Shown here in pieces: positions 1 to 64,000 of a stretch of DNA of 64,000 bases. Below the pieces are notes generated by a model, which was given only the letters and a program-made list of their open reading frames with translations, ran no database searches and had not been told where the DNA came from. The translations under genes were made by a program, and so were the position numbers. Location of the stretch: positions 1,730,218-1,794,217 of the forward strand of contig CP075365.1 in the NCBI GenBank assembly GCA_019454125.1, given 5' to 3'. The DNA is from Fimbriimonadaceae bacterium (GTDB taxonomy: Bacteria > Armatimonadota > Fimbriimonadia > Fimbriimonadales > Fimbriimonadaceae). The stretch's first letter is position 1. Every line of letters begins with the position of its first letter.

Positions 1-1475
1 TCTTCAGGCGTGTAGCCGTGGCAGTCTTTGCAGGGTGTGGTCTTCCACTCGTCGCCGATGTCGACCGGGTGCTGGAACTCCACGCCTTTCATGTTGCCCT
101 TGTTGTCGTGCGCGACAAAGGTGTGACAAGTATTGCAGTCGTTACTAATGACCCTGCCCGTGTCACTCTTCAGACGCCCGTTGTGGCAACGGAAGCAGCC
201 GTTACCCCGTAAGTGGTCAAGGTTGTTCCGGTGCGACCGCCAGTCCGTGTTCATCGCGGGGAAGTAGTTGTTCCGATAGATCTTTTGGAGTTCGGCTATC
301 GCTTTGTCGAGCTTCGCCCCGTCTTTTGCCATAAACTCGGCATAGTTCTCCTTGTAGTACGCCTTAAGCGTCTCCAAGATCTTGCTAAGCCCTTCTTCCT
401 TCGTCGCGTACTTTGCGTCAAGCGCTTCGACGCCTTTCATCTTAATTTCGGGAACGGCCCTGTCGATGGTGCCGGCGCTGATTGCCAGGTTCACAGACTC
501 GTCGGACGGGTGGAAAATGTGGGTCGGCCGGTTGTGGCAGTCGATACAGTCCACTTTGCGCGACACACCCTTCGCCACGTCGTTCGGGCCGAACTTTACG
601 GTCTTGTCCCAATACTTCGTGACCTTGCCATCCTTATCGACCATTTCGACATAAGGAATCTCCTGTCGCTCAAAGTCGCTGGCGATGTAGCTCACGGTGC
701 TGTTCAAGTACATGTGGGCATGGATGCCTTGTGCTTCCGGCCCTTCGCCACCGCCGATCTTAACGAGCATGCCGACCTGGGCGTGTGTGTTATCGGGATC
801 AGAAAGGTAGTAGTCATGCATCCGCAACTTTTGCGAAAAGAAGTGCTTGGGCCAGTGGCACTTTTCGCAGGTTTCTTGAGCCGGGCGGAGGTTCGCGATG
901 GGCGTTTTTATCGGCCGCTCGTATTTGTTAAAGATCGTTGAATAGACCTGGTAAGTCCCGGAAAGTTTTGACTTGACGTACCAATCGACGCCCTCGCCGA
1001 TGTGGCACCCGGCGCACGAGACACGGGCGTGGGGCGAGTTCTGATAGGCCACGTGCTCCGGCTCCATGAGCGAGTGGCACGTGGTGCCGCAGAACTCCAC
1101 CGACTCGGTGTACTCATACCCCTTATAACTCCCGAAACCCGAGATCGCCATAAGGAGCAGGCCGCCTACCGCAATCGAGGTGGCTGTGGCGCGGCCCCGC
1201 GGCTGGTTAAGGTCTAAGACCGGCAAGGTAGCCGTGGCGAGCCCCTTCTTCTGACGCCGTCTCTCAATGATGAGCCCGATGGCCGCCACACCAAGGCCGA
1301 GGAACATCAAGCCCGGCAGCGCGATGTAGGTGACCAACCCGCTATACGCGTTTGCAAACCCTCCAAAAATGTCGAACGCGATGAGGATAAGCGCGAGGAT
1401 GAACATGACCGTGGCGAAGGTCATCCCGAACATCGTTATCGCGTTGTTGAAAATGGAAGGTAAGCGCCTTTTCAT
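1..1475 (-). CDS. NapC/NirT-family heptahaem membrane cytochrome, ImcH-like (3' end outside window)
   Basis: Probable inner-membrane menaquinol-oxidising cytochrome feeding electrons to the periplasm. My reading from the ATG at 1475 gives three membrane segments (about residues 12-35, 46-70 and 98-115), then seven c-type haem sites: C129-GTT-CH (a CX3CH), CAGCH, CEKCH, CIDCH, CFRCH, CNTCH and CKDCH. The first site lies in the context EFCGTTCHSLMEPE, and SPHARVSCAGCH follows, as in NapC/NirT proteins. About 491 codons are visible before the window edge with no stop. Seven haems and this length fit the Geobacter ImcH type better than tetrahaem NapC. It is the last visible gene of the minus-strand cytochrome cluster, 80 bp after the cytochrome b fusion. 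The ImcH assignment is an inference; NapC/NirT membership is firmer. Confidence 0.85.
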   Translation of the reverse strand, partial: MKRRLPSIFNNAITMFGMTFATVMFILALILIAFDIFGGFANAYSGLVTYIALPGLMFLGLGVAAIGLIIERRRQKKGLATATLPVLDLNQPRGRATATSIAVGGLLLMAISGFGSYKGYEYTESVEFCGTTCHSLMEPEHVAYQNSPHARVSCAGCHIGEGVDWYVKSKLSGTYQVYSTIFNKYERPIKTPIANLRPAQETCEKCHWPKHFFSQKLRMHDYYLSDPDNTHAQVGMLVKIGGGEGPEAQGIHAHMYLNSTVSYIASDFERQEIPYVEMVDKDGKVTKYWDKTVKFGPNDVAKGVSRKVDCIDCHNRPTHIFHPSDESVNLAISAGTIDRAVPEIKMKGVEALDAKYATKEEGLSKILETLKAYYKENYAEFMAKDGAKLDKAIAELQKIYRNNYFPAMNTDWRSHRNNLDHLRGNGCFRCHNGRLKSDTGRVISNDCNTCHTFVAHDNKGNMKGVEFQHPVDIGDEWKTTPCKDCHGYTPE

Positions 1476-1555
1476 AATCCAGCCCCTATCCGCGTTTCAC
1501 GCGGTTTCTTTGTTGGTAGTATAGCTTGATGGAACATAGTGGTTGCAGCGTAATC

Positions 1556-3451
1556 TCAGGAAAGATCGGGCTCAGGCGTTTCCGTCGGAGGTTCCTTTGA
1601 GCCTTGCTCGACGTCATTCCCACCTTTTTGATCAGCTTCTTGTTCAGCTTCTGGCGGGGTGCCCGGGGGTTCGGGCTCGACCATCGCAGTCCCCTGACTT
1701 TGGGGACCCTCGGCCGCTAGGATCCTTTCCAGCTCAAGGGGGTGCTCGGCCCGCATCTCTTCCTCGGTGAGAGTGCCCTTAAGCCATACCGGATTCATGG
1801 GGAAGTGGTGCGGATTGAAGTGAGTGTTGTAGAGGTGCCAAGTCACGATCGTGAGCAAGGAAAGCACCGGTTCATAAGAGTGCGCGATGTACGCGATGGG
1901 TATGCCCGTATCCGGGAAGAACTGGCTGAAGTAGACCGGGTACCAAAGAATTAAACCCGTAACGATCATGATGGGCGTTCCCCACCCGACCGCTAGGTAT
2001 TCGAACTTTTCGCGGAAGTTATAGCGTTCGTATTTTGGCGGTTCAGGGGAAATGCCAAGGTGGTACCGAATGGTGCCCGCGACGTCTTCGAGGTCTTTCT
2101 TTCTCGGCATCATCGTCATGGCCGAAGCTTTGAATCCGTTCCGCTTCCAGCGAACCATCAGATCCAAGATGTGGTACAGCCAAGAGATGATGAGGACGAC
2201 ACCGGCGACTCGGTGCACGACGCGCAGGACGGGCATGCCGCCGAGCGCGTTATAGAAGGCGGTCAGTAGGTCGTTCTCAGGGAAACGGATCGGCAAGCCG
2301 GTGATGATCAGGAGGCTGAAGCTCACGACCAGGATCCCGTGCTGGATCCGTTGGGACTTGTCCATCCGGACAAACTTGCGCCCCTCGACCTCGACATGCG
2401 TCTTTTTCCGGCGTTGGAGGTGGCTATAGAGGGCGAGGCCAGCCAGGGCAAAGGCGACAATGGTCGCGAGCAGGCCACTGGCCTGCCCGAGGGCACCGAG
2501 CACGATCGCCACGACGAGGGTCAGGAAGCCGAGGCTGATCAGGATGGCGACAGGACGGCCCGTGGGGGGCGGCTCCTTGGCCGCGATCGCGCGACGAAGG
2601 TCGAGGATGATGCCGGTGGAGAGAAGCGTGATGACCGTGAAGGTCAGGACTTTGAAGAACATCTCCAAGCCGGCGAGGATCGGCTTTTGGTTGATCGTCA
2701 GGTACATGTGGTTCGCCCCAGAAGCCGCAAAGTTCATTTGGGCGCCGGGGTGGCAGTTGGCCTGCCCACACGTCTTAGGAAGGTTCGCTCGGAAGGTGCG
2801 CGACGTCGGGTCGGTCGAGTGCTTCACGTCGTGATATCCGTGGCAATCGGTGCAGACCGCCGTGTGAAGCTCGCCGAACTTCAGGAAAGCCTTCCCGTGG
2901 AAGCTGAGTTCGTAGCTGTGGACTGCGTCCAGGCTTGGGCCATAGCGGCCCATCGGCTCCTCGCTCCGGTGGCACGTGCCGCAGTTCTCAATGCGGTCTC
3001 GCTTAGGGAGGTTGACCAAGGGCACGATGCCGTGCGGATCGGAGTAGCTATGGCACCGGACGCAGGTGGGATGATCCCCCGGTCTTTTGTCGGGCCGGGC
3101 GTGGACGCTCGAGGCCCAGAGATCGGCTTCCTCTGAATGGCAGTCCGCGCAGGCGGGCGTGCTCTTCCGGGCCTCTTCAGAGTGCGACTCGTCCGCCTTG
3201 AAAAGCGAGTGGCAGTTGGTGCAGTCCAGCTCGCGGTGCGGGGAAGCGGCGAGCGCCTCGAGGTGCATCGCGGGGCCGACTTCGGCTTTGGGGTCGTGGC
3301 AACTCAGGCAGGCTTTGTTTTCTTCGCTCTGTTCGACGGTCTTTGTCTGGACGTTGGCTTGCTCCTGTCCGAAGACGAGTGCCACGAGCAGAGGCACGCA
3401 CGCGAAGACGAGGAGCGCGGCCGGCCGAGCTTTCCCTGCCGAGATGGCCAT
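1556..3451 (-). CDS. Heptahaem cytochrome c fused to b-type cytochrome membrane domain, CbcL-like
   Basis: Probable quinol-oxidising membrane cytochrome. A signal peptide (about residues 1-30, LLVFACVPLLVALVFGQ) is followed by a periplasmic part with six CXXCH sites (CLSCH, CTNCH, CADCH, CVRCH, CGTCH, CTDCH) and one CX4CH (CGQANCH). The second half has several membrane helices with conserved-looking histidines (IQHGILVV, VVHRVAG, WLYHILDL, VTWHLYNTHF), like HydC/FdnI-type b cytochromes. This c-then-b order matches Geobacter CbcL, which carries more c haems. The C-terminal 40 residues are Glu/Pro-rich. A TTG at 3454 precedes the ATG at 3451; AAGGA lies just upstream. It sits between the monohaem cytochrome and the ImcH-like gene. 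The function is inferred from architecture. Confidence 0.85.
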   Translation of the reverse strand: MAISAGKARPAALLVFACVPLLVALVFGQEQANVQTKTVEQSEENKACLSCHDPKAEVGPAMHLEALAASPHRELDCTNCHSLFKADESHSEEARKSTPACADCHSEEADLWASSVHARPDKRPGDHPTCVRCHSYSDPHGIVPLVNLPKRDRIENCGTCHRSEEPMGRYGPSLDAVHSYELSFHGKAFLKFGELHTAVCTDCHGYHDVKHSTDPTSRTFRANLPKTCGQANCHPGAQMNFAASGANHMYLTINQKPILAGLEMFFKVLTFTVITLLSTGIILDLRRAIAAKEPPPTGRPVAILISLGFLTLVVAIVLGALGQASGLLATIVAFALAGLALYSHLQRRKKTHVEVEGRKFVRMDKSQRIQHGILVVSFSLLIITGLPIRFPENDLLTAFYNALGGMPVLRVVHRVAGVVLIISWLYHILDLMVRWKRNGFKASAMTMMPRKKDLEDVAGTIRYHLGISPEPPKYERYNFREKFEYLAVGWGTPIMIVTGLILWYPVYFSQFFPDTGIPIAYIAHSYEPVLSLLTIVTWHLYNTHFNPHHFPMNPVWLKGTLTEEEMRAEHPLELERILAAEGPQSQGTAMVEPEPPGTPPEAEQEADQKGGNDVEQGSKEPPTETPEPDLS

Positions 3452-3523
3452 CAATCAGAGTCCTTTCTTGAGGATCCCGCCCTGCCCGACCACCTTGTCG
3501 AGCAGGGCGGAAGCGCTCGGTCC

Positions 3524-3853
3524 TTACCCTTTGCCGCCGGGAAGTTTGCCTTTCTTGATGGTGTCGAGGTTGTTCACCCCGTCCTTGTTAGAGTCCATCT
3601 TTTCGACGGCCTTCAGGTCTTCGACCAGCAGCTTCTTTCGCTTCGCCTTATCGACGACGACCTTGAGGTCGGCGCCGTAGGGGTTGAGCTTGCCTCCCTT
3701 AGCGCTCACGTGGCAGACCATGCACTTGGCCTTGCCCAGATCGGAGCCGGGGTCGACCTTGTAGAAGTCGTTGAAGGTCTTCGTCGCGGTCGCGAAAGCC
3801 ATGGCCATCGCGGCGGCGGAAAGGACGGTGACGATCGTCAGTGTTCTTTTCAT
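3524..3853 (-). CDS. Small secreted monohaem cytochrome c with calcium-loop-like motif
   Basis: A 109-residue protein with a signal peptide (MKRTLTIVTVLSAAAMAMAFA), a single haem site CMVCH near residue 46, and the acidic loop DSNKDGVNNLD near residue 87, which resembles an EF-hand or thrombospondin type 3 calcium loop. The start is the ATG at 3853, since upstream in-frame sequence reads as non-coding and the signal peptide begins here. Only 5 bp separate it from the ccmF stop, so the two are probably co-transcribed. It may be a periplasmic electron shuttle between the inner-membrane cytochromes and the outer-membrane conduit. The family was not recognised. Confidence 0.75.
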   Translation of the reverse strand: MKRTLTIVTVLSAAAMAMAFATATKTFNDFYKVDPGSDLGKAKCMVCHVSAKGGKLNPYGADLKVVVDKAKRKKLLVEDLKAVEKMDSNKDGVNNLDTIKKGKLPGGKG

Positions 3854-3858
3854 TAGGG

Positions 3859-6255
3859 TTATGTCCTTGTTGTTATGAGTTCTCGAGAGGCAGGGGACGT
3901 TTCTGTCCGGACAGGTTGGGCCGCCGTCTTGGGCACGCGTTGGCGTCGGTAGAGGGCGGCGAGGATGCCACCAAGGGTCATGGTGCCGGTTCCAAGCCAC
4001 ACCAGGCCCGTGAAGGGTTTGTTGAAGACCTCGACGGGGTAGATCATCGCGTCCTGTTCGAACACGATGCGGACCGATCCGTCCGCGGCGTCCATACCGG
4101 TCATCTTCAGGCGAAGGTCTTGACCCACGCCGACGGGATGGTTGATCGGGCCACCCTCGCCTAGCTCCATTTGGGGCTGGAGTTCCGTGACGTTCTCACC
4201 GTCGGTCAACTCGATGCGTGCGCCGAACTTCGTGCCTGTCACGCCGGCCTCACCTTCGCGGGTCATGCCCAGGTACTTGATCTTCCTTTTGTTGTCGATG
4301 GTGAGTTCTCCACCTTTTTTGAGCGAGAACTCGCGGCTCGTCTGGGGCTGCGGCGGGTAAAGGGTCACGTAGACGTCGTGGGCCGCATAGCGCTGGATCG
4401 AAGGCCACTGAACGGGGGTCAGTTCGCCGCCACCCATTTGGGTGTAGTAAAGGCCCGGCTTGGCGACGAAGAGGGGCTTTGTCGCATCCTTGCCCTTCGC
4501 GTCGAAGACCTTTATGAGCACTTTGTTCTCCTTGTCCGTAAGGTCAGACGTTCGACCGTCCAGCATCAGCACGTAGTCAAGGATCCGCGCCGGGTGGCCC
4601 TCCATCACGACCCCTTGCTCATGCCGTTCGAAGCCGCGCGAGAGAATGAGGCCGGCCAGAAGGACTGCAACGCCGATGTGGGACACGAACGAACCCATCC
4701 CGAGCTTTGAGGCTCTGGCCAACTCGACCATTCGCACGCCGTTTGCGACCAGCACGAAGAGGCAGGTTCCGACCAGGATCAAGACCCAGGGCAACCCGGG
4801 GACTTGCATGTTCATCGGGAAGGTGACCGACTTCGTCAAGTCAGCAATGCCCGCCATCGGCGTGAACTTGAGCCCGATGAGGGCGAAGCCTAGGAGGCCG
4901 ATGGTCACGCAAAACGCGGTGTAGGCCCGGCTAGCGAGCTCACGGGCCTTCATGCCCTTCCACGCGGCGAACGGCGCGACCGCCATCACCAGCATGAGTG
5001 GCACGAAGATGTACGGCAGCACCATGTGATAGGTGTGCTCCTCGACGACCGCCGGTTTGCGCCCGGAGAGCGCCATGAAGAGCGGCACGCTCATGCCGAT
5101 CATGGTGGCCACGCCCATCGCCGAGAGCAGGAGGACGCCGGTCCGGTAGAAGCCTTCACGGTTAAAGCCCTTGACCTCGTCCTCCGGCGCGTTCCGCTTG
5201 TCCTGGAAGTAGCGGACCCCCCAAAGGCCAAGGAAGCCCAGGGTCATGACGCTCATGAGGCCGATCAGGAGCTTCAGCGCGGAGCGGTCCATTTCCGCGA
5301 AGCTATGGACGCTGGCGTCGGCCAGGAAGCCCGACCTTGTGAGGAACGTGCCGTAAAGGAACGCAAGGAACGGCAGACCGCCAAGGGCGAGGTTCGTGAG
5401 TTTCCACTTGCCCCGCGAGGCTTGCACGATGAGGCCGTGGATGAACCCGGCGGTCAGCACCCAGGGGACGAAACTGACGTTCTCGACCGGGTCCCACATC
5501 CAGAACCCACCCCAACCGAGGGTCTCATAGGCCCAGAACCCGCCCATGCAAAGCCCGAGGCCGACTAGCGTGGTCGAGACGATGGCCCACGGTCTCACGA
5601 TCGGCACCCACTTGTCATAGTCGCGGATGATGAGCGCCGCCGTGGCGAGGGCGAAGAGCGCGGTCAGCGAACCAAAGCCCAGGAAGATCGTGGGGGGGTG
5701 GATGACGACCCAGTAGTTCTGGAGAGTCGGGGCGAGGCCGACGCCGTTGAGCGGCACCAGCGGCCTGCCCTCAAGCATGTTCAGCTTGAAAGGCGACTCA
5801 TAGGCGAGGATGCTCGCGATCGACCCCAAAAAGAGTGAGGTGACCGCCACATACCAACGCTTGTAAACGCCGGCTTTGGGCAGGACAAGGAGGCCGAAGA
5901 CGGCGGCGCAAACCCCCCAAAGAAGGAAGGAGCCCTCTTGGCCGGACCAGATGCCGGCGATCCGGTATTGCAGGGCGTTGCCGTGCTCGGCGTGCGCCCA
6001 GACATACGAAAATTCGAACCGGTCGTTGACGAACAGTGTCGCAAGGGCCGCGAACACGCCGAAGATTCCGGCGCACCCCGCGACGAAAGCCCACGAAGCG
6101 GCCTTCTCGCGCCACCTCGCGGGCGCGAAGACGGCCAGCAGGAAGGAGGCGGCAAAAAGGGTGGCGGTCAAAAGGACGAGCCCCCTGCCTATGTCTCCTG
6201 TTAACAGGGACCAGGATGGGGGGCTCGCGAAATCTGTGTGGGGCATCGTATCCAT
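3859..6255 (-). CDS. ccmF: CcmF/NrfE-type cytochrome c haem lyase
   Basis: Inner-membrane subunit of the system I haem lyase that attaches haem to apocytochrome CXXCH motifs. The 798-residue polytopic protein contains WSGQEGSFLLW (about residues 103-113), HPP (about 186-188) and the tryptophan-rich haem-binding WWD signature WGGFWMWDPVEN (about 248-259), then a large periplasmic domain near the C-terminus and a final helix. The length is a little above the usual 600-700. It lies inside the multihaem operon rather than in a ccm cluster, suggesting a lyase dedicated to these cytochromes. The start could be the ATG at 6255 or the one at 6246; no clear ribosome site is visible before either. Confidence 0.92.
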   Translation of the reverse strand: MDTMPHTDFASPPSWSLLTGDIGRGLVLLTATLFAASFLLAVFAPARWREKAASWAFVAGCAGIFGVFAALATLFVNDRFEFSYVWAHAEHGNALQYRIAGIWSGQEGSFLLWGVCAAVFGLLVLPKAGVYKRWYVAVTSLFLGSIASILAYESPFKLNMLEGRPLVPLNGVGLAPTLQNYWVVIHPPTIFLGFGSLTALFALATAALIIRDYDKWVPIVRPWAIVSTTLVGLGLCMGGFWAYETLGWGGFWMWDPVENVSFVPWVLTAGFIHGLIVQASRGKWKLTNLALGGLPFLAFLYGTFLTRSGFLADASVHSFAEMDRSALKLLIGLMSVMTLGFLGLWGVRYFQDKRNAPEDEVKGFNREGFYRTGVLLLSAMGVATMIGMSVPLFMALSGRKPAVVEEHTYHMVLPYIFVPLMLVMAVAPFAAWKGMKARELASRAYTAFCVTIGLLGFALIGLKFTPMAGIADLTKSVTFPMNMQVPGLPWVLILVGTCLFVLVANGVRMVELARASKLGMGSFVSHIGVAVLLAGLILSRGFERHEQGVVMEGHPARILDYVLMLDGRTSDLTDKENKVLIKVFDAKGKDATKPLFVAKPGLYYTQMGGGELTPVQWPSIQRYAAHDVYVTLYPPQPQTSREFSLKKGGELTIDNKRKIKYLGMTREGEAGVTGTKFGARIELTDGENVTELQPQMELGEGGPINHPVGVGQDLRLKMTGMDAADGSVRIVFEQDAMIYPVEVFNKPFTGLVWLGTGTMTLGGILAALYRRQRVPKTAAQPVRTETSPASRELITTRT

Positions 6256-6269
6256 GTCGAATTAGAGGG

Positions 6270-6291
6270 TGGAGGGGCTTGCGCCCCTCCA
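6270..6291 (-). terminator. Intra-operon GC-rich hairpin between octahaem gene and ccmF
   Basis: A perfect 9-bp stem (TGGAGGGGC / GCCCCTCCA) with a TTGC loop lies 13 bp after the stop of the octahaem lipoprotein gene and 15 bp before the ccmF start. No T-tract follows on the minus strand, so it is more likely a partial terminator or an mRNA-stabilising or processing structure that sets different levels of the two halves of the operon. Confidence 0.4.
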
Positions 6292-6303
6292 CAGGTCAGT
6301 CCG

Positions 6304-7740
6304 TCAGAAGCCTTTGGCGTCTGCTCGGTTCGATCGGGCGCGGGTTTCTTCGATCACCTTGCGCATCTGGGCGACGCTCACGCCCTTTTTCTGCGGCCGG
6401 CCGACGTTGACACTGTCAAGGTTGTCGTTGGCGACCTGGATCAGGTGCTTGGCGTACGGGGCGTTGTGGACTCCGTAGTCGCCCGAGCGCACCACGAAGT
6501 AGTAGTTGTGCCGGGCACGCTTCAACTCGATCGGGACGAGGTTCTGGTCTGGCGGGGTCTTGCCCTCCGCCGTGATGACGCTCGTGTAGTCCCAGAGGTC
6601 AGCGTCGCCATAGTTCGCTTGGGCATAGGCTTCCATGCGGTTCTTCAGGGCGAAGAGCTGGCCGATGACGTCGTCGCGAGTCGATGTGGCGCGGGCCGCC
6701 GCGTCAGCGGGGGTATGGCAGGGGTTGCAGCCCTTGTCATAGCTGACCGTGAACGTGTGGCGCGAGTCCGGCATGTGGCACTTGGAGCACTGGCCGGGAG
6801 CTTGCGAGTGGGCCGTGTTCCTCTTGACGGGGCCTCCTCCTTCCACGCCGCCGAAGCCCAGCAACATGTTGTACTGGTTGCTGTCGTGCATGTTCGGTCG
6901 GGCGGTGCCGTTCTGGAGCGCTTGGTCAGCCGGGTTGGCACCGCGACCGTTGTGGCACTGGGCGCAAATGTGATTGAACTTCGTGAAGTCCGCCGGCCTG
7001 CTGCCTGCGCCGACCGTCGTCGTGTCCGTGCTGAAGACGGCGTGCCGAAGCTGGGCTTCTTTGCCGTTGTCGGTCAAGTTCTTCGTCTGGGCGTGCGGGT
7101 TGTGGCACGTGGCGCAGGTGGCCGTGTGCGGAGACTCGGTCAGCGTCTCATCGGCGAGCTTGATGATCTCCTCGTCGGTGAGGCTCCCCAGGTCCACTCC
7201 CTTGTCGTTCTCAACGCGGAAGATGTTGCTGTGGCACGCGACGCAGCGGTTGGTGCGGCCATAGCGATCGGGGTTGTTGACCGCCTCTTCCACCGGGGAT
7301 TGCAGTAGCTTGCTGTGGGCGCTGGCCTGCCACTCGTCGTAGGTCTTGCCGTGGCACTGGGCGCAGACGACGGCGGAAAGGCTCTTCGGCGAGGTCAAGA
7401 TGTTCTCCGCCGAGGGATTGGCCTGGTGGGCGCTTCCCGGCCCGTGGCATCGCTCACAGGTGACCCCGACGCTTGCGTGCTTGGTCTCCTGCCAGTGGGC
7501 GAAGATCTGCTCGCCGCCCTCGGCCCGGCCGTTGTGGCACGTACCGCAGGCGTCGGCCCCGATGTAAGAGGCGTTCTTCTGCGCGGGCGTGAGGAGGGCA
7601 AGGAACTGCTCGGTGACCCCCGGAAGCCCGCCACCGTTACCGCTGGTAGGCCCTCCTTCGCCGCCGCAGCTCGATACCGAGATGAGCGCTGCCGCTAGCG
7701 GCACGACAGCGAATAGAGTGACGAACCACTTAGCTTTCAT
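6304..7740 (-). CDS. Octahaem cytochrome c lipoprotein (possible surface or periplasmic electron carrier)
   Basis: A 478-residue protein starting at the ATG at 7740, with AGAGGAA just upstream. The signal sequence ends in a lipobox-like VSSC (cysteine about residue 23), followed by a Gly-rich linker, predicting a lipid-anchored protein. Eight CXXCH motifs are seen: CGTCH, CERCH, CAQCH, CVACH, CATCH, CAQCH, CSKCH and CNPCH. The paired spacing and CHGPGSAH context resemble cytochrome c554-type multihaem proteins. The gene follows the MtrB-like barrel by 50 bp. By position it may play the role of MtrC/OmcA, the outer-face terminal reductase, although its localisation across the outer membrane cannot be read from sequence. 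Confidence 0.85.
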   Translation of the reverse strand: MKAKWFVTLFAVVPLAAALISVSSCGGEGGPTSGNGGGLPGVTEQFLALLTPAQKNASYIGADACGTCHNGRAEGGEQIFAHWQETKHASVGVTCERCHGPGSAHQANPSAENILTSPKSLSAVVCAQCHGKTYDEWQASAHSKLLQSPVEEAVNNPDRYGRTNRCVACHSNIFRVENDKGVDLGSLTDEEIIKLADETLTESPHTATCATCHNPHAQTKNLTDNGKEAQLRHAVFSTDTTTVGAGSRPADFTKFNHICAQCHNGRGANPADQALQNGTARPNMHDSNQYNMLLGFGGVEGGGPVKRNTAHSQAPGQCSKCHMPDSRHTFTVSYDKGCNPCHTPADAAARATSTRDDVIGQLFALKNRMEAYAQANYGDADLWDYTSVITAEGKTPPDQNLVPIELKRARHNYYFVVRSGDYGVHNAPYAKHLIQVANDNLDSVNVGRPQKKGVSVAQMRKVIEETRARSNRADAKGF

Positions 7741-7790
7741 GATGTTCCTCTGCTTGTCCTGTTTCCTTGATTGCGAGATGGGATTGCGTT

Positions 7791-9443
7791 TCAAAACTTC
7801 ACCGTCCAGTTGAGCCCGAAGAAGGTGGCGCGGTAGCCGTACGTGTCGTCGACGCGGTCTTTGTACGCCCACGGGGCGACGAAGAGTTCGAGCGTCTGGC
7901 GCTCGCCCAAGTCGCGCCGCAAGGTGGCGGTCAATTCCGTGTTCCGCACGTTGCCCTCTGGCAAGCCCAAGGGGTTGTCGTTGTTCGCGAACGTGTGCTG
8001 GATCGCGAGCGAGAACGACGTCGCATCGTCGAACTGGTGGGCCGCCCCGAAGGCGATGCTGGTGGCGGAGGGGAAGTACCCGTCCAATTCCGGGTTCCCG
8101 GCCACGCGGTACTGCTCACCATAGACCTCGGCGTACGCTTGGGTCCGCTCGTTGAACGTATAGGCCGCACCGACCGTCAGCGTGTTGAGCGAGATCTCGA
8201 CGTTCCGAGGCTCGTTCTGCCGGAAACGGTAGCCATAGCTCGCATAGGCGTTCAGCCTGTCCCAGTCGAAGTCGATGCGGGCGTCCAGCTTCGACCTATC
8301 GTCCCACCAGAGTGAGCGGAAGTCGGTGCCGGTCTGGACCTTGGGGAGGCTTTGCATGTGGTCGATCGAGCCCCGCACCGTGTAGTGCCAGGCGCTGCCC
8401 AACCGGCCAGAGACCCGCGCTTCGAACTCGTTCCACTTGGGGACGTCGACGTAGGACTGGTCGCTGCGAAGCCGCTCGTACTCACGGTGCCGATAGGCCA
8501 GCTGCACGTTCGCAGCCCGGGAGAAGCGGTGCGAGAGCTTGGCGCCCGAGACCCATTGCTGGCGGACGAACGCGTTCTGCACGGCCGGCAGCGAGAGGTC
8601 GACCCGGCGGAACTCGGCGCTCAGGTTCGTTTCCGGCCCGATGTCCCAGCCCCCGCGAAGGGCGAGGCTCTTGACGTTGCTGTCCCGCTCGTTCCGTTGC
8701 TGGATGCGGGTGGTGGCGTAGACCCCTTCCAGGCTGACGTCCGGGGTGACGTCGATCCCGTAGGAAGCGTCGACCCGGCGATAGATCGTCAGCGGCAGGG
8801 CGTCGTTGCGCTCGTTGAACCTCTCCTCGCTCGCGGTGACGGCCAGTGTCCCGCCGAGGACCTGGCCCTGGGTGCCGACGGCGGTCTCACGTGTGTAGGT
8901 GTCGAGGGACGGCTTCGGGCCTTCGTAGTTCTTGTTCTGCTTCCGCTCGCGGTAGCTGGCGAAGGCTACGATCCCCGGCGTGAACCGGTACGAAAGAGCC
9001 GCACGCGTGAACTGGTCGCGGCTGTCCGGGAAGACCACCGGCGAGGGGTCGTCATAGTTGAACCGGTTTGCATCGAGATCGATCCGGGCGCGCCCGTTCG
9101 CGAAGATCAGCGTGCCCTGTTGCACGTTGTCGCTGAGCCACGTGCCGTTAAGCCGCAGGCGGCCCCAAGGTTGGCTCGCGCCGTCCCCCGGCAGGATCGT
9201 GGAGAACTCGACGAGGTCGAACCCTTGGACGGGGGTCGCGTACTGGAACAGCTTGTGCGAGTTCCGCGTAATGTCCCGACCCCGGTAGCCGATGGTCAGC
9301 TTGGACCAAGCGGGCGGCGGGGTTTCAGGTTCGTCCGTCGCCGTGGCCGACCCTTCCTCTTGGGCGACGGCGAGGACCGCGGTCGTCAGGAGGGCAAGGA
9401 TCGTCAGGCGTCGGGAAAGCCAAAGGCTGGAACCGGTGGTCAT
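7791..9443 (-). CDS. MtrB/PioB-like outer-membrane beta-barrel protein
   Basis: A 550-residue protein with a signal peptide (about residues 8-28, ending AVAQ), then a long run of amphipathic strands rich in Tyr, Arg and Asp and a terminal Phe (LNWTVKF), typical of outer-membrane barrels. Its ATG overlaps the stop of the decahaem gene (ATGA at 9443-9440), so synthesis of the two proteins is probably coupled. MtrA-type cytochromes insert into MtrB-type barrels, and this gene pair fits that model. It is shorter than Shewanella MtrB and I see no cysteine, hence no N-terminal CXXC. The family assignment rests on fold style and context and is less certain than the barrel prediction. Confidence 0.75.
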   Translation of the reverse strand: MTTGSSLWLSRRLTILALLTTAVLAVAQEEGSATATDEPETPPPAWSKLTIGYRGRDITRNSHKLFQYATPVQGFDLVEFSTILPGDGASQPWGRLRLNGTWLSDNVQQGTLIFANGRARIDLDANRFNYDDPSPVVFPDSRDQFTRAALSYRFTPGIVAFASYRERKQNKNYEGPKPSLDTYTRETAVGTQGQVLGGTLAVTASEERFNERNDALPLTIYRRVDASYGIDVTPDVSLEGVYATTRIQQRNERDSNVKSLALRGGWDIGPETNLSAEFRRVDLSLPAVQNAFVRQQWVSGAKLSHRFSRAANVQLAYRHREYERLRSDQSYVDVPKWNEFEARVSGRLGSAWHYTVRGSIDHMQSLPKVQTGTDFRSLWWDDRSKLDARIDFDWDRLNAYASYGYRFRQNEPRNVEISLNTLTVGAAYTFNERTQAYAEVYGEQYRVAGNPELDGYFPSATSIAFGAAHQFDDATSFSLAIQHTFANNDNPLGLPEGNVRNTELTATLRRDLGERQTLELFVAPWAYKDRVDDTYGYRATFFGLNWTVKF

Positions 9444-10429
9444 CGCTTAAGCAACTCCGGGCTTGTGTTGCTCCCGTGGGGAGCGGTATGGCAGCCGGCC
9501 GTCCAGCAAGTCCGGCCCGGGTAGTGGTTCTGGAGCCGGTCGGTGTGGCACTGGGCGCAAAGGCCGCGGGAGAAGGAGTTCAGCATCTTCGGGTTGTTCG
9601 AGCCGTGCGGTTTGTGGCACTCCATGCACCCGTCGCCGCTGTGCCCCGCCACCGGGTCGTGCTCGAAGACGAACGGCCCTCGGAACTCGGTGTGGCAGGT
9701 GACGCACTTGTCCCGGTCGTCCTTCACCTTCACCTTGTCGCCCTTGGTCGCGTGGACGGTGTGGCAGTCGCTACAGAGCATGCGGCCTTCAGGGACGGGA
9801 TGGTGCGTGGAGAGCCGGAACTGCGCGGCCTGGGCGCCGTGGCAGGAGCCGCAGAGCGTGGCTTCGTCCGCGCGGAGAAGGTTCTTCGATTCCCGCCTTG
9901 CCGTGAAGACCGGCGCCTTGGTCTCGGAGACTTTGCGCAAACCCTTCATCGGCAGGGCCGGGTCGGAATCGGGGTGGATCTGGTGGCAGCTCACGCAGGC
10001 GAGGTCGGCCTTGGCGTGCTCGGAGCGCTTCCAGTGGGTCGGGCTCAAGGTCGCCTCGTGGCAACGCAGACAGGCCGCCGAGGATTCTTTCGGGTCCATC
10101 TTGCGGAAGGCGAGCACCTCGGCGTTCTCGTCCGCCTGGTGGATGGCGCCCGGCCCGTGGCAGCCCTCGCAGCCCTGCTTCTCGATCGAGAGGCTGGCGT
10201 CGTGCATCACGGCCGAGTGGGCGCTCCCCGCGAAGGCCGTGACCTTTTCGCCGTGGCAGCTGCTGCAGAACTCGTCGCCCATGAAGTCGTCCGCCTTGGC
10301 GCGGGCGAAGAGCTTCTCCGCCTGCGAAGGCTCGTGCTTCGCCTGCTGCGCTTGCGAAGCCGCCCCATAGAACAAGGTGCCGAGGCCAAGGAGCAAGACG
10401 AGCGTCTGCGCCTTAAAAACTTGCCTCAA
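9440..10429 (-). CDS. Decahaem cytochrome c, MtrA/DmsE family
   Basis: Periplasmic decahaem electron carrier expected to sit inside the MtrB-like barrel. It has a signal peptide (about residues 5-25, ending ASQAQQ) and ten haem sites: CSSCH, CEGCH, CLRCH, CVSCH, CGSCH, CSDCH, CVTCH, CMECH, CAQCH and a final CX4CH (CWTAGCH). About 329 residues and ten haems match MtrA/DmsE/PioA proteins. The start is TTG at 10429, chosen because AAAGGAG lies 6 bp upstream and the signal peptide begins there; a longer in-frame ATG at 10540 would add an unlikely basic extension. It is the first gene of the cytochrome operon, and its stop overlaps the barrel gene start. Confidence 0.88.
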   Translation of the reverse strand: MRQVFKAQTLVLLLGLGTLFYGAASQAQQAKHEPSQAEKLFARAKADDFMGDEFCSSCHGEKVTAFAGSAHSAVMHDASLSIEKQGCEGCHGPGAIHQADENAEVLAFRKMDPKESSAACLRCHEATLSPTHWKRSEHAKADLACVSCHQIHPDSDPALPMKGLRKVSETKAPVFTARRESKNLLRADEATLCGSCHGAQAAQFRLSTHHPVPEGRMLCSDCHTVHATKGDKVKVKDDRDKCVTCHTEFRGPFVFEHDPVAGHSGDGCMECHKPHGSNNPKMLNSFSRGLCAQCHTDRLQNHYPGRTCWTAGCHTAPHGSNTSPELLKR

Positions 10430-10449
10430 AACCGACTCCTTTCGGTCAT
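10426..10449 (-). other. Possible 7-codon leader ORF overlapping the decahaem gene start
   Basis: An ATG at 10449, preceded by AAAGGAGCGA, opens a short frame reading MTERSRF and stopping at TGA (10428-10426), which overlaps the TTG start of the decahaem cytochrome. The AAAGGAG used by the cytochrome lies inside this frame. Such an arrangement could couple translation of the leader to the cytochrome. With only seven codons, chance cannot be excluded. Confidence 0.3.
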
Positions 10450-10691
10450 TTCGCTCCTTTAGAGATTTGGGAACTGACCTCCCTTGACCTCTGTGCGGAA
10501 AAGTTAGCCGTTCTGAGGAAGGCAAATATATACCCCCCAAGGGTCAATTTCCGGAGAAAGTGTCGTTATGGACAAGATATATCGGTCTTGCAGGTTCAAA
10601 TGGTGGCCGCGCGGCGAGTTTGCGTGTCCCCAAAAATCAGGGCACGCCATTGTCTCCCCCGGGAGTACCGAATGCTGATAGACCTACCAGG
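10450..10691 (-). promoter_or_regulatory. Probable promoter region of the cytochrome operon
   Basis: About 240 bp without a gene lie between the end of the dus gene and the cytochrome operon. The part near 10520-10560 is AT-richer (minus strand TATATATTTGCC), which could hold a -10 element, but I cannot assign a clear -35/-10 pair or a regulator site. All genes from here to the left edge are on the minus strand with short gaps. Confidence 0.35.
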
Positions 10692-11642
10692 TCAGCCTGC
10701 GAGGAACTCCTCGACCGAGGTGGCGCGCTTAACCCGTTCGAACCCCGTCCAACCGCCGAACCGGTGGGCGAGGCTGCCCCACTGCTTCAGCCGCATGAGG
10801 GCTCGGCCCTCGACCTTGAGCGAGTAGTGCGCCGTCCAGGGCAGAAGCCGCCGGAAAGTGGAGGGCCAGTCCGGGCCCGGACTTGACGGCACTCCCGAAA
10901 GCCCGAGTTCTGCCGCCACGAGGCCGGGCAGAAGGGGGTTGGCGAGGGCGCTGCGCCCCAGCATGAAATGCCTTGCCCCGGTCTCGTCCTGGCACCGACG
11001 GAAGTCGTCGAGGTTCCAGATGTCACCGTTTGCCACAACCGGGATCCCAAGAGCTTTCGCCACCCGCCCGACCGGCTTCCAATAGACGGGCGGCTGATAC
11101 CCCTGCACTCGCGTCCGGGCGTGGACGGTCAGCCAGTCCGCGCCGCCTTCGGCCGCCATCTCCGCGTTGCGGTAGACGTCCTCCACCGTCTCCCATCCGA
11201 GCCGTAGCTTGGCCGAGACGGGCACCCCGCGGGGCACTGCCTGGCGCACGGCACGGACAAGTTCTCGAATGCGGCAGGGGGCCTTGAGCAACGTCGCCCC
11301 GCCGTCGTTGCGGTTCACGGTCTTCGCCGGGCAGCCGAAGTTGATGTCGATCGCGGTCGCCCCGGCCTTCACGGCGTTCAGGGCCGAGGCGGCCATGCGG
11401 TCAGGGTCGCCGCCCAGAATCTGCACCTGAATGGGAAGGCCGGTCGGGGTGGCGGCGCCCGTTAGAAGTTCGGGCACAGCCCGGCGGAAGACTTTTGCGG
11501 GGAGCGCCTCTTGGCTCACCCGGACGAACTCTGAGACGGCGAAGCTGAAGGCGCCCATCTCACCCATCAGGGCGCGCATGGGGGCGTCCGTGACCCCGTC
11601 CATGGGGGCAAGCACCAGCGCCGGCAGGTCCGCCTTCAGCAT
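10692..11642 (-). CDS. dus: tRNA-dihydrouridine synthase, DusC-like
   Basis: Flavin enzyme that reduces uridine to dihydrouridine in the tRNA D-loop. The 316-residue protein has the FMN barrel start LAPMDGVTDAPMR, the catalytic-cysteine motif INFGCPAKTVN, KLRLGW, VHARTRVQGY, VVANGDIW and a GRSALANP phosphate-binding end. EFVRVSQEALPAKVFRRAVPEL near the N-terminus resembles the DusC subgroup (U16) rather than DusA or DusB. The ATG at 11642 is preferred over an in-frame upstream ATG at 11696, since family members begin just before the LAPM motif. It stands alone between the haloperoxidase-like gene and the cytochrome operon, on the same strand. Confidence 0.9.
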   Translation of the reverse strand: MLKADLPALVLAPMDGVTDAPMRALMGEMGAFSFAVSEFVRVSQEALPAKVFRRAVPELLTGAATPTGLPIQVQILGGDPDRMAASALNAVKAGATAIDINFGCPAKTVNRNDGGATLLKAPCRIRELVRAVRQAVPRGVPVSAKLRLGWETVEDVYRNAEMAAEGGADWLTVHARTRVQGYQPPVYWKPVGRVAKALGIPVVANGDIWNLDDFRRCQDETGARHFMLGRSALANPLLPGLVAAELGLSGVPSSPGPDWPSTFRRLLPWTAHYSLKVEGRALMRLKQWGSLAHRFGGWTGFERVKRATSVEEFLAG

Positions 11643-11746
11643 TGCTCTGCTGGATACCGCCTCGGCGCGGTGCGCCCTGGGCCGATCCGCGGGCAAGAGG
11701 AGCGCCGGGCGGCGAGGATTCAGCGGCCCGGCTTCATGGCAAGGAT

Positions 11747-13171
11747 CTAAGGCGTGGCGGCGGTGCCGTTAAAGTAGGTCAAGGCCTTCTCCCAGACCTG
11801 GCGGCCGACCTCGCGGCCCATCGTCCGCGCGTTCAGGTCACCGTCCGCGAAGTGGATGCCACCCAACCGGCGGGAGAGACCCGCCTCGTCTGCCGCGGCG
11901 CTGAAGGTGGGCCAGGAGAGGGTGGTCGCCGTTTGCGGCGTCACGCCGGGCTCCGTGGTGGACTGGCCGGGACCCCAAGAGACCGAGGCGCCGAACCGGT
12001 CGCTGCCTGTGAACCGCTTCAAGACCTCCGCGCTAGCCGCGCTGAAGGTGCTATGGCCCGACGTGTACTCGGCGAACGGCGGGGTGATGAAGGTCGAAGG
12101 CTGGTAAGGGACCCATTCGGAGCCGTCCATGTCCACGACGCCCTTGCCGGGGCCGCCCCAGCCCTTAATGGTCTTGCCCGCGTAGAGGAAGCGGATCGCC
12201 GTGATCGGGCGGCAGAAATCATAGAAGCGCTTGGACTCCCAGCAGCAGATGCCCGCGTCCAGCACCGCGTTGCCCACCAGGAAGAACATCTTCACGTCCT
12301 CGTCGATCCCGTGGCCGTCGCGTTGCGAGACGTACTGCGCAAAGAGGCACCAGTGCCCCGGGGGCAGCTCGCTGTGGGGACCGTTCGCCCAGTATTCGGC
12401 GATCATCTTCTCCTTGTCCGTCAGGTTCGCGGTGAGGTTCAAGACCTCGTCCGCGCGCTGCTTGTACATGGGATCCGGATAAAGCTTCGGCGGGGCAGGG
12501 CGCAGAGCGGCCGCGTTCGTAATGGCGAACGACCTGACGTTGCCCCAATGCGGGGTCAAGAAGCCGGGCGCCTTTCCGTTCGAGAACCGCAGTGGCTGCC
12601 AGCGGTTGGGGTCGTTGATCGTGTCCACCGTGTTGACGGGGGTATAGCCGCTGGTGTCCGCATAGCCGTTCTGCTGGTTGCTGCCGTCCGTCTTGCGATA
12701 GTCCAGGACCGCCTGGGCGGCACGGTTGCCGATGCCGGCCGGGGTCGTGCCGAAGCTGGTGAAGTTCGCGTCGTAGCCGAGCTGCACGAGCAAGGCGTCG
12801 AACTTCGCCTTCTCGGTCGGAAAGAGGTCCGCCAAGGCGCGGCGGGCGGCAAAGCTCACCGCCTCCTCCTTGTTCTTCGTCGTCATCTCGATGCGCGGGC
12901 GGCGGAGGCTGCCCCCGAGCCGGGTGCCGACGGCGACCTTGTCATAGGGCGCCCAAGCCTCGTACATCGCGGTGTGGACGATGGCGATGGCTCGCGAGCC
13001 GGGCGTGGGGCCCGGGCTCACATCGCGGATCGCTTGCAGCAGGGCTTCGTTCCAGAGAACAACGACGGTCTTGGATCGGGGGCCGGGAGCGGCCTGGAAG
13101 GACGAGCCACCGCACCCGATTGCAGAAAAGGCAAGCGCAAAGACCAATGCACGGCCAGCGAATTGAGCCAT
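11747..13171 (-). CDS. Vanadium-dependent haloperoxidase-like lipoprotein (PAP2 superfamily)
   Basis: A 474-residue protein with a lipoprotein signal (FALAFSAIGCGG) and the three phosphate/vanadate-binding motifs of the PAP2/haloperoxidase fold: K-x6-RP (KRFYDFCRP), TSGHST, and RRLGGIHF with the putative vanadate-ligand His. Family enzymes oxidise halides with peroxide or act as phosphatases; which applies here is unknown. The large N-terminal helical region and length match bacterial vanadium haloperoxidase-like proteins. The start is the ATG at 13171; an upstream extension would run through the tRNA-Leu gene and is rejected. Lipid anchoring suggests action in the periplasm or at the outer membrane. 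Confidence 0.82.
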   Translation of the reverse strand: MAQFAGRALVFALAFSAIGCGGSSFQAAPGPRSKTVVVLWNEALLQAIRDVSPGPTPGSRAIAIVHTAMYEAWAPYDKVAVGTRLGGSLRRPRIEMTTKNKEEAVSFAARRALADLFPTEKAKFDALLVQLGYDANFTSFGTTPAGIGNRAAQAVLDYRKTDGSNQQNGYADTSGYTPVNTVDTINDPNRWQPLRFSNGKAPGFLTPHWGNVRSFAITNAAALRPAPPKLYPDPMYKQRADEVLNLTANLTDKEKMIAEYWANGPHSELPPGHWCLFAQYVSQRDGHGIDEDVKMFFLVGNAVLDAGICCWESKRFYDFCRPITAIRFLYAGKTIKGWGGPGKGVVDMDGSEWVPYQPSTFITPPFAEYTSGHSTFSAASAEVLKRFTGSDRFGASVSWGPGQSTTEPGVTPQTATTLSWPTFSAAADEAGLSRRLGGIHFADGDLNARTMGREVGRQVWEKALTYFNGTAATP

Positions 13172-13236
13172 GTCCTTATTATTAGCCACATCGGCACCCT
13201 CTGTAGCGATTTTTAGCAGCAGGTAAACTTTTTTGT

Positions 13237-13326
13237 GGACTGGGCGAGTGGCGGAATTGGTAGACGCGCTGGGTTTAGGTTCCAGTGCCGCGAGGCGTGT
13301 GGGTTCGAGTCCCACCTTGTCCACCA
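13237..13326 (+). tRNA. tRNA-Leu (anticodon TAG)
   Basis: A 90-nt class II tRNA with the Leu-type D-arm (TGGCGGAATTGGTAGACGC), anticodon loop TTTAGGT giving anticodon TAG, a long variable arm (TGCCGCGAGGCGT), a T-arm with GGTTCGAGTCC, and encoded CCA. The acceptor stem GGACTGG / CTTGTCC has one T-T mismatch at pair 5 and one G-T wobble. It reads CUN codons, mainly CUA. Confidence 0.93.
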
Positions 13327-13336
13327 ATGGCGAAGG

Positions 13337-13390
13337 CACCCTCGCCCCTCTGGGGGAGAGGGTCGGTGAGCGGAGCGAACCGGGGTGAGG
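13337..13390 (+). repeat. Dispersed intergenic repeat, copy A
   Basis: A 54-bp element with an ACCCTC...GAGGGT stem-loop, then a core (13357-13390) ending GAACCGGGGTGAGG. The 34-bp core recurs inverted at 54879-54912 with a single mismatch. This copy sits just after tRNA-Leu and before the stop of a convergent gene. Confidence 0.8.
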
Positions 13391-13452
13391 GGTGGCTTTC
13401 CCAGGTGCGACGCAAGTGAAGCCGCCTCAAGCCGCCGCGCTCCGGGCTCCTC

Positions 13453-14124
13453 TCAATCCCACTCTGTGACCGTCGCCCGACCGATAGGCACTAACTTTGT
13501 GGCCCTTCCCGTGGCCGATTCCACGAACCGCGTGGCGCAGGCATAGGGAGCGGCGTAGCGGGTCGCACGGAAGGTCTCCCCCGCCCCCGCGAATTCAACG
13601 AACCCCAGGGTGCGGTAGCCCCGCTCCTTCGGGGCGTTGTGCGGGCCCATCAACCGCTGGGCCAGAAGTTCGGTCAGCACGCCCGGCTGGTTGGCCGCAC
13701 TGGCCGTGAATACGAGTTCCGCGTTTTCCCCGGCCACGGTGACCTGGACGGTGTCGCCTAAGAATGTGCCTTGCGGAGGCAGGAGGGGCGGCGTGGAGGG
13801 CCCGTGGACCTGATAATACTTCACGCAAAGGCCGACAAAGAGGTTCACCGCCTTCGGCACCGTGAGCATCCCGGTCGCCGGGTTCCGCCGGACCTGCCTG
13901 CGGGCATAGGCGCGCCACGCCTCGACTTGATCTTCGTCCAGCCCGTACCAGAATTCGTTGGCCCGCGCCATCGCATAGTTCACGGCGGCTCGCGCATCCG
14001 TGTCCCGCCCAGAACGGCCCGGCACATCGCGCACGACGATCCCGTACTCCGTGTTCGAATAGACGGCGTTGCCCACCCGCCCCGAGAGAGTGCCGAACCC
14101 CGCTCCTGGTTTTAAGACTGCCAT
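13453..14124 (-). CDS. Hypothetical protein, 223 residues
   Basis: The start is the ATG at 14124 (MAVLKPGAGFGTLSGRVGN). There is no signal peptide or membrane segment. The N-terminus, with GRVGNAVYSNTEYGIVVRD followed by a segment of Ala/Arg-rich helix (YARRQVRRNPATGM), resembles a loose group of bacterial and phage-associated proteins that begin with a Gly-rich FGxLSGxxGxxVY motif, but I do not recognise a function. The C-terminal half looks beta-rich. About 200 bp of unassigned sequence separates it from the DUF2993-like gene upstream. Confidence 0.65.
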   Translation of the reverse strand: MAVLKPGAGFGTLSGRVGNAVYSNTEYGIVVRDVPGRSGRDTDARAAVNYAMARANEFWYGLDEDQVEAWRAYARRQVRRNPATGMLTVPKAVNLFVGLCVKYYQVHGPSTPPLLPPQGTFLGDTVQVTVAGENAELVFTASAANQPGVLTELLAQRLMGPHNAPKERGYRTLGFVEFAGAGETFRATRYAAPYACATRFVESATGRATKLVPIGRATVTEWD

Positions 14125-14327
14125 TGCTAAGATGGATGGTCGGTCGCCAGACAAGTCTTCTGGACGCCAACTTCGTCCGTCCTTCGGTCGCGACCGGTGG
14201 TCGATCCGTGGTGCACCGGTCGTCCACCCGTGCCCGACCCGCGGCGCAGACGGGAAAGCCTTGTGGCCCCACTCTGAGCGCTGGCCGGTGCTGCTTGCTG
14301 AGGGCCGCCCTGGAGAGGGGGAAGAGC

Positions 14328-14840
14328 CTACTGGACGGGGGCTTCGGCCCGGAGGGTGATCGCGCCGCTCTCCGCCGTGACCTCTCGCAGAAGGAGGGTC
14401 AGGGGTAGGTCGGCCGCGTCGATGAGCGGGTTGATCTTGGCGAGTTGGCCCTCGACCGCGCCACGGGCCAGAGGGACGGAAACGTCCTCCAGTTCCACCA
14501 CGAGCCGCCGGTCGTCTTCGATCACGAGCCGGCATGTGACGGTCGCGCGGACCTCGAAAATGAGCTTCGCGGTGGCATGGATCTTCACCAAGCCGCCGCC
14601 GATTTCCGCTTCCACTTGGCGCAGGACCCCGTCGGACTGGCGCTCGATGAAGGCGGCCACATCCTGTTCCCGCACGACGGCGGTCGCCGATCCCTCCTCC
14701 GCGAGGGTCAGGCGGTTTGTCGCGAGGTCGAACGAGGCCCCGCCGAGGTCGAGTTGGAGGTTGCCGATGCGCAAGCCCACGGGCAGGACGAGCCCCTCCG
14801 ACGAGGCCGTTAGGCTGTTGAGCAGGTAGGTGCCGTCCAT
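14328..14840 (-). CDS. DUF2993/LmeA-like protein
   Basis: A 170-residue soluble beta-rich protein. Alternating strands such as LQLDLGGASFDLATNRLTL and the ending NPLIDAADLPLTLLLREVTAESGAITLRA resemble LmeA/DUF2993 proteins, which bind lipids at the cell envelope. Unlike secreted LmeA, no signal peptide is visible from the ATG at 14840. It is divergent from the GHL10 gene with only 18 bp between starts, so the two share a promoter region. The family call is moderate. Confidence 0.6.
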   Translation of the reverse strand: MDGTYLLNSLTASSEGLVLPVGLRIGNLQLDLGGASFDLATNRLTLAEEGSATAVVREQDVAAFIERQSDGVLRQVEAEIGGGLVKIHATAKLIFEVRATVTCRLVIEDDRRLVVELEDVSVPLARGAVEGQLAKINPLIDAADLPLTLLLREVTAESGAITLRAEAPVQ

Positions 14841-14858
14841 TCGCTCGGGTAGTGTGGC

Positions 14859-16295
14859 TTGGTGCTGAGCCTAGTTGTCGGGGCCATGCTGGCGGTTGAG
14901 CCGTCCGACCCAGCGGACTGGCCGAGGGAGTTCCGCGGGGCGTGGGTGGCGACCGTGGACAACATTGACTGGCCCAGCAAGCCGGGCTTGCCCGCCGCCC
15001 AGGCAAAGGCCGAGCTCGTGAAGCTCTTCGACGGCCTGCAGAATGTGGGGATCAACGCGGTGGTCTTCCAGGTGCGGCCGATGTGCGACGCCTTGTACGT
15101 CTCGGACCTGGAGCCTTCCTCGTGGTTCTTGACCGGGCGCTCTGGCGCGCCGCTGGAGTTCGACCCCCTGGAGGAAGCGGTGCGCCTGGCCCACGAGCGG
15201 GGGATGGAGCTGCACGCCTGGTGCAACCCCTTTCGGGCGCGTCACCCCGCCATGAAGGACAACGTCTCGAACGCCCACGTTGCACGGTCTAAACCCGGCT
15301 TAGTGCGTAAGTACGGCAAACAGTTGTGGCTCGACCCGGGGAGCGCGGAAGCAAGGGAAGCGACCCTTAAAGTCTTTGAGGACATTGTGCGCCGGTACGA
15401 CATCGACGGCTTCCACATCGACGACTATTTCTATCCTTACCCGATCTATGAGTCTGGGAAAAAGGTGCGTTTTGACGACGACCGGACGTTCGCCAACGCG
15501 GGCACGGGCGACCGGCTGGCGTGGCGACGGGCGAACGTCGACGGCTTCGTCGAGTCCATGTATACGCGGCTTAAGAAAGTGAAGCCGTGGGTGAAAGTCG
15601 GGGTGAGTCCCTTCGGGATCCTAAGGCCTGGGGTGCCGCAAGGAATCCAGGCAGGTCTGGACCAGGTCGCCGATCTCGGCGCCGACCCCGTGCGCTGGTC
15701 GCGGGAAGGATGGGTGGACTATTTGGTGCCGCAGCTCTACTGGAAGTGCGACTCCAAGGGGCAGCCCTTCGAAAAGCTGATGGAGTGGTGGGCGAATGAA
15801 ACGGTCCAGCCCCACCAACTCTATGCCGGGCTCTTCACGAGCCAGACGAACAACGGTTGGCCCGCCGCCGAGATCCGGCAGCAGATCTTGATCGCGAGAG
15901 GGAAGGGGCAAGGGCAGGTCCACTTCAGCGCGAAGGCCCTCTTGAACGACTGGGGCGGGGTGGGCCGCACTGTCAAGAGCCTCTATAGTACGGTGACCTT
16001 AGCTCCTTCGGTGGCCAAGGAGGCGCGGCCTGTGTCCCGCCCCGAGTTCTTTAGGTCGCAAGCGACTGCCGAAGGGCGGAAGATCGAGTGGACCGCGGTC
16101 GAAGGAGCGCGGTTTTACGCCTGGTCGGAGTCTTCTGCAGGGACGCTGATTCGGAACGGTGTCAGTACGGAGACCGAAGCGACTGTCTCCAGCGAGTCTG
16201 TTTTGGTGGTGCGTGCAGTGGATCGCTACGGGAACCTGAGCAAACCGCTCACGGTGCTGGCGCCTTCGCCTACCCCACGGGGAGACGGACGGTAA
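14859..16295 (+). CDS. GHL10 family glycosyl hydrolase (YngK/DUF187-like)
   Basis: Secreted glycosidase-like protein of about 478 residues. A short hydrophobic N-terminus precedes EFRGAWVATVDNIDWPSKPG, the hallmark opening of GHL10/YngK proteins, then a TIM-barrel with FQVRPMCDALY, HAWCNPFRARH, IDGFHIDDYFYPYP and YWKCDSKGQPFEKLMEWW. A C-terminal fibronectin-like module (RKIEWTAVEGARFYAW...) follows. The family acts on cell-surface glycans or peptidoglycan stems; no substrate can be named. The start is TTG at 14859 or GTG at 14862. Its last 26 bp overlap the end of the convergent kinase gene. Confidence 0.88.
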   Translation: MVLSLVVGAMLAVEPSDPADWPREFRGAWVATVDNIDWPSKPGLPAAQAKAELVKLFDGLQNVGINAVVFQVRPMCDALYVSDLEPSSWFLTGRSGAPLEFDPLEEAVRLAHERGMELHAWCNPFRARHPAMKDNVSNAHVARSKPGLVRKYGKQLWLDPGSAEAREATLKVFEDIVRRYDIDGFHIDDYFYPYPIYESGKKVRFDDDRTFANAGTGDRLAWRRANVDGFVESMYTRLKKVKPWVKVGVSPFGILRPGVPQGIQAGLDQVADLGADPVRWSREGWVDYLVPQLYWKCDSKGQPFEKLMEWWANETVQPHQLYAGLFTSQTNNGWPAAEIRQQILIARGKGQGQVHFSAKALLNDWGGVGRTVKSLYSTVTLAPSVAKEARPVSRPEFFRSQATAEGRKIEWTAVEGARFYAWSESSAGTLIRNGVSTETEATVSSESVLVVRAVDRYGNLSKPLTVLAPSPTPRGDGR

Positions 16296-17520
16296 ATTCG
16301 CTCCCCCCGTTTAGGACGCTTTCTACGGTGACCTTACCGCCGTGCGCCTCGACGATGTGGCGGACTATGCTCAGCCCCAACCCAGTGCCGCCCGTCACGC
16401 GAGAGCGGCCCTTGTCGACGCGGTAGAACCGTTCGAAGATGCGGGGCAGGTGCTCGCTGCTGATCCCGATCCCAGTGTCCTTAACCTGCAGCCTGGCTTC
16501 CTCTTCGTCGGAAGCAAGCGAGACTTCGACGCACCCCTCATGGGTGTAGTTCAGCGCATTATCTATTAAGTTGATCAGGACTTGGGTGAGTTGGGCCTCA
16601 TCGCCCAATACCGACACATCCTTGTCTATATATAGCTTAATGTCCAGCCCTTTATCCTCTGCCTTCGGCCGCATTTGTTCGAAGACTTTTCGCAAAAGCT
16701 CGCTTAAGGCGACGAGGTTCTTGACGGCCGGCTGCGATTCGGCGACGCTGAGGGCCAGGAGGTCGTCGGTGAGGGCGGTGAGTCGGTCGACCTCCTTCAG
16801 CACCTTCGTAAGGTAGCGCTGGGAGGGGTCGGTGGCGGGGAGCTCGTCCTGGACTGTCTCGGCCATTGCCCGGATCGTGGTCATGGGGGTGCGCAGCTCG
16901 TGCGAGACGTTGGCGACGAAGTCGCGCCGGACGCGCTCTAGCCGTCGGACGTCGGTGATGTCGTAGACGGAGACGAAGTATCGAGGTTGGCTCGCGCCCT
17001 CCTTCCACACCCGGGCCACGCCGACCCTCTCGACCGGGTGTCGGAAGGCGATCTCGGCCCGCTGGGGGCGGTCTGTCCGGGCCGCTTCTGCGATCAGGTC
17101 GTTGAGCTCGCGGGAGAGGGTCACGGCCAAGATGGACTGGCCCTGGGGGTCTTCGAAGCCGAATGCGGCGACGGCGGCCTCGTTCGCATAGCGGATCTGC
17201 CCGTCGGCGTCCGTAAGAAAGATCATGACGTCCAGGCCGTCGGCCAGATCGTCGAGGGCGTCGCGGCTCCGCTGGATTTCGACTTCCAGCACGTTTGACC
17301 TGGCCTCGACGCTTTGGGCGAGGTCTTCGGCCTCGCGCAGGCCGCGAAAGGCGAGCGCCGCAGCGGTGCCTGCCAAGCCGAGAAGCACGGTGAGGACTCC
17401 GACGAGCACGGGGCCCGTGACCCGACCGACCAGCAGCCAGCCGCTGAGAACGGCCAGGACCACGAGCCCGGCCGTGGCCGTCAGATAGTTGGAAGGCCGC
17501 AGCTCACCCACGCCGACCAA
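16270..17520 (-). CDS. PhoR-like membrane sensor histidine kinase with PAS domain
   Basis: A 416-residue kinase: two N-terminal membrane helices (about residues 13-32 and 36-58), a short coiled segment, a PAS domain (DGLDVMIFLTDADGQIRYANEAA), a HisKA dimerisation domain with the phospho-acceptor in FVANVSHELRTPMTTIRAM, and a HATPase domain with NLIDNALNYT (N box), DTGIGIS (G1), FERFYRVDKGRSR and GGTGLGLSIV (G2). The layout is typical of PhoR/WalK kinases. No response regulator gene is adjacent, so its partner lies elsewhere. The start is TTG at 17520 or GTG at 17511. It is divergent from kdsB. Confidence 0.92.
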   Translation of the reverse strand: MVGVGELRPSNYLTATAGLVVLAVLSGWLLVGRVTGPVLVGVLTVLLGLAGTAAALAFRGLREAEDLAQSVEARSNVLEVEIQRSRDALDDLADGLDVMIFLTDADGQIRYANEAAVAAFGFEDPQGQSILAVTLSRELNDLIAEAARTDRPQRAEIAFRHPVERVGVARVWKEGASQPRYFVSVYDITDVRRLERVRRDFVANVSHELRTPMTTIRAMAETVQDELPATDPSQRYLTKVLKEVDRLTALTDDLLALSVAESQPAVKNLVALSELLRKVFEQMRPKAEDKGLDIKLYIDKDVSVLGDEAQLTQVLINLIDNALNYTHEGCVEVSLASDEEEARLQVKDTGIGISSEHLPRIFERFYRVDKGRSRVTGGTGLGLSIVRHIVEAHGGKVTVESVLNGGSEFTVRLPVG

Positions 17521-17544
17521 TTATGAATCGGTATCTTGTCGCCA

Positions 17545-18288
17545 ATGTCCTGTGCGATCGTGATTCCGGCCCGAATGGGCAGCACGCGCTTTCCTGGCAA
17601 GCCCCTCGCCGACCTTTGCGGCAAGCCCATGGTGCAGTGGGTCTATGAGGCGGCGGTCGCTTCCGGGGTCGCCGGGCGCGTCTTGGTGGCCACTCCGGAC
17701 AAGGAGATCGTCGCGGCCTGCGGCGCCTTTGGGGCGGAAGCGGTGCTTACGAGTGCGGCCCATGAGACGGGCACCGACCGGATTGCCGAGGTCGCCCGCA
17801 CGGTGGAAGCGGACTTCTACATCAACGTCCAGGGCGACGAGCCCCTGATGAGTTCCCCGACCATTGCCGCGGTCGCCGGGCCCATGCAGGATGCCGCAGT
17901 GAAAATGGCGAGTGTCTACGGCGAAGGGGAGGAGGGCGACGAGGAGAACCCCGCCGTAGTGAAGGTCGTGACGGACTTAGAGGGGTACGCGCTCTATTTC
18001 TCGCGCTATGCAATCCCCTTCGCACGGAACCCGCGGAAGACAGGGATCAAGAAACACATCGGACTTTATGCCTATCGAAAGGATGTTCTAGACGCTTTTG
18101 CGAAGTGGCCCCCGAGCGAGCTGGAACAGGTCGAGAGCTTGGAACAGCTCAGGTTCATGGAGCACGGGGTCAGGATCAAGATGGCACGAGGGAGCGCCCC
18201 CGCGCTGGCGGTGGACACCCCTGCCCAGGCAGACACAGTCCGAGCAATTCTAAGTGCACAGTTGGGCGTAGGACCAGGCGCCATCTGA
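17545..18288 (+). CDS. kdsB: 3-deoxy-manno-octulosonate cytidylyltransferase
   Basis: Activates Kdo as CMP-Kdo for lipopolysaccharide inner-core synthesis in the cytoplasm. The 247-residue protein has IPARMGSTRFPGKPLADLCGKPM, HETGTDRIAEVA, INVQGDEPLM and KKHIGLYAYRKD, all characteristic of KdsB. The ATG at 17545 is preferred; an in-frame TTG lies three codons earlier. The gene implies Kdo-containing LPS and a true outer membrane. No other LPS genes are adjacent, and it is followed closely by the beta-propeller gene. Confidence 0.95.
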   Translation: MSCAIVIPARMGSTRFPGKPLADLCGKPMVQWVYEAAVASGVAGRVLVATPDKEIVAACGAFGAEAVLTSAAHETGTDRIAEVARTVEADFYINVQGDEPLMSSPTIAAVAGPMQDAAVKMASVYGEGEEGDEENPAVVKVVTDLEGYALYFSRYAIPFARNPRKTGIKKHIGLYAYRKDVLDAFAKWPPSELEQVESLEQLRFMEHGVRIKMARGSAPALAVDTPAQADTVRAILSAQLGVGPGAI

Positions 18289-18302
18289 TTTAAACTTCGC
18301 GC

Positions 18303-20990
18303 GTGCTCACGAGACGCTTCGCTTTTGCGATAGTCCCCCTACTCGGACTTTCTGCGCTTGCTTCTGCGGCCGGTCAAGAGTGGTTCCGGTCGGTCAACGT
18401 CAACGTCCCTTCAACGGAGAACGGGTATTCGATCCGCACGGACGCGGCAGGCAACATTTTCACCCTGAGCCTGCGCGGCAACAAGGCCGCTTTTTGGTAC
18501 TTCGGCCAAGTCGTGCTGCGCAAGTACAACTCGTCTGGTGTGCAGCTTCTGGAGGTGCCGGTGGCGGGCCGCTCGGGCGGGACGCTCGGCCCTGGGGATT
18601 TCCGCGTCGATTCGGCCGGCAACGTCTACACGCTGGCCACCGAGTACGACGCGGTGAACTTCACCCCCGGCGCGGTGCTCACGAAGTACAGCGGCGCCAA
18701 TCTCACCCAGCTTTGGAAGTATTCGCTCGGCGCGAACTTCTTGGATTCATTCACCGGACGCGCCAGGCTCGCCATCGACCTTGCGAACAACCCGGTCGTC
18801 GCCTCCAGCCAGCAGTCGCTGAACTCGCAGAGCCGATTCCGGGTCGTGAAGCTCAACGGCTCAACCGGAGCGGTGCTTTGGTCGAGGCTCTACACTCGGA
18901 ACGCCCCCACCCGCTGGGATTCGGCGACCGACCTGGCCCTGGACGCTTCGAACAACGTCATCGTCGGCGGGACGACCTCCACCGACCCGACGTGCAGCCA
19001 GCAGCAGCAAGTCTGGGCGTTTGCCCAGAAGTTCCGCGCCAGCGACGGGGCTCCGCTGTGGGCCACGCCTTATACGTCTGCCACGAACATTCAGGGCAAC
19101 TCGGTGCGGGTGGCTCGGGACTCGGCCAGCGTGCCGTACCTCGCGACGCTCACCAAGGCGAACAACGGGTTTGGCCAGGCGACCGTGGTGAAGCTAAACG
19201 CCTCAACCGGCGCGGCGACTTGGACGAAGAACGTGAGCGACGCCGGCTTCAACGGCATCACCCTGAGCCTTAGCGGCTTCTTGATCGGGACGAACAACGA
19301 GGCGGTGGTGTCTGCCGACGCTTTCGGCATGAGCTCTGGTGCGGTGGTCGCCCGCTTCACGACGGCGGGCGTCCAAAAGTGGTTCCGCTTCGTCGAAAAC
19401 TTGACCTACTCAAGCGGCTTCGGCTTCCTGTTCTTCTTTGACTCCCAGCGGTTGGTCGCCCTCGCGGACGATGGCATCTGTGTGACGGGCTCCAAGCCTG
19501 GCGCCGAGGTCAATGGCCGCGTTAGCGCGAACCTCTCCACGGTCAAGCTGAACGGTACGACAGGCGTCCAGGTTTGGCGGCGCGACTTCGCGACCTCGGC
19601 GACCAACACCTATGGCGCCAGCGCGATCATCAAGGCCCCGAGCGGCAACCCCTTGGTCGTCGGCGGGGTTGACAACGGCACCGAGAGCCAGCCGAACCAG
19701 ACTTCGGTGATCCTCGCCATGAACCCGGGCACGGGCGCCGCGCTCTGGAACGTGGCCGAGGCGCAGGACGCCATTGGCGGCTTCGACACCGGCGCTTCGG
19801 TCGCGCTGAACGGTTCCGGCGGCACCTATGCCACCGGTTCTCGCGGCGGGCAGATCGTCACATACAACTACAACGCGACCGGGACCCTCGTCTGGTCCGC
19901 AACCTATGACGGGGTGGCCGGCGACGGGTTGCGCGGCGTCTTTGAGGGGGGCAGCAAGGTTCTCGTCGATGCGCAGAACAACGCGATCGTCATCGGCCGC
20001 AACCGAGGCAAGCTCGTCGTGCTCAAGTACAGCCCGACGGGAACGCGGCTTTGGTTCCGCCGCCTTGATTCCATCTCGGAGACCGCGGCGTCCGTCGACA
20101 AGCAGAACAACGTCCACGTCGGCTATGAGGTCAACGGGAACGAAGTGGTCGGCAAGCTGAACGGCGCCACCGGCGCGACTCTCTGGACCCGGATCTACAA
20201 GGGCCCCTACAGCTCGAACGATATCGCCGCGATCGTCACGGACGGTTCCAACAACACCATCGTCACGGGCGTCAGCTCCGACGATTCCGGGGCTTGCCCG
20301 AACGAGACGAACGCGCGGGTCCACACGATGAAGCTCAACACGGCGAACGGCGCCATCCTCTGGCAGCGCACGACCCAGCCGCCCGCAGTCGGCGACGCGC
20401 ACCCGATCGCGGTCTTCGTGGACTCTGCTAACAACCCGATCGTGGTGGGGGACATGCAGGCGACCGCGACGCAGACCGACTACTTCGCGCTGAAGCTCAA
20501 CGCCGGCACCGGCGCGCAGACCACGCTCACTCGGTACGACACGGCCACGATGCAGCAATATGCGACGGCGGCGGTGAAGGACGCGGCGGGCAACATCTTC
20601 CTCACGGGCATTGTCCCAAGGTCTGCCGCTGGCACGACGGGCGATTCGTTCACGGTGAAGATCAACGGTTCCACCCTTGCCCGCATCTTTGGCGTGGTCG
20701 CCCCGGTAGGCAACGACTTCAACTTCGCCACGTCGGTCGCGGTGAACTCCGACGCGTTCTATCTCGGGGGCTACTCCCTGAGCCAAGGCGCGCCGAAGTT
20801 TTTCGCCTCGAAGCTCAACGCAAGCACCGGCGCGGTGCAGCAGACCTTCTCGTTCGGAACTCCCACCGGCTTCTTCGGCCACCTTGCGGCGGTTGCTAGC
20901 CCGGCCGCGAACAAGCTGGTCTTAGTCGGGACGGTCGCGGGTAGCAACGCAACGAACGCGGACTTCTACATCACGAAGTACGGGTTCTGA
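18303..20990 (+). CDS. Secreted PQQ/BNR-type beta-propeller protein
   Basis: An 895-residue protein with a signal peptide (residues 1-23, ending ASAAGQ) and a long series of blade-like repeats of the form VxKLNxxTGAxLWxRxY alternating with DxxxNxxVxG, as in PQQ-like and SBBP beta-propellers. I count well over ten such blades. There is no C-terminal anchor or sorting tail. It is probably an extracellular or periplasmic structural or binding protein; no catalytic residues are evident. The start is GTG at 18303, 14 bp after kdsB. A strong terminator follows. Confidence 0.85.
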   Translation: MLTRRFAFAIVPLLGLSALASAAGQEWFRSVNVNVPSTENGYSIRTDAAGNIFTLSLRGNKAAFWYFGQVVLRKYNSSGVQLLEVPVAGRSGGTLGPGDFRVDSAGNVYTLATEYDAVNFTPGAVLTKYSGANLTQLWKYSLGANFLDSFTGRARLAIDLANNPVVASSQQSLNSQSRFRVVKLNGSTGAVLWSRLYTRNAPTRWDSATDLALDASNNVIVGGTTSTDPTCSQQQQVWAFAQKFRASDGAPLWATPYTSATNIQGNSVRVARDSASVPYLATLTKANNGFGQATVVKLNASTGAATWTKNVSDAGFNGITLSLSGFLIGTNNEAVVSADAFGMSSGAVVARFTTAGVQKWFRFVENLTYSSGFGFLFFFDSQRLVALADDGICVTGSKPGAEVNGRVSANLSTVKLNGTTGVQVWRRDFATSATNTYGASAIIKAPSGNPLVVGGVDNGTESQPNQTSVILAMNPGTGAALWNVAEAQDAIGGFDTGASVALNGSGGTYATGSRGGQIVTYNYNATGTLVWSATYDGVAGDGLRGVFEGGSKVLVDAQNNAIVIGRNRGKLVVLKYSPTGTRLWFRRLDSISETAASVDKQNNVHVGYEVNGNEVVGKLNGATGATLWTRIYKGPYSSNDIAAIVTDGSNNTIVTGVSSDDSGACPNETNARVHTMKLNTANGAILWQRTTQPPAVGDAHPIAVFVDSANNPIVVGDMQATATQTDYFALKLNAGTGAQTTLTRYDTATMQQYATAAVKDAAGNIFLTGIVPRSAAGTTGDSFTVKINGSTLARIFGVVAPVGNDFNFATSVAVNSDAFYLGGYSLSQGAPKFFASKLNASTGAVQQTFSFGTPTGFFGHLAAVASPAANKLVLVGTVAGSNATNADFYITKYGF

Positions 20991-20996
20991 CGACTC

Positions 20997-21038
20997 GGCC
21001 CGGTGACCTGCGTAAGCACGTCACCGGGCCTTTCCTTT
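20997..21038 (+). terminator. Rho-independent terminator
   Basis: A perfect 11-bp stem GGCCCGGTGAC / GTCACCGGGCC (20997-21007 and 21020-21030) followed by TTTCCTTTT, located 7 bp after the beta-propeller stop. It also lies just beyond the convergent nhaA stop. Confidence 0.9.
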
Positions 21039-21044
21039 TGCGCC

Positions 21045-22400
21045 TCAGGCGCTGGCTTGCGCGGTGTGGGGATGCCGCGAGGGGCGCAACGCGAACTTCA
21101 GCAACACGGAGCCGAGGATGCCGCTCACAAGCGAGCCCATGAGGATCCCGAGCTTAGCGGCGTCCAGGATCGGGCCAGGGGGGAAGGCGAGAGTCGCAAT
21201 GAAGAGCGACATCGTGAACCCGATCCCGCCCAAAGCCGCCGTGGCATAGATTTGGGGCCACCGGACCCCGGACGGCAGGATGCTGAGCTTCGCCATGACG
21301 CCGAGCTTCGCGAAGATGCTGATGCCGACGGTCTTACCGACCACCAGGGCCAGGGCGATGCCGAGGGCGACGGGGCTCGTAAGCTCTTGCAACCAGTTCG
21401 AGCCGAGGGTGACCCCCGCGTTCGCAAGGGCGAAGACGGGCATGATGAAGAACGCCACCCACGGGTGCAAGTCTTCTTCCAAGATCTCCAACGGAGCGTT
21501 GGCCTGGTAGACGCGGGCCCTGAGCTCAGAGATCGCCCCGGGGTCGAGACGGGTGGCTTCTTGTGGGACGAGGACGCCGATCAATTCCCGGCCCCGTGAG
21601 ACGAACTGGTCGGCGGAAAGCCGCGGGGTCGCGGGGATGGTCGCCGCGCAGAGGACGCCCGCAATGGACGCGTGGATCCCGGACTTCAGCACGAAGAACC
21701 ACGTCACCAAAGAGAAGATGAAGTACGGCGCGGCCTTCCGGATCCCCGTTTTGTTGAAGACGACCATCACGGTGAGGGCGGCCGCCGCGGAGAAGAGGTT
21801 ATAGGTGGAGATCGTGCCGGAATAGAACAGGGCGATCACGATGACGGCGATGAGGTCGTCGACGATCGCGAACGCGGTGAGGAAGACTTTTAAGCCCAGC
21901 GGGGCACGGCTCGCGACAAGGGCAAGGACGCCGAGCGAGAAAGCGATGTCAGTCGCCATGGGGATGCCCCAACCTCGAGCCAGGTCACCCTCCCGGTTGA
22001 TGGCCAGATAGATCAGGGCGGGCAGGACGGCTCCGCCCGTCGCCGCGAGCAACGGCAGCATCGCCCGCTTCGGCGTCCGCAGCTCTCCGGAGAGGACTTC
22101 GCGCTTGATCTCCAAGCCGACCACGAAGAAGAAGATCGCCATCAGCCCGTCGTTCACCCAGTGGCCGAGCGTATAGGACAGGCTAAAGAAGTCGCTGAAC
22201 GCGACGGTGAGCTTTTCCTCGTGGAAGAGGGAATGGTAGGAGGCGGCCCACCCCGAGTTCGCCCAGACCATGGCGATGACGGTCGCCAAGATCAGGAGAA
22301 TGCCGCTGGATGACTCCCTCGCGGTGAAGTTCACGACGGGCCGCAAGACGCGCTCAGCCGGAGTCTTGCCGCCAATTGGTTCAAATCGTTTTCTTGCCAT
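21045..22400 (-). CDS. nhaA: Na+/H+ antiporter NhaA
   Basis: Inner-membrane antiporter exporting sodium in exchange for protons. The 451-residue polytopic protein carries the NhaA signatures ILLILATVIAMVWANS, DGLMAIFFFVVGLEIKRE, the paired aspartates in FAIVDDLIAVIVIALFY (ion-binding site) and GGIGFTMSLFIA. It is slightly longer than the E. coli protein (388), with a loop near residue 250 (PRLSADQFVSRGRE). The start is the ATG at 22400. It is a single gene, divergent from the hypothetical secreted protein gene at 22485. Confidence 0.95.
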   Translation of the reverse strand: MARKRFEPIGGKTPAERVLRPVVNFTARESSSGILLILATVIAMVWANSGWAASYHSLFHEEKLTVAFSDFFSLSYTLGHWVNDGLMAIFFFVVGLEIKREVLSGELRTPKRAMLPLLAATGGAVLPALIYLAINREGDLARGWGIPMATDIAFSLGVLALVASRAPLGLKVFLTAFAIVDDLIAVIVIALFYSGTISTYNLFSAAAALTVMVVFNKTGIRKAAPYFIFSLVTWFFVLKSGIHASIAGVLCAATIPATPRLSADQFVSRGRELIGVLVPQEATRLDPGAISELRARVYQANAPLEILEEDLHPWVAFFIMPVFALANAGVTLGSNWLQELTSPVALGIALALVVGKTVGISIFAKLGVMAKLSILPSGVRWPQIYATAALGGIGFTMSLFIATLAFPPGPILDAAKLGILMGSLVSGILGSVLLKFALRPSRHPHTAQASA

Positions 22401-22484
22401 TGCCGTCCTTAGCTGGTCTCACCATACGGCCGAGACCGTCAAAACGCGTCACATACCCGGGCCGCGCGCGTCTGATATAAAGGT

Positions 22485-23279
22485 ATGCCCGCCATGACCA
22501 CTATGACCCTCGCCCTAGCGATGCTCGGTATCCTACCGACCGTGGACGACGCCGTGCCCGCGGTTCGCAACTGGATCCAGCGGAACGTGTCTGGTGTGGT
22601 CACCGTCGATCCCGTCCCCTTGAAGGACGACGCCATGGAGGGCGACCCCCTGGGGTTCCGCGCCGTGGCCCTTCACTTTCGCGAGTTTCCCGTGCAGATG
22701 ATGCCGCCTGCGCCCCTTGCGCCCCGCAGCGTGTTCCTCGTCGACCGCCAGGAGCGGGTCAGGCTGCTGAAGAAGCGGGAGGAGCTGGACGAGCTCTACA
22801 AGTCGGCGAAGCCGACCTTTGCCACGGCCGAGCTCGCAGCCAAGTTTGCGGCCGCGTTCCTCGTCGTCTCGCGTGAGTTTTCGCAGGACGGCTTCTTCAA
22901 GTTCGAGAAGCCGCAGGTCCAGCCGGTTTCCGATGGCAAAGCGGACCTCTCCCTCCGCGGCGTCGCCGCCGTGGTGGAGCAGGCCGGCGATAAAGGGGCC
23001 CTGACCGTGAACTTCCACTTCGACGGGATCGAGGGGGGTGGTTATCGCCTGGTCGGGCTCAAGTCGTCCGACGACATCCTGCCTGGAGTCCGGCCGGTCT
23101 GCCAGTCGACCCTCTTGCTGGATCCCAATCCGGTGGTCCGGCGCATGGCGGAACGCGACCTGCTGGTGATGGGCGAGGCATGCTTGCCATACCTGCAAGA
23201 GCAACGCGAGAAGGTCTCGCCAGAACTGCAGAAAGAGATCGACCGGGTCGTCGCCCGCATCAAACGCGGCGAACGCTAG
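22485..23279 (+). CDS. Hypothetical secreted protein, 264 residues
   Basis: A short hydrophobic N-terminus (MTLALAMLGILPTVDDAVP) suggests export. The middle contains a coiled basic/acidic stretch (RVRLLKKREELDELYKSAK) and the C-terminus ends in a charged helix (PELQKEIDRVVARIKRGER). AAAGGT precedes the ATG. I recognise no family. It converges on the 1163-residue barrel-like gene with 3 bp between stops. Confidence 0.65.
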   Translation: MPAMTTMTLALAMLGILPTVDDAVPAVRNWIQRNVSGVVTVDPVPLKDDAMEGDPLGFRAVALHFREFPVQMMPPAPLAPRSVFLVDRQERVRLLKKREELDELYKSAKPTFATAELAAKFAAAFLVVSREFSQDGFFKFEKPQVQPVSDGKADLSLRGVAAVVEQAGDKGALTVNFHFDGIEGGGYRLVGLKSSDDILPGVRPVCQSTLLLDPNPVVRRMAERDLLVMGEACLPYLQEQREKVSPELQKEIDRVVARIKRGER

Positions 23280-23282
23280 ACC

Positions 23283-26200
23283 CTAGAACCGCAGGCTATA
23301 GTCGAACCGAAGGTTCCAGTTTTGGATGCCTTGGTCTCGGGGTCGGCCCAGCTCCCAATTGAGGTTTCCGAATCGCAGTGAGAAGGACTGGTTCGGCCCT
23401 GGGCGCTGGTCCAGCCGGACGTTGAAGCCGAAGCTTCGGCGCAGCTCTCCACTCTCGTTCGACTCGCCCATCCCGTATTCCAGGAAGAGGGGGGAAGGGT
23501 TGTTCGCAAAGAGGGTCAGCCCGGCCTTGAGACTGGTGCGCAATTGGTGCGTCTGCTCGTTGTAGAACTCTTCGAACGTGAGGGAAGACTTGGTGCTGGC
23601 GCAACCGTCGTAGGCCACCGTCCACTTGTTGGAGCGGCCAGGAGTCGCCACGTCTCCGAGCAGCACGTTTGGCTGAGCCTGCAGCGGGTTGGTGATCAAC
23701 TGGTGGCTCACGTGCAGACCCTTGGTGGGTTCGAGGGTCAGGCTGTAGTTACGGACCATCACTTGATCGCCCATCGGCATCGTACGCAGGTTGTACTTAA
23801 TGTCGGCGCGAATCCAGCTCTTGCCGGTCGTGTCCGTGGTCACCGTGAACTGCCGGTCTATCGCCCGGTCGCCCGAAGGGATGGCCTGGCTGCGATAGTC
23901 ATAGCCAAAGGCGAACGCGCCGACCCTGCCGCCGAAGCCCATGGTCCGGTTTTCCCGTTGCCAGAGGTCCAGATCGTGGACCGTGTCGGCCGTGTAGTGG
24001 AAGCGGACGTCTTTCAGGAATCCCCAGTCAAGCGGCTTGATGTTGGCCAGTGAAACGTTGCCGATATGCTGGTCGCGCTGGTCGTCCCACCCGTTCCGGG
24101 TGTAGGACATGCTCTTCATGTCGATCCCTTGGAACTGGCCGGGCGTGATCGAAACGTTGCTGTTCAGCGTCCCGCTCCCGTTGAGCGCATCGCCCACCAA
24201 CTGGCGCGAGCTCTTGTAGTCCAGCCGGATGTTCCGGCCGAAATCGATCCAGAAACCATAGTCCCGGCGGGTTTCGTCGGGCCGCTCGCCGTCACGCCGA
24301 ATCTCCGTGTTCGTGACGCTGACGCCCGTCCGGGAGGTGAGGTTTTGGGCCACCGAGTTGCTGGTCAGCGTTTCTTCTTCGCCGGTCTCGTATCGGGTAC
24401 GGCTGTGTTCGGTCCGCAGGCTCGTAGTCTTGGTGAGCTGGCCCTCGTAGAGCACGGTCTGCTTGGTGGAGTCCGGCGCGGTGTCCTGGACCCCGGTGTA
24501 CTTCTGGTCTTCTTCGGCGAGCGTCACCACGCCGAAGGTGCCGAAGTCGCGGCGGACGCTGACCGTCTCCTTCCTCTGGTCGAAGAGCGTCTCGTTCGGG
24601 CCCTCTTGCACATAGCTCGATTTCGACGCCACGATCTGGGTGGCCTTATCGAGCGCGAACCGCGCATTGGATTGGCTGAACGTCTTTTGCTGCTCGTTCA
24701 GCACGTCCACGCCCTGGAACTGGCGATGGTCGAAGGCGAGGTTTGGCAGGATCTGCCAGGCGAGGCCCAGCTCGGACTGGTCGTACCCCATCATGCCGAG
24801 CAGGTAATCCCGCTCCGGGTCCATGACTCCGCGGAGGCCCTCGAAGCCAGAGTCCACCGAGCGGCGCGCGTAGTTCAGCTGGAAGCCTTTGTCCGAATAG
24901 CCAAACCTCTGTCGGGCCGCTTCGCCGGAAAGGTCGCCCGCGCTCATGCGGTTGAATGAGAGCACCCGCGATCCGCCGAGCTTTAGGGAAGCCTCGAGGT
25001 CCGTCTTGTCCAGCCCCCTCGTGTAGCCGAAGCGCTGGTTCTCGGTGAAGAGGAGTTGGCTCGGGTCGAAGTCGGCCGTCTCCGACTGGTCGCGATAGGC
25101 CAGGTTGAAGGCCGGTGTGGTGACCTGGTAGCTCTGCGCCTTGAGCGCGTCGGTCTGGGAATCGACGGAAGTCTGCTGGGCTTGGACGGTCGTGCCCCTG
25201 CCAAAGTCGTACGACAGGCGCAACCCGCTGCGGTTGAGCCCCGCGGCCCGGCCCCAGTTCTGCCAGTCTTCGTTGCGTAGCCGCGCGTTGGGGTCGTACA
25301 TCTGGGCGATGGCGTCCAGGTGGCCGCCGATCTCCTCGCGAGAGAGCGTGTTCAGGGCGCCGAAGCCGGCGTCGGCCTCGCGCCGGGTGTGCTGCAGGCT
25401 TAGCCGGCCGAACTTATAGCCCAGGTCGATGGCGTTAAAGTCGCCGGTCTCAGTTCGGACGCTGGCGTCGTTGTACGAAAGCAGGGGACCGTTCTTCGGA
25501 TTAATGGAAAGGCCGAAGGACTCCCGGACCAGGCCCTGTTCACGGGAAAGCTGGTCGCGATCGTTCTCCCGCAGGTCGCCAAAACGGGTGAAGCCGGCCG
25601 CGACGCGCTGGTCGCCGAACGACATCTTCATCCAAGGCGTCTCAACGCCCGCACCGCGACGGTAGAAGCCTTTGCCGTCCAGCTGCAGGACCTTGAGCGA
25701 GTCGAACTTGAGGTTGCCGCCCGCGAAGTTTTTGCCGAGCGAAAGCGTCTCCCGCTCCATGCCGCGCTCTTTGCCGAGCTGCTTCTTGTCCTCCTCACCC
25801 AGGTCGTTGAACCGGTTGAAGCCCGGATCGACCTTCTGGTTCCGCCAATCCATCTCGATGCCGCCCAGCCGCGCTTGGTAGCTGCGCCAAGTGATCGCGC
25901 CGTCGTCGTCGCCGACCGACTTCTGGCCAAAGCCGAGCCCGAGGGCGGGGCCGCCAAGGCCGCTCGCCTGGAAGTTGGTGCGCTTCAGGCCCTTCTCCGC
26001 GGCCATTTGTTGGATCTCGGCGGCTTCGTAGCCGGCGCCCTCGAAGGCTTGGAAGCCGGAGAAGTTCGCGCCGATGTCGCGGTAGTCGACCCTGATGCTT
26101 CCGCCCAGGGCCCTGGATTCCATCGATTGGACGATCGCGGTGGCCCGGCCCTCGTCGACGTCGGTCTTGGCCGTTTCCTCGCCCATGAGGCTGGTGGACT

Positions 26201-26774
26201 GGACGCGCTCGCGGCTTCCGACCATGTAAAGCCCGCGAAGCTTGCCGCCCCCTCCGAAGCTGAAGCTGTTCTGCAACCCGTAGACGTTGCTTGAGACGAC
26301 GGTGCCGTCGCCAAGCCGCTCGGTGAGCCCGAGGCCGAGCACCATCGAGGTGTTGTTCGTGAGGCCCAAACGGAGGGAGCTGAAGCCCTTGGCCCCGTCC
26401 GAGGCGCCGACCCCGAATGTCCCCGCCTTGCCTTGCTCCTCGTCGTACCGGTATTCGACCGTCACGGGCGACCCGTCGCGGACGGTGGTCTTAAGATAGA
26501 CCACGCCGGCCTCGTAGTCCATAGCGTAGTCCCGCTCGCGGACAAGGGTGCGGCCTTCGACCGTCACCCGCTCCGAACCGACCTTCACCTTGCCATAGCG
26601 AAGCGGCAGGGAGGGCCGGTCGCTCCGGGCCCGGAGCTGATCCATCGAGTTGCGGCCGCCGACCTCGTCCTTGGGCCCCTCGCTTTCGCTGGAGGAGTTT
26701 GGCAAAGCGATCTGCCCTGGGGCCACGATGGGCGCCAAAGCCAGAAGCGCGATTCCGATTCTCCAACTACGCAT
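23283..26774 (-). CDS. Large repeat-containing probable outer-membrane barrel protein
   Basis: A 1163-residue protein with a signal peptide (residues 1-21, ALAPIVAPGQ), an early beta domain (about 58-112, with SERVTVEGRTLVRERDYAMDY), then many alternating strands with polar loops, ending in WNLRFDYSLRF with a terminal Phe, as in outer-membrane barrels. Between residues about 238 and 680 a degenerate motif recurs: FxxFxDLxExDxxQLxxExGLxREx(F/L)xL at about 316-345 and 392-420, with looser copies near 238-268, 470-520 and 640-675. No plug or TonB box is seen. The function is unknown; a transport or assembly role is possible. Confidence 0.7.
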   Translation of the reverse strand: MRSWRIGIALLALAPIVAPGQIALPNSSSESEGPKDEVGGRNSMDQLRARSDRPSLPLRYGKVKVGSERVTVEGRTLVRERDYAMDYEAGVVYLKTTVRDGSPVTVEYRYDEEQGKAGTFGVGASDGAKGFSSLRLGLTNNTSMVLGLGLTERLGDGTVVSSNVYGLQNSFSFGGGGKLRGLYMVGSRERVQSTSLMGEETAKTDVDEGRATAIVQSMESRALGGSIRVDYRDIGANFSGFQAFEGAGYEAAEIQQMAAEKGLKRTNFQASGLGGPALGLGFGQKSVGDDDGAITWRSYQARLGGIEMDWRNQKVDPGFNRFNDLGEEDKKQLGKERGMERETLSLGKNFAGGNLKFDSLKVLQLDGKGFYRRGAGVETPWMKMSFGDQRVAAGFTRFGDLRENDRDQLSREQGLVRESFGLSINPKNGPLLSYNDASVRTETGDFNAIDLGYKFGRLSLQHTRREADAGFGALNTLSREEIGGHLDAIAQMYDPNARLRNEDWQNWGRAAGLNRSGLRLSYDFGRGTTVQAQQTSVDSQTDALKAQSYQVTTPAFNLAYRDQSETADFDPSQLLFTENQRFGYTRGLDKTDLEASLKLGGSRVLSFNRMSAGDLSGEAARQRFGYSDKGFQLNYARRSVDSGFEGLRGVMDPERDYLLGMMGYDQSELGLAWQILPNLAFDHRQFQGVDVLNEQQKTFSQSNARFALDKATQIVASKSSYVQEGPNETLFDQRKETVSVRRDFGTFGVVTLAEEDQKYTGVQDTAPDSTKQTVLYEGQLTKTTSLRTEHSRTRYETGEEETLTSNSVAQNLTSRTGVSVTNTEIRRDGERPDETRRDYGFWIDFGRNIRLDYKSSRQLVGDALNGSGTLNSNVSITPGQFQGIDMKSMSYTRNGWDDQRDQHIGNVSLANIKPLDWGFLKDVRFHYTADTVHDLDLWQRENRTMGFGGRVGAFAFGYDYRSQAIPSGDRAIDRQFTVTTDTTGKSWIRADIKYNLRTMPMGDQVMVRNYSLTLEPTKGLHVSHQLITNPLQAQPNVLLGDVATPGRSNKWTVAYDGCASTKSSLTFEEFYNEQTHQLRTSLKAGLTLFANNPSPLFLEYGMGESNESGELRRSFGFNVRLDQRPGPNQSFSLRFGNLNWELGRPRDQGIQNWNLRFDYSLRF

Positions 26775-26889
26775 GGGTCAAACGAGTATAGAAACCCTAT
26801 TGTTAGTATGGCTCAAAAGGCGACTATGACTCCCCGTTTTTTACGAGAACCAGGTACGCAAACGGTCAGTTTTTTTGCGGTTTAGCGTG

Positions 26890-28017
26890 TCACGCGTCCA
26901 GGCTGACCCAGCCGCGAGAATGATGGCTCCTTTCGACGGCGTCCAGCACCCGCTGGTTTTGCAGGCCGTCTTCCAAGTCCGGACGGAACCGACGCCCCTC
27001 GTGGTGTGCCTTCGCAGCCTCGGCAATCAGGTTCACGAACGTGTGCTCGTAGCCTAAGATATGGCCGACTGGCCAGTAGTGGCCGGCATAGGGGTGGGCT
27101 TCTTGCGTGGCCGGCAGGAGCCGGAAACCAGCCGTTTCGGCTGGGTCGGAGGCGTCGAAGAACTGCAGCTCGTTCATCCGCTCCAGGTCAAAGACAATTG
27201 AGCCTCCCGAGCCGTTGATCTCGAACCGGTTCTGGTTCTTACGGCCCAGGGCGAACCGGCTGGCCTCGAAAGAGCCCAGCGCCCCGCCCTGAAACCGGGC
27301 GAGCCAGACTGCCGCGTCGTCGACGTCGACCGTCCCGGTGCCGCCATGCCCGTCCGGCCGCTCGCTGATGAACGTCTCGGTCGTCCCGCAGACCTCTGCG
27401 AACTCGCCGACGAGGTGGCGGGCAAGGTCGATGATGTGCGAACCGATATCGCCCAGGGCGCCGCTGCCCGCGTGCTCCCTCCGCAGCCGCCAAACCATGG
27501 GGAAGGCGGGGTCGGCGATCCAATCCTGTAGGTAGACCGCGCGGAAATGATAGATCCGGCCCAATCGGCCCGATTCCAGGAGCTTCTTGGCCAGGGCCAC
27601 GGCGGGGGCGAACCGGTAGTTGTGGAAGACGGCGCTGGGCCTGCCGCTGGCCCGGACGGCTTCCGCCATCCGTTTCGCCTCGGCCAGGGTGTTACCGATC
27701 GGCTTCTCGCACCAGACCGCCTTGCCCGCTTGGGCGGCCGCCACCGCGATCTCGCAGTGGGAATCGCCCGGGGTCGCAATATCCACGACGTCGATCTCCG
27801 GATCCTCCAAGACCTGGCGGTAGTCCGTGGCGAACCCCTCCCAGCCCAGGCTCTGCGCAGCCTCCCGCACTGCCGCCTCGTGACGGCCGCAGACCGTTTT
27901 CATCCGGATCTCGACGGGAAGGTCGAAGAAGCGGCCCACCTGGCGGTAGGCGTTGCTATGGGCGCGGCCCATGAACTGGTATCCGATAAGGCCGATCGTG
28001 AGGCAGGGGCGGGGCAC
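26890..28017 (-). CDS. Gfo/Idh/MocA family NAD(P)-dependent oxidoreductase
   Basis: Cytoplasmic sugar- or inositol-type dehydrogenase of 375 residues. It has the Rossmann start [21 protein letters not shown], the EKPIG motif ([16 protein letters not shown]) with catalytic Lys, [15 protein letters not shown], and [17 protein letters not shown] in the substrate domain. The substrate cannot be read from sequence. The start is GTG at 28017. It is a single gene with 115 bp to the upstream end of the barrel protein gene. Confidence 0.92.
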
Positions 28018-28155
28018 GCCCTTGAGTCTAGCAAACTCGCCCTCCTAGTTCGCCGCGGCTCGTCGGCGCAGTCACAGAGCTCTTTCGGTGTCTTCAGTTC
28101 CACGTAAACGGCGTTAATAATGCCAGTCGTGGGAGAACATTGAAACACGAAACCT

Positions 28156-28569
28156 TCACGCTAGGGTTAAGAGAACACCCACCACGATAATCGCCGAGCC
28201 AGCCAACACTTTGGGTGTTATTGGTTCATGGAGCACCAAGAGTCCGAGTACGACGGCCATGACAAAACTCAGCTTGTCAATTGGTGCCACGACTGATACG
28301 GGGCCGCCTTGCAGGGCGCGGAAGTAGCACGCCCAAGAGAGGAAGGTTGCGAGCGCCGACAGGCCTAAGAAGAGCCAAGTCGTCCCTTTCAAGGTCGTCA
28401 CTTCAAGATCCTTGGTGCCCCACGCAAGGGCGACTGCGAAGACCAGGACAAAGGCCACCCGAACAGCGAGCGCCAGGTTTGGCGGGACGCCTTCCACACC
28501 CTTCTTCGCGAGGATGGCAGTCAGGCCGGCGAAAAGCGCCGAGAGCAAGGCCCAAGCTCGAAAGTCCAT
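28156..28569 (-). CDS. Small EamA/DMT-type transporter, single domain
   Basis: A 137-residue membrane protein with five predicted helices, opening MDFRAWALLSALFAGLTAILAKKG and ending with PIDKLSFVMAVVLGLLVLHEPITPKVLAGSAIIVVG, typical of single-repeat EamA proteins (about 140 residues) that act as dimers. The substrate is unknown; relatives export metabolites or drugs. The ATG at 28569 is the start. It is monocistronic, and its upstream region is shared with the divergent small gene at 28833. Confidence 0.85.
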   Translation of the reverse strand: MDFRAWALLSALFAGLTAILAKKGVEGVPPNLALAVRVAFVLVFAVALAWGTKDLEVTTLKGTTWLFLGLSALATFLSWACYFRALQGGPVSVVAPIDKLSFVMAVVLGLLVLHEPITPKVLAGSAIIVVGVLLTLA

Positions 28570-28791
28570 GGGGTCCGGAGTATACGAGAGGGTTCGACGC
28601 CGCCTGGAGGCATAAGCGGTGGGTGGTTGTAGCAGCGGGAGAGGGATCGCAAGGGCTTATCCGAAGTGAGACCGAGCGGTAGCCGCACGCCCCTCTGCGT
28701 CTCACACCGCCCTTGTGACGACACAAACCATGACTATCGCCGGTGTGTAACTTAGGTTCGGTACGGGACGTTAAGAGGAGCGACATAGGAC

Positions 28792-28822
28792 TTGTGACCT
28801 ACCCCAGGGTTCGCCTTATAAT
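28792..28822 (+). promoter_or_regulatory. Sigma70-like promoter
   Basis: TTGTGA at 28792-28797 and a perfect TATAAT at 28817-28822, spaced by 19 bp. The predicted transcript would begin around 28829, only a few bases before the ATG at 28833, so the message would be nearly leaderless. Confidence 0.45.
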
Positions 28823-28832
28823 GCTCTTTATT

Positions 28833-29178
28833 ATGAGAAACATGCAAGTAGGCAAAGTGCTCCTCGCAGGCTCCTTGGGGCTTAGCATCCGACGCGGGGG
28901 CGCTCTTAGTATCCGCGGCGCTGATCTTGTCCCAGTCCCCTATATGCCAGACGGATTTCTACACCGTCGAGAAACAACTGCCGCCTGGTACGCAAGTCGT
29001 CGATCTTCGGGGAGAGGAACCGCGAGCCCTGGTCTACAGTGGTTCATGGCCTGCGCAAGCCGCCGAGGTGCCGGCCGCCTTTCATGGCCCGAGGCCGTGG
29101 CATCTGGCCCTGGCTGGCAGTATCGCCCTGTGCGTCCTCGGCTTCGTCAGCCTCGGCAAGTCGCGACGTCGCGCCTGA
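28833..29178 (+). pseudogene. Small secreted/membrane protein gene with probable frameshift
   Basis: From the ATG at 28833 one frame starts like a signal peptide (MRNMQVGKVLLAGSLGLSI) but then turns Arg-rich. A different frame, open from 28852 to the stop ending at 29178, reads as a plausible protein: ILSQSPICQTDFYTVEK, LPPGTQVVDLRGEEP, and a C-terminal helix plus basic tail (WHLALAGSIALCVLG, SLGKSRRRA) resembling a sorting tail but lacking the PEP motif. The second frame has no good start of its own. A promoter lies upstream and a hairpin downstream. It is either a frameshifted gene or one starting at TTG 28927 (83 residues). Confidence 0.45.
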
Positions 29179-29188
29179 CCGAGTTTTG

Positions 29189-29218
29189 TATGCCTCGGCA
29201 CGCCCGTGCCGAGGCATA
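29189..29218. terminator. Bidirectional hairpin between convergent genes
   Basis: A near-perfect palindrome, TATGCCTCGGCAC - GCCC - GTGCCGAGGCATA, lies between the small-protein stop at 29178 and the convergent EEP-family gene end at 29256. There is no strong T-tract on either side. Confidence 0.65.
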
Positions 29219-29255
29219 GGAACCGTTCTCTCGGCCGGGGCCTCCTCGCCCGCCG

Positions 29256-30126
29256 CTATTCCTGCCAGCGAAACTCGGTGAAGACAGCAGAGTGGTCTGA
29301 CGGCCAGTGTGGGTCGGCTTCGTCAAGCATCCGCGACTCGACCGGCTTCAACTGGTCCCCCTTCCAGTAGACAAAGTCGATTCGGTCTTGGATCTGTTCA
29401 GGATAGCGAGGTGTCCAAGTCCTGTCGCGCATGCGGTCGATGACTGGGTTGCACTTGCGGTAGGAGTCGCGATAGCCGCCCTCTTCCATGAGCTTGGTCA
29501 CGGGCCACTCGATAGGCTCGCCGTAGATTTCTCTTGCGCTCTCGACATAGTCGAGGTGGGAGTTGCTGTTGAAGTCGCCGCCGATGATGACTGGCATCGA
29601 TTCCTCGTCCTTGAGCTTTTCGGCGATGCCGTCGAGGATCGCGCGGATCTCCTTCTTCCGGCTGTCTCCGTCTTTAGCCAGCAGGTCTTCGACCGACCGC
29701 CCGTCCCGCGAGCGGGGGGTCTGTCCAGATGTCGTCCACGTAATGGATCCAAACCGAGTACACGGCGAACCGCTTCCCGTCCGGTCTGCGGACAATCGCC
29801 CCGACGCAGTTGAACGGCTGATAGACCGAGACGTCCCGTTCGATCGGCCACCGGCTGAAGATCGAGACGTTGGTGCCACGCGGGTGGTAGTGGAACTTCA
29901 AGCCCTTCGCAAAGGCCTCGCCGCTGCCGTATGTCTCGACCATAGCGACCACGTCGGCCCGCTCGCGCACGATGACGTCCATCACGCTTTTTTGACGCCT
30001 CGCCTTATCGGCCGGGTCGGTGGCGTCCATAGCCTCGTCGCCGCCGCGAAAGATGTTCCGGGCCAGGAAACGGACGTCGGCGGGCGCCGACGAGAACACC
30101 GCCGACGCGATCAAACTGACAAGCAT
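29256..30126 (-). pseudogene. Endonuclease/exonuclease/phosphatase family protein, frameshifted
   Basis: Two overlapping frames together make one EEP-family protein of about 290 residues. The first (30126 to about 29720) has a signal peptide (MLVSLIASAVFSSAPA), VRFLARNIFRGG and VSIFSRWPIERDVSV. The second (about 29710 to 29256) has MPVIIGGDFNSNSHLDYV, DRIDFVYWKGD and the catalytic WPSDHSAVFTEFRW. The frames meet at a run of six G on the plus strand (29714-29719); removing one restores WTDPRSRDGRSVEDLL. It is a sequencing error, a phase-variable tract, or a true pseudogene. The intact protein would be a secreted phosphodiesterase or nuclease. A related gene end lies at the right edge of the window. 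Confidence 0.8.
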
Positions 30127-30187
30127 GGCTAGAGTGTGCCACGCCTGTGTTAAGAGTCCGACACGCCGGCTGAAGGCTTAGGCGATG

Positions 30188-30224
30188 GGACGGCCGCCAG
30201 CTCCAAATGGGCTGGCCGCCGTCC
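30188..30224 (-). terminator. Probable terminator after rplL
   Basis: A 14-bp stem with one mismatch (GGACGGCCGCCAGC / GCTGGCCGCCGTCC) and a 9-base loop lies 9 bp beyond the rplL stop. No T-tract follows, so termination may need Rho. Confidence 0.6.
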
Positions 30225-30232
30225 GTTCTCGG

Positions 30233-30625
30233 TTACTTGACCTCGACTTTGCCGCCAGCCTCTTCGAGCTTCTTCTTGAGCTCGTCGGCGGCGTCTTTGC
30301 CGATGCCTTCCTTGATCGGCTTCGGCGCGCCGTCGACCAGGTCCTTGGCTTCCTTAAGGCCGAGGCCGGTGACTTCGCGAACGACCTTGATGACGTTGAG
30401 CTTGTTGGCTCCGGCTTCAGCGAGGATGACGTCGAACTCGGTCTTCTCCTCGACCGGGGCGGCGTCTGCACCGCCACCCATTCCCGGCATCATCATGGGC
30501 ATGCCCATCATGGGGGCGGCGGCGGTCACGCCGAACTTCTCTTCAAGCGCGGTCTTGAGCTCACTGAGCTCGAGGGCGGTCATACCACTGATCTTTTCGA
30601 CCAGTTCTTCGACTACGGTGGCCAT
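30233..30625 (-). CDS. rplL: 50S ribosomal protein L7/L12
   Basis: Stalk protein of the large ribosomal subunit that binds translation factors. The 130-residue sequence has the N-terminal dimerisation helix pair ([29 protein letters not shown]), a flexible Met/Gly/Ala hinge ([15 protein letters not shown]), and the C-terminal domain with [39 protein letters not shown] and [13 protein letters not shown]. It lies 7 bp after rplJ and is translated from the same message. Unlike most bacteria, rpoB does not follow. Confidence 0.97.
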
Positions 30626-30632
30626 TTCTTAA

Positions 30633-31340
30633 TTACTCCTTGTTTTCTTCTGGGGTGGGGGCGTCGCCCTCCGGGGTCGGGGCGGCTTCGGCCGCAGGGG
30701 CTTCGCTTTCTTCGGCGGTGGCGACGACGACGGCGGGCACCTCGTCATCGGCGCTTGGAGCCTCGGTCGCTTCCGGCGCCGACGGGGCAGCTTCCTCCGT
30801 CGGTTTTTCGGGGATCGGGGAGCCTTCGGCGACCTTGTCCGCCACGGCCCCGATCACCCGGATCGGATCGGCATAGAGCGCCTCGACCACACCCACCAAA
30901 TTGGAGAGCGGGGCGGCGACGGCTCCGATGACCTGCGCGATGAGGACATCTCTCGGCGGGAGCTTGCTCAGCGACTCAACCTGCTTGTCGTTGAAGCTCT
31001 TACCGTTGATGAGGCCTCCCTTAACGATGAGAGCCTTGTTCGTCTTCGCAAAGTCCATAAGGACCTTGGCGAGGTCGGTCTCGTTCTCGTAGAGGTAGAC
31101 GACAGCGGTCGGGCCGCTGCCAAGCTCCTCGGGGAGGTTCTTCGCGTGGTCGCCGATCGCGATGCGGAAGAGAGTGTTCTTCACGACCTGGAACTCGCCG
31201 CCCTTGTCCTTCAGCTGCTTGCGCAACGTCTGGAGCTGGTGGACTTTGAGCCCTCGATATTCGCTGAAGATCACCCCCGCTGCCTTGTCGTACCTTGCCT
31301 TCGTCATGTCAATGACGTTCGCTTTTTGGGCAGTCGGCAT
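30633..31340 (-). CDS. rplJ: 50S ribosomal protein L10 with long acidic tail
   Basis: Ribosomal stalk base protein that anchors L7/L12 dimers. Residues 1 to about 170 are a typical L10 (DMTKARYDKAAGVIFSEYRGL, QLQTLRKQLKDKGGEFQVVKNTL, SGPTAVVY). The remaining 60 or so residues form an Ala/Pro/Glu-rich tail absent from most bacterial L10, extending the protein to 235. A hairpin in the leader suggests autogenous control. rplK and rplA are not upstream; the neighbour is an unrelated hypothetical gene. Confidence 0.96.
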   Translation of the reverse strand: MPTAQKANVIDMTKARYDKAAGVIFSEYRGLKVHQLQTLRKQLKDKGGEFQVVKNTLFRIAIGDHAKNLPEELGSGPTAVVYLYENETDLAKVLMDFAKTNKALIVKGGLINGKSFNDKQVESLSKLPPRDVLIAQVIGAVAAPLSNLVGVVEALYADPIRVIGAVADKVAEGSPIPEKPTEEAAPSAPEATEAPSADDEVPAVVVATAEESEAPAAEAAPTPEGDAPTPEENKE

Positions 31341-31360
31341 GTTGATCGTTCCTAAAGTTA

Positions 31361-31393
31361 AAGCTCCCGTCCAAACATGGGAAGCGGGAGCCT
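31361..31393 (-). promoter_or_regulatory. Hairpin in the rplJ leader (possible L10 autoregulatory leader)
   Basis: On the minus strand, AAGGCTCCCG pairs with CGGGAGCTTT around a 15-base loop, with T-rich sequence after it, about 20 bp before the rplJ ATG. Ribosomal L10 leaders commonly fold to bind L10-L12 and repress their own synthesis. The structure also resembles an attenuator. Confidence 0.5.
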
Positions 31394-31553
31394 TAAGCTT
31401 ATCACGACCCTGGGAATCCCAGCGCCGATTAAACTGTGTTCCGCCACCTCGGTCGGCCCGTCTTTCGACGGATTAGAGCCAATGGCCACCGACTGTCTCT
31501 GGAGAGCATTGCGAGTATGGCAGTCGCCGTCACTCCGGTTTAGGGCTTGTGGG

Positions 31554-32528
31554 CTAAGGAAGAAGATGGTGGGCCAGGCTCGAGTTTGGGCCGGGTGAGA
31601 AGACGAGGTACAGCCCGACGGCCACCGACTCTACGCGAAAGTCGGCCAAGTAAGCGTCGATCGCGGCAGGGTCGAGCTTTCTCGAGGCAAGCTGGTCACG
31701 AAGCAAGAACCTTGCCGCGGCAAGGCCGGACGAGCCGCTTAAGCCGGATTCGCCCGAGTAGACTTCCGGCAGGGTTCCCTTGAGCTGGGCCAGAAGATGG
31801 GTCACAGCCTCCTCCTTGACCATTTTGCGGCGTGCCTCCCACTCGGTCTCATACTCCAGCAAGAACTGGCCAAAGGTTTGCCAGCAGTCGGCGCGTCTCT
31901 CTTGGGAGACGAACGGGCCGAAGTAGCTCGCCTGAAGGCTCGATTGGACTGATTCCGTGCCGGGCCATAAGAGCGGCAATTCAGGGCCGGAATTGGTATT
32001 GGTCAGGGAAGTGCTTCCGCTCTTGCTGAGCGACTCATAGAACTGATCGGCCTTGGGAAGGTCGGCCGTCATGCGCAAAAACTCGGTCTTGCCACCGCTC
32101 GAGACGCGGGCAAGACGGGCTGGCAAGAACCCGACCCTCAGGTCGGCGCGCACCGGGACCGAACCATTCTTCATCTTAGCGGTTGAAACCTCGGAACCGA
32201 CCAATCGTTTGAGGGAGGGCGGCAGGGCATCGTATCGAATCGTACCATCGCTTTCCAAGCGGACATCGCGCAGCTCCTTTAGAGCTTCGCAGATAATTTC
32301 TCGCTCCTGGCCCCTCAGGATCGAGACGTCCACGAACAAGTCGTAGTCCCGCCCCTTTACCTTCCTCGCCCCTCGTTTCAACAGCAGGGCTTCCCGCTTC
32401 TGAGGGGTTTCTTTGTAGAGTGCCGAGATGTCGGAGACCGCGCCGACTGCAGCGATCAGCGCCTGCAGCTCGGCAGGCGCTTCCTGACGTGCCAGAGCCA
32501 CGGCGAGTAGATAGGAGAGCTCAATCAT
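31554..32528 (-). CDS. Hypothetical protein, 324 residues
   Basis: An N-terminal hydrophobic stretch (MIELSYLLAVALARQ) may be a signal peptide. The rest has alternating helices and strands, a Ser/Thr-rich middle (SGSTSLTNTNSGPEL) and a Trp-containing helix (WQTFGQFLLEYETEWEARRKM). I recognise no family. Its ATG overlaps the end of the upstream gene by 8 bp (ATGATTGA), so the two form an operon. Base composition is a little less GC-rich than its neighbours. Confidence 0.6.
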   Translation of the reverse strand: MIELSYLLAVALARQEAPAELQALIAAVGAVSDISALYKETPQKREALLLKRGARKVKGRDYDLFVDVSILRGQEREIICEALKELRDVRLESDGTIRYDALPPSLKRLVGSEVSTAKMKNGSVPVRADLRVGFLPARLARVSSGGKTEFLRMTADLPKADQFYESLSKSGSTSLTNTNSGPELPLLWPGTESVQSSLQASYFGPFVSQERRADCWQTFGQFLLEYETEWEARRKMVKEEAVTHLLAQLKGTLPEVYSGESGLSGSSGLAAARFLLRDQLASRKLDPAAIDAYLADFRVESVAVGLYLVFSPGPNSSLAHHLLP

Positions 32529-32940
32529 TGGGCCAAAAATACTCCTTGAAGTGCGTGATGTGAGCGCCGGAGTAGTTGACCAAATTCCGGCTGACTATGG
32601 CGTTTCCATTCTCCCACACCTGCCAGGCCATCTCTTTCTTCCAACGAGCTCGAACCACCAATTGCCAGCCAGGGAGAAGATCGTACGTAGGTATTGAAGC
32701 AGGGTCAGAATACACCGTCTCGACGAAGTCCCACTCATCAAGGTAGCTCGCCCAAGTAGGAGGATTTTCAGTGGGGGAGCCAAGAATGCTGTGCACCCTT
32801 TGCGAAGTATGGTCGTAACCTCCACCGTATATGAGGTTAGACCCGTTATTCGGCACGACGGTGTCGTTTCCGGTGACCTGTACCGAGAACGGTACCTGAT
32901 CCACAGTCAGCACCCAGGTAAGAAGGGCAGCCTCTAACAT
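32521..32940 (-). CDS. Hypothetical secreted protein, 139 residues
   Basis: Starts at the ATG at 32940 with a short hydrophobic segment (MLEAALLTWVLTVDQVPFSV), followed by VTGNDTVVPNNGSNLIYGGGYDHTS and aromatic-rich strands (WQLVVRARWKKEMAWQVWENG). An in-frame extension upstream to 33333 has no protein-like character. The end overlaps the start of the 324-residue gene, indicating translational coupling. No family was recognised. Confidence 0.55.
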   Translation of the reverse strand: MLEAALLTWVLTVDQVPFSVQVTGNDTVVPNNGSNLIYGGGYDHTSQRVHSILGSPTENPPTWASYLDEWDFVETVYSDPASIPTYDLLPGWQLVVRARWKKEMAWQVWENGNAIVSRNLVNYSGAHITHFKEYFWPND

Positions 32941-33084
32941 GTTTCTATTCTGCAATTTGTTTCGGGTGGGTGCAACAGTATTTGTGCTAGTTTGTTTTGC
33001 GTACTGCCGGGCCTGCAGGTGCTTGGCTAGGTGGCCTCGAACCAGCCATGAGACCTGAGCTAAATTGCACCGACAATCGATGAT

Positions 33085-33435
33085 GTGGACCGAAGTTTGG
33101 ACACATTTGACTGGCCCGCGGTGGTCGAGATGCCGATCCATGCGGTGGTGGCCGACCGGATCTGGCGTCCGATCCTGACCGAGCGGCGACTGCGCAACCA
33201 AGAGGTGTGGGATGACGCGGCCCGCTGGCGCATGGGCTTCTACTTCGGCGAGGGCGACACCAGGCTCTGGGTCCCCCGCCGCCTCGAGAACGGCAAGGCT
33301 AACGAAGAGGACCGGGTCATCAACTTCGCCCATCCCCTCGGCCGCCGTGCCTTCCGCATCCTGATGCTGGCCTACGGCATCGCCGCGGTCGCCGGAGTCT
33401 TCTTTGCGATGGCTCTTGCCGGCGTCCGCTGGTAG
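33085..33435 (+). CDS. DUF5808-like small membrane protein
   Basis: A 116-residue protein. The middle motif WRMGFYFGEGDTRLWVPRR followed by NFAHPLGRRAFRILML resembles DUF5808 domains (W-x-x-GxFYxNxxDxRxxVPKR...xNFxxP). One C-terminal membrane helix (LAYGIAAVAGVFFAMALAG) is predicted. The start is GTG at 33085; the ATG at 33129 is an alternative. The family's function is unknown. It converges on the MutL/GlmL-like gene. Confidence 0.65.
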   Translation: MDRSLDTFDWPAVVEMPIHAVVADRIWRPILTERRLRNQEVWDDAARWRMGFYFGEGDTRLWVPRRLENGKANEEDRVINFAHPLGRRAFRILMLAYGIAAVAGVFFAMALAGVRW

Positions 33436-33492
33436 AGGGGGCCGCAGTCGGTTTCGCGGGGGAGCGACCGGACTAGCTGCGAAAAAAAGTCC

Positions 33493-35352
33493 CTAGGTTG
33501 GAAGCGGCAAGCCCATAGCCGCGAGCCACTCCCGGTGCTTTTTAATCCTCTCGCCCTCGTCGCTTGCCAGGTTGAAGGGGCGTCCGCGAGAGTCAATGAT
33601 GATTCCGATGGTGCCACCTTCCAGCCGCATCTGCCTTGACTTGCCCTTGCCCGCGCCGACGTCCATCGTCTTGCAGGGCTCGATCGTGACGTCCTTAAAC
33701 TCTCCCCGGCCGAGCGGGATGACCTTGATCTGGCCGTAAGGAAGCGCCTCGTTGATGCCGTCTCCGCGGAGGGTGACGACCGGCTCGGTCGAGTTCTTCG
33801 GGGCTGGGCCGACCGGCGCGACGCAGTGGCCAGCCTTCACGATGCAGTCGTATTCGAAGACCTCGCGCGCGGCCTGGTAGTGGTGCTCGCTGAGCACGCC
33901 CAGGTGCGGCATCATGAAGATCGAGTCGACCGTGAGCATGGTGACGCCCTCGGGCTCATAGGCGTCCATCATCATGAGCGCCGATTGGGCGCGGAGCGGG
34001 GCGTGGCTGAGGACGCCGCCCGAGCCGATGATCATGTCCAGCTTCATCATCTTGATGAGCGTCTCGCCCGTCGTCGCCTGCTCAAAGATCTGGCCGACGT
34101 CACGCTGCTGCTGGGTTCCTTTAAGGGTGCGGGCGAGCGACTTGTGGTGGTAGAAGGCCAGGCGCAGCGCCTCACGCGCGACGGCCTGCTCGATGAGCAG
34201 GTCTTCGTACGTCTGGGGAATCGTGGTCGGTCGGATCATCTTGTTCCGAAGCCGGTTTCGCACTTCGAACGGGTCGATCTTGAAGGGCAGCCAACGGGCG
34301 ATGTTCTCGGTGCCCGCCTCCTTCAGCACGTTGCAGATCGAGTAGCTCATGCCGAGGTTGGCCGAGACCGTGCGGTTATAGATGCCGTCGAAGACAGAGA
34401 AGACGTCCGTGGTCGCGCCGCCGATGTCGACGCCCAGGATGTTGATCCCCTCCTCGCGCGCATAGCTCTCCATGAGCTTGCCGACCGCGTTCGGGGTCGC
34501 CATCACTTCCTCGCTGGCCCAGTCGAGCAGCTTCGAATAGCCCGGCGCCTGTTGCATGACGTGCTCCAGGAAAAGCTCGTGGATCTCGTCGCGGGCGGGG
34601 CCGAGGTTCTCCTGCTCCAGGGTCGGCCGGATGTTGTCGACGACCTTCACCGCGATCGATTCGCCGAGGACTTGCTTGACCTCTTCGCGCACCTCGCGGT
34701 TGCCCGCGAAGATGACCGGCAGCTGCATATCGCCGAACCGCGGCTTGGGGTCGGCCCGGTGGATGACCTCGGCCATCTCGATCAGGTGGCTCTTCGTGCC
34801 GCCGTCGGTTCCGCCCGACATCAAGATGATGTCGGGGCGCAGCTTCCGCAACCGCTCGACTTTCTGGAAGTCTTTACGGCCGTCGTCGACCGCAAGGGTG
34901 TCCATCAAGATCGCGCCTGCACCCAGGGCGGCGCGCTCGGCCGATTCCGCGCTCATGGCCTTGACGACCCCCGCGACCATCATCTGCAGGCCGCCGCCGG
35001 CCGATGATGTGGAAACGTACATATCGCTTCCGTCGAGCTCGCCGGCCCGCGGCTGGGCTGGTTCGCCGTCCTTCAGCAGCCGCCAGACGGTGCCGTCCTT
35101 GATAAGCTTGCGGCGGCCGGGCTTGAAGCCTTCGGCTTCGGGAACGTCTGACTCCGTGATCTCCTCAAGCTCGGTCATGGCGTTCAGCACGCCGACGGTG
35201 ACGTCCTCGAACGGCTTTTCAACGGTCGTCGGCGCCTCTCCGCGCGCGACCAAGCGATACTGGCCGTTTGGGTTGCGCTCGATCAGGATCGCTTTGGTCG
35301 TTGTGGAGCCGCAGTCAGTGGCGACGATGCGCAGGACGTCCGGCTGGGACAT
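33493..35352 (-). CDS. MutL/GlmL-type glutamate mutase reactivase family protein
   Basis: A 619-residue ASKHA-fold ATPase related to GlmL, which reactivates adenosylcobalamin-dependent glutamate mutase. Visible features are the phosphate-1 motif VATDCGSTTTKAILIE, the second nucleotide loop ILGVDIGGATTDVFSVFDG, and IIGSGGVLSHAP. The start is the ATG at 35352 (MSQPDVLRIV); 18 upstream in-frame residues look non-coding. No mutase or cobalamin gene is adjacent, so the partner is elsewhere or the protein serves another enzyme. It is monocistronic between hairpins. Confidence 0.88.
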   Translation of the reverse strand: MSQPDVLRIVATDCGSTTTKAILIERNPNGQYRLVARGEAPTTVEKPFEDVTVGVLNAMTELEEITESDVPEAEGFKPGRRKLIKDGTVWRLLKDGEPAQPRAGELDGSDMYVSTSSAGGGLQMMVAGVVKAMSAESAERAALGAGAILMDTLAVDDGRKDFQKVERLRKLRPDIILMSGGTDGGTKSHLIEMAEVIHRADPKPRFGDMQLPVIFAGNREVREEVKQVLGESIAVKVVDNIRPTLEQENLGPARDEIHELFLEHVMQQAPGYSKLLDWASEEVMATPNAVGKLMESYAREEGINILGVDIGGATTDVFSVFDGIYNRTVSANLGMSYSICNVLKEAGTENIARWLPFKIDPFEVRNRLRNKMIRPTTIPQTYEDLLIEQAVAREALRLAFYHHKSLARTLKGTQQQRDVGQIFEQATTGETLIKMMKLDMIIGSGGVLSHAPLRAQSALMMMDAYEPEGVTMLTVDSIFMMPHLGVLSEHHYQAAREVFEYDCIVKAGHCVAPVGPAPKNSTEPVVTLRGDGINEALPYGQIKVIPLGRGEFKDVTIEPCKTMDVGAGKGKSRQMRLEGGTIGIIIDSRGRPFNLASDEGERIKKHREWLAAMGLPLPT

Positions 35353-35411
35353 GGGGCAGAGTATAGCCTTTGGCCGATCGCGGATGCGGCTTGAGGACGC
35401 GGCCATGCTTT

Positions 35412-35436
35412 CGGGGCCACCACAAGGGTGGCCCCG
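35412..35436 (-). terminator. Terminator hairpin after the DEYGRF repeat gene
   Basis: A perfect 10-bp stem CGGGGCCACC / GGTGGCCCCG with a 5-base loop, 60 bp beyond the stop of the repeat protein gene on the minus strand and before the MutL/GlmL-like start. Confidence 0.65.
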
Positions 35437-35495
35437 CTGGATTGTCTGCGGTGCATTACCTGCGACCGCTCTGGCTGGTGGTGCCTAGCTAGGCC

Positions 35496-36740
35496 TTAGA
35501 CAAAGCGGCCGTACTCGTCACGGTCGCGGTTGCGTGCCGCGCGCGACCGGTTGTCGTCATCGTCGTCATACCGACTGCGACTGCCGCCACGCGATCCGCC
35601 GCCGTAGTTAGATCGGCCGCCCCGGTCATCGTCGTCGTCGCTCGTGAATCGACCGTACTCGTCCCGGTCACGTTGCATCGCCGCGCGCTGGGCGCCTTCG
35701 GAACGGTGTCGGTGCTCCTCCGAGCTGATGTTGCGACCCCGGTCGTCGTCGCGGCCGCGGTATCCGCCCTGTGATCCGCCGCGATATTCATCGTTGTCAT
35801 ACCGGCCACCGCCACCGTTGTTGCCCCGGGAGCGATCGCCGCCACCGCCGTTTCGAGAGCGGCCGCGGTCGTCGTCGTCGTCCTGGCTCACGAAGCGGCC
35901 GTACTCGTCGCGCGGCATGTTCTCCGCACGGCGGGACCGGTCGCCATCGTCGCCGCCACGGCCCCTGCTCGAACCGTAACCGCCGCGGTCGTCGTCGTTG
36001 CGGCCCTGTCCGCCGCTGCGTCCATAGCTGCGCGATCGGCCGCGGTCGTCGTCGTCGTCCTGGCTCACGAAGCGGCCGTACTCGTCGCGCGGCATGCTCT
36101 CCGCACGGCGGGAGCGGTCGCCGTCGTCCCCGCCACGGCCCCTGCTCGAACCGTAACCGCCGCGGTCGTCGTCGTTGCGGCCCTGCCCGCCGCCGCTGCG
36201 GCCATAGTTGCGGGATCGGCCACGGTCGTCGTCGTCGTCTTGGCTCACGAAGCGGCCGTACTCGTCGCGCGGCATGCTCTCCGCACGGCGGGAGCGGTCG
36301 CCGTCGTCCCCGCTACGGCCCCTGCTCGAACCGTAACCGCCGCGGTCGTCGTCGTTCCGGCCCTGTCCGCCGCCGCTGCGTCCATAGCTGCGCGATCGGC
36401 CACGGTCGTCGTCGTCGTTACTCGTAAAGCGGCCGTACTCGTCGCGAGGCATGCTCTCCGCTCGGCGGGAGCGGCGGTCATAGTCGTCGTCCTGGTTCGA
36501 ACGGCCGCGCGAGCTTGAGCGGTCGTCTTCCTCATAGCGACTGCGGGACCGGCCACCACGGTCGTCGTCATCACTCACAAAACGGCCATATTCGTCGCGC
36601 TCTTGAGAGCGGGCGTTCCAGCCACGGTTGTCGTCGTCGTCGTTACGACCGCGCCCATAGCCGCCGCGATCCCGATCGTCGGACCGGCCGCCTCGGCGCT
36701 CGTCTTCGTCGCTTCGATATCGTTCACTTGTTCTCGGCAT
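35496..36740 (-). CDS. Low-complexity protein built of DEYGRF repeats
   Basis: A 414-residue, highly charged protein of Asp, Arg, Gly, Ser and Tyr, probably disordered. Ten or so copies of R-DEYGRF(V/T)S(Q/N)DDDDRG are present; in the middle the unit expands to near-identical 59-60-residue repeats containing RSYGRSGGGQGRNDDDRGGYGSSRGR. The start is the ATG at 36740, with a GTG three codons before. There is no signal peptide. Short DEYGRF motifs occur in some bacterial stress-related proteins, but such a long array is unusual. It is adjacent to and co-oriented with the YciF-like gene, from which a terminator separates it. Confidence 0.75.
   Translation of the reverse strand: MPRTSERYRSDEDERRGGRSDDRDRGGYGRGRNDDDDNRGWNARSQERDEYGRFVSDDDDRGGRSRSRYEEDDRSSSRGRSNQDDDYDRRSRRAESMPRDEYGRFTSNDDDDRGRSRSYGRSGGGQGRNDDDRGGYGSSRGRSGDDGDRSRRAESMPRDEYGRFVSQDDDDDRGRSRNYGRSGGGQGRNDDDRGGYGSSRGRGGDDGDRSRRAESMPRDEYGRFVSQDDDDDRGRSRSYGRSGGQGRNDDDRGGYGSSRGRGGDDGDRSRRAENMPRDEYGRFVSQDDDDDRGRSRNGGGGDRSRGNNGGGGRYDNDEYRGGSQGGYRGRDDDRGRNISSEEHRHRSEGAQRAAMQRDRDEYGRFTSDDDDDRGGRSNYGGGSRGGSRSRYDDDDDNRSRAARNRDRDEYGRFV
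35880..36600 (-). repeat. Tandem 177-180 bp coding repeats
   Basis: Within the DEYGRF gene, AAGCGGCCGTACTCGTCGCG recurs at intervals of 177, 180 and 177 bp (ending near 35910, 36087, 36267 and 36444). Flanking bases are nearly identical between copies, indicating recent duplication and likely copy-number change. Confidence 0.85.
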
Positions 36741-36874
36741 TGTGATCACCGGCTTGGGCGCTTCACAGCCCTCGCCATTGGGAGATTCACGGGCAGAGCG
36801 CTAAAAGCCCGGACAGAACCCTGGAGTGCCGCCTAGAAATCCCATAAGAACTGCGAGGTAATAAACTAAAACGC

Positions 36875-36904
36875 AAGGGCACCACACATTCTGGTGGCGC
36901 CCTT
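36875..36904 (-). terminator. Rho-independent terminator after the YciF-like gene
   Basis: On the minus strand AAGGGC(G)CCACCA pairs with TGTGGTGCCCTT, followed by GCGTTTTAGTTTATT. It lies 9 bp beyond the stop of the YciF-fusion gene. Confidence 0.8.
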
Positions 36905-36913
36905 CTCGGTTTT

Positions 36914-38134
36914 TCAACCTATTCGGCATCGTCGGGAGCGGGAGCGGTAATCGCCCTCATCCTCGTCGTTGAAACCTCGCCCACGGTCGTCCTCGTACCC
37001 GTTGCTTTCACGGCTGGAACGGCCCCAGTTCGAAGAGGCTGGCCGGCCCTGGCCGGATCGCTCGTACCGACCCTCTCCGGAACCCCCGTAACCGCCTTCG
37101 TACGACTCGCGATTGCCGCTGGATCCGTAGGAGCCGCCCGCCCTCCTGCCGCGTTGCTCGCCATAGCCGTCGCCTGAGCCGCTGCCATAGCCCTGGCTTG
37201 AGCCGCCACCCGAGCCCTGTCGATAGGAGTAGCCCTGATCGTCGTCCTCGGAGAACCGGCTGCGCCGATAACCGGCCTCGCGAGAGCCGTCGTTGTCGTC
37301 CTCGTAATACCCGCGGCTATAAGAGTCTTGGTCGCCGCCCCGTCGGTAATCGTCTTGCTGGCCGGACGAACCACGTCGGGTGCCTTCCGACCGCCCTTCG
37401 TCATAGCTTCGCGCACTCTGCTGGTCGTAGCCGCCGCTGTATCCGCCGCGTCCGTAGCCCTCTTGCGAAGACTGCCGGCCGTACTCCTGCAACGAGGGGC
37501 GGCGCAAAGAAGGGCCGCGATAGCGCTGGCTCGGAGTCATGTCGAAGGTTTCGACGACGACCATAAACCGTTCCGTCTGCCGCTTGTTCTGCATCAGTTC
37601 GTCGCTGGCGAAGTCGAAAAGGTCCGAAGCGGCGTTGATCTCTTCTTGGAGCGATTGTTTGAACACATCGACCATCTCTTCCTTCTGAAGGCACTTGGCT
37701 AGGACGACAAGCGCGCTGTAAGACGCGATCTCGTAGTGCTCGATCTTGAGCAACCAGGCCGCGAGGGTCGGGTCGTGCTCGTCCCCAGTGGGCAGGGACG
37801 CCATCATTTGGTCGCCTTCCTTAAGAATCGCTTCCATTGCTTCGCACTTCTTTCCGTCCGCCTTCTCGCCTAAGCTCGACAAGATCTTTTCAAGTCGGTC
37901 GCACTCTCTATCCGTCTCCTTCCTATGAGACTCTAACGACCTTTTTAACTCACGGTTTTTGACTTTGCCGATCATCTCCGGCAGCTTCGCCGCGATCTGT
38001 TGTTCGGCACTCAGCATGTCCTTCAGCTGCGTGACGAAAACCTTTGACAATTCGCTCTGGGAATTGTTCTTAGAGCTGGTCTTATCGTTGCGCTGGGAAG
38101 TGGTTTCGGTTTCGGTTCCTTGCTTGTCCGCCAT
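36914..38134 (-). CDS. YciF/DUF892 ferritin-like domain fused to Gly/Ser/Tyr/Arg-rich disordered tail
   Basis: A 406-residue protein. Residues about 28-190 form a DUF892 (YciF-like) four-helix ferritin-like domain with ELSKVFVTQLKDMLSAEQQI, SHRKETDRECDRLEKIL, KIEHYEIASYSALVVLAK and LQEEINAASDLF, including the expected carboxylate and His metal ligands. The remaining 200 residues are a low-complexity tail rich in GGY, RGG-like, SYG and DDD motifs. The family is linked to stress responses, but such a tail is not usual. The start is the ATG at 38134; upstream in-frame sequence has no coding character. It is next to the DEYGRF repeat gene. Confidence 0.85.
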   Translation of the reverse strand: MADKQGTETETTSQRNDKTSSKNNSQSELSKVFVTQLKDMLSAEQQIAAKLPEMIGKVKNRELKRSLESHRKETDRECDRLEKILSSLGEKADGKKCEAMEAILKEGDQMMASLPTGDEHDPTLAAWLLKIEHYEIASYSALVVLAKCLQKEEMVDVFKQSLQEEINAASDLFDFASDELMQNKRQTERFMVVVETFDMTPSQRYRGPSLRRPSLQEYGRQSSQEGYGRGGYSGGYDQQSARSYDEGRSEGTRRGSSGQQDDYRRGGDQDSYSRGYYEDDNDGSREAGYRRSRFSEDDDQGYSYRQGSGGGSSQGYGSGSGDGYGEQRGRRAGGSYGSSGNRESYEGGYGGSGEGRYERSGQGRPASSNWGRSSRESNGYEDDRGRGFNDEDEGDYRSRSRRCRIG

Positions 38135-38331
38135 ATAGCAGGCTGACGCAAACCCTTGTAAGAAGAGTATAAACGACCCAGTGCTTTTCGCGGGCCCACA
38201 CAGAGAGTGACTTCCGGCGAACGACGAGGCGGCTGGAGCCGCGCGCCGGTCTGCTGTGGAGCGCCCCGGCCACAAAATCGTACGAACTCGCACTTGAAGC
38301 TGCGGCTCTCGGTGGTAGACTCGATCCCTCA

Positions 38332-39474
<1,143 letters not shown>

Positions 39475-39515
39475 GGCGGAGGTTCGCACGCCTTCCATGA
39501 GGGCTGAAAGCAGAA

Positions 39516-39541
39516 AAGCCGGGCGCCTAAGCGTCCGGCTT
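39516..39541 (-). terminator. Rho-independent terminator after PEP-CTERM gene
   Basis: An 11-bp stem with one G-T pair (AAGCCGGGCGC / GCGTCCGGCTT), followed on the minus strand by TTTTCTGCTTTC, 17 bp after the PEP-CTERM gene stop. Confidence 0.85.
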
Positions 39542-39558
39542 CTGGATAAGCGACAGCC

Positions 39559-40104
39559 TTACTTGCTGCGTCGGCGAGCAACGAGAGCCGCGAGGCCAGC
39601 GCCCAGCGCGATCATCGAAGCCGGCTCCGGCACGGCGTACGTGCGGAACGTGTAGTCGAACGTCGGGAACGGCTGGTAGCCCGGGTTGGCGTAAACCTGG
39701 CCGCGGCTGTACGGGTCGTTGACCGAACCGGCGATGCCGAGGCTGGTGTTGCCGTCGAACACGAGGAAGTAAGTCGTGTTCGGGGCGATGTTGACCTGGC
39801 TCCAGAACACGTCTACCCAAGTGCCGGCCGTGCCGCGGGCGCTGCCCGAAGCGAGCATGACGCCGCCAGCGTTCGGCAGCTTGTCCCAAAGGGAAATGCG
39901 AACGTTGTCGGAGGAACCGATGCCAGGCTGCAGGAAGATGCCTGCGCCGACGATGTTGTTCGCGCTCTGCTGGAACGACTGAGCGAGGTCACCCTGCGAG
40001 AACGCGGCCATGTAAACCGAGTTGTCGGGCTGGTTCTGGTCAATAACTTGGGCGGCAGCCATTCCGGCGACGCCAGCAAGCGCAACTAAGGCGAGCTTTT
40101 TCAT
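39559..40104 (-). CDS. PEP-CTERM sorting domain protein, 181 residues
   Basis: A secreted protein with signal peptide MKKLALVALAGVAGMAAAQ and the C-terminal sorting tail VPEPASMIALGAGLAALVARRRSK: a VPEP motif, membrane helix and Arg-rich end, which exosortase-type enzymes cleave. The middle is a compact beta domain (DNVRISLWDKLPNAGG, WVDVFWSQVNIAPNTTYFLVFDG) like jelly-roll domains of other PEP-CTERM proteins. It is probably exported to the cell surface or exopolysaccharide layer. It has its own promoter region of about 145 bp and a terminator. No exosortase gene is in the window. Confidence 0.9.
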   Translation of the reverse strand: MKKLALVALAGVAGMAAAQVIDQNQPDNSVYMAAFSQGDLAQSFQQSANNIVGAGIFLQPGIGSSDNVRISLWDKLPNAGGVMLASGSARGTAGTWVDVFWSQVNIAPNTTYFLVFDGNTSLGIAGSVNDPYSRGQVYANPGYQPFPTFDYTFRTYAVPEPASMIALGAGLAALVARRRSK

Positions 40105-40250
40105 CTTTTATCCTCTTATTGGAAGCACATGGTCTAACGACCCTTCGGAATATATCCCAATTTTCTTGCCGCTTTCACGGTTAACCATATAAACACGTAG
40201 TAATACCTAGGACGAGTCGTCACATGTTCGGAGGTGATGTGCGGTTGGGC

Positions 40251-41693
40251 TCAGCCCTGGCGGGGACAGAAGACCAGGGAACGGGGTTCCGTTAACTCAT
40301 CGAAGGCAACGGCCGTCCCTTCTCGGCCGAAGCCGCTGCGCTTCACGCCGCCATAGGGCACGGCGTCGAACCGCAGGTTCGGACAGTCGTTCACGACCAC
40401 CCCACCGACCTCCAGTTCCTGGAAGAACTGCTCGGCAACGTGGTAATCGTTGGTGAAGACCCCGGTCTGAATGCCGAAGCGTGACCGGTTGACCCGGGCG
40501 ATTGCCTCCTCGTCGCTGGTGAACGGGGCGAGCGTAAGGACCGGGCCGAACACCTCGTCACTATCGAGCCTTGAACCTGGTGGGACTCCTTCCACGAGGG
40601 TCGGCTCGATCACGAGGCCGTGCCGACGACCGCCGGCCAAGATTTTCGCTCCGCCCTGCACCGCTTCTTGGAGCCAAGCCTCGATGCGGTCGGCCGCCTG
40701 CTCATTGATCACGGGGCCGCAGACGACCTCGGGATCCTCCGGGTCCCCCCACTTGCAGGCCCGGGTGCGTTCGACGAGCGCGTCCCGTACGTCGCCGTAG
40801 CGCGACTCGTGCACGAGGCAATGCTGGACGGAGATGCAGATTTGGCCTGCGTACCCATAGGCGGCGGGCACCAGGCGTTTCACCGCATAGCTCCAATCGG
40901 CGTCCTGGCACAAGACGGCGAAAGCGTCGCCGCCGAGTTCCAGCAGCACCTGCTTGTCGTACGCCTTCTCCTTGATCGACCATCCGACAGCCTCGGACCC
41001 GGTGAAGCTGACGACCTTGACGCGCGGGTCGGTGACGGCCTTGCTCGCGACCGCCGACGGCACGTTGACGGCGTTGAGGACGCCGTCCGGGCAGCCCGCC
41101 TCGTGGATCAGTCGGGCGAGGAGCAGGGAAGACTGGGCGGCAGCCTCGGCGGGCTTCCAAACGATCGTGCAGCCTGCCGCGAGGGCTGGCGCGATCTTGT
41201 GGGCTGCGAGGTTGAAGGGCCAGTTATAGGGCGTGATCGCCAAGACGACTCCGCGCGGTACGCGCTCAGCAATCGCCCGGTGGCCGACTCCGCGCTCGTC
41301 ATAGTCAACGGGCAGGACATGCCCCTTGGGCGAGGTCAGGTGCTGGGCGGCCAGATCGAAGGTGTGGGAAAGCCGGGCGACTTCGGCTTCCGACCACTTT
41401 ATAGGCTTGCCGACCTCAAGTGTGAGCACTTCTGTTAATTCTTTTGCCCGTTCGCGGCTTAGTTCTGCTATCCTATGGAGCAAGTTGACACGTACATAAA
41501 TTGGAGTCCGTCTCCAAGAAGTGAAGGCTTTCTCGGCTGCATGCAGGGCGGCGTCCATTTCAGAAGCCCCGCCTTCGGCGACCGAGCCGATTATCCGGCC
41601 GTCATAGGGGGCGCGAACTGGGTTCTTCGGAGTTCCTTGGTCGCAAACGCCGCCGAAAAACTGGCCACCGATCAAAAGTTCTTGATGTCGCAT
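40251..41693 (-). CDS. Aldehyde dehydrogenase family protein
   Basis: A 480-residue NAD(P)-dependent aldehyde dehydrogenase. It shows the cofactor motif TIVWKPAEAAAQSS, VVSFTGSEAVGWSIKEKA, the general base in LLELGGDAFAVL, the catalytic cysteine in GYAGQICISVQ, and EVFGPVLTL. The ending PYGGVKRSGFGREG is typical of lactaldehyde/glyceraldehyde-3-phosphate-type members. The substrate is uncertain. The start is the ATG at 41693; the upstream extension would cross the pyrF start. It is divergent from pyrF with 46 bp between the starts. Confidence 0.92.
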   Translation of the reverse strand: MRHQELLIGGQFFGGVCDQGTPKNPVRAPYDGRIIGSVAEGGASEMDAALHAAEKAFTSWRRTPIYVRVNLLHRIAELSRERAKELTEVLTLEVGKPIKWSEAEVARLSHTFDLAAQHLTSPKGHVLPVDYDERGVGHRAIAERVPRGVVLAITPYNWPFNLAAHKIAPALAAGCTIVWKPAEAAAQSSLLLARLIHEAGCPDGVLNAVNVPSAVASKAVTDPRVKVVSFTGSEAVGWSIKEKAYDKQVLLELGGDAFAVLCQDADWSYAVKRLVPAAYGYAGQICISVQHCLVHESRYGDVRDALVERTRACKWGDPEDPEVVCGPVINEQAADRIEAWLQEAVQGGAKILAGGRRHGLVIEPTLVEGVPPGSRLDSDEVFGPVLTLAPFTSDEEAIARVNRSRFGIQTGVFTNDYHVAEQFFQELEVGGVVVNDCPNLRFDAVPYGGVKRSGFGREGTAVAFDELTEPRSLVFCPRQG

Positions 41694-41739
41694 GCTGAAA
41701 ACTACGCACACTATAACGGATAGACTGAGCGGAAGGCCG

Positions 41740-42459
41740 ATGAACCTTAAGAGAAAGCTGGTTTGTGCGCTCGACATGAGCGACATCGACGTGGCGATGG
41801 ACGCGGTGCGGCGCATCAGCCCCTATGTCGGGGCGTTCAAGGTAGGCCACGCGCTCGCCCTCCCTTATGGGCTCGACGTCATTGAGCGCTTGCGCGAGGC
41901 CGGCGCTGAGAGGATCTTCCTCGACCTGAAGTTCCACGATATTCCCAACTCGGTCGCCCTCGGCGTGAGGGAAGCGGCGAAGCGCGGCGTCTGGATGGCG
42001 ACGCTCCATCTTTCGGGAGGCCGCGCCATGATCACCGCCGCGATCGAAGAGGCCCAAGCCTATGCGGCCGACGAGGCCCCCCTCCTGATCGGTGTTTCGG
42101 TGCTCACCTCGCTCGACCAAGAGTGCCTTTCGCACGACCTGGGCGTGAGCCGGTCGCTGCACGAACACATGGTCTGCCTGAGCAAGATGGGCGTGGAGAA
42201 CGGGCTGGACGGCGTTGTCTGCTCAGCCCAGGAGATCAGCCAAATCCGACCCGAGATCGGCAGCCATGCGGTGATCGTCACCCCGGGCATCCGCCCAGCC
42301 AACTACGAGCGCCACGACCAGCAACGGGTCGGGGACGCCGTGAGCGCCTTAAAGGACGGCGCTGACTACCTCGTGATCGGCCGGGTCTTGACCAATGCCG
42401 CAGACCCGCACCAGGCGATGCTCGACCTTGGCCTGCTGCAAGACGAGTACGTCGGTTAA
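41740..42459 (+). CDS. pyrF: Orotidine 5'-phosphate decarboxylase
   Basis: Last step of UMP synthesis. The 239-residue TIM barrel has LVCALDMSDIDVA, the catalytic DLKFHDIPNSV (Lys and Asp pair), HLSGGRAMI, VTPGIRPA and LVIGRVLTNAADP. The ATG at 41740 follows GGAAGG. The 3' end overlaps the start region of mutY in another frame, so the two are likely co-transcribed. Confidence 0.95.
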   Translation: MNLKRKLVCALDMSDIDVAMDAVRRISPYVGAFKVGHALALPYGLDVIERLREAGAERIFLDLKFHDIPNSVALGVREAAKRGVWMATLHLSGGRAMITAAIEEAQAYAADEAPLLIGVSVLTSLDQECLSHDLGVSRSLHEHMVCLSKMGVENGLDGVVCSAQEISQIRPEIGSHAVIVTPGIRPANYERHDQQRVGDAVSALKDGADYLVIGRVLTNAADPHQAMLDLGLLQDEYVG

Positions 42460-43468
42460 CGACCTCCAGCGGCGACTGCTGGACTGGTACGACGGCGCGA
42501 AGCGCGACCTTCCTTGGCGCGTCTCACGAGACCCGTACCCCGTGCTCGTCAGCGAACTGATGTTGCAGCAGACCACGGTCGCGGCGGTCGGCCCGTACTT
42601 CACCCGCTGGATGGAGCGCTTTCCAGACGTCCTCGCCCTGGCCAGGGCCGAGGAGGGCGAGGTGCTCGCCAAGTGGCAAGGGCTGGGTTATTACATCCGG
42701 GCCCGCAACCTGCACGCGGCCGCCCGGCACGTCGTCCGAGAAGGCTGGCCGACCGGCAAAGACGCATGGCGGCGCCTGCCCGGCATCGGGGACTATACGT
42801 CCGGGGCGCTCGCTTCCATTGTGGACGGCCAAGCGGTGCCCGCCGTGGACGGCAACGTCGTGCGCGTCTATGCCCGCTTGTGCGGCGACGGGACGACCGG
42901 GGCACGCCTCCTCGCCTCTGCCCGCGATTGGGCGGCGCAGGCCGTGGAACCCCGGCGTCCGGGAGATTGGAACCAAGCCCTCATGGAGCTCGGCGCGACG
43001 GTCTGCCGGCCCCGGAGTCCCCTTTGTGGCAGGTGCCCTCTGGCCGAGCTTTGTACAGCCTTCCGAGAGGGCACGCAGGCAAACCTTCCGGGCAAGAACC
43101 CGAGGCCCGAGACAGTCCGCGTGCCGCTCAGCTGGCGCGTAACGCTCGTGGGTGGTGCGCTCGCGATGCGACAGGCAGGGAAGGGCGAATGGTGGCAAGG
43201 GCTTTGGCTCTCGCCCTATTCGCGCGATGCCTTCGACGAAGGCTTGGTGCTCGGCACGGTGCGCTGCGCCGTGACGAAGCACCGCATCACGGCCGGCGTC
43301 CGCCTCGTCCGCGCCGAAACTCTTCCACCGGGGTTTACGAAAGTGCCGCTCGCCCGGCTTGAGGAAACCCCTCGACCGACTCCAGAACGAAAGGCCTGGG
43401 CCATCGTCGAGCCCTATCTGTTCCCGAACCGCAGTTCGGGCCCGATCACTTCCGAAAGCAGCGAATAG
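42428..43468 (+). CDS. mutY: A/G-specific adenine glycosylase
   Basis: Removes adenine mispaired with 8-oxoguanine. It shows LLDWYDGAKRDLPWR, ELMLQQTTVAAV (catalytic Glu), the helix-hairpin-helix RLPGIGDYTSGALASI with VPAVDGNVVRV (catalytic Asp), and the iron-sulphur cluster motif C-x6-C-x2-C-x5-C (CRPRSPLCGRCPLAELC), then a NUDIX-like C-terminal domain. The start is uncertain: TTG at 42428 fits the family N-terminus best, and ATG at 42395 is an alternative. It overlaps pyrF, and its end overlaps the convergent small membrane protein by 55 bp. Confidence 0.92.
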   Translation: MACCKTSTSVNDLQRRLLDWYDGAKRDLPWRVSRDPYPVLVSELMLQQTTVAAVGPYFTRWMERFPDVLALARAEEGEVLAKWQGLGYYIRARNLHAAARHVVREGWPTGKDAWRRLPGIGDYTSGALASIVDGQAVPAVDGNVVRVYARLCGDGTTGARLLASARDWAAQAVEPRRPGDWNQALMELGATVCRPRSPLCGRCPLAELCTAFREGTQANLPGKNPRPETVRVPLSWRVTLVGGALAMRQAGKGEWWQGLWLSPYSRDAFDEGLVLGTVRCAVTKHRITAGVRLVRAETLPPGFTKVPLARLEETPRPTPERKAWAIVEPYLFPNRSSGPITSESSE

Positions 43469-43707
43469 ATCACGACCAGTGCCACGAAGTACAGGCACAA
43501 GGTGAAGACGCCGTGCAGCACCCGGAGCCCGATCTGTCGGGCGAGGCGCTCTTGGCGCCGGAAGCTCGCGCGGGCAGACTCGCGCTTCGCGCCTTCGGGC
43601 CAAAGGTTGATCGAGGCGCGCTGGACCCGCTTCATCCAGGGCCGCCGCATGAACCAGAGCATGGCCCACCAGACGCGGCGCGCGATCCAAAGCGCCGTCT
43701 CGCTCAA
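43414..43707 (-). CDS. Small hypothetical membrane protein, 97 residues
   Basis: An N-terminal Trp-rich amphipathic region (ARRVWWAMLWFMRRPWMKRV), a basic middle, and one C-terminal membrane helix (VLHGVFTLCLYFVALVVIYSLL). No family was recognised. It overlaps the mutY 3' end on the other strand by 55 bp, which lowers confidence, but the composition is protein-like. Confidence 0.5.
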   Translation of the reverse strand: MSETALWIARRVWWAMLWFMRRPWMKRVQRASINLWPEGAKRESARASFRRQERLARQIGLRVLHGVFTLCLYFVALVVIYSLLSEVIGPELRFGNR

Positions 43708-43746
43708 GGCGCTGCCCCCAGTGCCGCATCCTGGTAGCCTCGTGGG

Positions 43747-44358
43747 GTGAACGCCTTGGACCGGGCAGTCTTCGACTGGATCAACCGGTGGCCCGAGTCG
43801 CTGAGCGGCTTCTTTGTCTTCTTCAGCCTTGGGATCAAGCTCCTTGGTGTCCGCATCGGTTTTCTATTGGTCGTCCTTGCCCTTCTTTATCGAAAGGAGA
43901 CGCGCAAGGCACTGTTCCTGGCGCTGGCCTCTTGGCCCCTGGCGAACGGCCTGACCGAAGCGCTGAAGTACGGCCTGCAGTGGCCGCGCCCCAGCGGCGC
44001 GCTGGCGGACATGGTGGACGCGGGCCACAGCCTGGCCTCCGCCCTGGCCGCGCACCCTGAAGTGGTCGTGCGCGTGGAGCCGCTCGGCAGCTTTGGCACG
44101 GCCTCCAGCCATGCCGCCAATATGGCCGCCCTGGCCACGGTCTTCACGATGCTGCACGGCAAGTGGGGCTGGCCCTGGATCGCGATCGCCCTTGTCACCG
44201 GTGTCTCACGCATCTATGTGGGCGTGCACTGGCCGTCGCAGGTTCTCCTCGGCTGGGCCTGCGGCGTCTTCTGCGGCGTGCTTACGGTCAGGACTTTTGA
44301 GGCCGGGTCCCGGCTTTGGCAGGGGCGCCGCCGATCGCGGGAGCCTCTTCCGGACTGA
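43747..44358 (+). CDS. PAP2 superfamily membrane phosphatase
   Basis: A 203-residue polytopic protein with the PAP2 motifs: KYGLQWPRPSG (K-x6-RP), GTASSHAANMAAL (PSGH-like, here SSH) and SRIYVGVHWPSQVLLGWACG (SR-x5-H-x3-D-like, ending HWPSQ). Relatives dephosphorylate undecaprenyl pyrophosphate or lipid phosphates on the periplasmic face. The usual Asp four residues after the last His is Gln here (HWPSQ), as the motif reads. The start is GTG at 43747. Its end overlaps the convergent GerMN gene by 71 bp. Confidence 0.85.
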   Translation: MNALDRAVFDWINRWPESLSGFFVFFSLGIKLLGVRIGFLLVVLALLYRKETRKALFLALASWPLANGLTEALKYGLQWPRPSGALADMVDAGHSLASALAAHPEVVVRVEPLGSFGTASSHAANMAALATVFTMLHGKWGWPWIAIALVTGVSRIYVGVHWPSQVLLGWACGVFCGVLTVRTFEAGSRLWQGRRRSREPLPD

Positions 44359-44911
44359 CGCCGAGGCCGGAAGCATCGACGGGTTGGAGGCCGGTGAGGT
44401 CGAGGTTGCCGAGCGTCTCCAGGGGCTTGCCCTCGACCGTAAGTCGAACCTGCTTGACTCCGAACTGGCTCGCCGTGGCGAGGAGGCCTTTCACGATCGT
44501 CTGTTCGTCTTCCGTGCCGTAGGTCGTCTCAAAGTCGCGGGTGAAATCGATGGTTGCGATGCTGCCGTTCACGGTGAAGGATTTCGCGCGGGCCGTCTTG
44601 GGCACCACGGTCAGCTCCGCGAGGTACGAGTTGATCGCGTGCACCTTCTGGTCGACGCCTCTCGGCGCGCGGGTCGCACTTTCGTGCAACTTCAGCTCGT
44701 TGCCGTCGTAGCTAGGCCGGTAGACCTTGACGGTGTCTGAGTGGGCCCCCGGAGGACTCGGGCGCGGATCGGTCCGGCGCATCTCCTTGGGCACGTCCAG
44801 GGCGGGGCTCGTCTTGACGTAGTACGCAAGGCCCGCGAACAGCGACCCGCCCGCGACCAGCACGACCGCGGGAAGAAGAAGAGAAACTTTGCCGTGCCGT
44901 TTACTTGCCAC
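44288..44911 (-). CDS. GerMN domain envelope protein
   Basis: A 207-residue protein with an N-terminal membrane anchor (SLLLPAVVLVAGGSLFAGLAYYV) and a GerMN (sporulation/germination-type) domain: VKVYRPSYDGNELKLHE, VHAINSYLAEL, SFTVNGSIATIDFTRDF, VRLTVEGKPLETLGNLDLTGLQPV. The tail is Ala/Pro-rich. GerMN domains occur in cell-wall-associated lipoproteins. The start is GTG at 44911, overlapping the end of the amidase gene by 11 bp. This tight link suggests a shared role in peptidoglycan remodelling. Confidence 0.88.
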   Translation of the reverse strand: MASKRHGKVSLLLPAVVLVAGGSLFAGLAYYVKTSPALDVPKEMRRTDPRPSPPGAHSDTVKVYRPSYDGNELKLHESATRAPRGVDQKVHAINSYLAELTVVPKTARAKSFTVNGSIATIDFTRDFETTYGTEDEQTIVKGLLATASQFGVKQVRLTVEGKPLETLGNLDLTGLQPVDASGLGVSPEEAPAIGGAPAKAGTRPQKS

Positions 44912-46448
44912 TGAAGAAGACCTCCACTCCGCGTGCCACTGCTTGACCGATCACCTGGCGGAACTGCTCCTGCTGTGCCCTTGTCCGGTCGGTCGCGTGG
45001 TTGACGAACCCAAGTTCCAGCAGCACAGAAGGCATCTCTGCACCCCTTAAGACGGCAAACCCGCTCTTGTAGATGCGTTGGTCGCTCCAGATGCCCAGAT
45101 CGGGGAGGCCACTGACCTTCGCCACTTCCTGATTGATGCAGGCCGCGAGAAGCATGTCCATTGAATTCTGCGCATGGTAGAAGGTGATGGTCCCGGACCG
45201 GCTGTTGTTGATTGAGTTCGAGTTGAAGTGGACGCTGATAAAGGCGTCCGCCTTGCTCCGGTTCGCGATGCTGGGGCGCTCGGTGAGCGAGATGAACTCG
45301 TCCGTGCTCCGGGTCATGATGACCGATGCGCCGCGACTGGATAGCTCTTCCGCGATCTGGGTCGCGGTCTTCAGCGCGAGGTCTTTCTCCCGCACGCCCG
45401 CCGTGGTCGCGCCGCCGTCCTTGCCGCCATGGCCGGGGTCGATCACGATCACCCTGCCGACCAGACCGCTCGCGAAGACGTTGGGACTGCGAAGCCGCAA
45501 GGTGGCGGCGCTCCCAGTCGTCGTGAGGTCGAAGGCCATCGGCCGTTCCAGGTTCCAGACCACGACGACGCGTCCCGCACCGTCTTCAGTCGACTCGATG
45601 CTGGCGACCCCGTCGATCGGGCGCTTCACGATCCCGGGGGAATCGGCGCGCGCTCCTGGGAAGGTCAATTGGACCGTCCGGGGGTCAAGGAAGACGGCCG
45701 AAGGTTTCTTGTCCGACCTGCCGGTGACCGCCATTCGGAAGGATGCGCCCCTTTCGTCCGACGCGACGATCTCCGGCTTGCCGACCGTGACCACCGTCTG
45801 TACATTCTGGACCGGCACCGCCGCAGGCAAGGCGAGCTCAAATCGGCGTCCTGCCGCGAGGTCGGGCACGGCCATGGTCGCGACCGCCGGGTTCTCGACC
45901 ACAAAGCGGACCACGTTCGGCTGCCACTGCATCACGCGCCAGCCGCTCGGCAGACTGCCGGCGACGCGATCGTCCAGCTTTGCGCCCGTGAAATCGACCA
46001 CGAACCGGTCGGGCCCGGTGAGCAGGTAAGCCCGGGGCTGGATGCCAAGGGTCGAGTCGATGCGGACGCCCTCCGGGGTCGACTCGATGTTCCGGACCGA
46101 ACCGAGGACCGTCATCTTGGATTCCCCTTCGCTCCATGAGTAGGCGGCGCCGACGAGCTTCAGGGCAATTTCGAGGGGTAGGTAGGGCTTGCCCTGGAAA
46201 GCTTTGACCTCTAAACTGAAGTCGCGGCCCTCGGCGGAAACTTTGGCGGTCTCGGAGGAAAGCTCCACCGACCATCCGATCTTCCGCAAAAGGACTGGGG
46301 AGACATAGGTGACATCCCCACTCCGGTACCAAAGGGCGTCTTTGAACACACCGAGGTGCGCATACTCGACCGACAGGCTGGGCCCGCTCTGTGCCCAGGC
46401 CGTGGCCGCCGCCATCCATAGCAGCAAACCGAGCGTCCTGACTCGCAT
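44901..46448 (-). CDS. AMIN-domain N-acetylmuramoyl-L-alanine amidase
   Basis: A periplasmic zinc amidase that cleaves the stem peptide from peptidoglycan. It has a signal peptide (MRVRTLGLLLWMAAATAWAQ), a stalk/copper-amine-oxidase-like N-terminal domain (DALWYRSGDVTYVSPVLLRK), AMIN domains (IDSTLGIQPRAYLLTGPDRFVVDF and a second near residue 220), then the Amidase_3 catalytic domain with zinc ligands in VIDPGHGGKDGG, GVREKDLAL and FISVHFNSN, and the catalytic Glu in LLELGFVNHATD. The 515-residue length fits AmiC-type enzymes. The start is the ATG at 46448. Confidence 0.93.
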   Translation of the reverse strand: MRVRTLGLLLWMAAATAWAQSGPSLSVEYAHLGVFKDALWYRSGDVTYVSPVLLRKIGWSVELSSETAKVSAEGRDFSLEVKAFQGKPYLPLEIALKLVGAAYSWSEGESKMTVLGSVRNIESTPEGVRIDSTLGIQPRAYLLTGPDRFVVDFTGAKLDDRVAGSLPSGWRVMQWQPNVVRFVVENPAVATMAVPDLAAGRRFELALPAAVPVQNVQTVVTVGKPEIVASDERGASFRMAVTGRSDKKPSAVFLDPRTVQLTFPGARADSPGIVKRPIDGVASIESTEDGAGRVVVVWNLERPMAFDLTTTGSAATLRLRSPNVFASGLVGRVIVIDPGHGGKDGGATTAGVREKDLALKTATQIAEELSSRGASVIMTRSTDEFISLTERPSIANRSKADAFISVHFNSNSINNSRSGTITFYHAQNSMDMLLAACINQEVAKVSGLPDLGIWSDQRIYKSGFAVLRGAEMPSVLLELGFVNHATDRTRAQQEQFRQVIGQAVARGVEVFFSGK

Positions 46449-46545
46449 CTCGGGCAATGATACTAGTTTTCCACACAGAGAGTTTCGGACTTTTTCTTCG
46501 TTTGCCCGTCCGGGCTGCCCGCCGCCCGGGTGCCAAAATTCAGGG

Positions 46546-47379
46546 GTGGGCCGCTCTTCGCCGTTACTCCCCTGGCCTCTCGTCTTCCTGGCGGTCTTCG
46601 GCTGTGGGCGCGAGGAACCGGTTTCCGAGCGGATCCCCGACCCCCAGCCAAAGAGCACCGTGTCCGTCCCAGCCGAACCTGAGGAACTCGTGGAAGGCTT
46701 GGCCACCCGCACGGTGGTGCTGACCTATCACGACATGGTGCCAAAACGGAATCGGGACGCCCTTTGGTTCGACTGCACCCCCCAGGAACTTGAGGATCAG
46801 CTCGACTCCTTAGCCAAGGGCGGCAAAGCCATCGTCCGCCTCTCAGACGTCGTCGAGGGCTTGGCGGGGAAGAGGGAGATGCCCAAAGACGCCGTCGCGA
46901 TCAGCTTCGCGGACAACTACGAGGGTTTTTACACCTACGCATGGCCGATCTTGAGGGATCGGAAGGTGCCCGTAACCCTGTTCGTCCACACCGACTTTGT
47001 GGGTTCGCGGCAGGGAAGGCCGAAGATGACCTGGGAACAGCTGCGGGAGCTTTCCGCCTCGGGGCTGGTGGACGTCGAGAGCCAGACACGGTCGCACCCG
47101 GCCGATCTCGGGAAGCTGGACGACGACGCCATCCGCCGCGAGCTCGAGGGTTCCAAGAAGAAGGTCGAGGAGGAAATAGGGAAGCCGTGCCTCCTGCTCG
47201 CCTATCCGAACGGGAAGTGGAGCGCGCGGTGTGAGGAGATCGCAAGGGAAGTGGGCTACCGCGCCGCCTTCACCGAGGAGCAGCGCCCCGCGGAATCTGC
47301 GACGAACCTCTTTAACGTCCCCCGATATGTCCACACCAAGCTCCGCAAAGCGGTGCAGGACTCCGAACACGCGAACTAA
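46546..47379 (+). CDS. Polysaccharide deacetylase-like lipoprotein with altered active site
   Basis: A 277-residue protein starting at GTG 46546 with a lipoprotein signal (LPWPLVFLAVFGCG). It has the NodB fold: TVVLTYHDMV, VAISFADNYEGFYTYAWPIL, VTLFVHTDFVG, DVESQTRSHPADL and LLLAYPNGKWS. In motif 1 the usual TFDDG reads SFADN, losing the catalytic-base Asp while keeping the metal Asp; in motif 2 the first His of SHTxxH is Gln. It is therefore probably a non-catalytic or altered carbohydrate-binding relative. It is divergent from the amidase gene. Confidence 0.82.
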   Translation: MGRSSPLLPWPLVFLAVFGCGREEPVSERIPDPQPKSTVSVPAEPEELVEGLATRTVVLTYHDMVPKRNRDALWFDCTPQELEDQLDSLAKGGKAIVRLSDVVEGLAGKREMPKDAVAISFADNYEGFYTYAWPILRDRKVPVTLFVHTDFVGSRQGRPKMTWEQLRELSASGLVDVESQTRSHPADLGKLDDDAIRRELEGSKKKVEEEIGKPCLLLAYPNGKWSARCEEIAREVGYRAAFTEEQRPAESATNLFNVPRYVHTKLRKAVQDSEHAN

Positions 47380-47414
47380 GCCGCGCGATTCGCGGTAATG
47401 TCAAGAGGTCACAA

Positions 47415-50000
47415 ATGAGAGCCCTCTCAATCCTGGCCCTGTGCTTGGGCGCCGTCGCCTATGCACAGGAGGCCACGCCCCAAACGACCGTCGCCCCCGC
47501 ACCGAACGTCCTCGCCCAAATGCTGGGCCGGCTCGCCCCGCGCGAGCTCGGGCCGACGACGATGGGCGGCCGCATCATGGATATCGATGCCGACCCCAAG
47601 GCCCCCCGCCGGTTCTACGTCGCGTTCGCCAGCGGCGGACTCTGGAAGACGGAGACCGCCGGCACCGTGATGACGCCGGTCTTCGACCGGATGCCGACCC
47701 AGTGCTTCGGCGCGGTGGCCATCGACCCGAACGCGCCGAACACGGTGTGGGCCGCAACGGGCGAGGCGAGCAGCCGCAACTCGACAAGCTGGGGCGGGGG
47801 AGTCTATAAGTCGTCTGACGGCGGCGAGACCTGGAACCTCACCGGACTCACCGAGACTGAGCACGTGGGCCGCATCGCGGTGAACCCGAAGGATTCAAGA
47901 CAGGTCCTCGTGGCTGCGCTTGGTCGGCTCTGGGGCGAGAACCCGGACCGAGGGATATATAAGACAAAGGACGGCGGCGCGACCTGGAACAAGGTCTTGG
48001 ACGTCGGTCCGAAGGCGGGGGGCGTCGACGTCGTCTTCGACCCGAAGAACCCGAAGGTGGTCATGGCCGCCACTTGGCAGCGGCAGCGCATGGCCTACAA
48101 CTTCTATTCCCGAGGGCCGGGATCGGGCCTCTGGCGCAGCACGGACGGGGGCGACACCTGGAAGCGCGTGACCGGCGGCATTCCCGAAGGCGACTTGGGA
48201 CGCATAGGGATCGCGGTGATGCACAACAACCCTAAGATCTGGGTGGCCACGATCGACGCCAAAGAGGGCGGCGTCTACCGAAGCACAGACGGGGGCCAGA
48301 ACTGGGCCAAGGTGAACACCCTGAACCCGCGACCGTTCTACTTCAGCCGACCGGTGCAGGATCCCCAAGACGAAAACCGGATCTACCTTTGCGGGGTCAA
48401 CGTTCACTACAGCGACGACGCGGGGAAGACCTTCCGCACGATGAACATGCCCGTCCACCCGGACCACCACGCGATGTGGATCAATCCCCAGGACAACAAC
48501 CACTTGATCCTAGGCAACGACGGGGGTCTTGCCCAAAGCTACGACAGAGGGAAGACCTGGAAGTTTATCAATAATATGGCGGTAGGGCAGTTCTATGCCG
48601 TATCGTTCGATTTCCGCAAGCCGTACTATGTCTATGGCGGATTGCAGGACAACGGCTGTTGGGCCGGCCCGACCCAGACCCGCACTGGCGGGGCGACCGC
48701 CCAGGATTGGATAAGCATCGGGGGCGGCGACGGCTTTTATGCCGAGGCCGATTGGGAGAATTGGCAATGGGTCTATACCGAAAGCCAGGGCGGCGCACTC
48801 GGCCGCCTGAACCAACTGACCGGCGAGAGCAAGGGCATCCGCCCGCGCGCCCCGCGTGGCGAGACCTACCGGTTCAACTGGAACTCGCCGCTCCTCATTT
48901 CGCCCCACAACTCCGCGACGCTCTACTTCGGCGGGAACCGACTCTTCAAGTCGGTCAACCGGGGCGACGCGTGGGATCCAGTCAGCCCCGACCTCACCAC
49001 GAACGACCCTGAGAAGCTGAAGCCGCCAGTGGGCGACGCGATCGATTCGGGCGCGGAGAAACACTGCACCATCGTCACGATCGGCGAATCGCCGAAAAAG
49101 CGCGGCGTGCTCTGGGCGGGCACGGACGATGGCAACCTCCAAGTCTCGGAGAACGATGGGGCGACCTGGACGAACGTCCGCCCGAACGTGCCCGGAGTGC
49201 CTGAGTTCACGTGGGTGAGCCGGGTCGAGCCGAGCCGGTACGAGGATGGCCGTTGTTACGTCACCTTCGACGGCCACCGGAACGACGACAAGAACCCCTA
49301 CGTCTACGTCACCGAGGACTATGGAAAGACATGGAAGGCGTTGACCGCGGGGCTGCCCCCAAGCGCTGTCGCCTACGTCGTGCGCGAAGGGACGAAGAAC
49401 CCCGACTTCCTCGCCCTAGGGACTGAGCGCGGACTCTATTTCTCGCTGGACCGGGGCGCGACCTGGGAACAGTACACGGCAAAGGGTTGGCCCATCGCCG
49501 TGCGGGTGGACGACGTCCGCATCCATCCGCGGGAGCTCGATCTGGTCGTCGCCACCCACGGACGCAGCCTTTGGACGGTGCCCATCAGCGCCCTCGAGCA
49601 GCTGACTAAGGAGAACCGGGAAAAGGACGTCTTCGTGTGTGCGCCACAGACCGTTTACCTTCTTGGGCGCGTGAACAGCGGCGCTTGGGGCGGGACGGGC
49701 GACTTCCAAGCCCGGAACACGCAGCCGGGAACGGTCATTTACTACTGGCTCAAGGAAGCGACCCAAGAGAAGGTCGAGGTCTATGTCCGTGACGCCGCCG
49801 GTAAAGAGATCGCAAGGCTGGACGGCAAGGGCGAAGCAGGGCTTAACGCGATCCCATGGTCGCCGGCGCGCCGCACCTCGATGCAGTCCACCGATTACGG
49901 CGTCTCCTTGAAGATCGGCGATAAGGTCCACCAAGGGCCGTTGCTCCGGATCGAAGACCTTTCCGTCAAAAGCGATCCGAACAACGCGATCGGTCAGTAA
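47415..50000 (+). CDS. Secreted BNR/sortilin-type beta-propeller protein
   Basis: An 861-residue protein with a signal peptide (MRALSILALCLGAVAYAQ) and numerous Asp-box repeats (SSDGGETWN, TKDGGATWNK, STDGGDTWKR, STDGGQNWAK, SENDGATWT, VTEDYGKTWK), as in VPS10/sortilin and BNR glycosidase-like propellers. Members of this group are often annotated as glycosyl hydrolases, but I see no catalytic motif that would prove it. A C-terminal beta domain follows (KEATQEKVEVYVRDAAGKEIARL). AGAGGT lies 7 bp before the ATG. Function at the cell surface is likely. Confidence 0.88.
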   Translation: MRALSILALCLGAVAYAQEATPQTTVAPAPNVLAQMLGRLAPRELGPTTMGGRIMDIDADPKAPRRFYVAFASGGLWKTETAGTVMTPVFDRMPTQCFGAVAIDPNAPNTVWAATGEASSRNSTSWGGGVYKSSDGGETWNLTGLTETEHVGRIAVNPKDSRQVLVAALGRLWGENPDRGIYKTKDGGATWNKVLDVGPKAGGVDVVFDPKNPKVVMAATWQRQRMAYNFYSRGPGSGLWRSTDGGDTWKRVTGGIPEGDLGRIGIAVMHNNPKIWVATIDAKEGGVYRSTDGGQNWAKVNTLNPRPFYFSRPVQDPQDENRIYLCGVNVHYSDDAGKTFRTMNMPVHPDHHAMWINPQDNNHLILGNDGGLAQSYDRGKTWKFINNMAVGQFYAVSFDFRKPYYVYGGLQDNGCWAGPTQTRTGGATAQDWISIGGGDGFYAEADWENWQWVYTESQGGALGRLNQLTGESKGIRPRAPRGETYRFNWNSPLLISPHNSATLYFGGNRLFKSVNRGDAWDPVSPDLTTNDPEKLKPPVGDAIDSGAEKHCTIVTIGESPKKRGVLWAGTDDGNLQVSENDGATWTNVRPNVPGVPEFTWVSRVEPSRYEDGRCYVTFDGHRNDDKNPYVYVTEDYGKTWKALTAGLPPSAVAYVVREGTKNPDFLALGTERGLYFSLDRGATWEQYTAKGWPIAVRVDDVRIHPRELDLVVATHGRSLWTVPISALEQLTKENREKDVFVCAPQTVYLLGRVNSGAWGGTGDFQARNTQPGTVIYYWLKEATQEKVEVYVRDAAGKEIARLDGKGEAGLNAIPWSPARRTSMQSTDYGVSLKIGDKVHQGPLLRIEDLSVKSDPNNAIGQ

Positions 50001-50123
50001 CGGACCACCTGGTCAGGACGTGGTTCTGGCCAGGGAAGACCCCTACCACTGGCCTTTGTCACATAATAATGATTATCGGCAGAAGACTTCTAGCCGAAAG
50101 AGACGGGGGAAGTGGTCCGGGGT

Positions 50124-50327
50124 TCAGCTGGCCTGGCGCCGCGGAATGAAGAGGACTTCTTCCAGGGCGTCGGCGGCGCGGTCGCACGCGTCGATGAGGG
50201 TATCGACGTCCAAGCCCTTCGCGCGCTTGCGCAATGCGACAAAGGTCGCGACCGCGGCGACGCTTATCACGGCCGCCGTAGCCCAAATTTGCCATCCGAT
50301 TCGTGGTTGCTCGCTCTGTTCTTCCAT
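50124..50327 (-). CDS. Small single-helix membrane protein, 67 residues
   Basis: MEEQSEQPRIGWQIW, then a membrane helix (ATAAVISVAAVATFVALRKRAK) and an amphipathic helix (VDTLIDACDRAADALEEVL). No family is recognised. The neat layout supports a real gene, though it stands alone between larger genes. Confidence 0.5.
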   Translation of the reverse strand: MEEQSEQPRIGWQIWATAAVISVAAVATFVALRKRAKGLDVDTLIDACDRAADALEEVLFIPRRQAS

Positions 50328-50399
50328 GAAAACTGCCGCCTTAAGGATTCGACGTTAGTCGCATTCTCGGCGTTCCACGGTCGCAAGACTAGGCTGTGA

Positions 50400-51296
50400 C
50401 TAGAGATTTTTATCGAGCCACGCCTTGTTTCGCTGGACCATGCTCTCGTGCCAATCGTGGCCCCAGTCGATTTCGGCCAGCTCCTTCTCGCCGGGGAGCG
50501 CGTCATAAACGGCGCGCACTTGCTCCGGTTTCACCGCAGGATCCTTGGCGCCGAGCGTGACGAGCGTGGGCACCTGGCACCGGGTGGCGTGGTTGACGGT
50601 GTCGAAGTAGGCCAGGGTATGGGCGACCACTTCCCTCCCCAGAGGCAAACTATCCCTGAAATCCGCTAACTCTTTGAGCGGGTAACGATGGACGCGTTGG
50701 TTCATCACCCATTTCATCGCGGAGAGGAACGGGAAGTCGGCCGCCACGGCTTTGACCTTGTGGCACCACGCGGCGAGCCAAATCGCGAGCCCGCCCCCCT
50801 GGCTTAGGCCCATCGCGCCGATCCGGCCCTCGTCCACCTCCGGCTGCGCTTCGAGGATCCGCACCGCGATCACGGCGTCTTGGAAGAGGCGCCGGAAAAC
50901 CCAGGTGGCAGGCGACTCGGCCCCTTCCGCAAAGTAACCCCTCGCCGGGGTGTAGCTCTCCTCGTGGAAGGCGCCTTCGCCGAAGAAGTTCAGCGAGATG
51001 CTCGTATAACCCTCCCGGGTACCGTACTCGTTTGGGGGCATGGACCAGCGGCCATAGGGCGGCAGCCAGATAAAGGCGGGCATGGCGTGGCCCCCGACGG
51101 GCGAGGCGAGCCAGCCGTGGCGGGTCGTTCCGCCATAACCCCGGAAGGTGAACGACTCGATCGTAAAACCCTTTCGCAAGTAGTCGTTCGAGCCCGAGCG
51201 GCGGAAGTCAAGCGGCTCCGCCAGCGCCTCGGCCACCGTGTCCTCCCAAAACGAGGAGAAGTCTTCGGGCGGGTATGGAGCGAACTCGTCCGTCAT
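50400..51296 (-). CDS. Acetyl xylan esterase-like alpha/beta hydrolase (CE7 type)
   Basis: A 298-residue cytoplasmic hydrolase. The N-terminus (FSSFWEDTVAEALAEPLDF) and the core (FRGYGGTTRHGWLASP, the nucleophile elbow GAMGLSQGGGLAIWLAAW, the Asp region TLGAKDPAVKPEQV and the His region DWGHDWHESM) match AXE1/Cah carbohydrate esterases, which deacetylate xylan or acetylated sugars. The start is the ATG at 51296, which overlaps the NIL gene stop by 4 bp (ATGA), so the two genes are coupled. Confidence 0.9.
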   Translation of the reverse strand: MTDEFAPYPPEDFSSFWEDTVAEALAEPLDFRRSGSNDYLRKGFTIESFTFRGYGGTTRHGWLASPVGGHAMPAFIWLPPYGRWSMPPNEYGTREGYTSISLNFFGEGAFHEESYTPARGYFAEGAESPATWVFRRLFQDAVIAVRILEAQPEVDEGRIGAMGLSQGGGLAIWLAAWCHKVKAVAADFPFLSAMKWVMNQRVHRYPLKELADFRDSLPLGREVVAHTLAYFDTVNHATRCQVPTLVTLGAKDPAVKPEQVRAVYDALPGEKELAEIDWGHDWHESMVQRNKAWLDKNL

Positions 51297-51532
51297 GCGC
51301 CGACAGACCGCTGGAGCGCGTCGACGTGCATGCCTGTGGTCATGAGCCACGCGGTCGCCCGCTGGATCTCCTCGACCGGCCCATCCAGCCGAACCTGCAC
51401 CCATCCATAGTCCGCATCGACGTTCGCCTTCAAGATGATCACCTTTACGTCGAATTCTCGACTGAGCCGCCAGAGCCACGGCTGGTCCACCTGATCGCCG
51501 CGCGCGGTTAAATTGACGTCAACTTCCGCCAT
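51293..51532 (-). CDS. Stand-alone NIL domain protein
   Basis: A 79-residue protein resembling the NIL ligand-binding domain found at the end of MetN-type ABC ATPases and on some ferredoxins: LTARGDQVDQPWLWRLSREFDVKVIILKANVD and GWVQVRLDGPVEEIQRATAWL. It contains no other domain. It overlaps the esterase gene by 4 bp, which suggests co-expression. A regulatory or binding role is possible but not shown by sequence. Confidence 0.75.
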   Translation of the reverse strand: MAEVDVNLTARGDQVDQPWLWRLSREFDVKVIILKANVDADYGWVQVRLDGPVEEIQRATAWLMTTGMHVDALQRSVGA

Positions 51533-51608
51533 TGAGGAGCCAGTGTACACCGCAAGATCGGGCCGGCTCTCAGGGCTCTTCGGCAATAAGGGGGATAGAC
51601 TTGGCCGC

Positions 51609-51872
51609 ATGGCTCTGTGTAAACATCTCGAGGCCCTTGTCAAGGTCAAGCTGCCCGACAAACTCGTGTGCGAAGAGTGCGTGCCGATGGGGGCACGTTG
51701 GGTGCACCTGCGCAGGTGCCAATCGTGCGGCATCACACTGTGTTGCGACTCCTCGCCGAACCGCCATATGAGTCGCCACGCGGCGGCGGAAGGCCACCCC
51801 GTGGCGTGCTCGGCGGAACCCGGCGAACGCTGGCTCTATTGCTACGTGGACCAGGCGTTCGCCGAGTATTGA
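51609..51872 (+). CDS. UBP-type zinc finger protein
   Basis: An 87-residue protein made almost wholly of a UBP-type zinc finger: C4-K-H, LVCEECVPMGARWVHLRRCQSCGITLCCDSSPNRHMSRHAAAEGHPV, with the expected Cys/His zinc ligands. In eukaryotes this domain binds ubiquitin C-termini; bacterial copies are small and of unknown function. The start is the ATG at 51609, since the finger begins three codons later. Confidence 0.85.
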   Translation: MALCKHLEALVKVKLPDKLVCEECVPMGARWVHLRRCQSCGITLCCDSSPNRHMSRHAAAEGHPVACSAEPGERWLYCYVDQAFAEY

Positions 51873-51878
51873 GGAGGG

Positions 51879-53546
51879 TCAGCTGCGGACCGTAACGGTC
51901 GTAGCCTTCGACCGGTCGCCGTTCTGGCGAAGCGCGGTGGCCTCGATCGTATAGGTCGTGTTCTGGCCCCGGACAGGGGTCGTCAACTCGATCGGCTCGC
52001 TCTCGAACGCACCGTTCTCGTTCGTCTGAACGGCGACGCTCGTCAGCACGCCTCTCAGCACCACGCCCCTTTCGACCTCGGTCTTATAGCTGATCTTGAG
52101 GACCACCGCCGAAGCCCCCGGAGCCCGGCCGCGAATGGTCAGCGGCGAGGTGACCTGGGCGTTGTTTTCCAAGCCATTCAGCACGGGGGCGCTGAACTGC
52201 TGGTTCGCCGCCTTGCCGACCTCATAGCTCGCCTGCATCGTGGTGGTCTGGTTGTTGGAGTTGGTGAGCGTTACGGTCGCGACTTCCCCGTTGATGTCGT
52301 CGTCGCCGCGGACGGTGTACTCCCCGCGGTACTTACCAGTCGAGATCTCACGCAGTGGGATCTCGCGGTCGTTCTTTTGCAGGTGGACGACGGCGGAAGA
52401 GCCGGCCCGGCCCACGACGTTGAACTGGATCACGTCACCCGGTTTGAGCGTGCGGATGCCGTTATGGGAGAACGACTCGATCATGCCGGCCGCTCCTGGC
52501 AAGGTCGTGAAGCTCCAAGTCGCGCGGTTGACATTGCCGGCCACGTCCCGGACCTGGACCTCGACCGTGTGGACGCCAGCCTTCATATCTGCCGCCGGCG
52601 TGTACGTCATCGAAGTCTCTGTGAGTTTTGCCTGGGCGGTGACGTCCACTCCGTCCACCATGACCTTCATTCCGCGGGTCGTGACGCCGCTTCCCGCTCC
52701 GTCGCTATAGGCGAGGCTGATGGTGGGTCGCAGGGTGCCGACTTGGGCGCCCTCGCCCGGGCTCATGCTGCTGTACGTGGGCCTGACGTTGTCAATGCGG
52801 ACAGAACCGCCTTGGGCGACGGCCCGGTCCGAGCCCCTGTTGAGAGTGGCGATAATACTCGCGTCTTCCAGGGTGAGCGGCTTGCTGTCCCCGCTGGGCA
52901 CGATGATCGTCCCCCGATAGACGCCGGAAGGCGACTCGGTGAGGGCGACATCGGTTTGGACGCCGACGAGCGTCGCGGTCACGTTTGCGCCCGGGCTGCC
53001 CCGCACGATGACTTCCAGGTTTCCGTTCGAAGTCAGCCACTGGCGCGTCGGGACTTCGACGTTCGTGATCCGGGCGAGGCCCGTTCCGGTGCCTCCACCC
53101 GTGCCACCGGTCCCCAGCCCTCCGCCAGTTCCGCTGGTGGTGATCGTGACCGTACGGGTGGATTCTTCCCAGCGGACTTGCGCCCCCAGCGCTTCGCTCA
53201 TGAACCTCAACGGCACCATGGTGGTGGCGTTGATGATCATCGGAGCCTGGTCAAGCTGCATGACTTTGTCGCCGACGGTGGCGAAATCGGAACCGATGCG
53301 GACCTTTATGGAAGTCCCGTTGCGCTCCGCCGTCGCCGTCTCGGTGCGGTCTTCCCAGCTCACTTTCGCGCCAAGCTTTTCAAGCACGCCCCGCAGCGGC
53401 ACGAGGATTCGACCGCGGACCATCTGGGGCTGCTCGGTCTTGAAGTAGACACGCTCACCGTCCACCTGGACAGTGATCGACTGGGCAGTCGCGCCAAGCG
53501 CGGCTGAAATTAGTGCCGTTCCTACGGTAATTCGCGTAAATTGCAT
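51879..53546 (-). CDS. Secreted stalk-domain protein with Ig-like repeats
   Basis: A 555-residue protein with a signal peptide (ending GATAQ), two stalk (copper amine oxidase N-terminal-like) units (ITVQVDGERVYF...RGRILVPLRGVLEKLGAKVSW and APMIINATTMVPLRFMSEALGAQVRW), a Gly/Thr linker (TSGTGGGLGTGGTGGGTGTG), then several Ig-like domains (NVRPTYSSMSPGEGAQVGTLRPT and others). These architectures are common in surface or S-layer-associated proteins. No catalytic site is visible. A 130-bp region upstream is shared with the divergent 53677 gene. Confidence 0.85.
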   Translation of the reverse strand: MQFTRITVGTALISAALGATAQSITVQVDGERVYFKTEQPQMVRGRILVPLRGVLEKLGAKVSWEDRTETATAERNGTSIKVRIGSDFATVGDKVMQLDQAPMIINATTMVPLRFMSEALGAQVRWEESTRTVTITTSGTGGGLGTGGTGGGTGTGLARITNVEVPTRQWLTSNGNLEVIVRGSPGANVTATLVGVQTDVALTESPSGVYRGTIIVPSGDSKPLTLEDASIIATLNRGSDRAVAQGGSVRIDNVRPTYSSMSPGEGAQVGTLRPTISLAYSDGAGSGVTTRGMKVMVDGVDVTAQAKLTETSMTYTPAADMKAGVHTVEVQVRDVAGNVNRATWSFTTLPGAAGMIESFSHNGIRTLKPGDVIQFNVVGRAGSSAVVHLQKNDREIPLREISTGKYRGEYTVRGDDDINGEVATVTLTNSNNQTTTMQASYEVGKAANQQFSAPVLNGLENNAQVTSPLTIRGRAPGASAVVLKISYKTEVERGVVLRGVLTSVAVQTNENGAFESEPIELTTPVRGQNTTYTIEATALRQNGDRSKATTVTVRS

Positions 53547-53676
53547 TCAACTTATTGACGAACTTCGACCTTTAGGACAAGCAATCATGTGGCCAAGCGG
53601 CCTAAGATTTGCGTAAAGAAATGGGCCCCCGGCCAGACTACGGGAACCTCGGCTGAGTTCCGATAACTAAGTCACC

Positions 53677-54153
53677 ATGCGTCGTTTTCGAACGTTCGCT
53701 CTCGCCGCGGGGATAGTCTTGGCCCTGGGCGCGACCGGTTTCAAGATGATCCAAGACCCCGGCTCCGTTGATCGGGCACAGCTCCGAGAGATGCTGGTCC
53801 AGCTTGGTTACGAAGTCAAAGACTTGAACCTGGAGGTCGGCAAGGAAAAGTACGTCGTGACCTTCACGCGGGACGGGCTCGATATCCCCGTCGGATTCGA
53901 GATCAGCCCCAGCAACTCCTATATCTGGCTGACCGTCAACCTTGGCAAGGCGCCCGAGGACGGTGCCAAAGGGCTCGAGCTCTTGCGCGAGAACGCCAAG
54001 CGACAGCCCACCCAGTTCTACATCACGGACGGAAAGCTCCTGATGGCGGGCCTGCCCGTCGAAAACCGTGCGATGACGAACGCCATCTTGCGCCAGCGGG
54101 CGGAAGCCATCTCCAGCACGGTCGGCGCCAGTCAATCGACTTGGAAACAATAG
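53677..54153 (+). CDS. Hypothetical secreted YbjN-like protein
   Basis: A 158-residue protein with an N-terminal signal or anchor (RTFALAAGIVLALGATGF). The body (LREMLVQLGYEVKDLNLEVGKEKYVVTF...NSYIWLTVNLGK...LLRENAKRQPTQFYI) resembles the YbjN / type III chaperone-like fold, with paired helices flanking a sheet. This is a weak fold-level impression. It is followed by the YCII-like gene 28 bp on. Confidence 0.6.
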   Translation: MRRFRTFALAAGIVLALGATGFKMIQDPGSVDRAQLREMLVQLGYEVKDLNLEVGKEKYVVTFTRDGLDIPVGFEISPSNSYIWLTVNLGKAPEDGAKGLELLRENAKRQPTQFYITDGKLLMAGLPVENRAMTNAILRQRAEAISSTVGASQSTWKQ

Positions 54154-54181
54154 CGGGGCCCTGGCAAGTATTATCTTGCCA

Positions 54182-54847
54182 ATGACGATCCTGGCCGCGT
54201 CGGTGTTGCTGTGGGTGATGGTCGCACCGACGCCCCAAAAATACACCTTCGGCTTTCTCGTCCGAGGGCAGAACCCGCCGAAGCTGGAAAAGGCGGAGGC
54301 GGAGCGGATGCAGGGCGAGCACTTGGGCAACTTCGGCCGCCTCAACGAGCTTGGCAAGCTGGTCACGGCAGGGCCGGTGCAGGATCCGACCCAATACCGG
54401 CGCGGGATCCTTGTCTTCGTCCCCGCCACGAACGAGGAACTGGCGGAGTGGCTGAAGCCGGACCCATACGTGCAGAACGGCGTCATGGAACTGGACAGCT
54501 TCTCGATCGAGACTGAGGCGGGCGCCCTCCATACCGAAGGGATCGAGCCGGACAAGATCGAGGAGTTTCGGCTCGTCTATTGCTTAGCGGGGCCGCACAC
54601 TCCGAACGAGAAGATCGAGGCCGCCCATAAGTCGTACCTTGCTGAGCACGGCCGGGGTTCTGGGCTGGCCTTCTGGGCGAAGGCCACCGAGACAGGCCCC
54701 ACGCGTGCCGTCGGGTTCTTTGTCACGAAGGACGATGCCGCGATCTACAAGTTCTTGGCTGCCGACCCCATAGTTCGGCAGGGCTGCTGGACCCCCGTCG
54801 TCGTTCCTCAGTGGCTCTCGCCGGGCATCTTAAAAGCGATCGACTGA
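54182..54847 (+). CDS. Tandem YCII-like domain protein
   Basis: A 221-residue protein with a short hydrophobic N-terminus (MTILAASVLLWVMVAP) and two ferredoxin-like halves, each starting with a strand such as YTFGFLVRGQNPPKLEKAEAERM, then EHLGNFGRLNELGKLVTAGPV and later LFFVTKDDAAIYKFLAADPIV. These resemble YCII-related domains. The ATG at 54182 is preferred to the TTG at 54176. Function unknown. Confidence 0.65.
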   Translation: MTILAASVLLWVMVAPTPQKYTFGFLVRGQNPPKLEKAEAERMQGEHLGNFGRLNELGKLVTAGPVQDPTQYRRGILVFVPATNEELAEWLKPDPYVQNGVMELDSFSIETEAGALHTEGIEPDKIEEFRLVYCLAGPHTPNEKIEAAHKSYLAEHGRGSGLAFWAKATETGPTRAVGFFVTKDDAAIYKFLAADPIVRQGCWTPVVVPQWLSPGILKAID

Positions 54848-54878
54848 CCTGACGGTTCCCTCGCTGTCAGCGGCCCAA

Positions 54879-54932
54879 CCTCACCCCGGTTCGCTTCGCT
54901 CACCGACCCTCTCCTTCGCTGGAGGAGAGGGT
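54879..54932 (-). repeat. Dispersed intergenic repeat, copy B
   Basis: Inverse copy of the element at 13337-13390; the 34-bp core (54879-54912) differs at one base. The hairpin part (ACCCTCTCC / GGAGAGGGT) lies inside the end of mqnC, and the core supplies the mqnC stop codon. Confidence 0.8.
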
Positions 54933-56042
54933 GTCCGGAAGGATCTCATACCGCGTGTTCCTGCGCCTCGGTACATAGCCCGCGTCGCGGATCAGGCGCT
55001 CGAACTCCTCGGCGTTCAGGATGAACTTGTTCCCCGCCGCGCTCACGACGTTCTCCTCGATCATCGTCGAGCCAAAGTCGTTCGCGCCGTAGCGAAGGCC
55101 GAGCTGGGCGATTTTGGGGCCCTGGGTGAGGATCGAGAGCTGCACGTTCGCGAAGTTGTCCAGGAAGATGCGCGAGACCGCCAGCGTTCGCAGGTAGTCG
55201 AACGCCGAGGCCTTGCGCTCGATCGGCAGGTTCGTGTCCTCCGGCTGGAAGCTCCAGGTGACGAAGGCGCGGAACGGCTCGCACTCGTCCTGCAGGTCGC
55301 GTATGCGGCCGAGGTGCTCGACCCGGTCCGCCAGGGTCTCGACGTGCCCGAACATCATGCTTGCGGTCGAGCGCATGCCGAGCGACGCGGCGGTGCGCAT
55401 GCACTCGAGCCACTCGTCGGTCGTGTCCTTGTAAGGCGCGATGATCTTGCGCACCCGGTCGACAAGGATCTCGCCACCGGCGCCGGGGATCGAGTGGTGC
55501 CCCACCGCCTTAAGCCTCTCGAGGGTCTGGCCCAAGGTGAGCTTGCTACGATTGGCGACATAAATCAGCTCCGCTGGGCTGAGCGCGTGGAGGATGACGT
55601 CCGGGAACCGCTCCTTTATCTTGGTGAAGATGCGCTCGAAATAGTCGATCTTGAGGTCGGGGTTCAGCCCGCCCTGGAAGAGGATCTCGACCCCGCCCTG
55701 CTCGACCGTGTCCTGCACCTTCGCCAAGATCTCATCGTCGCTCAGGGTGTAACCCTCCTCGTGCCCCGGCACCCGGTAGAAGGCGCAGAACTTGCACCGC
55801 ACCCAGCACACGTTCGTGTAGTTGAGGATCCGCCCGACGATGTAGGTCACCACCGGCTTCCGGTCTCCCTCGGAGGGAACCCAGACGGCGTGACGCATGC
55901 GGCAATGGTCCGCAAGCGCGGAAAGGTCGTTGAGGTCAGGGTGCTCGAAGAGCGCCAGCGCGTCCTCGGCATTGATCCGCTCGCCCGCGAACACCTTGTC
56001 CGCGATCAGGTCGATTCTCCGCTGGGCGATCGCTGTGGCCAT
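54900..56042 (-). CDS. mqnC: Cyclic dehypoxanthinyl futalosine synthase
   Basis: Radical SAM enzyme of the futalosine menaquinone route that cyclises dehypoxanthine futalosine. The 380-residue protein has the cluster motif CWVRCKFCAFYR (CX3CX2C), GGVEILFQGGLNPDLKI, LHALSPAEL, SIPGAGGEILVDRVR, SMMFGHVE and FQPEDTNL. The length matches the family (about 370). Its last residues (TLSSSEGEGR) are encoded by the dispersed repeat, which provides the stop. mqnD lies 6 kb downstream on the same strand, so the pathway genes are near but not contiguous. Confidence 0.93.
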   Translation of the reverse strand: MATAIAQRRIDLIADKVFAGERINAEDALALFEHPDLNDLSALADHCRMRHAVWVPSEGDRKPVVTYIVGRILNYTNVCWVRCKFCAFYRVPGHEEGYTLSDDEILAKVQDTVEQGGVEILFQGGLNPDLKIDYFERIFTKIKERFPDVILHALSPAELIYVANRSKLTLGQTLERLKAVGHHSIPGAGGEILVDRVRKIIAPYKDTTDEWLECMRTAASLGMRSTASMMFGHVETLADRVEHLGRIRDLQDECEPFRAFVTWSFQPEDTNLPIERKASAFDYLRTLAVSRIFLDNFANVQLSILTQGPKIAQLGLRYGANDFGSTMIEENVVSAAGNKFILNAEEFERLIRDAGYVPRRRNTRYEILPDTLSSSEGEGR

Positions 56043-56210
56043 TAACCCATTCTACGCGCCCCGCACCGGCCAGGATTCTGCATTGGGCCGAGACCTGGGG
56101 CCGACACGCCGGGTTGCCTGAGCCCTGCAGTCACCGATTCCAGCCCGAAGGCGGGGGTCCCGAAAGGGTCTTTGAAGCCCCGACAAAAGGTGACAGGTAC
56201 AGTCGGTGGC

Positions 56211-56999
56211 GTGAAGCTGTGCCGATTTGAGCTGCGCTCGCAACCTGGTCCGATCCGTTCCGGACTTGTATATGACAGCCGTTACTACGAGACGGACGGC
56301 GAGCGCGCGATCGGGATCCATGAGCCGGGCGCCGTGACCCTCTTACCTCCGATCGGGGTCGCACCGTCCCTGCGGCTCTTCGACGTCGCGTGGCAGGTCA
56401 ATGGCGGCTATTCCATCTCCTTCGACTACCTGAACCCATCGGCCTACGCGGGGCCGGCCGCGACGGTCGAGATGCCCGAGTCCACGACGGGCATGGACTT
56501 CGAAATCCGCGTCGCTGGCGTCGTCCACGAAGGTGGCCGTTCGATCACCCACGACGAGGCCCCGTCGTTTATCTTGGGCTACGGGATCCTCGTCAGCCTC
56601 TTCGACCCCGAGGCGGTGGAGACGGCAAGGGTCGAGAACCGGGCGACGACCCCGGCACGCGACCTCGGCGGCTTCTTCGGCCCGTTCTTAGTCACCCCGG
56701 ACGAACTCAGCGAATCCGTCATGGAGGGCGACCCCACCCGTTTCCGGTGGACGGTCGAGGCGCACGTCAACGGCGAGAACGTGATGGAAGACAGCGCCCA
56801 CGAAGACCACGTTTCTTTCTCCGACCTGATCCATGTCGCCAGCGCGACGACCGCGGTCAACCCGAGCGACCTTCTTGCCTGGCCCGCGATCCGCAAGCCC
56901 CGGCTGGATTCCACCGCGTTCGGACGGCTCTTGGCCCCGGAGGACGAAATCCGGGTCACGATTGAGCCTCTGGGAACCCTCGTCGGCCGCATCGGCTAG
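56211..56999 (+). CDS. Fumarylacetoacetate hydrolase-like protein
   Basis: A 262-residue protein with an FAH-like N-terminal strand (LCRFELRSQPGPIRSGLVYDSRYYETDG), MDFEIRVAGVV, ILGYGILVSLFDPEA, a loop ending DLGGFFGPFLVT and RFRWTVEAHVNGE, in the order seen in FAH family enzymes. The metal-site motifs are diverged, so activity is uncertain. GTG at 56211 is chosen as the start. The M16 peptidase gene follows 17 bp on, in the same direction. Confidence 0.75.
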   Translation: MKLCRFELRSQPGPIRSGLVYDSRYYETDGERAIGIHEPGAVTLLPPIGVAPSLRLFDVAWQVNGGYSISFDYLNPSAYAGPAATVEMPESTTGMDFEIRVAGVVHEGGRSITHDEAPSFILGYGILVSLFDPEAVETARVENRATTPARDLGGFFGPFLVTPDELSESVMEGDPTRFRWTVEAHVNGENVMEDSAHEDHVSFSDLIHVASATTAVNPSDLLAWPAIRKPRLDSTAFGRLLAPEDEIRVTIEPLGTLVGRIG

Positions 57000-57016
57000 T
57001 ATCGTCCAACGAGAGA

Positions 57017-58234
57017 ATGGTCAAGAGAACCTTATCGAACAACGTGCGCGTCCTGGTCGACCCTGTCGGCCATGTCGGCTCGGTCAGCATCGGCGTCTGG
57101 TGCCAGACAGGCAGCGTCCACGAGACTCCGCACGAGGCCGGAATCACCCATTTTATCGAGCACATGCTGTTCAAGGGCACCGAGCGCCGGACCGCGAAGC
57201 AGATCGCCGAAGAGATCGAGGGCCGGGGCGGCAACCTGAACGCCTTCACGGACAAGGAGGCGACCTGCTACTACTGCCGCGTCCTCGCCGAGGACGCCGA
57301 GGCGGCGATCGACGTCCTCTGCGACATGGTGACCGGCTCGCTTCTCGACCCGGAAGAGCTCGAGCGCGAGAAGGGCGTCGTCCAGGAAGAGATCAAGCGT
57401 GGCGAGGATGAGCCCGGAGACCACGTCCACGACCTCCACATCCAAGGGATTTGGCCGGAAAGCGTGCTGGGCAAGTCCGTCATCGGCACCCGCGACTCGG
57501 TCGCTTCGTTCAAAAGAGAGCACCTCGCCAGTTACATCGGCCGCCGCTACAAAGGCGGCAACGTGCTGGTCTCGGCAGCGGGCAACGTGGAGCCCGACCG
57601 GATCGTGAAGGCGGTCGAGGAGCGGTTGGCCGGCCTTGAGCCTTCTGAGGGCCGGGACAAGCCGGCCCGCCCTGCCCCCCATCCGGGAGAAAACCTCGTG
57701 GCAAAACCCGTCGAGCAAGTCCACTTCTGCATTGGTGGAGAGGGGGTCGGGATCGACGACGACGAACTCTTCCCTGCCGTCGTCTTAGACGGGCTCGTGG
57801 GTTCGGGGATGAGCAGCAGGCTCTTCCAAGAGGTCCGCGAGAAGCGGGGGCTGGCCTATGCGGTCGGGAGCTACAACCTGGTTTACAGTGCGGGGGGCGC
57901 CTTCACCGTCTATGGCGGAACTGGAAAGGCGACGTGGGACCAAGTCCGCGAGGTCATCCGCGCCGAGCTCGACAAGGTCATGGCCGAAGGCGCGGGCGAG
58001 GACGAACTCAAACGCGTGAAGAAGAACCTCACGGGGACTTTGGCGCTCTCCCTCGAAGGGATGAGCAGCCGCATGATCCGCATGGCCCGGAACGAGATCA
58101 ACTACGGCCGGGAAATCCCGCTCCAAGAGACCATGGACAAAATCAACGCCGTCACGAACGCCCAAGTCATCGAACTGGCCCGACGCATCCTGCCGGGCGA
58201 GAAATTACGGACGACTGCGATCGGCCCCTTCTGA
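57017..58234 (+). CDS. M16 family zinc peptidase
   Basis: A 405-residue processing-peptidase-like enzyme with the inverted zinc motif HFIEHMLFKGT (residues 45-49, HxxEH) and the downstream Glu in QEEIKRGEDEPGDHVHD, then the partner domain with SSRLFQEVREKRGLAYAVGSYN. Bacterial members cleave short or misfolded peptides. The start is the ATG at 57017. It is followed closely by the sensor kinase gene (10 bp), so these are likely one transcript. Confidence 0.95.
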   Translation: MVKRTLSNNVRVLVDPVGHVGSVSIGVWCQTGSVHETPHEAGITHFIEHMLFKGTERRTAKQIAEEIEGRGGNLNAFTDKEATCYYCRVLAEDAEAAIDVLCDMVTGSLLDPEELEREKGVVQEEIKRGEDEPGDHVHDLHIQGIWPESVLGKSVIGTRDSVASFKREHLASYIGRRYKGGNVLVSAAGNVEPDRIVKAVEERLAGLEPSEGRDKPARPAPHPGENLVAKPVEQVHFCIGGEGVGIDDDELFPAVVLDGLVGSGMSSRLFQEVREKRGLAYAVGSYNLVYSAGGAFTVYGGTGKATWDQVREVIRAELDKVMAEGAGEDELKRVKKNLTGTLALSLEGMSSRMIRMARNEINYGREIPLQETMDKINAVTNAQVIELARRILPGEKLRTTAIGPF

Positions 58235-58244
58235 GTCCAGTACC

Positions 58245-59843
58245 GTGGCCAACGCAAAAGCCTCCAGCCCACCCCTCGCCGAGGCCCTCGCGGGCGCGAC
58301 GAGCGAGGCAGTGGCGCTTGCCTTGGCCGTAGAATGGGCTCGTGAACGGTTCGGGGCGGACTCTTGCGACCTGCTGGAAGCCGTGCCGGGCGGGGGGCTG
58401 GTCCTCACCGCGAGCACCCACCTCACCGAGCTCGTCGGCCGGGTGCGGGTCGGCCGAAACGTCGGCCTGGTCGGGCGCGCCCTAGAATCCGGCAGGAAGC
58501 AGACTGTGAGCCATGGGCTCACCGACGACGATCGCTTCGCGGCGATTCCGACGGTCGACGAGCCGGCCTACAACTCTGGGATCGCGGTGCCACTGCGGGC
58601 CGGCGAGACGAAACTCGGCGTGATCTTCTTGCGGCGGGCGGGCAGCTGGGTGCCGACCCCGGCCGAATCGCGCCGCCTCGACGAGGCCGCGAGCCAACTC
58701 GGACTGGCCTGGCGTGTCTGGCGCGTGGCGCACGAGTCTGGCTCGCACAGCAACAGGCTCCAAGCCTTGGCCGAGGTGACCGACATGCTCACGGGGACGC
58801 CATACCTGGAGGAGATCCTTCAACACCTGGTGAACCTCACTGCGCGCCGCTTTAACTATGGCGTTGTGAGCCTGCGCCTGCTGGACCCGGCCCGCAACGA
58901 GCTTGTCCTTCGAGCCGCGTACTCTCTGCACCGCGCCTATCCGAGGAGGCCGGTCGTGAACCTGGACGAATCCATCCATGGGCGCGTGATCAAGCGCGGG
59001 CGGCCGGTGGTCGTCGAAGACGTGGCCGCGGAACCGAGTTTCGCGGGCCAGGACCTCGCCCTAGAGCACGGCCTGCGGAGCATGGTCGCCGTGCCCTTGA
59101 AGCTACATAACCGCACGGTCGGGGTCATGAGCTGTTATGCGGCCCAAGTGCGAGAGTTCCCCAGCGACGAGGTCGCAATCCTCGAGACCATCGCCAAACA
59201 GGCCGCGGTCAGCATCGAGCATGCGAAGCTGCAAGTCCGAGACACCCTGATGCAAGAGATGCACCATCGGGTGAAGAACAACCTGCAACAGGTTGCCTCC
59301 CTACTCCGCATCCAAGCCCGGCAAAGCCACTACCGGACGCTGGAGGAGGCCCTGCACGACACTCTGGGACGGATCGAGGCCATCGCCTCCGTGCACGACC
59401 TCTTGAGCCGCGAAGACCTGGACCACGTGAGCATACTCAGCATCGCCGAGGCGCTCGTGCTTGCCCAGCAGCGCTCTTTTGTCCGGCCCGACCGTCAAAT
59501 CGAGTTCTGCGTCCGGGGGGTGGACGTGCACCTGGACACAATGCAGGCGACTCAGATCTCGTTGATTCTCAACGAACTCGTCCAGAACGCGGTCATCCAC
59601 GGTTTCAACAAGACGACCAGCGGCGAGATCCACGTGACGATCGAACAGGAGCAAGACACCGTCCACGTTTGGGTTAGCAATAACGGCGATCCGCTGCCGG
59701 ACCAGTTCGACCCGAAGAAGTCGCGCCTCGGGCTGCAGATCGTGGAAGGTCTCAGCCGATCGTTGCTCGGCTCCTTCACGATGGAAGAGAAGCTCGGTTG
59801 GACGATCGGCAACGTGAGTTTCCCGCGCACGGCGGGGGCTTAA
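58245..59843 (+). CDS. GAF-GAF sensor histidine kinase, HisKA_2 type (PdtaS-like)
   Basis: A 532-residue cytosolic kinase: two GAF domains (about residues 20-160 and 185-335), then the HisKA_2 domain with phospho-acceptor His in MQEMHHRVKNNLQQVASLLRIQ, and an HATPase with LILNELVQNAVIHGF and KKSRLGLQIVEGLSR. The layout matches PdtaS. No receiver gene is adjacent. The start is GTG at 58245. A GNAT gene follows within 6 bp. Confidence 0.92.
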   Translation: MANAKASSPPLAEALAGATSEAVALALAVEWARERFGADSCDLLEAVPGGGLVLTASTHLTELVGRVRVGRNVGLVGRALESGRKQTVSHGLTDDDRFAAIPTVDEPAYNSGIAVPLRAGETKLGVIFLRRAGSWVPTPAESRRLDEAASQLGLAWRVWRVAHESGSHSNRLQALAEVTDMLTGTPYLEEILQHLVNLTARRFNYGVVSLRLLDPARNELVLRAAYSLHRAYPRRPVVNLDESIHGRVIKRGRPVVVEDVAAEPSFAGQDLALEHGLRSMVAVPLKLHNRTVGVMSCYAAQVREFPSDEVAILETIAKQAAVSIEHAKLQVRDTLMQEMHHRVKNNLQQVASLLRIQARQSHYRTLEEALHDTLGRIEAIASVHDLLSREDLDHVSILSIAEALVLAQQRSFVRPDRQIEFCVRGVDVHLDTMQATQISLILNELVQNAVIHGFNKTTSGEIHVTIEQEQDTVHVWVSNNGDPLPDQFDPKKSRLGLQIVEGLSRSLLGSFTMEEKLGWTIGNVSFPRTAGA

Positions 59844-59848
59844 GCCCG

Positions 59849-60562
59849 ATGACCGTGCCGCACGCCGTCCGCGTCTTCGCGCTTGGGTTTGCCCAAGTTC
59901 GGAACCGCACCTTTCCCGCCCGTGCCGAGTGGCACGAGGGGCTCTGGGTGATCCAGGACGCCACTCCCCGCCGCAACCGGCGCAAGGCCGAAGTGGTCGC
60001 GGCCGAGATCGATGCAGCGGACGCCGTCGCCCTCTGCCGGCGGTTAAACCCAGGGAGGCATTTCCTCTGCCATATCGATCCGACGCCATCCCCGCTGCCT
60101 TCCACGAAGCACGCCTACAAAGCTCTGGGATATCGCTTTCTCGGGACGGAAGGGCTCTTCGTCCACGACCTTAAGAACGTGCCCGACCTCGCTTCCGATC
60201 CGCCCGTCCGGGCCTATCCCGAAGAGCTCGCCCGCACGCTGAGGTGCCAAGGCAAGCCCGGGCTGCCCTGGGTGACCGGGGCACGGCACTACGCGGTCGT
60301 CGAAGGGGGCGAGGTGCTCGGCCGGGTGCGGAGCGTCCCCGTCGACCATGACTCCTGGGTCTCGGACCTTGTTGTGGTCGCGGAGCGTCGTGGGCAGGGG
60401 TATGGCCGGGCCCTCATGTCCGCGATGATGCAAGACGACGTGCGGCACGGGGTCCAGACCAGCGTCCTCCTCGCCAGCGCGGACGGTGCGCGCCTCTATC
60501 CGCACCTGGGGTATCGGTGCATCGGCACCCTCCAGCTGTTCGGCCCGGTCTCGGCGCGCTAA
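59849..60562 (+). CDS. GNAT family N-acetyltransferase
   Basis: A 237-residue protein with the acetyl-CoA site in SDLVVVAERRGQGYGRALMSAMM (RxxGxG) and the final LASADGARLYPHLGYRCIG. The N-terminal half is an extra domain that may bind a partner. The start is the ATG at 59849. It converges on the beta-carbonic-anhydrase-like gene with a 4-bp overlap. Confidence 0.85.
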   Translation: MTVPHAVRVFALGFAQVRNRTFPARAEWHEGLWVIQDATPRRNRRKAEVVAAEIDAADAVALCRRLNPGRHFLCHIDPTPSPLPSTKHAYKALGYRFLGTEGLFVHDLKNVPDLASDPPVRAYPEELARTLRCQGKPGLPWVTGARHYAVVEGGEVLGRVRSVPVDHDSWVSDLVVVAERRGQGYGRALMSAMMQDDVRHGVQTSVLLASADGARLYPHLGYRCIGTLQLFGPVSAR

Positions 60563-61338
60563 GCGCGGTACTTCGCAATGATCTCGCGCGGCGCATCGAC
60601 CGTCAAGATCTGCACGCGGCCACGGTCCGCGACGCTCAGCGGCCCATTGATGACCGCCAGGTCTAGCGCCCGCTCCAGGTTCAAGCGTAAGGCGATCCCT
60701 GACTCGGTAGGGTCGTCCGGGTCTCCGATTCCCACCAGCAGGAACGGCTCTTCGCCCGTGAAGAAGGCCTCGCCACCAGCGTGAAATTGAAAGCTGAGGG
60801 CTAGCGTCACCGCGGTCTCTTCGACCGCGCTCGCGCTCCGGCGATGCGCAAAGTGGCTCACGATGAAGCCGTTGGCAAGGTAAGGATCCTTGGAGGGGTT
60901 GAAGCACATCGGCGCGGCGACGACGTAGGTGACCCGCGCCTCGTGTTGGCGGGTCACGAACTGGTCTGGCCCAATGTGGCCCGCGTAGACGCAGCCGACA
61001 TCGTCGGCGATCTCCTCAGTCTGCTCCCGCACCCAAGCGTCCAATTCCGCCGCGTCCGCAGCGGGCCGGCCCCGCTTGCGCTCGAAAGCGATGCCGCCCG
61101 CGCCGCACTCGCTGTGGCTCGTGATGCCCTTCGCCCCGGACCGTTCGAGAAAGGACGTCCGCTCTTCGGGAGAGAGCAAGAGCATCGAGCCCGCGCAGCA
61201 CAGACCGATCGGGACCCGGCTGTCCGTACAGCCCAAGACGTCGGTCTGGCCGAAGACTTCGTCCGGCCGACCTGTCTTGAAGATCGATGCCGGGTCTCTT
61301 CGGAGGCGGTCATAGGCTTCCCTCTTTTCAGAGGTCAA
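60559..61338 (-). CDS. Beta-carbonic-anhydrase-like protein with short zinc-site spacing
   Basis: A 259-residue protein with C37-TDSR and H75-SEC-78, the Cys-Asp-Arg and His-x2-Cys zinc-site motifs of beta-carbonic anhydrases. In typical enzymes about 55 residues separate the first Cys from the His, while here only 38 do. A further Cys pair (CCAG, residues 47-48) is nearby. The C-terminal half does not resemble the family. It starts 2 bp after the mqnD stop, as the next gene in that operon. Activity is uncertain. Confidence 0.6.
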   Translation of the reverse strand: MTSEKREAYDRLRRDPASIFKTGRPDEVFGQTDVLGCTDSRVPIGLCCAGSMLLLSPEERTSFLERSGAKGITSHSECGAGGIAFERKRGRPAADAAELDAWVREQTEEIADDVGCVYAGHIGPDQFVTRQHEARVTYVVAAPMCFNPSKDPYLANGFIVSHFAHRRSASAVEETAVTLALSFQFHAGGEAFFTGEEPFLLVGIGDPDDPTESGIALRLNLERALDLAVINGPLSVADRGRVQILTVDAPREIIAKYRA

Positions 61339-61340
61339 GC

Positions 61341-62183
61341 CTAGTCGACCACCTGGACGTCGACGGGCGGGACCATGCCGATCCGTGCCCCCTCGCTTAG
61401 GAGCAGGCGGATCGCCTTGACCCCGTCTTCGCCCATGTCGCGGGTGCGCTCGTTCACATACATTCCTACGAAGCGGTCACTGGTGCCGCGATCCATGCCG
61501 CGGGCGAACTGCAGGGCGTAGTCAAGGGCCTTCTGCCGCTCCTCCAGCCCGCGGTCGATGCTGAGCCGCATACATCGCGAGACCTCTTGGCAGACCTCTT
61601 CGCCAAGGTCTTTGCGCACCACGTTGACCCCCAAAGGCAACGGCAGGCCCGTCTTGTCGCGCCACCACGCGCCCATGTTCGCGACTTCGACCAGCCCTTC
61701 TTCCTCGTAAGTCAATTGGCCTTCGTGGATAATCAGACCCAGATCGTACTTGCCGGCCTTGACGGCAGGCATGATCTTGTCGAAGGGGAGCACCTCGAAC
61801 TTGGGCTTGACCCCCGCTCCAAAGCGGTCGTCGAACCAAAGATTGAGTTGCAAGAAAGCGCTGGTGAGCTCTCCCGGGACGGCGATGACCGTCTCTCGGA
61901 CCTGGCCCTCGTCCATCGCCTCACGCGCGATAAGCATGGGGCCGTAGCCTTCGCCGAAACTGCCGCCGTGGCGCAGCAGGGCGTACTTATCGGCCACGTA
62001 AGCGAAAGCGTGCACGCTCACCGCGCTGGACTCCAGCCTCCCCTCGCGAGCCCATTCGTTCAGGGTCTGGATGTCCTTCAGAATGTGCTCGTACTCGTGC
62101 GGCGACTCGACCAGCCCGTTGGCCAGCCCGTAAAACATAAAGGCGTCGTCAGAATCCGGCGAATGGCCGATGCGGATTTGCAT
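61341..62183 (-). CDS. mqnD: 1,4-dihydroxy-6-naphthoate synthase
   Basis: Menaquinone synthesis by the futalosine route, acting on cyclic dehypoxanthine futalosine. The 280-residue protein has the family start IRIGHSPDSDDAFMFYGLANG, ESSAVSVHAFAYVADKYALL, GYGPMLIARE, IIHEGQLTYEEEGL and WWRDKTGLPLPLGVNVVRKDL, a periplasmic-binding-like fold. The ATG at 62183 is the start. It is followed by the carbonic-anhydrase-like gene. Confidence 0.93.
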   Translation of the reverse strand: MQIRIGHSPDSDDAFMFYGLANGLVESPHEYEHILKDIQTLNEWAREGRLESSAVSVHAFAYVADKYALLRHGGSFGEGYGPMLIAREAMDEGQVRETVIAVPGELTSAFLQLNLWFDDRFGAGVKPKFEVLPFDKIMPAVKAGKYDLGLIIHEGQLTYEEEGLVEVANMGAWWRDKTGLPLPLGVNVVRKDLGEEVCQEVSRCMRLSIDRGLEERQKALDYALQFARGMDRGTSDRFVGMYVNERTRDMGEDGVKAIRLLLSEGARIGMVPPVDVQVVD

Positions 62184-62269
62184 GTGCCAAGAAGGCTACC
62201 GAAATCCCCCAAAATTGCACTGCGACCCTCACCACATGACCGGGTCTGGCGGAATGTCGATCGCCGGAT

Positions 62270-63073
62270 TCACCCGCAAGGAACTCGACGTCGGCAAGAT
62301 TTGGACCCACTTGGAGGCACCGTTTCGCACAAGTGCAGCCGTTTGGCCAAGTTCGCCGTTTCGCCTGCGCTGCTCCAAACTTCTCGGCCACCTTCCGAGA
62401 CGTAAGCGCCCGAGACGCGGCCGAACTCCATTCCCAGGCTTGATTTCGCCAGAGTCGCCGTGGCGGTGAGGATTTCCTCGGCCGCCTTCACCGCACGGTC
62501 GACGGGATGATGACGATGGGGGCGGAAAACGGCGACGAACCCGTCGCCCGTCGTCCGTTCTAGTTCGCCGTCGTTCCGGCGGACCACCGAGTCGCTGGTG
62601 GCGATGAACTGGGCGTAGAGGGCCTGGTAGCCCTCCGGGCCCAACCGACGGGTCAGGCCGGTCGAATCTTCGATGTCGCAAAAGAGGATGGCCGCCTCGG
62701 TGAGGGCTCCTTCCGACTGTTTCCAGAGCGACGCGGTGGCACCCTTTCCCGCCCAGGTGAGACCGCAGCCCAGGGCACAGCCGAGCAGAGGAACGATGGG
62801 ATCGATCACAAAGCCGGTCTGCCGCACGGCCAAGACCACCGCACCGAAGAAGGCGCCCGCCAGCGCCACAGGGAGCACTACGGTGCGCCACCCCAAGCCA
62901 AGCATCCAATCCTCGGTATCGCCGTAAAGACGCTGGGCGGGACCGACCTCGGACACGAGCCAATAGCTCAGGGGCGCGATGAGGGCGGCCAGCACCAAGG
63001 GCAACGCCCTTCTGACCAGGACGGCACTGCGCTTGATCCATTTGGTCGCGGCAGACCGCATCACTGGCGACAC
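62270..63073 (-). CDS. Membrane-bound class III adenylate/guanylate cyclase
   Basis: A 267-residue protein with membrane helices (about residues 23-42, 63-85 and 90-110) and a class III cyclase domain: metal Asp in ILFCDIEDSTGLTRRLG, the second Asp in RTTGDGFVAVFRPH, and SSAGETANLAKRLHLCE. The last dozen residues (GSKSCRRRVPCG) are unusually basic and Cys-rich, so the 3' end may be truncated. Product and regulation are unknown. ATG at 63073. Confidence 0.85.
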   Translation of the reverse strand: MSPVMRSAATKWIKRSAVLVRRALPLVLAALIAPLSYWLVSEVGPAQRLYGDTEDWMLGLGWRTVVLPVALAGAFFGAVVLAVRQTGFVIDPIVPLLGCALGCGLTWAGKGATASLWKQSEGALTEAAILFCDIEDSTGLTRRLGPEGYQALYAQFIATSDSVVRRNDGELERTTGDGFVAVFRPHRHHPVDRAVKAAEEILTATATLAKSSLGMEFGRVSGAYVSEGGREVWSSAGETANLAKRLHLCETVPPSGSKSCRRRVPCG

Positions 63074-63131
63074 TAGCAGATTTTTCGGGACACTGGCCCT
63101 ATTGCATCCGACGAGTCTCAGAAAAGAAAGC

Positions 63132-63156
63132 GCCCGCCTCCTAAAAGGGGGCGGGC
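63132..63156 (-). terminator. Rho-independent terminator after PEP-CTERM gene
   Basis: On the minus strand GCCCGCCCCC pairs with GGAGGCGGGC around a TTTTA loop and is followed by GCTTTCTTTTC, 22 bp after the PEP-CTERM gene stop. Confidence 0.85.
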
Positions 63157-63178
63157 TTCTCTGTCGGGCCGAAGCGCC

Positions 63179-63736
63179 TTACTTGCGGCGGCGTCGGGCG
63201 GCGAAAGCCGCGATGCCGGCGCCGAGAGCGACCATGGTGGTCGGCTCCGGAACGACGCCGAGGTTGACCCGGCCGTTGCCGAGCGGGCGGATCACGTTGT
63301 CGTACTCGAACCTCTCGCCGTTAGCGAACGACGTGGTGATCGCGAAGTACTGTCGGTTGGCGTCCAGCACCAGGTTGCCCGGGGTGCCTTCACCCTCGCC
63401 GATCTTCGACGTGGTGAAGTCCAGCCAGTCGTCGTCGCCGCCCTTCCAGTTGACGAGCGCGTTAGCCGGGTTGAAGCTGTCTTGATAAATGAACGCGAAC
63501 GTGTCCTCGCCGCCGTTGCGAGCGCGAATCTCGAACGTGTAGGCGCCGGTGACGGTCACCCAGAACGGCTGGACGTCGTAGTAAACGTTGCTGCCAACGC
63601 CGGAAAGGAACGAACCGTCCTCACCGGCCCGGTTGTAGGTCGGGTCGTTGGCCGTGAGCGCGCCACTCCAGTTGGCCTGCTGAGCGAGCGAGAGAGCCGA
63701 GGCGGCGACGAGCGCCAGAACCATGATCTTCTTCAT
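63179..63736 (-). CDS. PEP-CTERM sorting domain protein, 185 residues
   Basis: A secreted protein with signal peptide MKKIMVLALVAASALSLAQQ and the tail VPEPTTMVALGAGIAAFAARRRRK (VPEP, membrane helix, Arg cluster). The body is a beta domain with YYDVQPFWVTVTGAYTFEIRA and FAFIYQDSFNPANALVNWKGG, like PPC-type surface domains. It is monocistronic, with a terminator downstream. It resembles the 39559 protein in plan but not in central sequence. Confidence 0.9.
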   Translation of the reverse strand: MKKIMVLALVAASALSLAQQANWSGALTANDPTYNRAGEDGSFLSGVGSNVYYDVQPFWVTVTGAYTFEIRARNGGEDTFAFIYQDSFNPANALVNWKGGDDDWLDFTTSKIGEGEGTPGNLVLDANRQYFAITTSFANGERFEYDNVIRPLGNGRVNLGVVPEPTTMVALGAGIAAFAARRRRK

Positions 63737-63880
63737 TTTCTTCTCCTAATGGACAGGGGTAACCGGGAATGATCCCGATAACGCTATCTTAACACGGCTC
63801 AGCCAGGGAAAACTAGACTCTGTCTAGCACAATCCTGGAACTCGTTATGTAATCCGGTTATTTTACTTGTCTTAAATCTG

Positions 63881-64000
63881 CTAGAGGCCTATTTCCGCCG
63901 AGACCGGTAGGTGGTCGCTCGCCAAGTCGCCCAGTTGTTCGTACGAGACCTTCTCGTCGGCGACCTTGACCGATCCCTTCTTCCCTTCCAGCGCGTCGCC
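63881..64000 (-). CDS. C-terminal end of endonuclease/exonuclease/phosphatase family protein (5' end outside window)
   Basis: The last 39 codons, ending in a TAG at 63881-63883, read ...KVADEKVSYEQLGDLASDHLPVSAEIGL. SDHLPV is the catalytic His motif at the end of EEP-family phosphodiesterases. The rest of the gene lies beyond the right edge. It is unrelated in close sequence to the frameshifted EEP gene at 29256. Confidence 0.75.
   Translation of the reverse strand, partial: GDALEGKKGSVKVADEKVSYEQLGDLASDHLPVSAEIGL

Follow-up and report, generated by a model that had tools for sequence, protein, structure and literature searches.

Can the run of multihaem cytochrome genes at the left end of this DNA carry electrons from the quinol pool out of the cell, and through which proteins would they pass? 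The window is the whole 64,000-nucleotide stretch that was analysed, from a Fimbriimonadaceae bacterium of the phylum Armatimonadota. An original prediction, made from the letters alone, described a seven-gene conduit with at least 33 c-type haem motifs at this end. Our reading, which we hold with good confidence, is that the cluster encodes an outward porin-cytochrome conduit spanning the cell envelope, with an octahaem protein in the place of MtrC and electrons delivered to an external acceptor.

All seven predicted genes were found on the minus strand between positions 1 and 10429, in the predicted order of decahaem, barrel, octahaem, haem lyase, monohaem, b-type fusion and ImcH-like genes (Table 1). 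The decahaem gene shares 4 bp with the barrel gene, and the remaining intergenic gaps are 5-80 bp. The complete ImcH-like gene (L002:15197-16693, 498 aa) extends 22 bases past the left edge of the window, and 51 bp beyond it on the same strand is a thioredoxin-like gene (L002:14585-15145; PF13899, 43.3 bits, cut-off 27). G+C ranges from 0.56 to 0.66 in the cluster, with the lowest value at the ImcH end, versus 0.63-0.67 to its right. A promoter and terminator scan did not rise above shuffles, and a PHROGs scan of one frame neighbouring the cluster gave no match. The cluster is an operon-like single unit.

Table 1. Genes of the multihaem cluster, with window coordinates.
Feature	Position	Strand	Remarks
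Decahaem c-type cytochrome, MtrA/DmsE family	9440..10429	minus	329 aa, TTG start
26-stranded outer-membrane beta-barrel, MtrB-like by fold	7791..9443	minus	C-terminal Phe
Octahaem cytochrome, predicted lipoprotein signal, proposed surface terminal cytochrome	6304..7740	minus	8 CXXCH
CcmF/NrfE-type haem lyase	3859..6255	minus	PF01578 87.3 bits, PF16327 62.1 bits, both above cut-offs
Small monohaem c-type cytochrome, probable periplasmic carrier	3524..3853	minus	ATG start at 3853
Heptahaem c domain plus b561/FdnI-type membrane domain, CbcL/MtrH/MtoC-like quinol oxidase	1556..3454	minus	
ImcH-like heptahaem quinol oxidase, three N-terminal membrane helices	1..1475	minus	last 22 bases outside window

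The haem motifs sum to 33 (30 CXXCH plus 3 longer motifs), equal to the predicted minimum. The three minus-strand frames contain 30 CXXCH within positions 1-10429 versus 1 (at 38675) across the other 53.6 kb, and the three plus-strand frames contain 1 in total in the window. Residue shuffles produced a mean of 0 to 0.08 CXXCH per protein, with a maximum of 2. Because the counts elsewhere in the frames and in the shuffles are far lower, the motif density is not due to chance.

The decahaem protein, whose start codon is directly preceded by AAAGGAG, has 9 CXXCH and 1 CX4CH. Its score against TIGR03508 was 198.5 bits, above the curated cut-off of 192.2, and 29/29 aligned homologues matched the same model at E <= 1e-20. 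The protein matched 6r2q_A at 1e-32, and a profile comparison with chain A of 6R2Q, the MtrCAB structure of Shewanella, gave an E value of 6.6e-47 with both halves covered. The predicted MtrA/DmsE identity was thus borne out by the TIGR03508 cut-off and the profile match. Ten non-motif His are invariant in 29/29 sequences, which would supply one candidate distal ligand per haem. Likeness to Geobacter GSU2203 (NF041028) extends to a score of 194.9 bits, far under the cut-off of 325. The tenth motif, CX4CH, is present in 41/41 sequences. It was considered as a mark of an Armatimonadota-only system, an idea dropped because the MtrA-like proteins of two Verrucomicrobia loci both carry CX4CH.

TIGR03508 is a DmsE-named model, and its match speaks for a DmsE-type system for extracellular DMSO or iodate respiration. 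We regard such a system as very improbable and set it aside, as the cluster is without a DmsA-type gene and a genome search with PF00384 (molybdopterin) matched a single protein, NuoG (TIGR01973, 504.8 bits, cut-off 470.05). A nitrogen- or sulphur-oxide pathway had also been named as a possible alternative to a conduit; it was not borne out as far as the PF00384 search reaches, NuoG being again the one match, and since this search missed the genome's own Qrc-like protein it is not exhaustive for anaerobic reductases.

The second protein had been called an MtrB-like barrel, a claim that stood for the fold but not for the sequence family. The structure model has 26 strands and a mean pLDDT of 78.1. 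MtrB also has 26 strands. A Foldseek search with the model gave 6r2q_B (MtrB) as the best solved-structure match, and the predicted fold aligned with it at Z 22.7 over 484 residues (3.9 A), the next match having Z 17.6. By sequence, the MtrB/PioB model TIGR03509 did not match the window barrel at E <= 0.1, and it matched 1/30 homologues (E 0.0031). The sequence matches were weak, consisting of Porin_4 and Geobacter GSU2204 (NF041027), the latter being the sole NCBIfam match with 27 bits against a cut-off of 350. The barrel profile gave two partial porin matches of about 4e-6 among PDB sequences, with all others above 0.6. An unrelated porin had been the other outcome considered for this protein, and the nearest solved fold is that of MtrB.

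The octahaem protein differs from the outer cytochrome of MtrCAB. At E <= 0.01 the window protein matched neither the OmcA/MtrC model TIGR03507 nor PF22113, and 12/28 homologues matched PF22113 at E <= 0.001. Its lipoprotein-type Cys25, the predicted lipidation site, is invariant in 28/28 homologues. The structure model was too poor for use (mean pLDDT 45.9), and the protein was compared by profile. The best profile matches, both partial, were 6qvm and 6i5b (OcwA). Further partial matches were to the nitrite and sulfite reductases NrfA, MccA and octahaem nitrite reductase, and PF02335 was matched at E <= 0.001 by 16/28 homologues including the window protein.

These latter matches favour a different role, in which the octahaem protein, at the surface or in the periplasm, would catalyse the reduction of a soluble N or S compound with electrons supplied through the decahaem wire and barrel. 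We consider this role quite unlikely. The protein contains no CXXCK motif, and 6qvm and 6i5b (OcwA) lead its profile matches. Seven non-motif His are invariant in 28/28 homologues, one further position is His in 26/28 (Met in 2) and one more is His in 26/28. The conserved His would suffice to ligate all eight haems, so nothing points to a haem that must be left vacant. OcwA is a cell-surface, iron-reducing cytochrome that is structurally like the octahaem N and S enzymes (PMC7829351), and this likeness keeps the reductase role alive. The proposed outer cytochrome of the unit is of a non-MtrC type that is new within the literature searched.

The remaining four genes include the haem lyase, which is 44.6% identical to the genome's other CcmF (G000:C1:1303450). 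The monohaem protein has a hydrophobic stretch at its N terminus and a single CXXCH, did not match Pfam, and has homologues in 21/40 loci. In the b-type fusion, 6 CXXCH and 1 CX4CH occupy residues 49-229 and are followed by membrane helices, for which a simple hydropathy scan gave five windows, an approximate count. Residues 363-541 matched PF01292 (53.2 bits, cut-off 30.1). CbcL has N-terminal c-haems and a C-terminal HydC/FdnI-like b domain of about six helices (PMC6295460). Judged by these published features the fusion has the CbcL/MtrH/MtoC architecture, with seven c-haems where Geobacter CbcL has nine.

ImcH is described as having three helices, a CX3CH, 5-9 CX2CH and a NapC/NirT-like segment (PMC6295460). 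The ImcH-like protein has helices near residues 11, 45 and 96, a CX3CH at 129, six CXXCH and a match to PF03264 at residues 98-188 (43.9 bits, cut-off 24.1). By the family description it is of the ImcH type, sharing with Geobacter ImcH the three N-terminal helices, the CX3CH and the NapC/NirT-like part. For both proteins the architecture agrees with the identity first proposed. MtrCAB of Shewanella, in comparison, is like the cluster in its MtrA-family decahaem wire and its 26-stranded barrel; it differs in that the cluster has two other quinol oxidase types instead of CymA.

The direction of electron flow must be considered together with these oxidases. An inward conduit of the MtoAB/PioAB kind would draw electrons from Fe(II) or a different donor outside the cell and reduce quinone for an aerobic chain, for which the genome has COX1. 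MtrA homologues include MtoA and PioA, and an Armatimonadota homologue is reported to be nearer PioA/MtoA than MtrA/DmsE (PMC9671151). The CbcL-like family is bidirectional, and Fe(II) oxidisers are known to have CbcL/MtrH/MtoC homologues (PMC6295460). We nevertheless find inward flow unlikely, as 38/40 loci retain, beside the pair, an outer multihaem protein that carries a lipoprotein signal, whereas PioAB and MtoAB are without an extracellular multihaem part in the available text of PMC6344600. ImcH, according to the available text of PMC6295460, has so far been implicated only in quinol oxidation, and no RuBisCO was found; we infer an outward direction from these two points.

In the outward conduit, the ImcH-like and CbcL-like proteins would be alternative inner-membrane oxidases that draw electrons from the quinol pool. 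Electrons would reach the MtrA-type decahaem wire, perhaps with the monohaem cytochrome as a relay. Enclosed by the 26-stranded MtrB-like barrel, the wire would lead them to the lipid-anchored octahaem cytochrome at the outer face. Assembled in this way, the proteins would provide the complete route across both membranes that was originally proposed. The external acceptor could be Fe(III), Mn(IV), humic quinones, an electrode or a partner cell. With many haems to load, the additional CcmF would be of help. The conduit would probably act as an outlet under anaerobic conditions or for overflow, alongside the organism's aerobic chain of NADH dehydrogenase, an ACIII/Qrc-like complex and COX.

The barrel was found in 63/291 Armatimonadota genomes. 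Among 40 loci selected for the presence of the barrel, which makes this a test of its neighbours, the decahaem gene is directly upstream in 39/40 and the octahaem gene is downstream on the same strand in 38/40. In a contig scan, the matches listed (80 loci) included five from named Armatimonadota, one of them a Chthonomonas, and the three-gene unit was present in 5/5. These named relatives uphold the predicted placement of the genome.

The window's family comprises 85 genomes, 34 of which have the decahaem protein. All family carriers of the ImcH-like protein (14/14; Fisher 3.7e-7) and of the CbcL-like protein (19/19; Fisher 4.4e-10) are among these 34, in tests that disregard relatedness and genome gaps. 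Of the 34, 20 gave no ImcH-like match and 15 no CbcL-like match, and some members of the phylum that lack the decahaem protein have CbcL-like homologues too. In G126, a genome of the same genus, none of the five cluster proteins searched found a match. For the three core proteins the nearest relative is in G146, where no ImcH-like match was found, and the nearest relatives of the ImcH-like protein are in G143 (73%) and G144 (69%). Since these nearest relatives differ, the ImcH-like gene may have a separate history.

In a tree of the decahaem and octahaem proteins, the 25 tips of the window's family stay together, joined by a single tip from its order (support 0.94), and two further families are each recovered whole. 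Family f17 is broken up and f11 is nested within f13; support is low at several inner nodes, and the rooting relies on two Verrucomicrobia sequences. The protein tree broadly agrees with the taxonomy. Recent acquisition from outside the phylum is not favoured, given the coherence of the window family and the two whole families. Because the barrel is in 63/291 genomes and the tree is broadly taxonomic, the unit is no oddity. We tentatively suggest, with somewhat less than even confidence, that an early Armatimonadota ancestor passed on a distinct class of MtrAB conduit, with an octahaem lipoprotein related to NrfA and OcwA as surface reductase in place of MtrC. Members of the window's family would then have added their own haem lyase and low- and high-potential quinol oxidases in the operon, and external respiration would be a common, unrecognised trait of the phylum.

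The original statement that no conduit had been described in this lineage was too strong, given the frequency of the barrel and a report of MtoAB-like proteins in the Armatimonadota genome mg024 of class UBA5829 (PMC9671151). By description, that genome offers an MtrA-family and MtrB-like pair in the same phylum; it belongs to another class, and the available text names no outer cytochrome or quinol oxidase beside the pair. The open-licence PMC literature searched, as far as its text was available, yielded no account of an MtrAB conduit from Fimbriimonadia. Verrucomicrobia carry novel porin-multihaem clusters (PMC5615132), and the two Verrucomicrobia loci compared here are probably those clusters. 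They resemble the window in having octahaem relatives (170 and 137 bits; 9 and 7 CXXCH) adjoined by the MtrA-like protein with CX4CH as its last motif and by a frame of about 740 aa ending in Phe. They differ in gene order and in the 7+1 motifs of the MtrA-like protein. The roughly 740-aa frames are without a Pfam match, and hhalign gave them a probability of 10% against the barrel. A 2018 survey, in its available text, did not find mtrAB or mtoAB beside imcH (PMC6295460); unlike those loci, the cluster has both oxidases adjoining MtrAB-like genes. A unit conserved across the phylum and imcH beside mtrAB-like genes are both new within the literature searched.

If the conduit works, about one fifth of the sampled genomes (63/291) could support respiration of minerals, humics, electrodes or partner cells. 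The conserved three-gene unit is a marker as well as a compact cluster for expression, and its octahaem protein would be another natural solution for the outer end of the MtrAB wire. With imcH adjoining mtrAB-like genes, how the ImcH and CbcL routes share the work would be testable within one operon. Armatimonadota are found in soils, and few of them have been cultured. They also occur in anammox reactors (PMC4821891, PMC7358590) and in hot springs (PMC9671151).

The original prediction of seven genes in a row with at least 33 haem motifs was upheld in its main lines, and the feature is real. The seven consecutive genes overlap once, by 4 bp, and are otherwise separated by 5–80 bp. Their 33 motifs comprise 30 CXXCH, one CX3CH and two CX4CH. 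Beyond the cluster, minus-strand frames of the window contain one CXXCH in 53.6 kb, and residue shuffles generated almost none. The end of the ImcH-like gene falls 22 bases past the window edge and is followed by a thioredoxin-like gene on the same strand. The host genome is a single 2.65 Mb contig, 97.1% complete. The cluster reads as a variant, conserved within the phylum Armatimonadota, of a known conduit type, with a putative direction, acceptor and assembly.

Coordinates of the cluster and other genes discussed
Feature	Location	Strand
Seven-gene cytochrome cluster	window 1-10429	-
Vanadium-haloperoxidase-like protein	window 11747-13339	-
tRNA-Leu	window 13242-13326	+
FeoB ferrous-iron transporter	L002 (stretch around the left window edge) 6164-8317	+
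Additional CcmF haem lyase	genome, 1.30 Mb	

The decahaem protein was assigned to the DmsE family TIGR03508 (198.5 bits, cut-off 192.2), which was matched at E <= 1e-20 by 29/29 aligned homologues. It also matched chain A of the solved complex 6R2Q over both halves, at 1e-32 as a single sequence and 6.6e-47 as a profile. The entry is the Mtr complex; we take this chain to be MtrA, and its printed molecule name disagrees. Outside the motifs, which supply ten histidines, another ten are fully conserved (29/29 homologues). We infer bis-His ligation of every decahaem haem, for which these ten would suffice.

The barrel protein contains no Cys and ends in Phe. The MtrB/PioB model gave no match to it. 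An AlphaFold2 model built from six sequences (mean pLDDT 78.1, pTM 0.67) has 26 strands, and among solved structures Foldseek placed 6r2q_B first (E 3e-10). This chain is presumably MtrB, also with 26 strands. VIA-align superimposed 484 residues of the two at 3.9 A with Z 22.7, compared with 17.6 for the runner-up.

Residue 25 of the octahaem protein is a lipoprotein-type Cys, invariant in 28/28 aligned homologues. Neither MtrC model matched the window protein. Among the homologues, 12/28 matched the MtrC/MtrF domain II/IV family and 16/28 gave partial matches to the cytochrome c552 (NrfA) family. The best solved relatives of the profile, each part-length, were 6qvm (2.6e-17) and 6i5b (1.6e-15), the latter presumably OcwA. 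We take the octahaem protein as the probable functional counterpart of MtrC. PMC7829351 locates OcwA at the cell surface and ascribes iron-reducing activity to it.

The phylum set of 291 genomes and 156 genera was searched for the three-gene unit. The barrel was found in 63 genomes and 32 genera (E <= 1e-5), the octahaem protein in 61 genomes and the decahaem protein in 95 (both E <= 1e-20), many of the decahaem matches being weak or partial. Loci were examined from 40 of the 63 barrel genomes. The decahaem gene lies directly upstream of the barrel in 39/40, and 0.8 kb upstream in the exception, L072. An octahaem gene lies no more than 1.6 kb downstream of the barrel, in the same orientation, in 38/40; of the other two, L061 stops at a contig end and the genome of L071 (G172) has no octahaem match. 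CcmF lies at most 4.5 kb downstream in 20/40. CbcL-like genes occur in 11/40 fetched stretches and ImcH-like genes in 3/40. A concatenated tree broadly agrees with the family labels, so the simplest reading of the unit's spread, though not the sole one, is inheritance inside the phylum followed by repeated loss. None of the five proteins searched (barrel, decahaem, octahaem, ImcH-like and CbcL-like) was matched in G126, a 98% complete genome of the same genus.

Some loci carry additional cytochrome genes. All three fetched loci of family f19 (L050, L056, L057) have a second 8-haem frame of ~370 aa between the barrel and octahaem genes, which matched none of the eight cluster proteins at E 1e-6. 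In L052 (G083:C35) the barrel is followed by a tandem pair of octahaem genes scoring 422 and 605 bits. L065 (G041:C261) has a tandem duplication, in which decahaem-barrel and a monohaem gene precede decahaem-barrel-octahaem.

The ImcH-like protein has three helices, an atypical CX3CH and a NapC/NirT segment in common with ImcH as outlined in PMC6295460, and the b-fusion has the same plan as CbcL/MtrH/MtoC. The phylum table of that survey does not include Armatimonadetes, and it records no mtrAB/mtoAB adjacent to imcH. By match coordinates, 7/20 ImcH-bearing phylum genomes have the ImcH-like gene no further than 11 kb from a decahaem match: G000 (the window's own), G100, G141, G143, G148, G149 and G177, with only 36-38% identity for the ImcH-like proteins of G148 and G149 and a weak decahaem match (160 bits) in G177. 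In the window's family of 85 genomes, 34 bear the decahaem protein. These include 14/14 ImcH-bearing genomes (Fisher 3.7e-7) and 19/19 CbcL-bearing genomes (Fisher 4.4e-10), one of which, G076, is a fragment; both tests ignore relatedness. Outside the family, a CbcL-like protein was seen without the decahaem protein, for example in G230-G232.

Elsewhere in the genome, one COX1 was found near an ACIII/Qrc-like set with a multihaem subunit, recognised from scores that fall short of the curated cut-offs. PF14522 (cytochrome c7 type, E <= 0.1) was matched at this set and in the cluster and nowhere else. The additional CcmF is 44.6% identical to that of the cluster, which is closer to the unit-linked CcmF of relatives (46-67% identity for 20/21); the remaining one, in L072, is on the other strand with 30% identity. 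The genome's one PF00384 match is NuoG; it adjoins a gene resembling nuoJ and, with scores above cut-offs, nuoK, nuoL and nuoM. No RuBisCO was found in the genome.

Related systems have been published. PMC9671151 reports MtoAB-like proteins in Armatimonadota mg024, of class UBA5829, as well as Cyc2 in mg022; among its Armatimonadota, cytochromes with at least six haems were confined to HRBIN16 and UBA5829 genomes. PMC11788075 describes an Armatimonadota taxon with multihaem cytochromes whose function is given as not known. PMC8805035 places mtrCAB in three phyla, and the word Armatimonad is absent from its main text. PMC4821891, PMC7358590, PMC9755228 and PMC6137239 name the phylum, and their pertinent passages report no conduit in it; PMC7399161 contains none of the terms looked up. 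Two further porin-cytochrome types, PCC3 and PCC4, appear in PMC5566968, and PMC11475568 is a general survey. Novel porin-multihaem clusters are noted for Verrucomicrobia in PMC5615132 and PMC6344600. Two Verrucomicrobia loci, L077 and L079, have genes akin to octahaem and MtrA-like genes. Each contains, in a row, an octahaem relative, an MtrA-like protein (7 CXXCH plus CX4CH) and a ~740-aa frame ending in Phe. This row is possibly a sister system.

Two neighbors of the cluster were also recorded. FeoB (FeoB_N 183.2 bits) lies ~7 kb outside the left window edge on the opposite strand, with other genes intervening, such as adenosylhomocysteinase. The vanadium-haloperoxidase-like protein matched DUF6851 and VCPO_2nd; its longest frame overlaps the tRNA-Leu on the other strand, so the true start is probably further in.

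Follow-up and report, generated by a model that had tools for sequence, protein, structure and literature searches.

A lysine-free DEYGRF repeat encoded beside, or fused to, ferritin-like four-helix proteins: a candidate disordered partner module

The locus and its two genes

The stretch of DNA analysed here (the window) comprises 64,000 nucleotides of the genome of a Fimbriimonadaceae bacterium, which is a single contig of 2.65 Mb. Two genes lie side by side on its minus strand, as the initial annotation had described: one for a YciF-type protein with a tail of about 200 residues (P0002, 406 aa, 36914-38134), the other for a free repeat protein with seven copies of RDEYGRF (P0001, 414 aa, 35496-36740), delimited by translation, composition and alignment of the junctions. 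Between them lies a terminator-like hairpin followed by a weak T tract (36875-36904, minus strand), found by pattern scan and RNA folding; the fold of 36860-36915 has a free energy of -22.7 kcal/mol (z = -4.96).

Residues 29-180 of P0002 constitute a DUF892 domain (Pfam PF05974, E = 2.1e-37; 129.1 bits against a curated cutoff of 23.7), and sequence search and Foldseek both identified 2gyq, 4eru and 2gs4 as its relatives in the PDB. In the AlphaFold2 model this domain adopts the YciF four-helix fold (rmsd 1.0-1.4 to 2gyq and 2gs4), with pLDDT mostly above 90. Foldseek ranks YciF structures first, followed by Dps and bacterioferritins with E-values of about 0.01-0.05; P0002 is thus like these ferritin-like proteins in its four-helix fold, but the matches to them are weak, and the quaternary structure of YciF-type proteins is unlike that of ferritin (PMC5126674). 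When E. coli overexpresses DUF892 proteins, these sequester iron (PMC5126674). Five residues of P0002 (E44, H70, E132, E135 and E165) are invariant among 10 homologues, a pattern compatible with metal binding but no proof of it.

The remainder of P0002, from residue 199 to 406 (36917-37540, minus strand), is a Gly/Ser/Arg/Tyr-rich tail of 208 residues, for which AlphaFold2 predicts disorder, with pLDDT below 50 nearly throughout from residue 197. DEYGRF was considered as an ancestral motif of this tail and set aside, as the best match is not significant (P = 0.087); a second site has P = 0.02.

In P0001 the repeat is unmistakable. DEYGRF occurs seven times, against none in composition-preserving shuffles, and part of the gene consists of 3.5 tandem copies of a 180-bp unit (93%; 35860-36474, minus strand), recovered by Tandem Repeats Finder and by a second repeat search. 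The seven identical RDEYGRF copies are spelled in five ways in the DNA and differ only synonymously. The two tails had been said to share RGG, SYG and DDD features. For P0001 this holds, with 11 RGG against 3.3 in composition-preserving shuffles; for the tail of P0002 it does not, as RGG is not enriched there (2 against 1.7 expected from such shuffles) and SYG and DDD occur once each. P0001 is glycine-rich (18.8% Gly) and strongly hydrophilic (GRAVY -2.23), and by these criteria is hydrophilin-like.

P0001 could not be assigned to a family: neither Pfam nor NCBIfam gave a match, and no model in either collection covers the repeat in P0001 or its relatives. The Pfam KGG model likewise has no match in P0001 or in ten relatives, and the Lys-Gly-Gly motif itself is absent from P0001, which contains no lysine. 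Neither DEYGRF nor GWFGDSEGH-type peptides occur in the open-access papers searched.

Pairing of the repeat with four-helix proteins across genomes

Homologues of the repeat were found by DNA patterns, as a homology search with the repeat returned none, probably because of low-complexity filtering. Among 291 genomes of the phylum, the pattern is confined to that of the window and to two related ones, three in all and every time with DUF892; a fourth match is interrupted by a stop codon and is left out of this count. In the two relatives (L010 and L011) a single ORF encodes the DUF892 protein with the DEYGRF repeat at its C-terminal end, and in a third relative (L008) a DUF892 protein carries a DSQGRF / GWRGDPQGHSEAAREGW tail, a motif that accompanies DEYGRF in Proteobacteria. 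A single pattern scan of genome_contigs, with one genome per species and 84,980 species, yielded 26 stretches; 17 of these, all recorded as proteobacterial, encode such repeat proteins, as do two pieces of the L010 contig.

The window, L010, L011 and the 17 loci from the scan together make up 20 loci found through DEYGRF, without use of DUF892 or HHE as bait. At 18 of the 20, a DUF892 or hemerythrin HHE domain, or both, is fused to the repeat, encoded next to it or found at a distance of no more than about 4 kb; the two exceptions, L032 and L043, have neither. Seven unrelated matches from the same scan have no DUF892 or HHE partner. In Proteobacteria the repeat is usually fused to an HHE domain, which scores above the Pfam cutoff in four fusions (L034, L040, L049 and L052), is recognized by NCBIfam below cutoff in L031 and L076, and in Rhodobacterales is recognized by alignment alone. 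A same-strand DUF892 gene adjoins that of the repeat at five loci (L050, L037, L039, L051 and L053) and is present in the flanking sequence of three more (L041, L047 and L078). One of these, the alphaproteobacterial L050, has the two-gene order of the window and likewise an intergenic hairpin.

The pairing of the repeat with four-helix proteins is not due to chance, and a functional link between the two is in our judgement very probable. Co-occurrence across genomes, which the initial annotation had named as a check, is thus borne out by fusion and adjacency in two phyla. A phylogenetic tree of DUF892 has long branches and neither supports nor opposes a single origin of the domains linked to DEYGRF. 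L077 was rejected as a split HHE/DEYGRF locus, the next gene being unrelated, and two IMG/VR pattern matches (L084 and L085) were set aside, as they fall within or next to ORFs that lack the repeat.

Composition of the repeat tails

P0001 and the tail of P0002 have in common the complete absence of lysine and a number of arginines close to that of aspartate plus glutamate (94 against 102 in P0001, for a net charge of -8, and 34 against 34 in the tail). The N-terminal 198 residues of P0002, by comparison, contain 20 Lys and 8 Arg. This composition extends to the family at large: lysine is absent from 18 of 19 repeat tails, with a single lysine in the remaining one, while arginine makes up 16-26%. 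It extends also to a metagenome-assembled genome of Rickettsiaceae in which the locus has 37% G+C. Given the Lys:Arg ratio of each fused protein's own N-terminal part, the probability of finding no lysine ranges from 9e-5 to 2e-52.

The net charge of the 19 tails lies between -1 and -10, and the scatter of its z-scores is 0.16 against 1 for independent draws, a rough comparison as the tails repeat internally. Arg-rich disordered proteins phase-separate more easily than Lys-rich ones (PMC9705477), and a composition with Arg as the only basic residue of the pair speaks in favour of condensation. Charges in the repeats are well mixed rather than blocky and so provide no additional electrostatic drive.

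An internal start site in fused genes

Standalone repeat genes begin with M-x-R (MPRTSER in the window, MNRNSN in L037, MNRYSN in L050 and MSRNRN in L046). Most fused ORFs contain a similar in-frame methionine at the junction, preceded by a strong Shine-Dalgarno sequence 5 or 8 nt upstream, and the MPRT with which P0001 begins resembles the residues found at this internal start. A Shine-Dalgarno match of at least 5 nt precedes 16 of 16 junction ATGs and 8 of 81 other in-frame ATGs; at 6 nt or more the counts are 14 of 16 and 1 of 81, two of the junction sites being slightly weaker with 5 nt matched. AGGAG is mostly kept even as the residues that it encodes vary (KE, EE or QE). The 16 frames come from related lineages, and after collapse to nine lineages, a grouping that reflects our own judgement, the junction signal is still highly significant (P = 3e-8). 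One of the 16 frames (L039) has an upstream part that cannot be recognized as HHE; there the frame (4091-5680) ends, ahead of the repeat, like an HHE linker, and it is possibly a frameshifted HHE gene in which the internal start is intact.

The coincidence of a Shine-Dalgarno sequence with an ATG at the starting residue of standalone genes indicates that both an attached and a free repeat are probably made, and from these sequence signals we consider it likely that the fused genes yield two products, the fusion and the free repeat. The main alternative to a second start is that the internal Shine-Dalgarno sequence serves as a pause site for folding of the N-terminal domain, with the fusion as the only product, as internal sites of this kind do pause ribosomes in Caulobacter (PMC4117421). 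Pausing, however, requires no ATG, and one follows the Shine-Dalgarno sequence by 5 or 8 nt in all 16 frames; moreover, standalone genes begin at the same residue with a similar N-terminus. We therefore regard a pause site as quite improbable.

In the window, the attached and free repeats are probably supplied by two genes. P0002 has no in-frame Shine-Dalgarno/ATG site ahead of its tail, which fits with P0001 as the source of the free form. The ribosome site of P0001 itself is weak.

A precedent for two products from one ORF is found in two-polypeptide phage endolysins, in which an in-frame internal start gives rise to a C-terminal product in addition to the full-length protein, and the two can co-assemble with skewed stoichiometry (PMC9430671). 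Endolysins are, however, phage lysis enzymes whose products have been demonstrated experimentally, whereas here a disordered polymer is predicted as the additional product.

HHE partners and metal ligands

The His/Glu ligands of the HHE domain are present in five fusions (L031, L034, L049, L052 and L076) and in L040 as far as it is sequenced. In the HHE-like domains of Rhodobacterales (L051, L053, L054, L047, L041 and L078) they have been lost stepwise, partly or wholly, yet the repeat tail and the internal start site persist; metal storage cannot, therefore, be the whole story. The AlphaFold2 model of the Rhodobacterales N-terminal domain has a mean pLDDT of 56 and no match in the PDB. Iron handling as the function shared by all members is possible, but we lean against it.

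Seven of the HHE domains (L031, L034, L040, L046, L049, L052 and L076) match NCBIfam NF053874, the family of PA2171, with 54-81 bits. As these scores are far below the cutoff of 190 bits, we take the domains to be distant homologues of that family and not equivalogs. No HHE protein was found in the window genome, in which DUF892 is thus the sole known partner.

Genomic context

The initial annotation had proposed a stress-related role, and the context agrees with it: the YciF family is one indication, and another is a stress island shared by the two relatives (L082, 273-16747; L083, 811-15998) with a DUF892-DEYGRF fusion at one end. The order of genes is response regulator, ECF sigma factor, DUF892, histidine kinase, glycosyltransferase, LigD, Ku and then the fusion; these assignments were checked with Pfam in L082, and one relative has a confirmed BON-domain protein. 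In the window genome, Ku and a second DUF892 gene lie far from the pair, and the island is thus not conserved there. This second DUF892 gene (L002, 1441-3483) is tail-less and about 147 kb away; its neighbours encode a response regulator and a sigma factor as in the island of the relatives, from which the DEYGRF pair has therefore become separated.

At L052 the fusion is flanked by a gene that appears Ku-like by eye, and EcfG-like sequences (GGAAC-N15/16-CGTT) lie just upstream of the fusion (5896-5920, minus strand) and of the divergent Ku-like gene (6025-6049, plus strand). An EcfG promoter was considered as a common regulator and rejected, as it is matched at these two genes and not upstream of the others: no EcfG-like motif precedes the window genes or the DUF892 genes of the relatives, and no common stress promoter was found. 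Genes of the sigma-70 family lie near the HHE-DEYGRF fusion in Paracoccus (L041, 6320-6832, minus strand, EcfG-like by eye; L078, 1616-2089, minus strand, annotated as such). The window itself also contains, by eye, a long ORF resembling a MutL/glutamate-mutase-type ATPase (33493-35406, minus strand) and a small secreted protein whose C-terminus carries a PEP-CTERM-like sorting signal, VPEPASMIALGAGLAALVARRRSK (39559-40104, minus strand).

Comparison with known systems

The closest precedent is yciG-yciF-yciE of E. coli and Salmonella, in which a disordered repeat protein is also encoded beside a DUF892 protein; the three genes are consecutive on one strand in E. coli MG1655. Given this adjacency of yciG and yciF, KGG proteins, which are stress-related intrinsically disordered proteins (PMC7161692), can be seen as disordered neighbours of YciF. 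The position of a YciG-type gene, beside DUF892, is found also for the repeat genes of the window, L037, L050 and others, and the proteobacterial motif GWFGDSEGHAEAARRGW and YciG GNFKNDPQRASEAGKKGG are alike by eye. YciG, however, is a Lys-rich protein of 59 aa, whereas P0001 has 414 aa, no lysine, DEYGRF units and no KGG match; nor is YciF fused to YciG, unlike DUF892 to DEYGRF. By analogy, our best reading is that the pair formed by the DEYGRF repeat and a four-helix protein works like the yciG-yciF pair, although the repeat does not belong to the KGG family. Hence the claim that no such system had been described can be kept for the repeat, and must be given up for the pairing, to which yciG-yciF is a close functional precedent; what is new is the repeat itself and the unusual fusion architecture with its internal start.

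In Pseudomonas aeruginosa, the KGG protein PA2146 binds PA2184 in two-hybrid and pulldown assays, and its neighbourhood ties it to PA2171 as well as to the NHEJ protein PA2150 (PMC9262955). A point of likeness to this system is that the HHE partners described here are distant homologues of PA2171; the difference is that PA2146, PA2184 and PA2171 are encoded by separate small genes, with neither an Arg/Asp repeat nor a fusion.

Proposed mechanism and alternatives

The anatomy of the genes, their fusions and adjacency, their composition and the conserved internal ribosome site were observed directly. On this basis we propose that P0002 and P0001 may form a single stress module, in which a four-helix protein is combined with a Lys-free, charge-neutral polymer in attached and free forms; we hold the case for this to be nearly balanced, tipping slightly to the negative. 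The polymer, made up of Arg, Asp, Gly, Ser and Tyr with DEYGRF repeats, would be supplied both attached to the four-helix domain and free. In fused relatives one gene would give both forms through the in-frame internal ribosome site, and in the window they would come from two genes, as the tail of P0002 and as P0001. Attached tails would gather four-helix proteins in a network of Arg, Tyr and Asp contacts, while the free polymer would tune its density, and the outcome would be stress-induced, condensate-like clusters holding the iron-type domains or their clients. Such a scheme supposes two products, binding between them, clustering and induction by stress; the protected target would be iron or redox in the first place, with the ribosome or DNA as possible alternatives. 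The simplest function would be a coating or gathering of four-helix domains under stress.

The steps of this proposal differ in strength. Our best reading takes the repeat to be a disordered partner of ferritin-like proteins that is linked to stress and probably clusters them; that the system forms a condensate is tentative, and we hold it to be somewhat less likely than not. The proposal of the initial annotation, a stress-induced condensate that may store metal or shield DNA, is supported in part, as to co-occurrence and stress context. A body set by the ratio of attached to free DEYGRF polymer, through internal starts or split genes and common to DUF892 and HHE partners, is more speculative still, and we regard it as rather doubtful. 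Counted against the proposal are the well-mixed charges, the loss of HHE ligands, the intergenic hairpin, the lack of a significant DEYGRF match in the P0002 tail and the lack of a common promoter.

The repeat might instead be a soluble protectant of the LEA, hydrophilin or KGG-like kind, dispersed in the cell and sharing with its partners only a stress neighbourhood, the fusions being a by-product. The hydropathy and glycine content of P0001, its lack of a hydrophobic core, the LigD/Ku island and the precedent of KGG neighbours of YciF as stress-related disordered proteins (PMC7161692) are all in keeping with such a role, but it leaves unexplained why fusion has repeatedly involved the same partner classes, and why lysine, which would hydrate equally well, is strictly absent at 16-26% Arg. 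We consider it unlikely, with an appreciable chance of being right. A tether to ribosomes or nucleic acids is improbable. Here the four-helix domain would bind ribosomes, as PA2171 does, or DNA, and the Arg-rich tail would bind RNA or DNA or pack inactive ribosomes in dormancy; distant homology of several HHE partners to the ribosome-binding persister family NF053874, and the dispensability of the HHE metal site in Rhodobacterales, speak for this, whereas the low NF053874 scores, which do not indicate equivalogs, the lack of HHE in the window genome and the slightly negative net charge of the tails, unfavourable for nucleic-acid binding, speak against it. Finally, the tandem DNA repeats of the window might suggest a functionless product of low-complexity slippage, carried along by chance. 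This is contradicted already by seven motif copies that differ only synonymously, and by a motif, composition, start site and set of partners common to Armatimonadota and Proteobacteria, and its probability is negligible.

Significance

Taken as sequence evidence, these results suggest an undescribed disordered partner module of iron-type four-helix proteins. The role of YciF-type proteins and their disordered neighbours is a long-open question, and a fused version of the repeat with a built-in free form makes the role of the disordered partner of a ferritin-like stress protein directly testable. The module would also give condensate physics a natural Arg-only, net-neutral polymer, and would exemplify how annotation misses a second product inside genes labelled 'hemerythrin domain-containing protein'.
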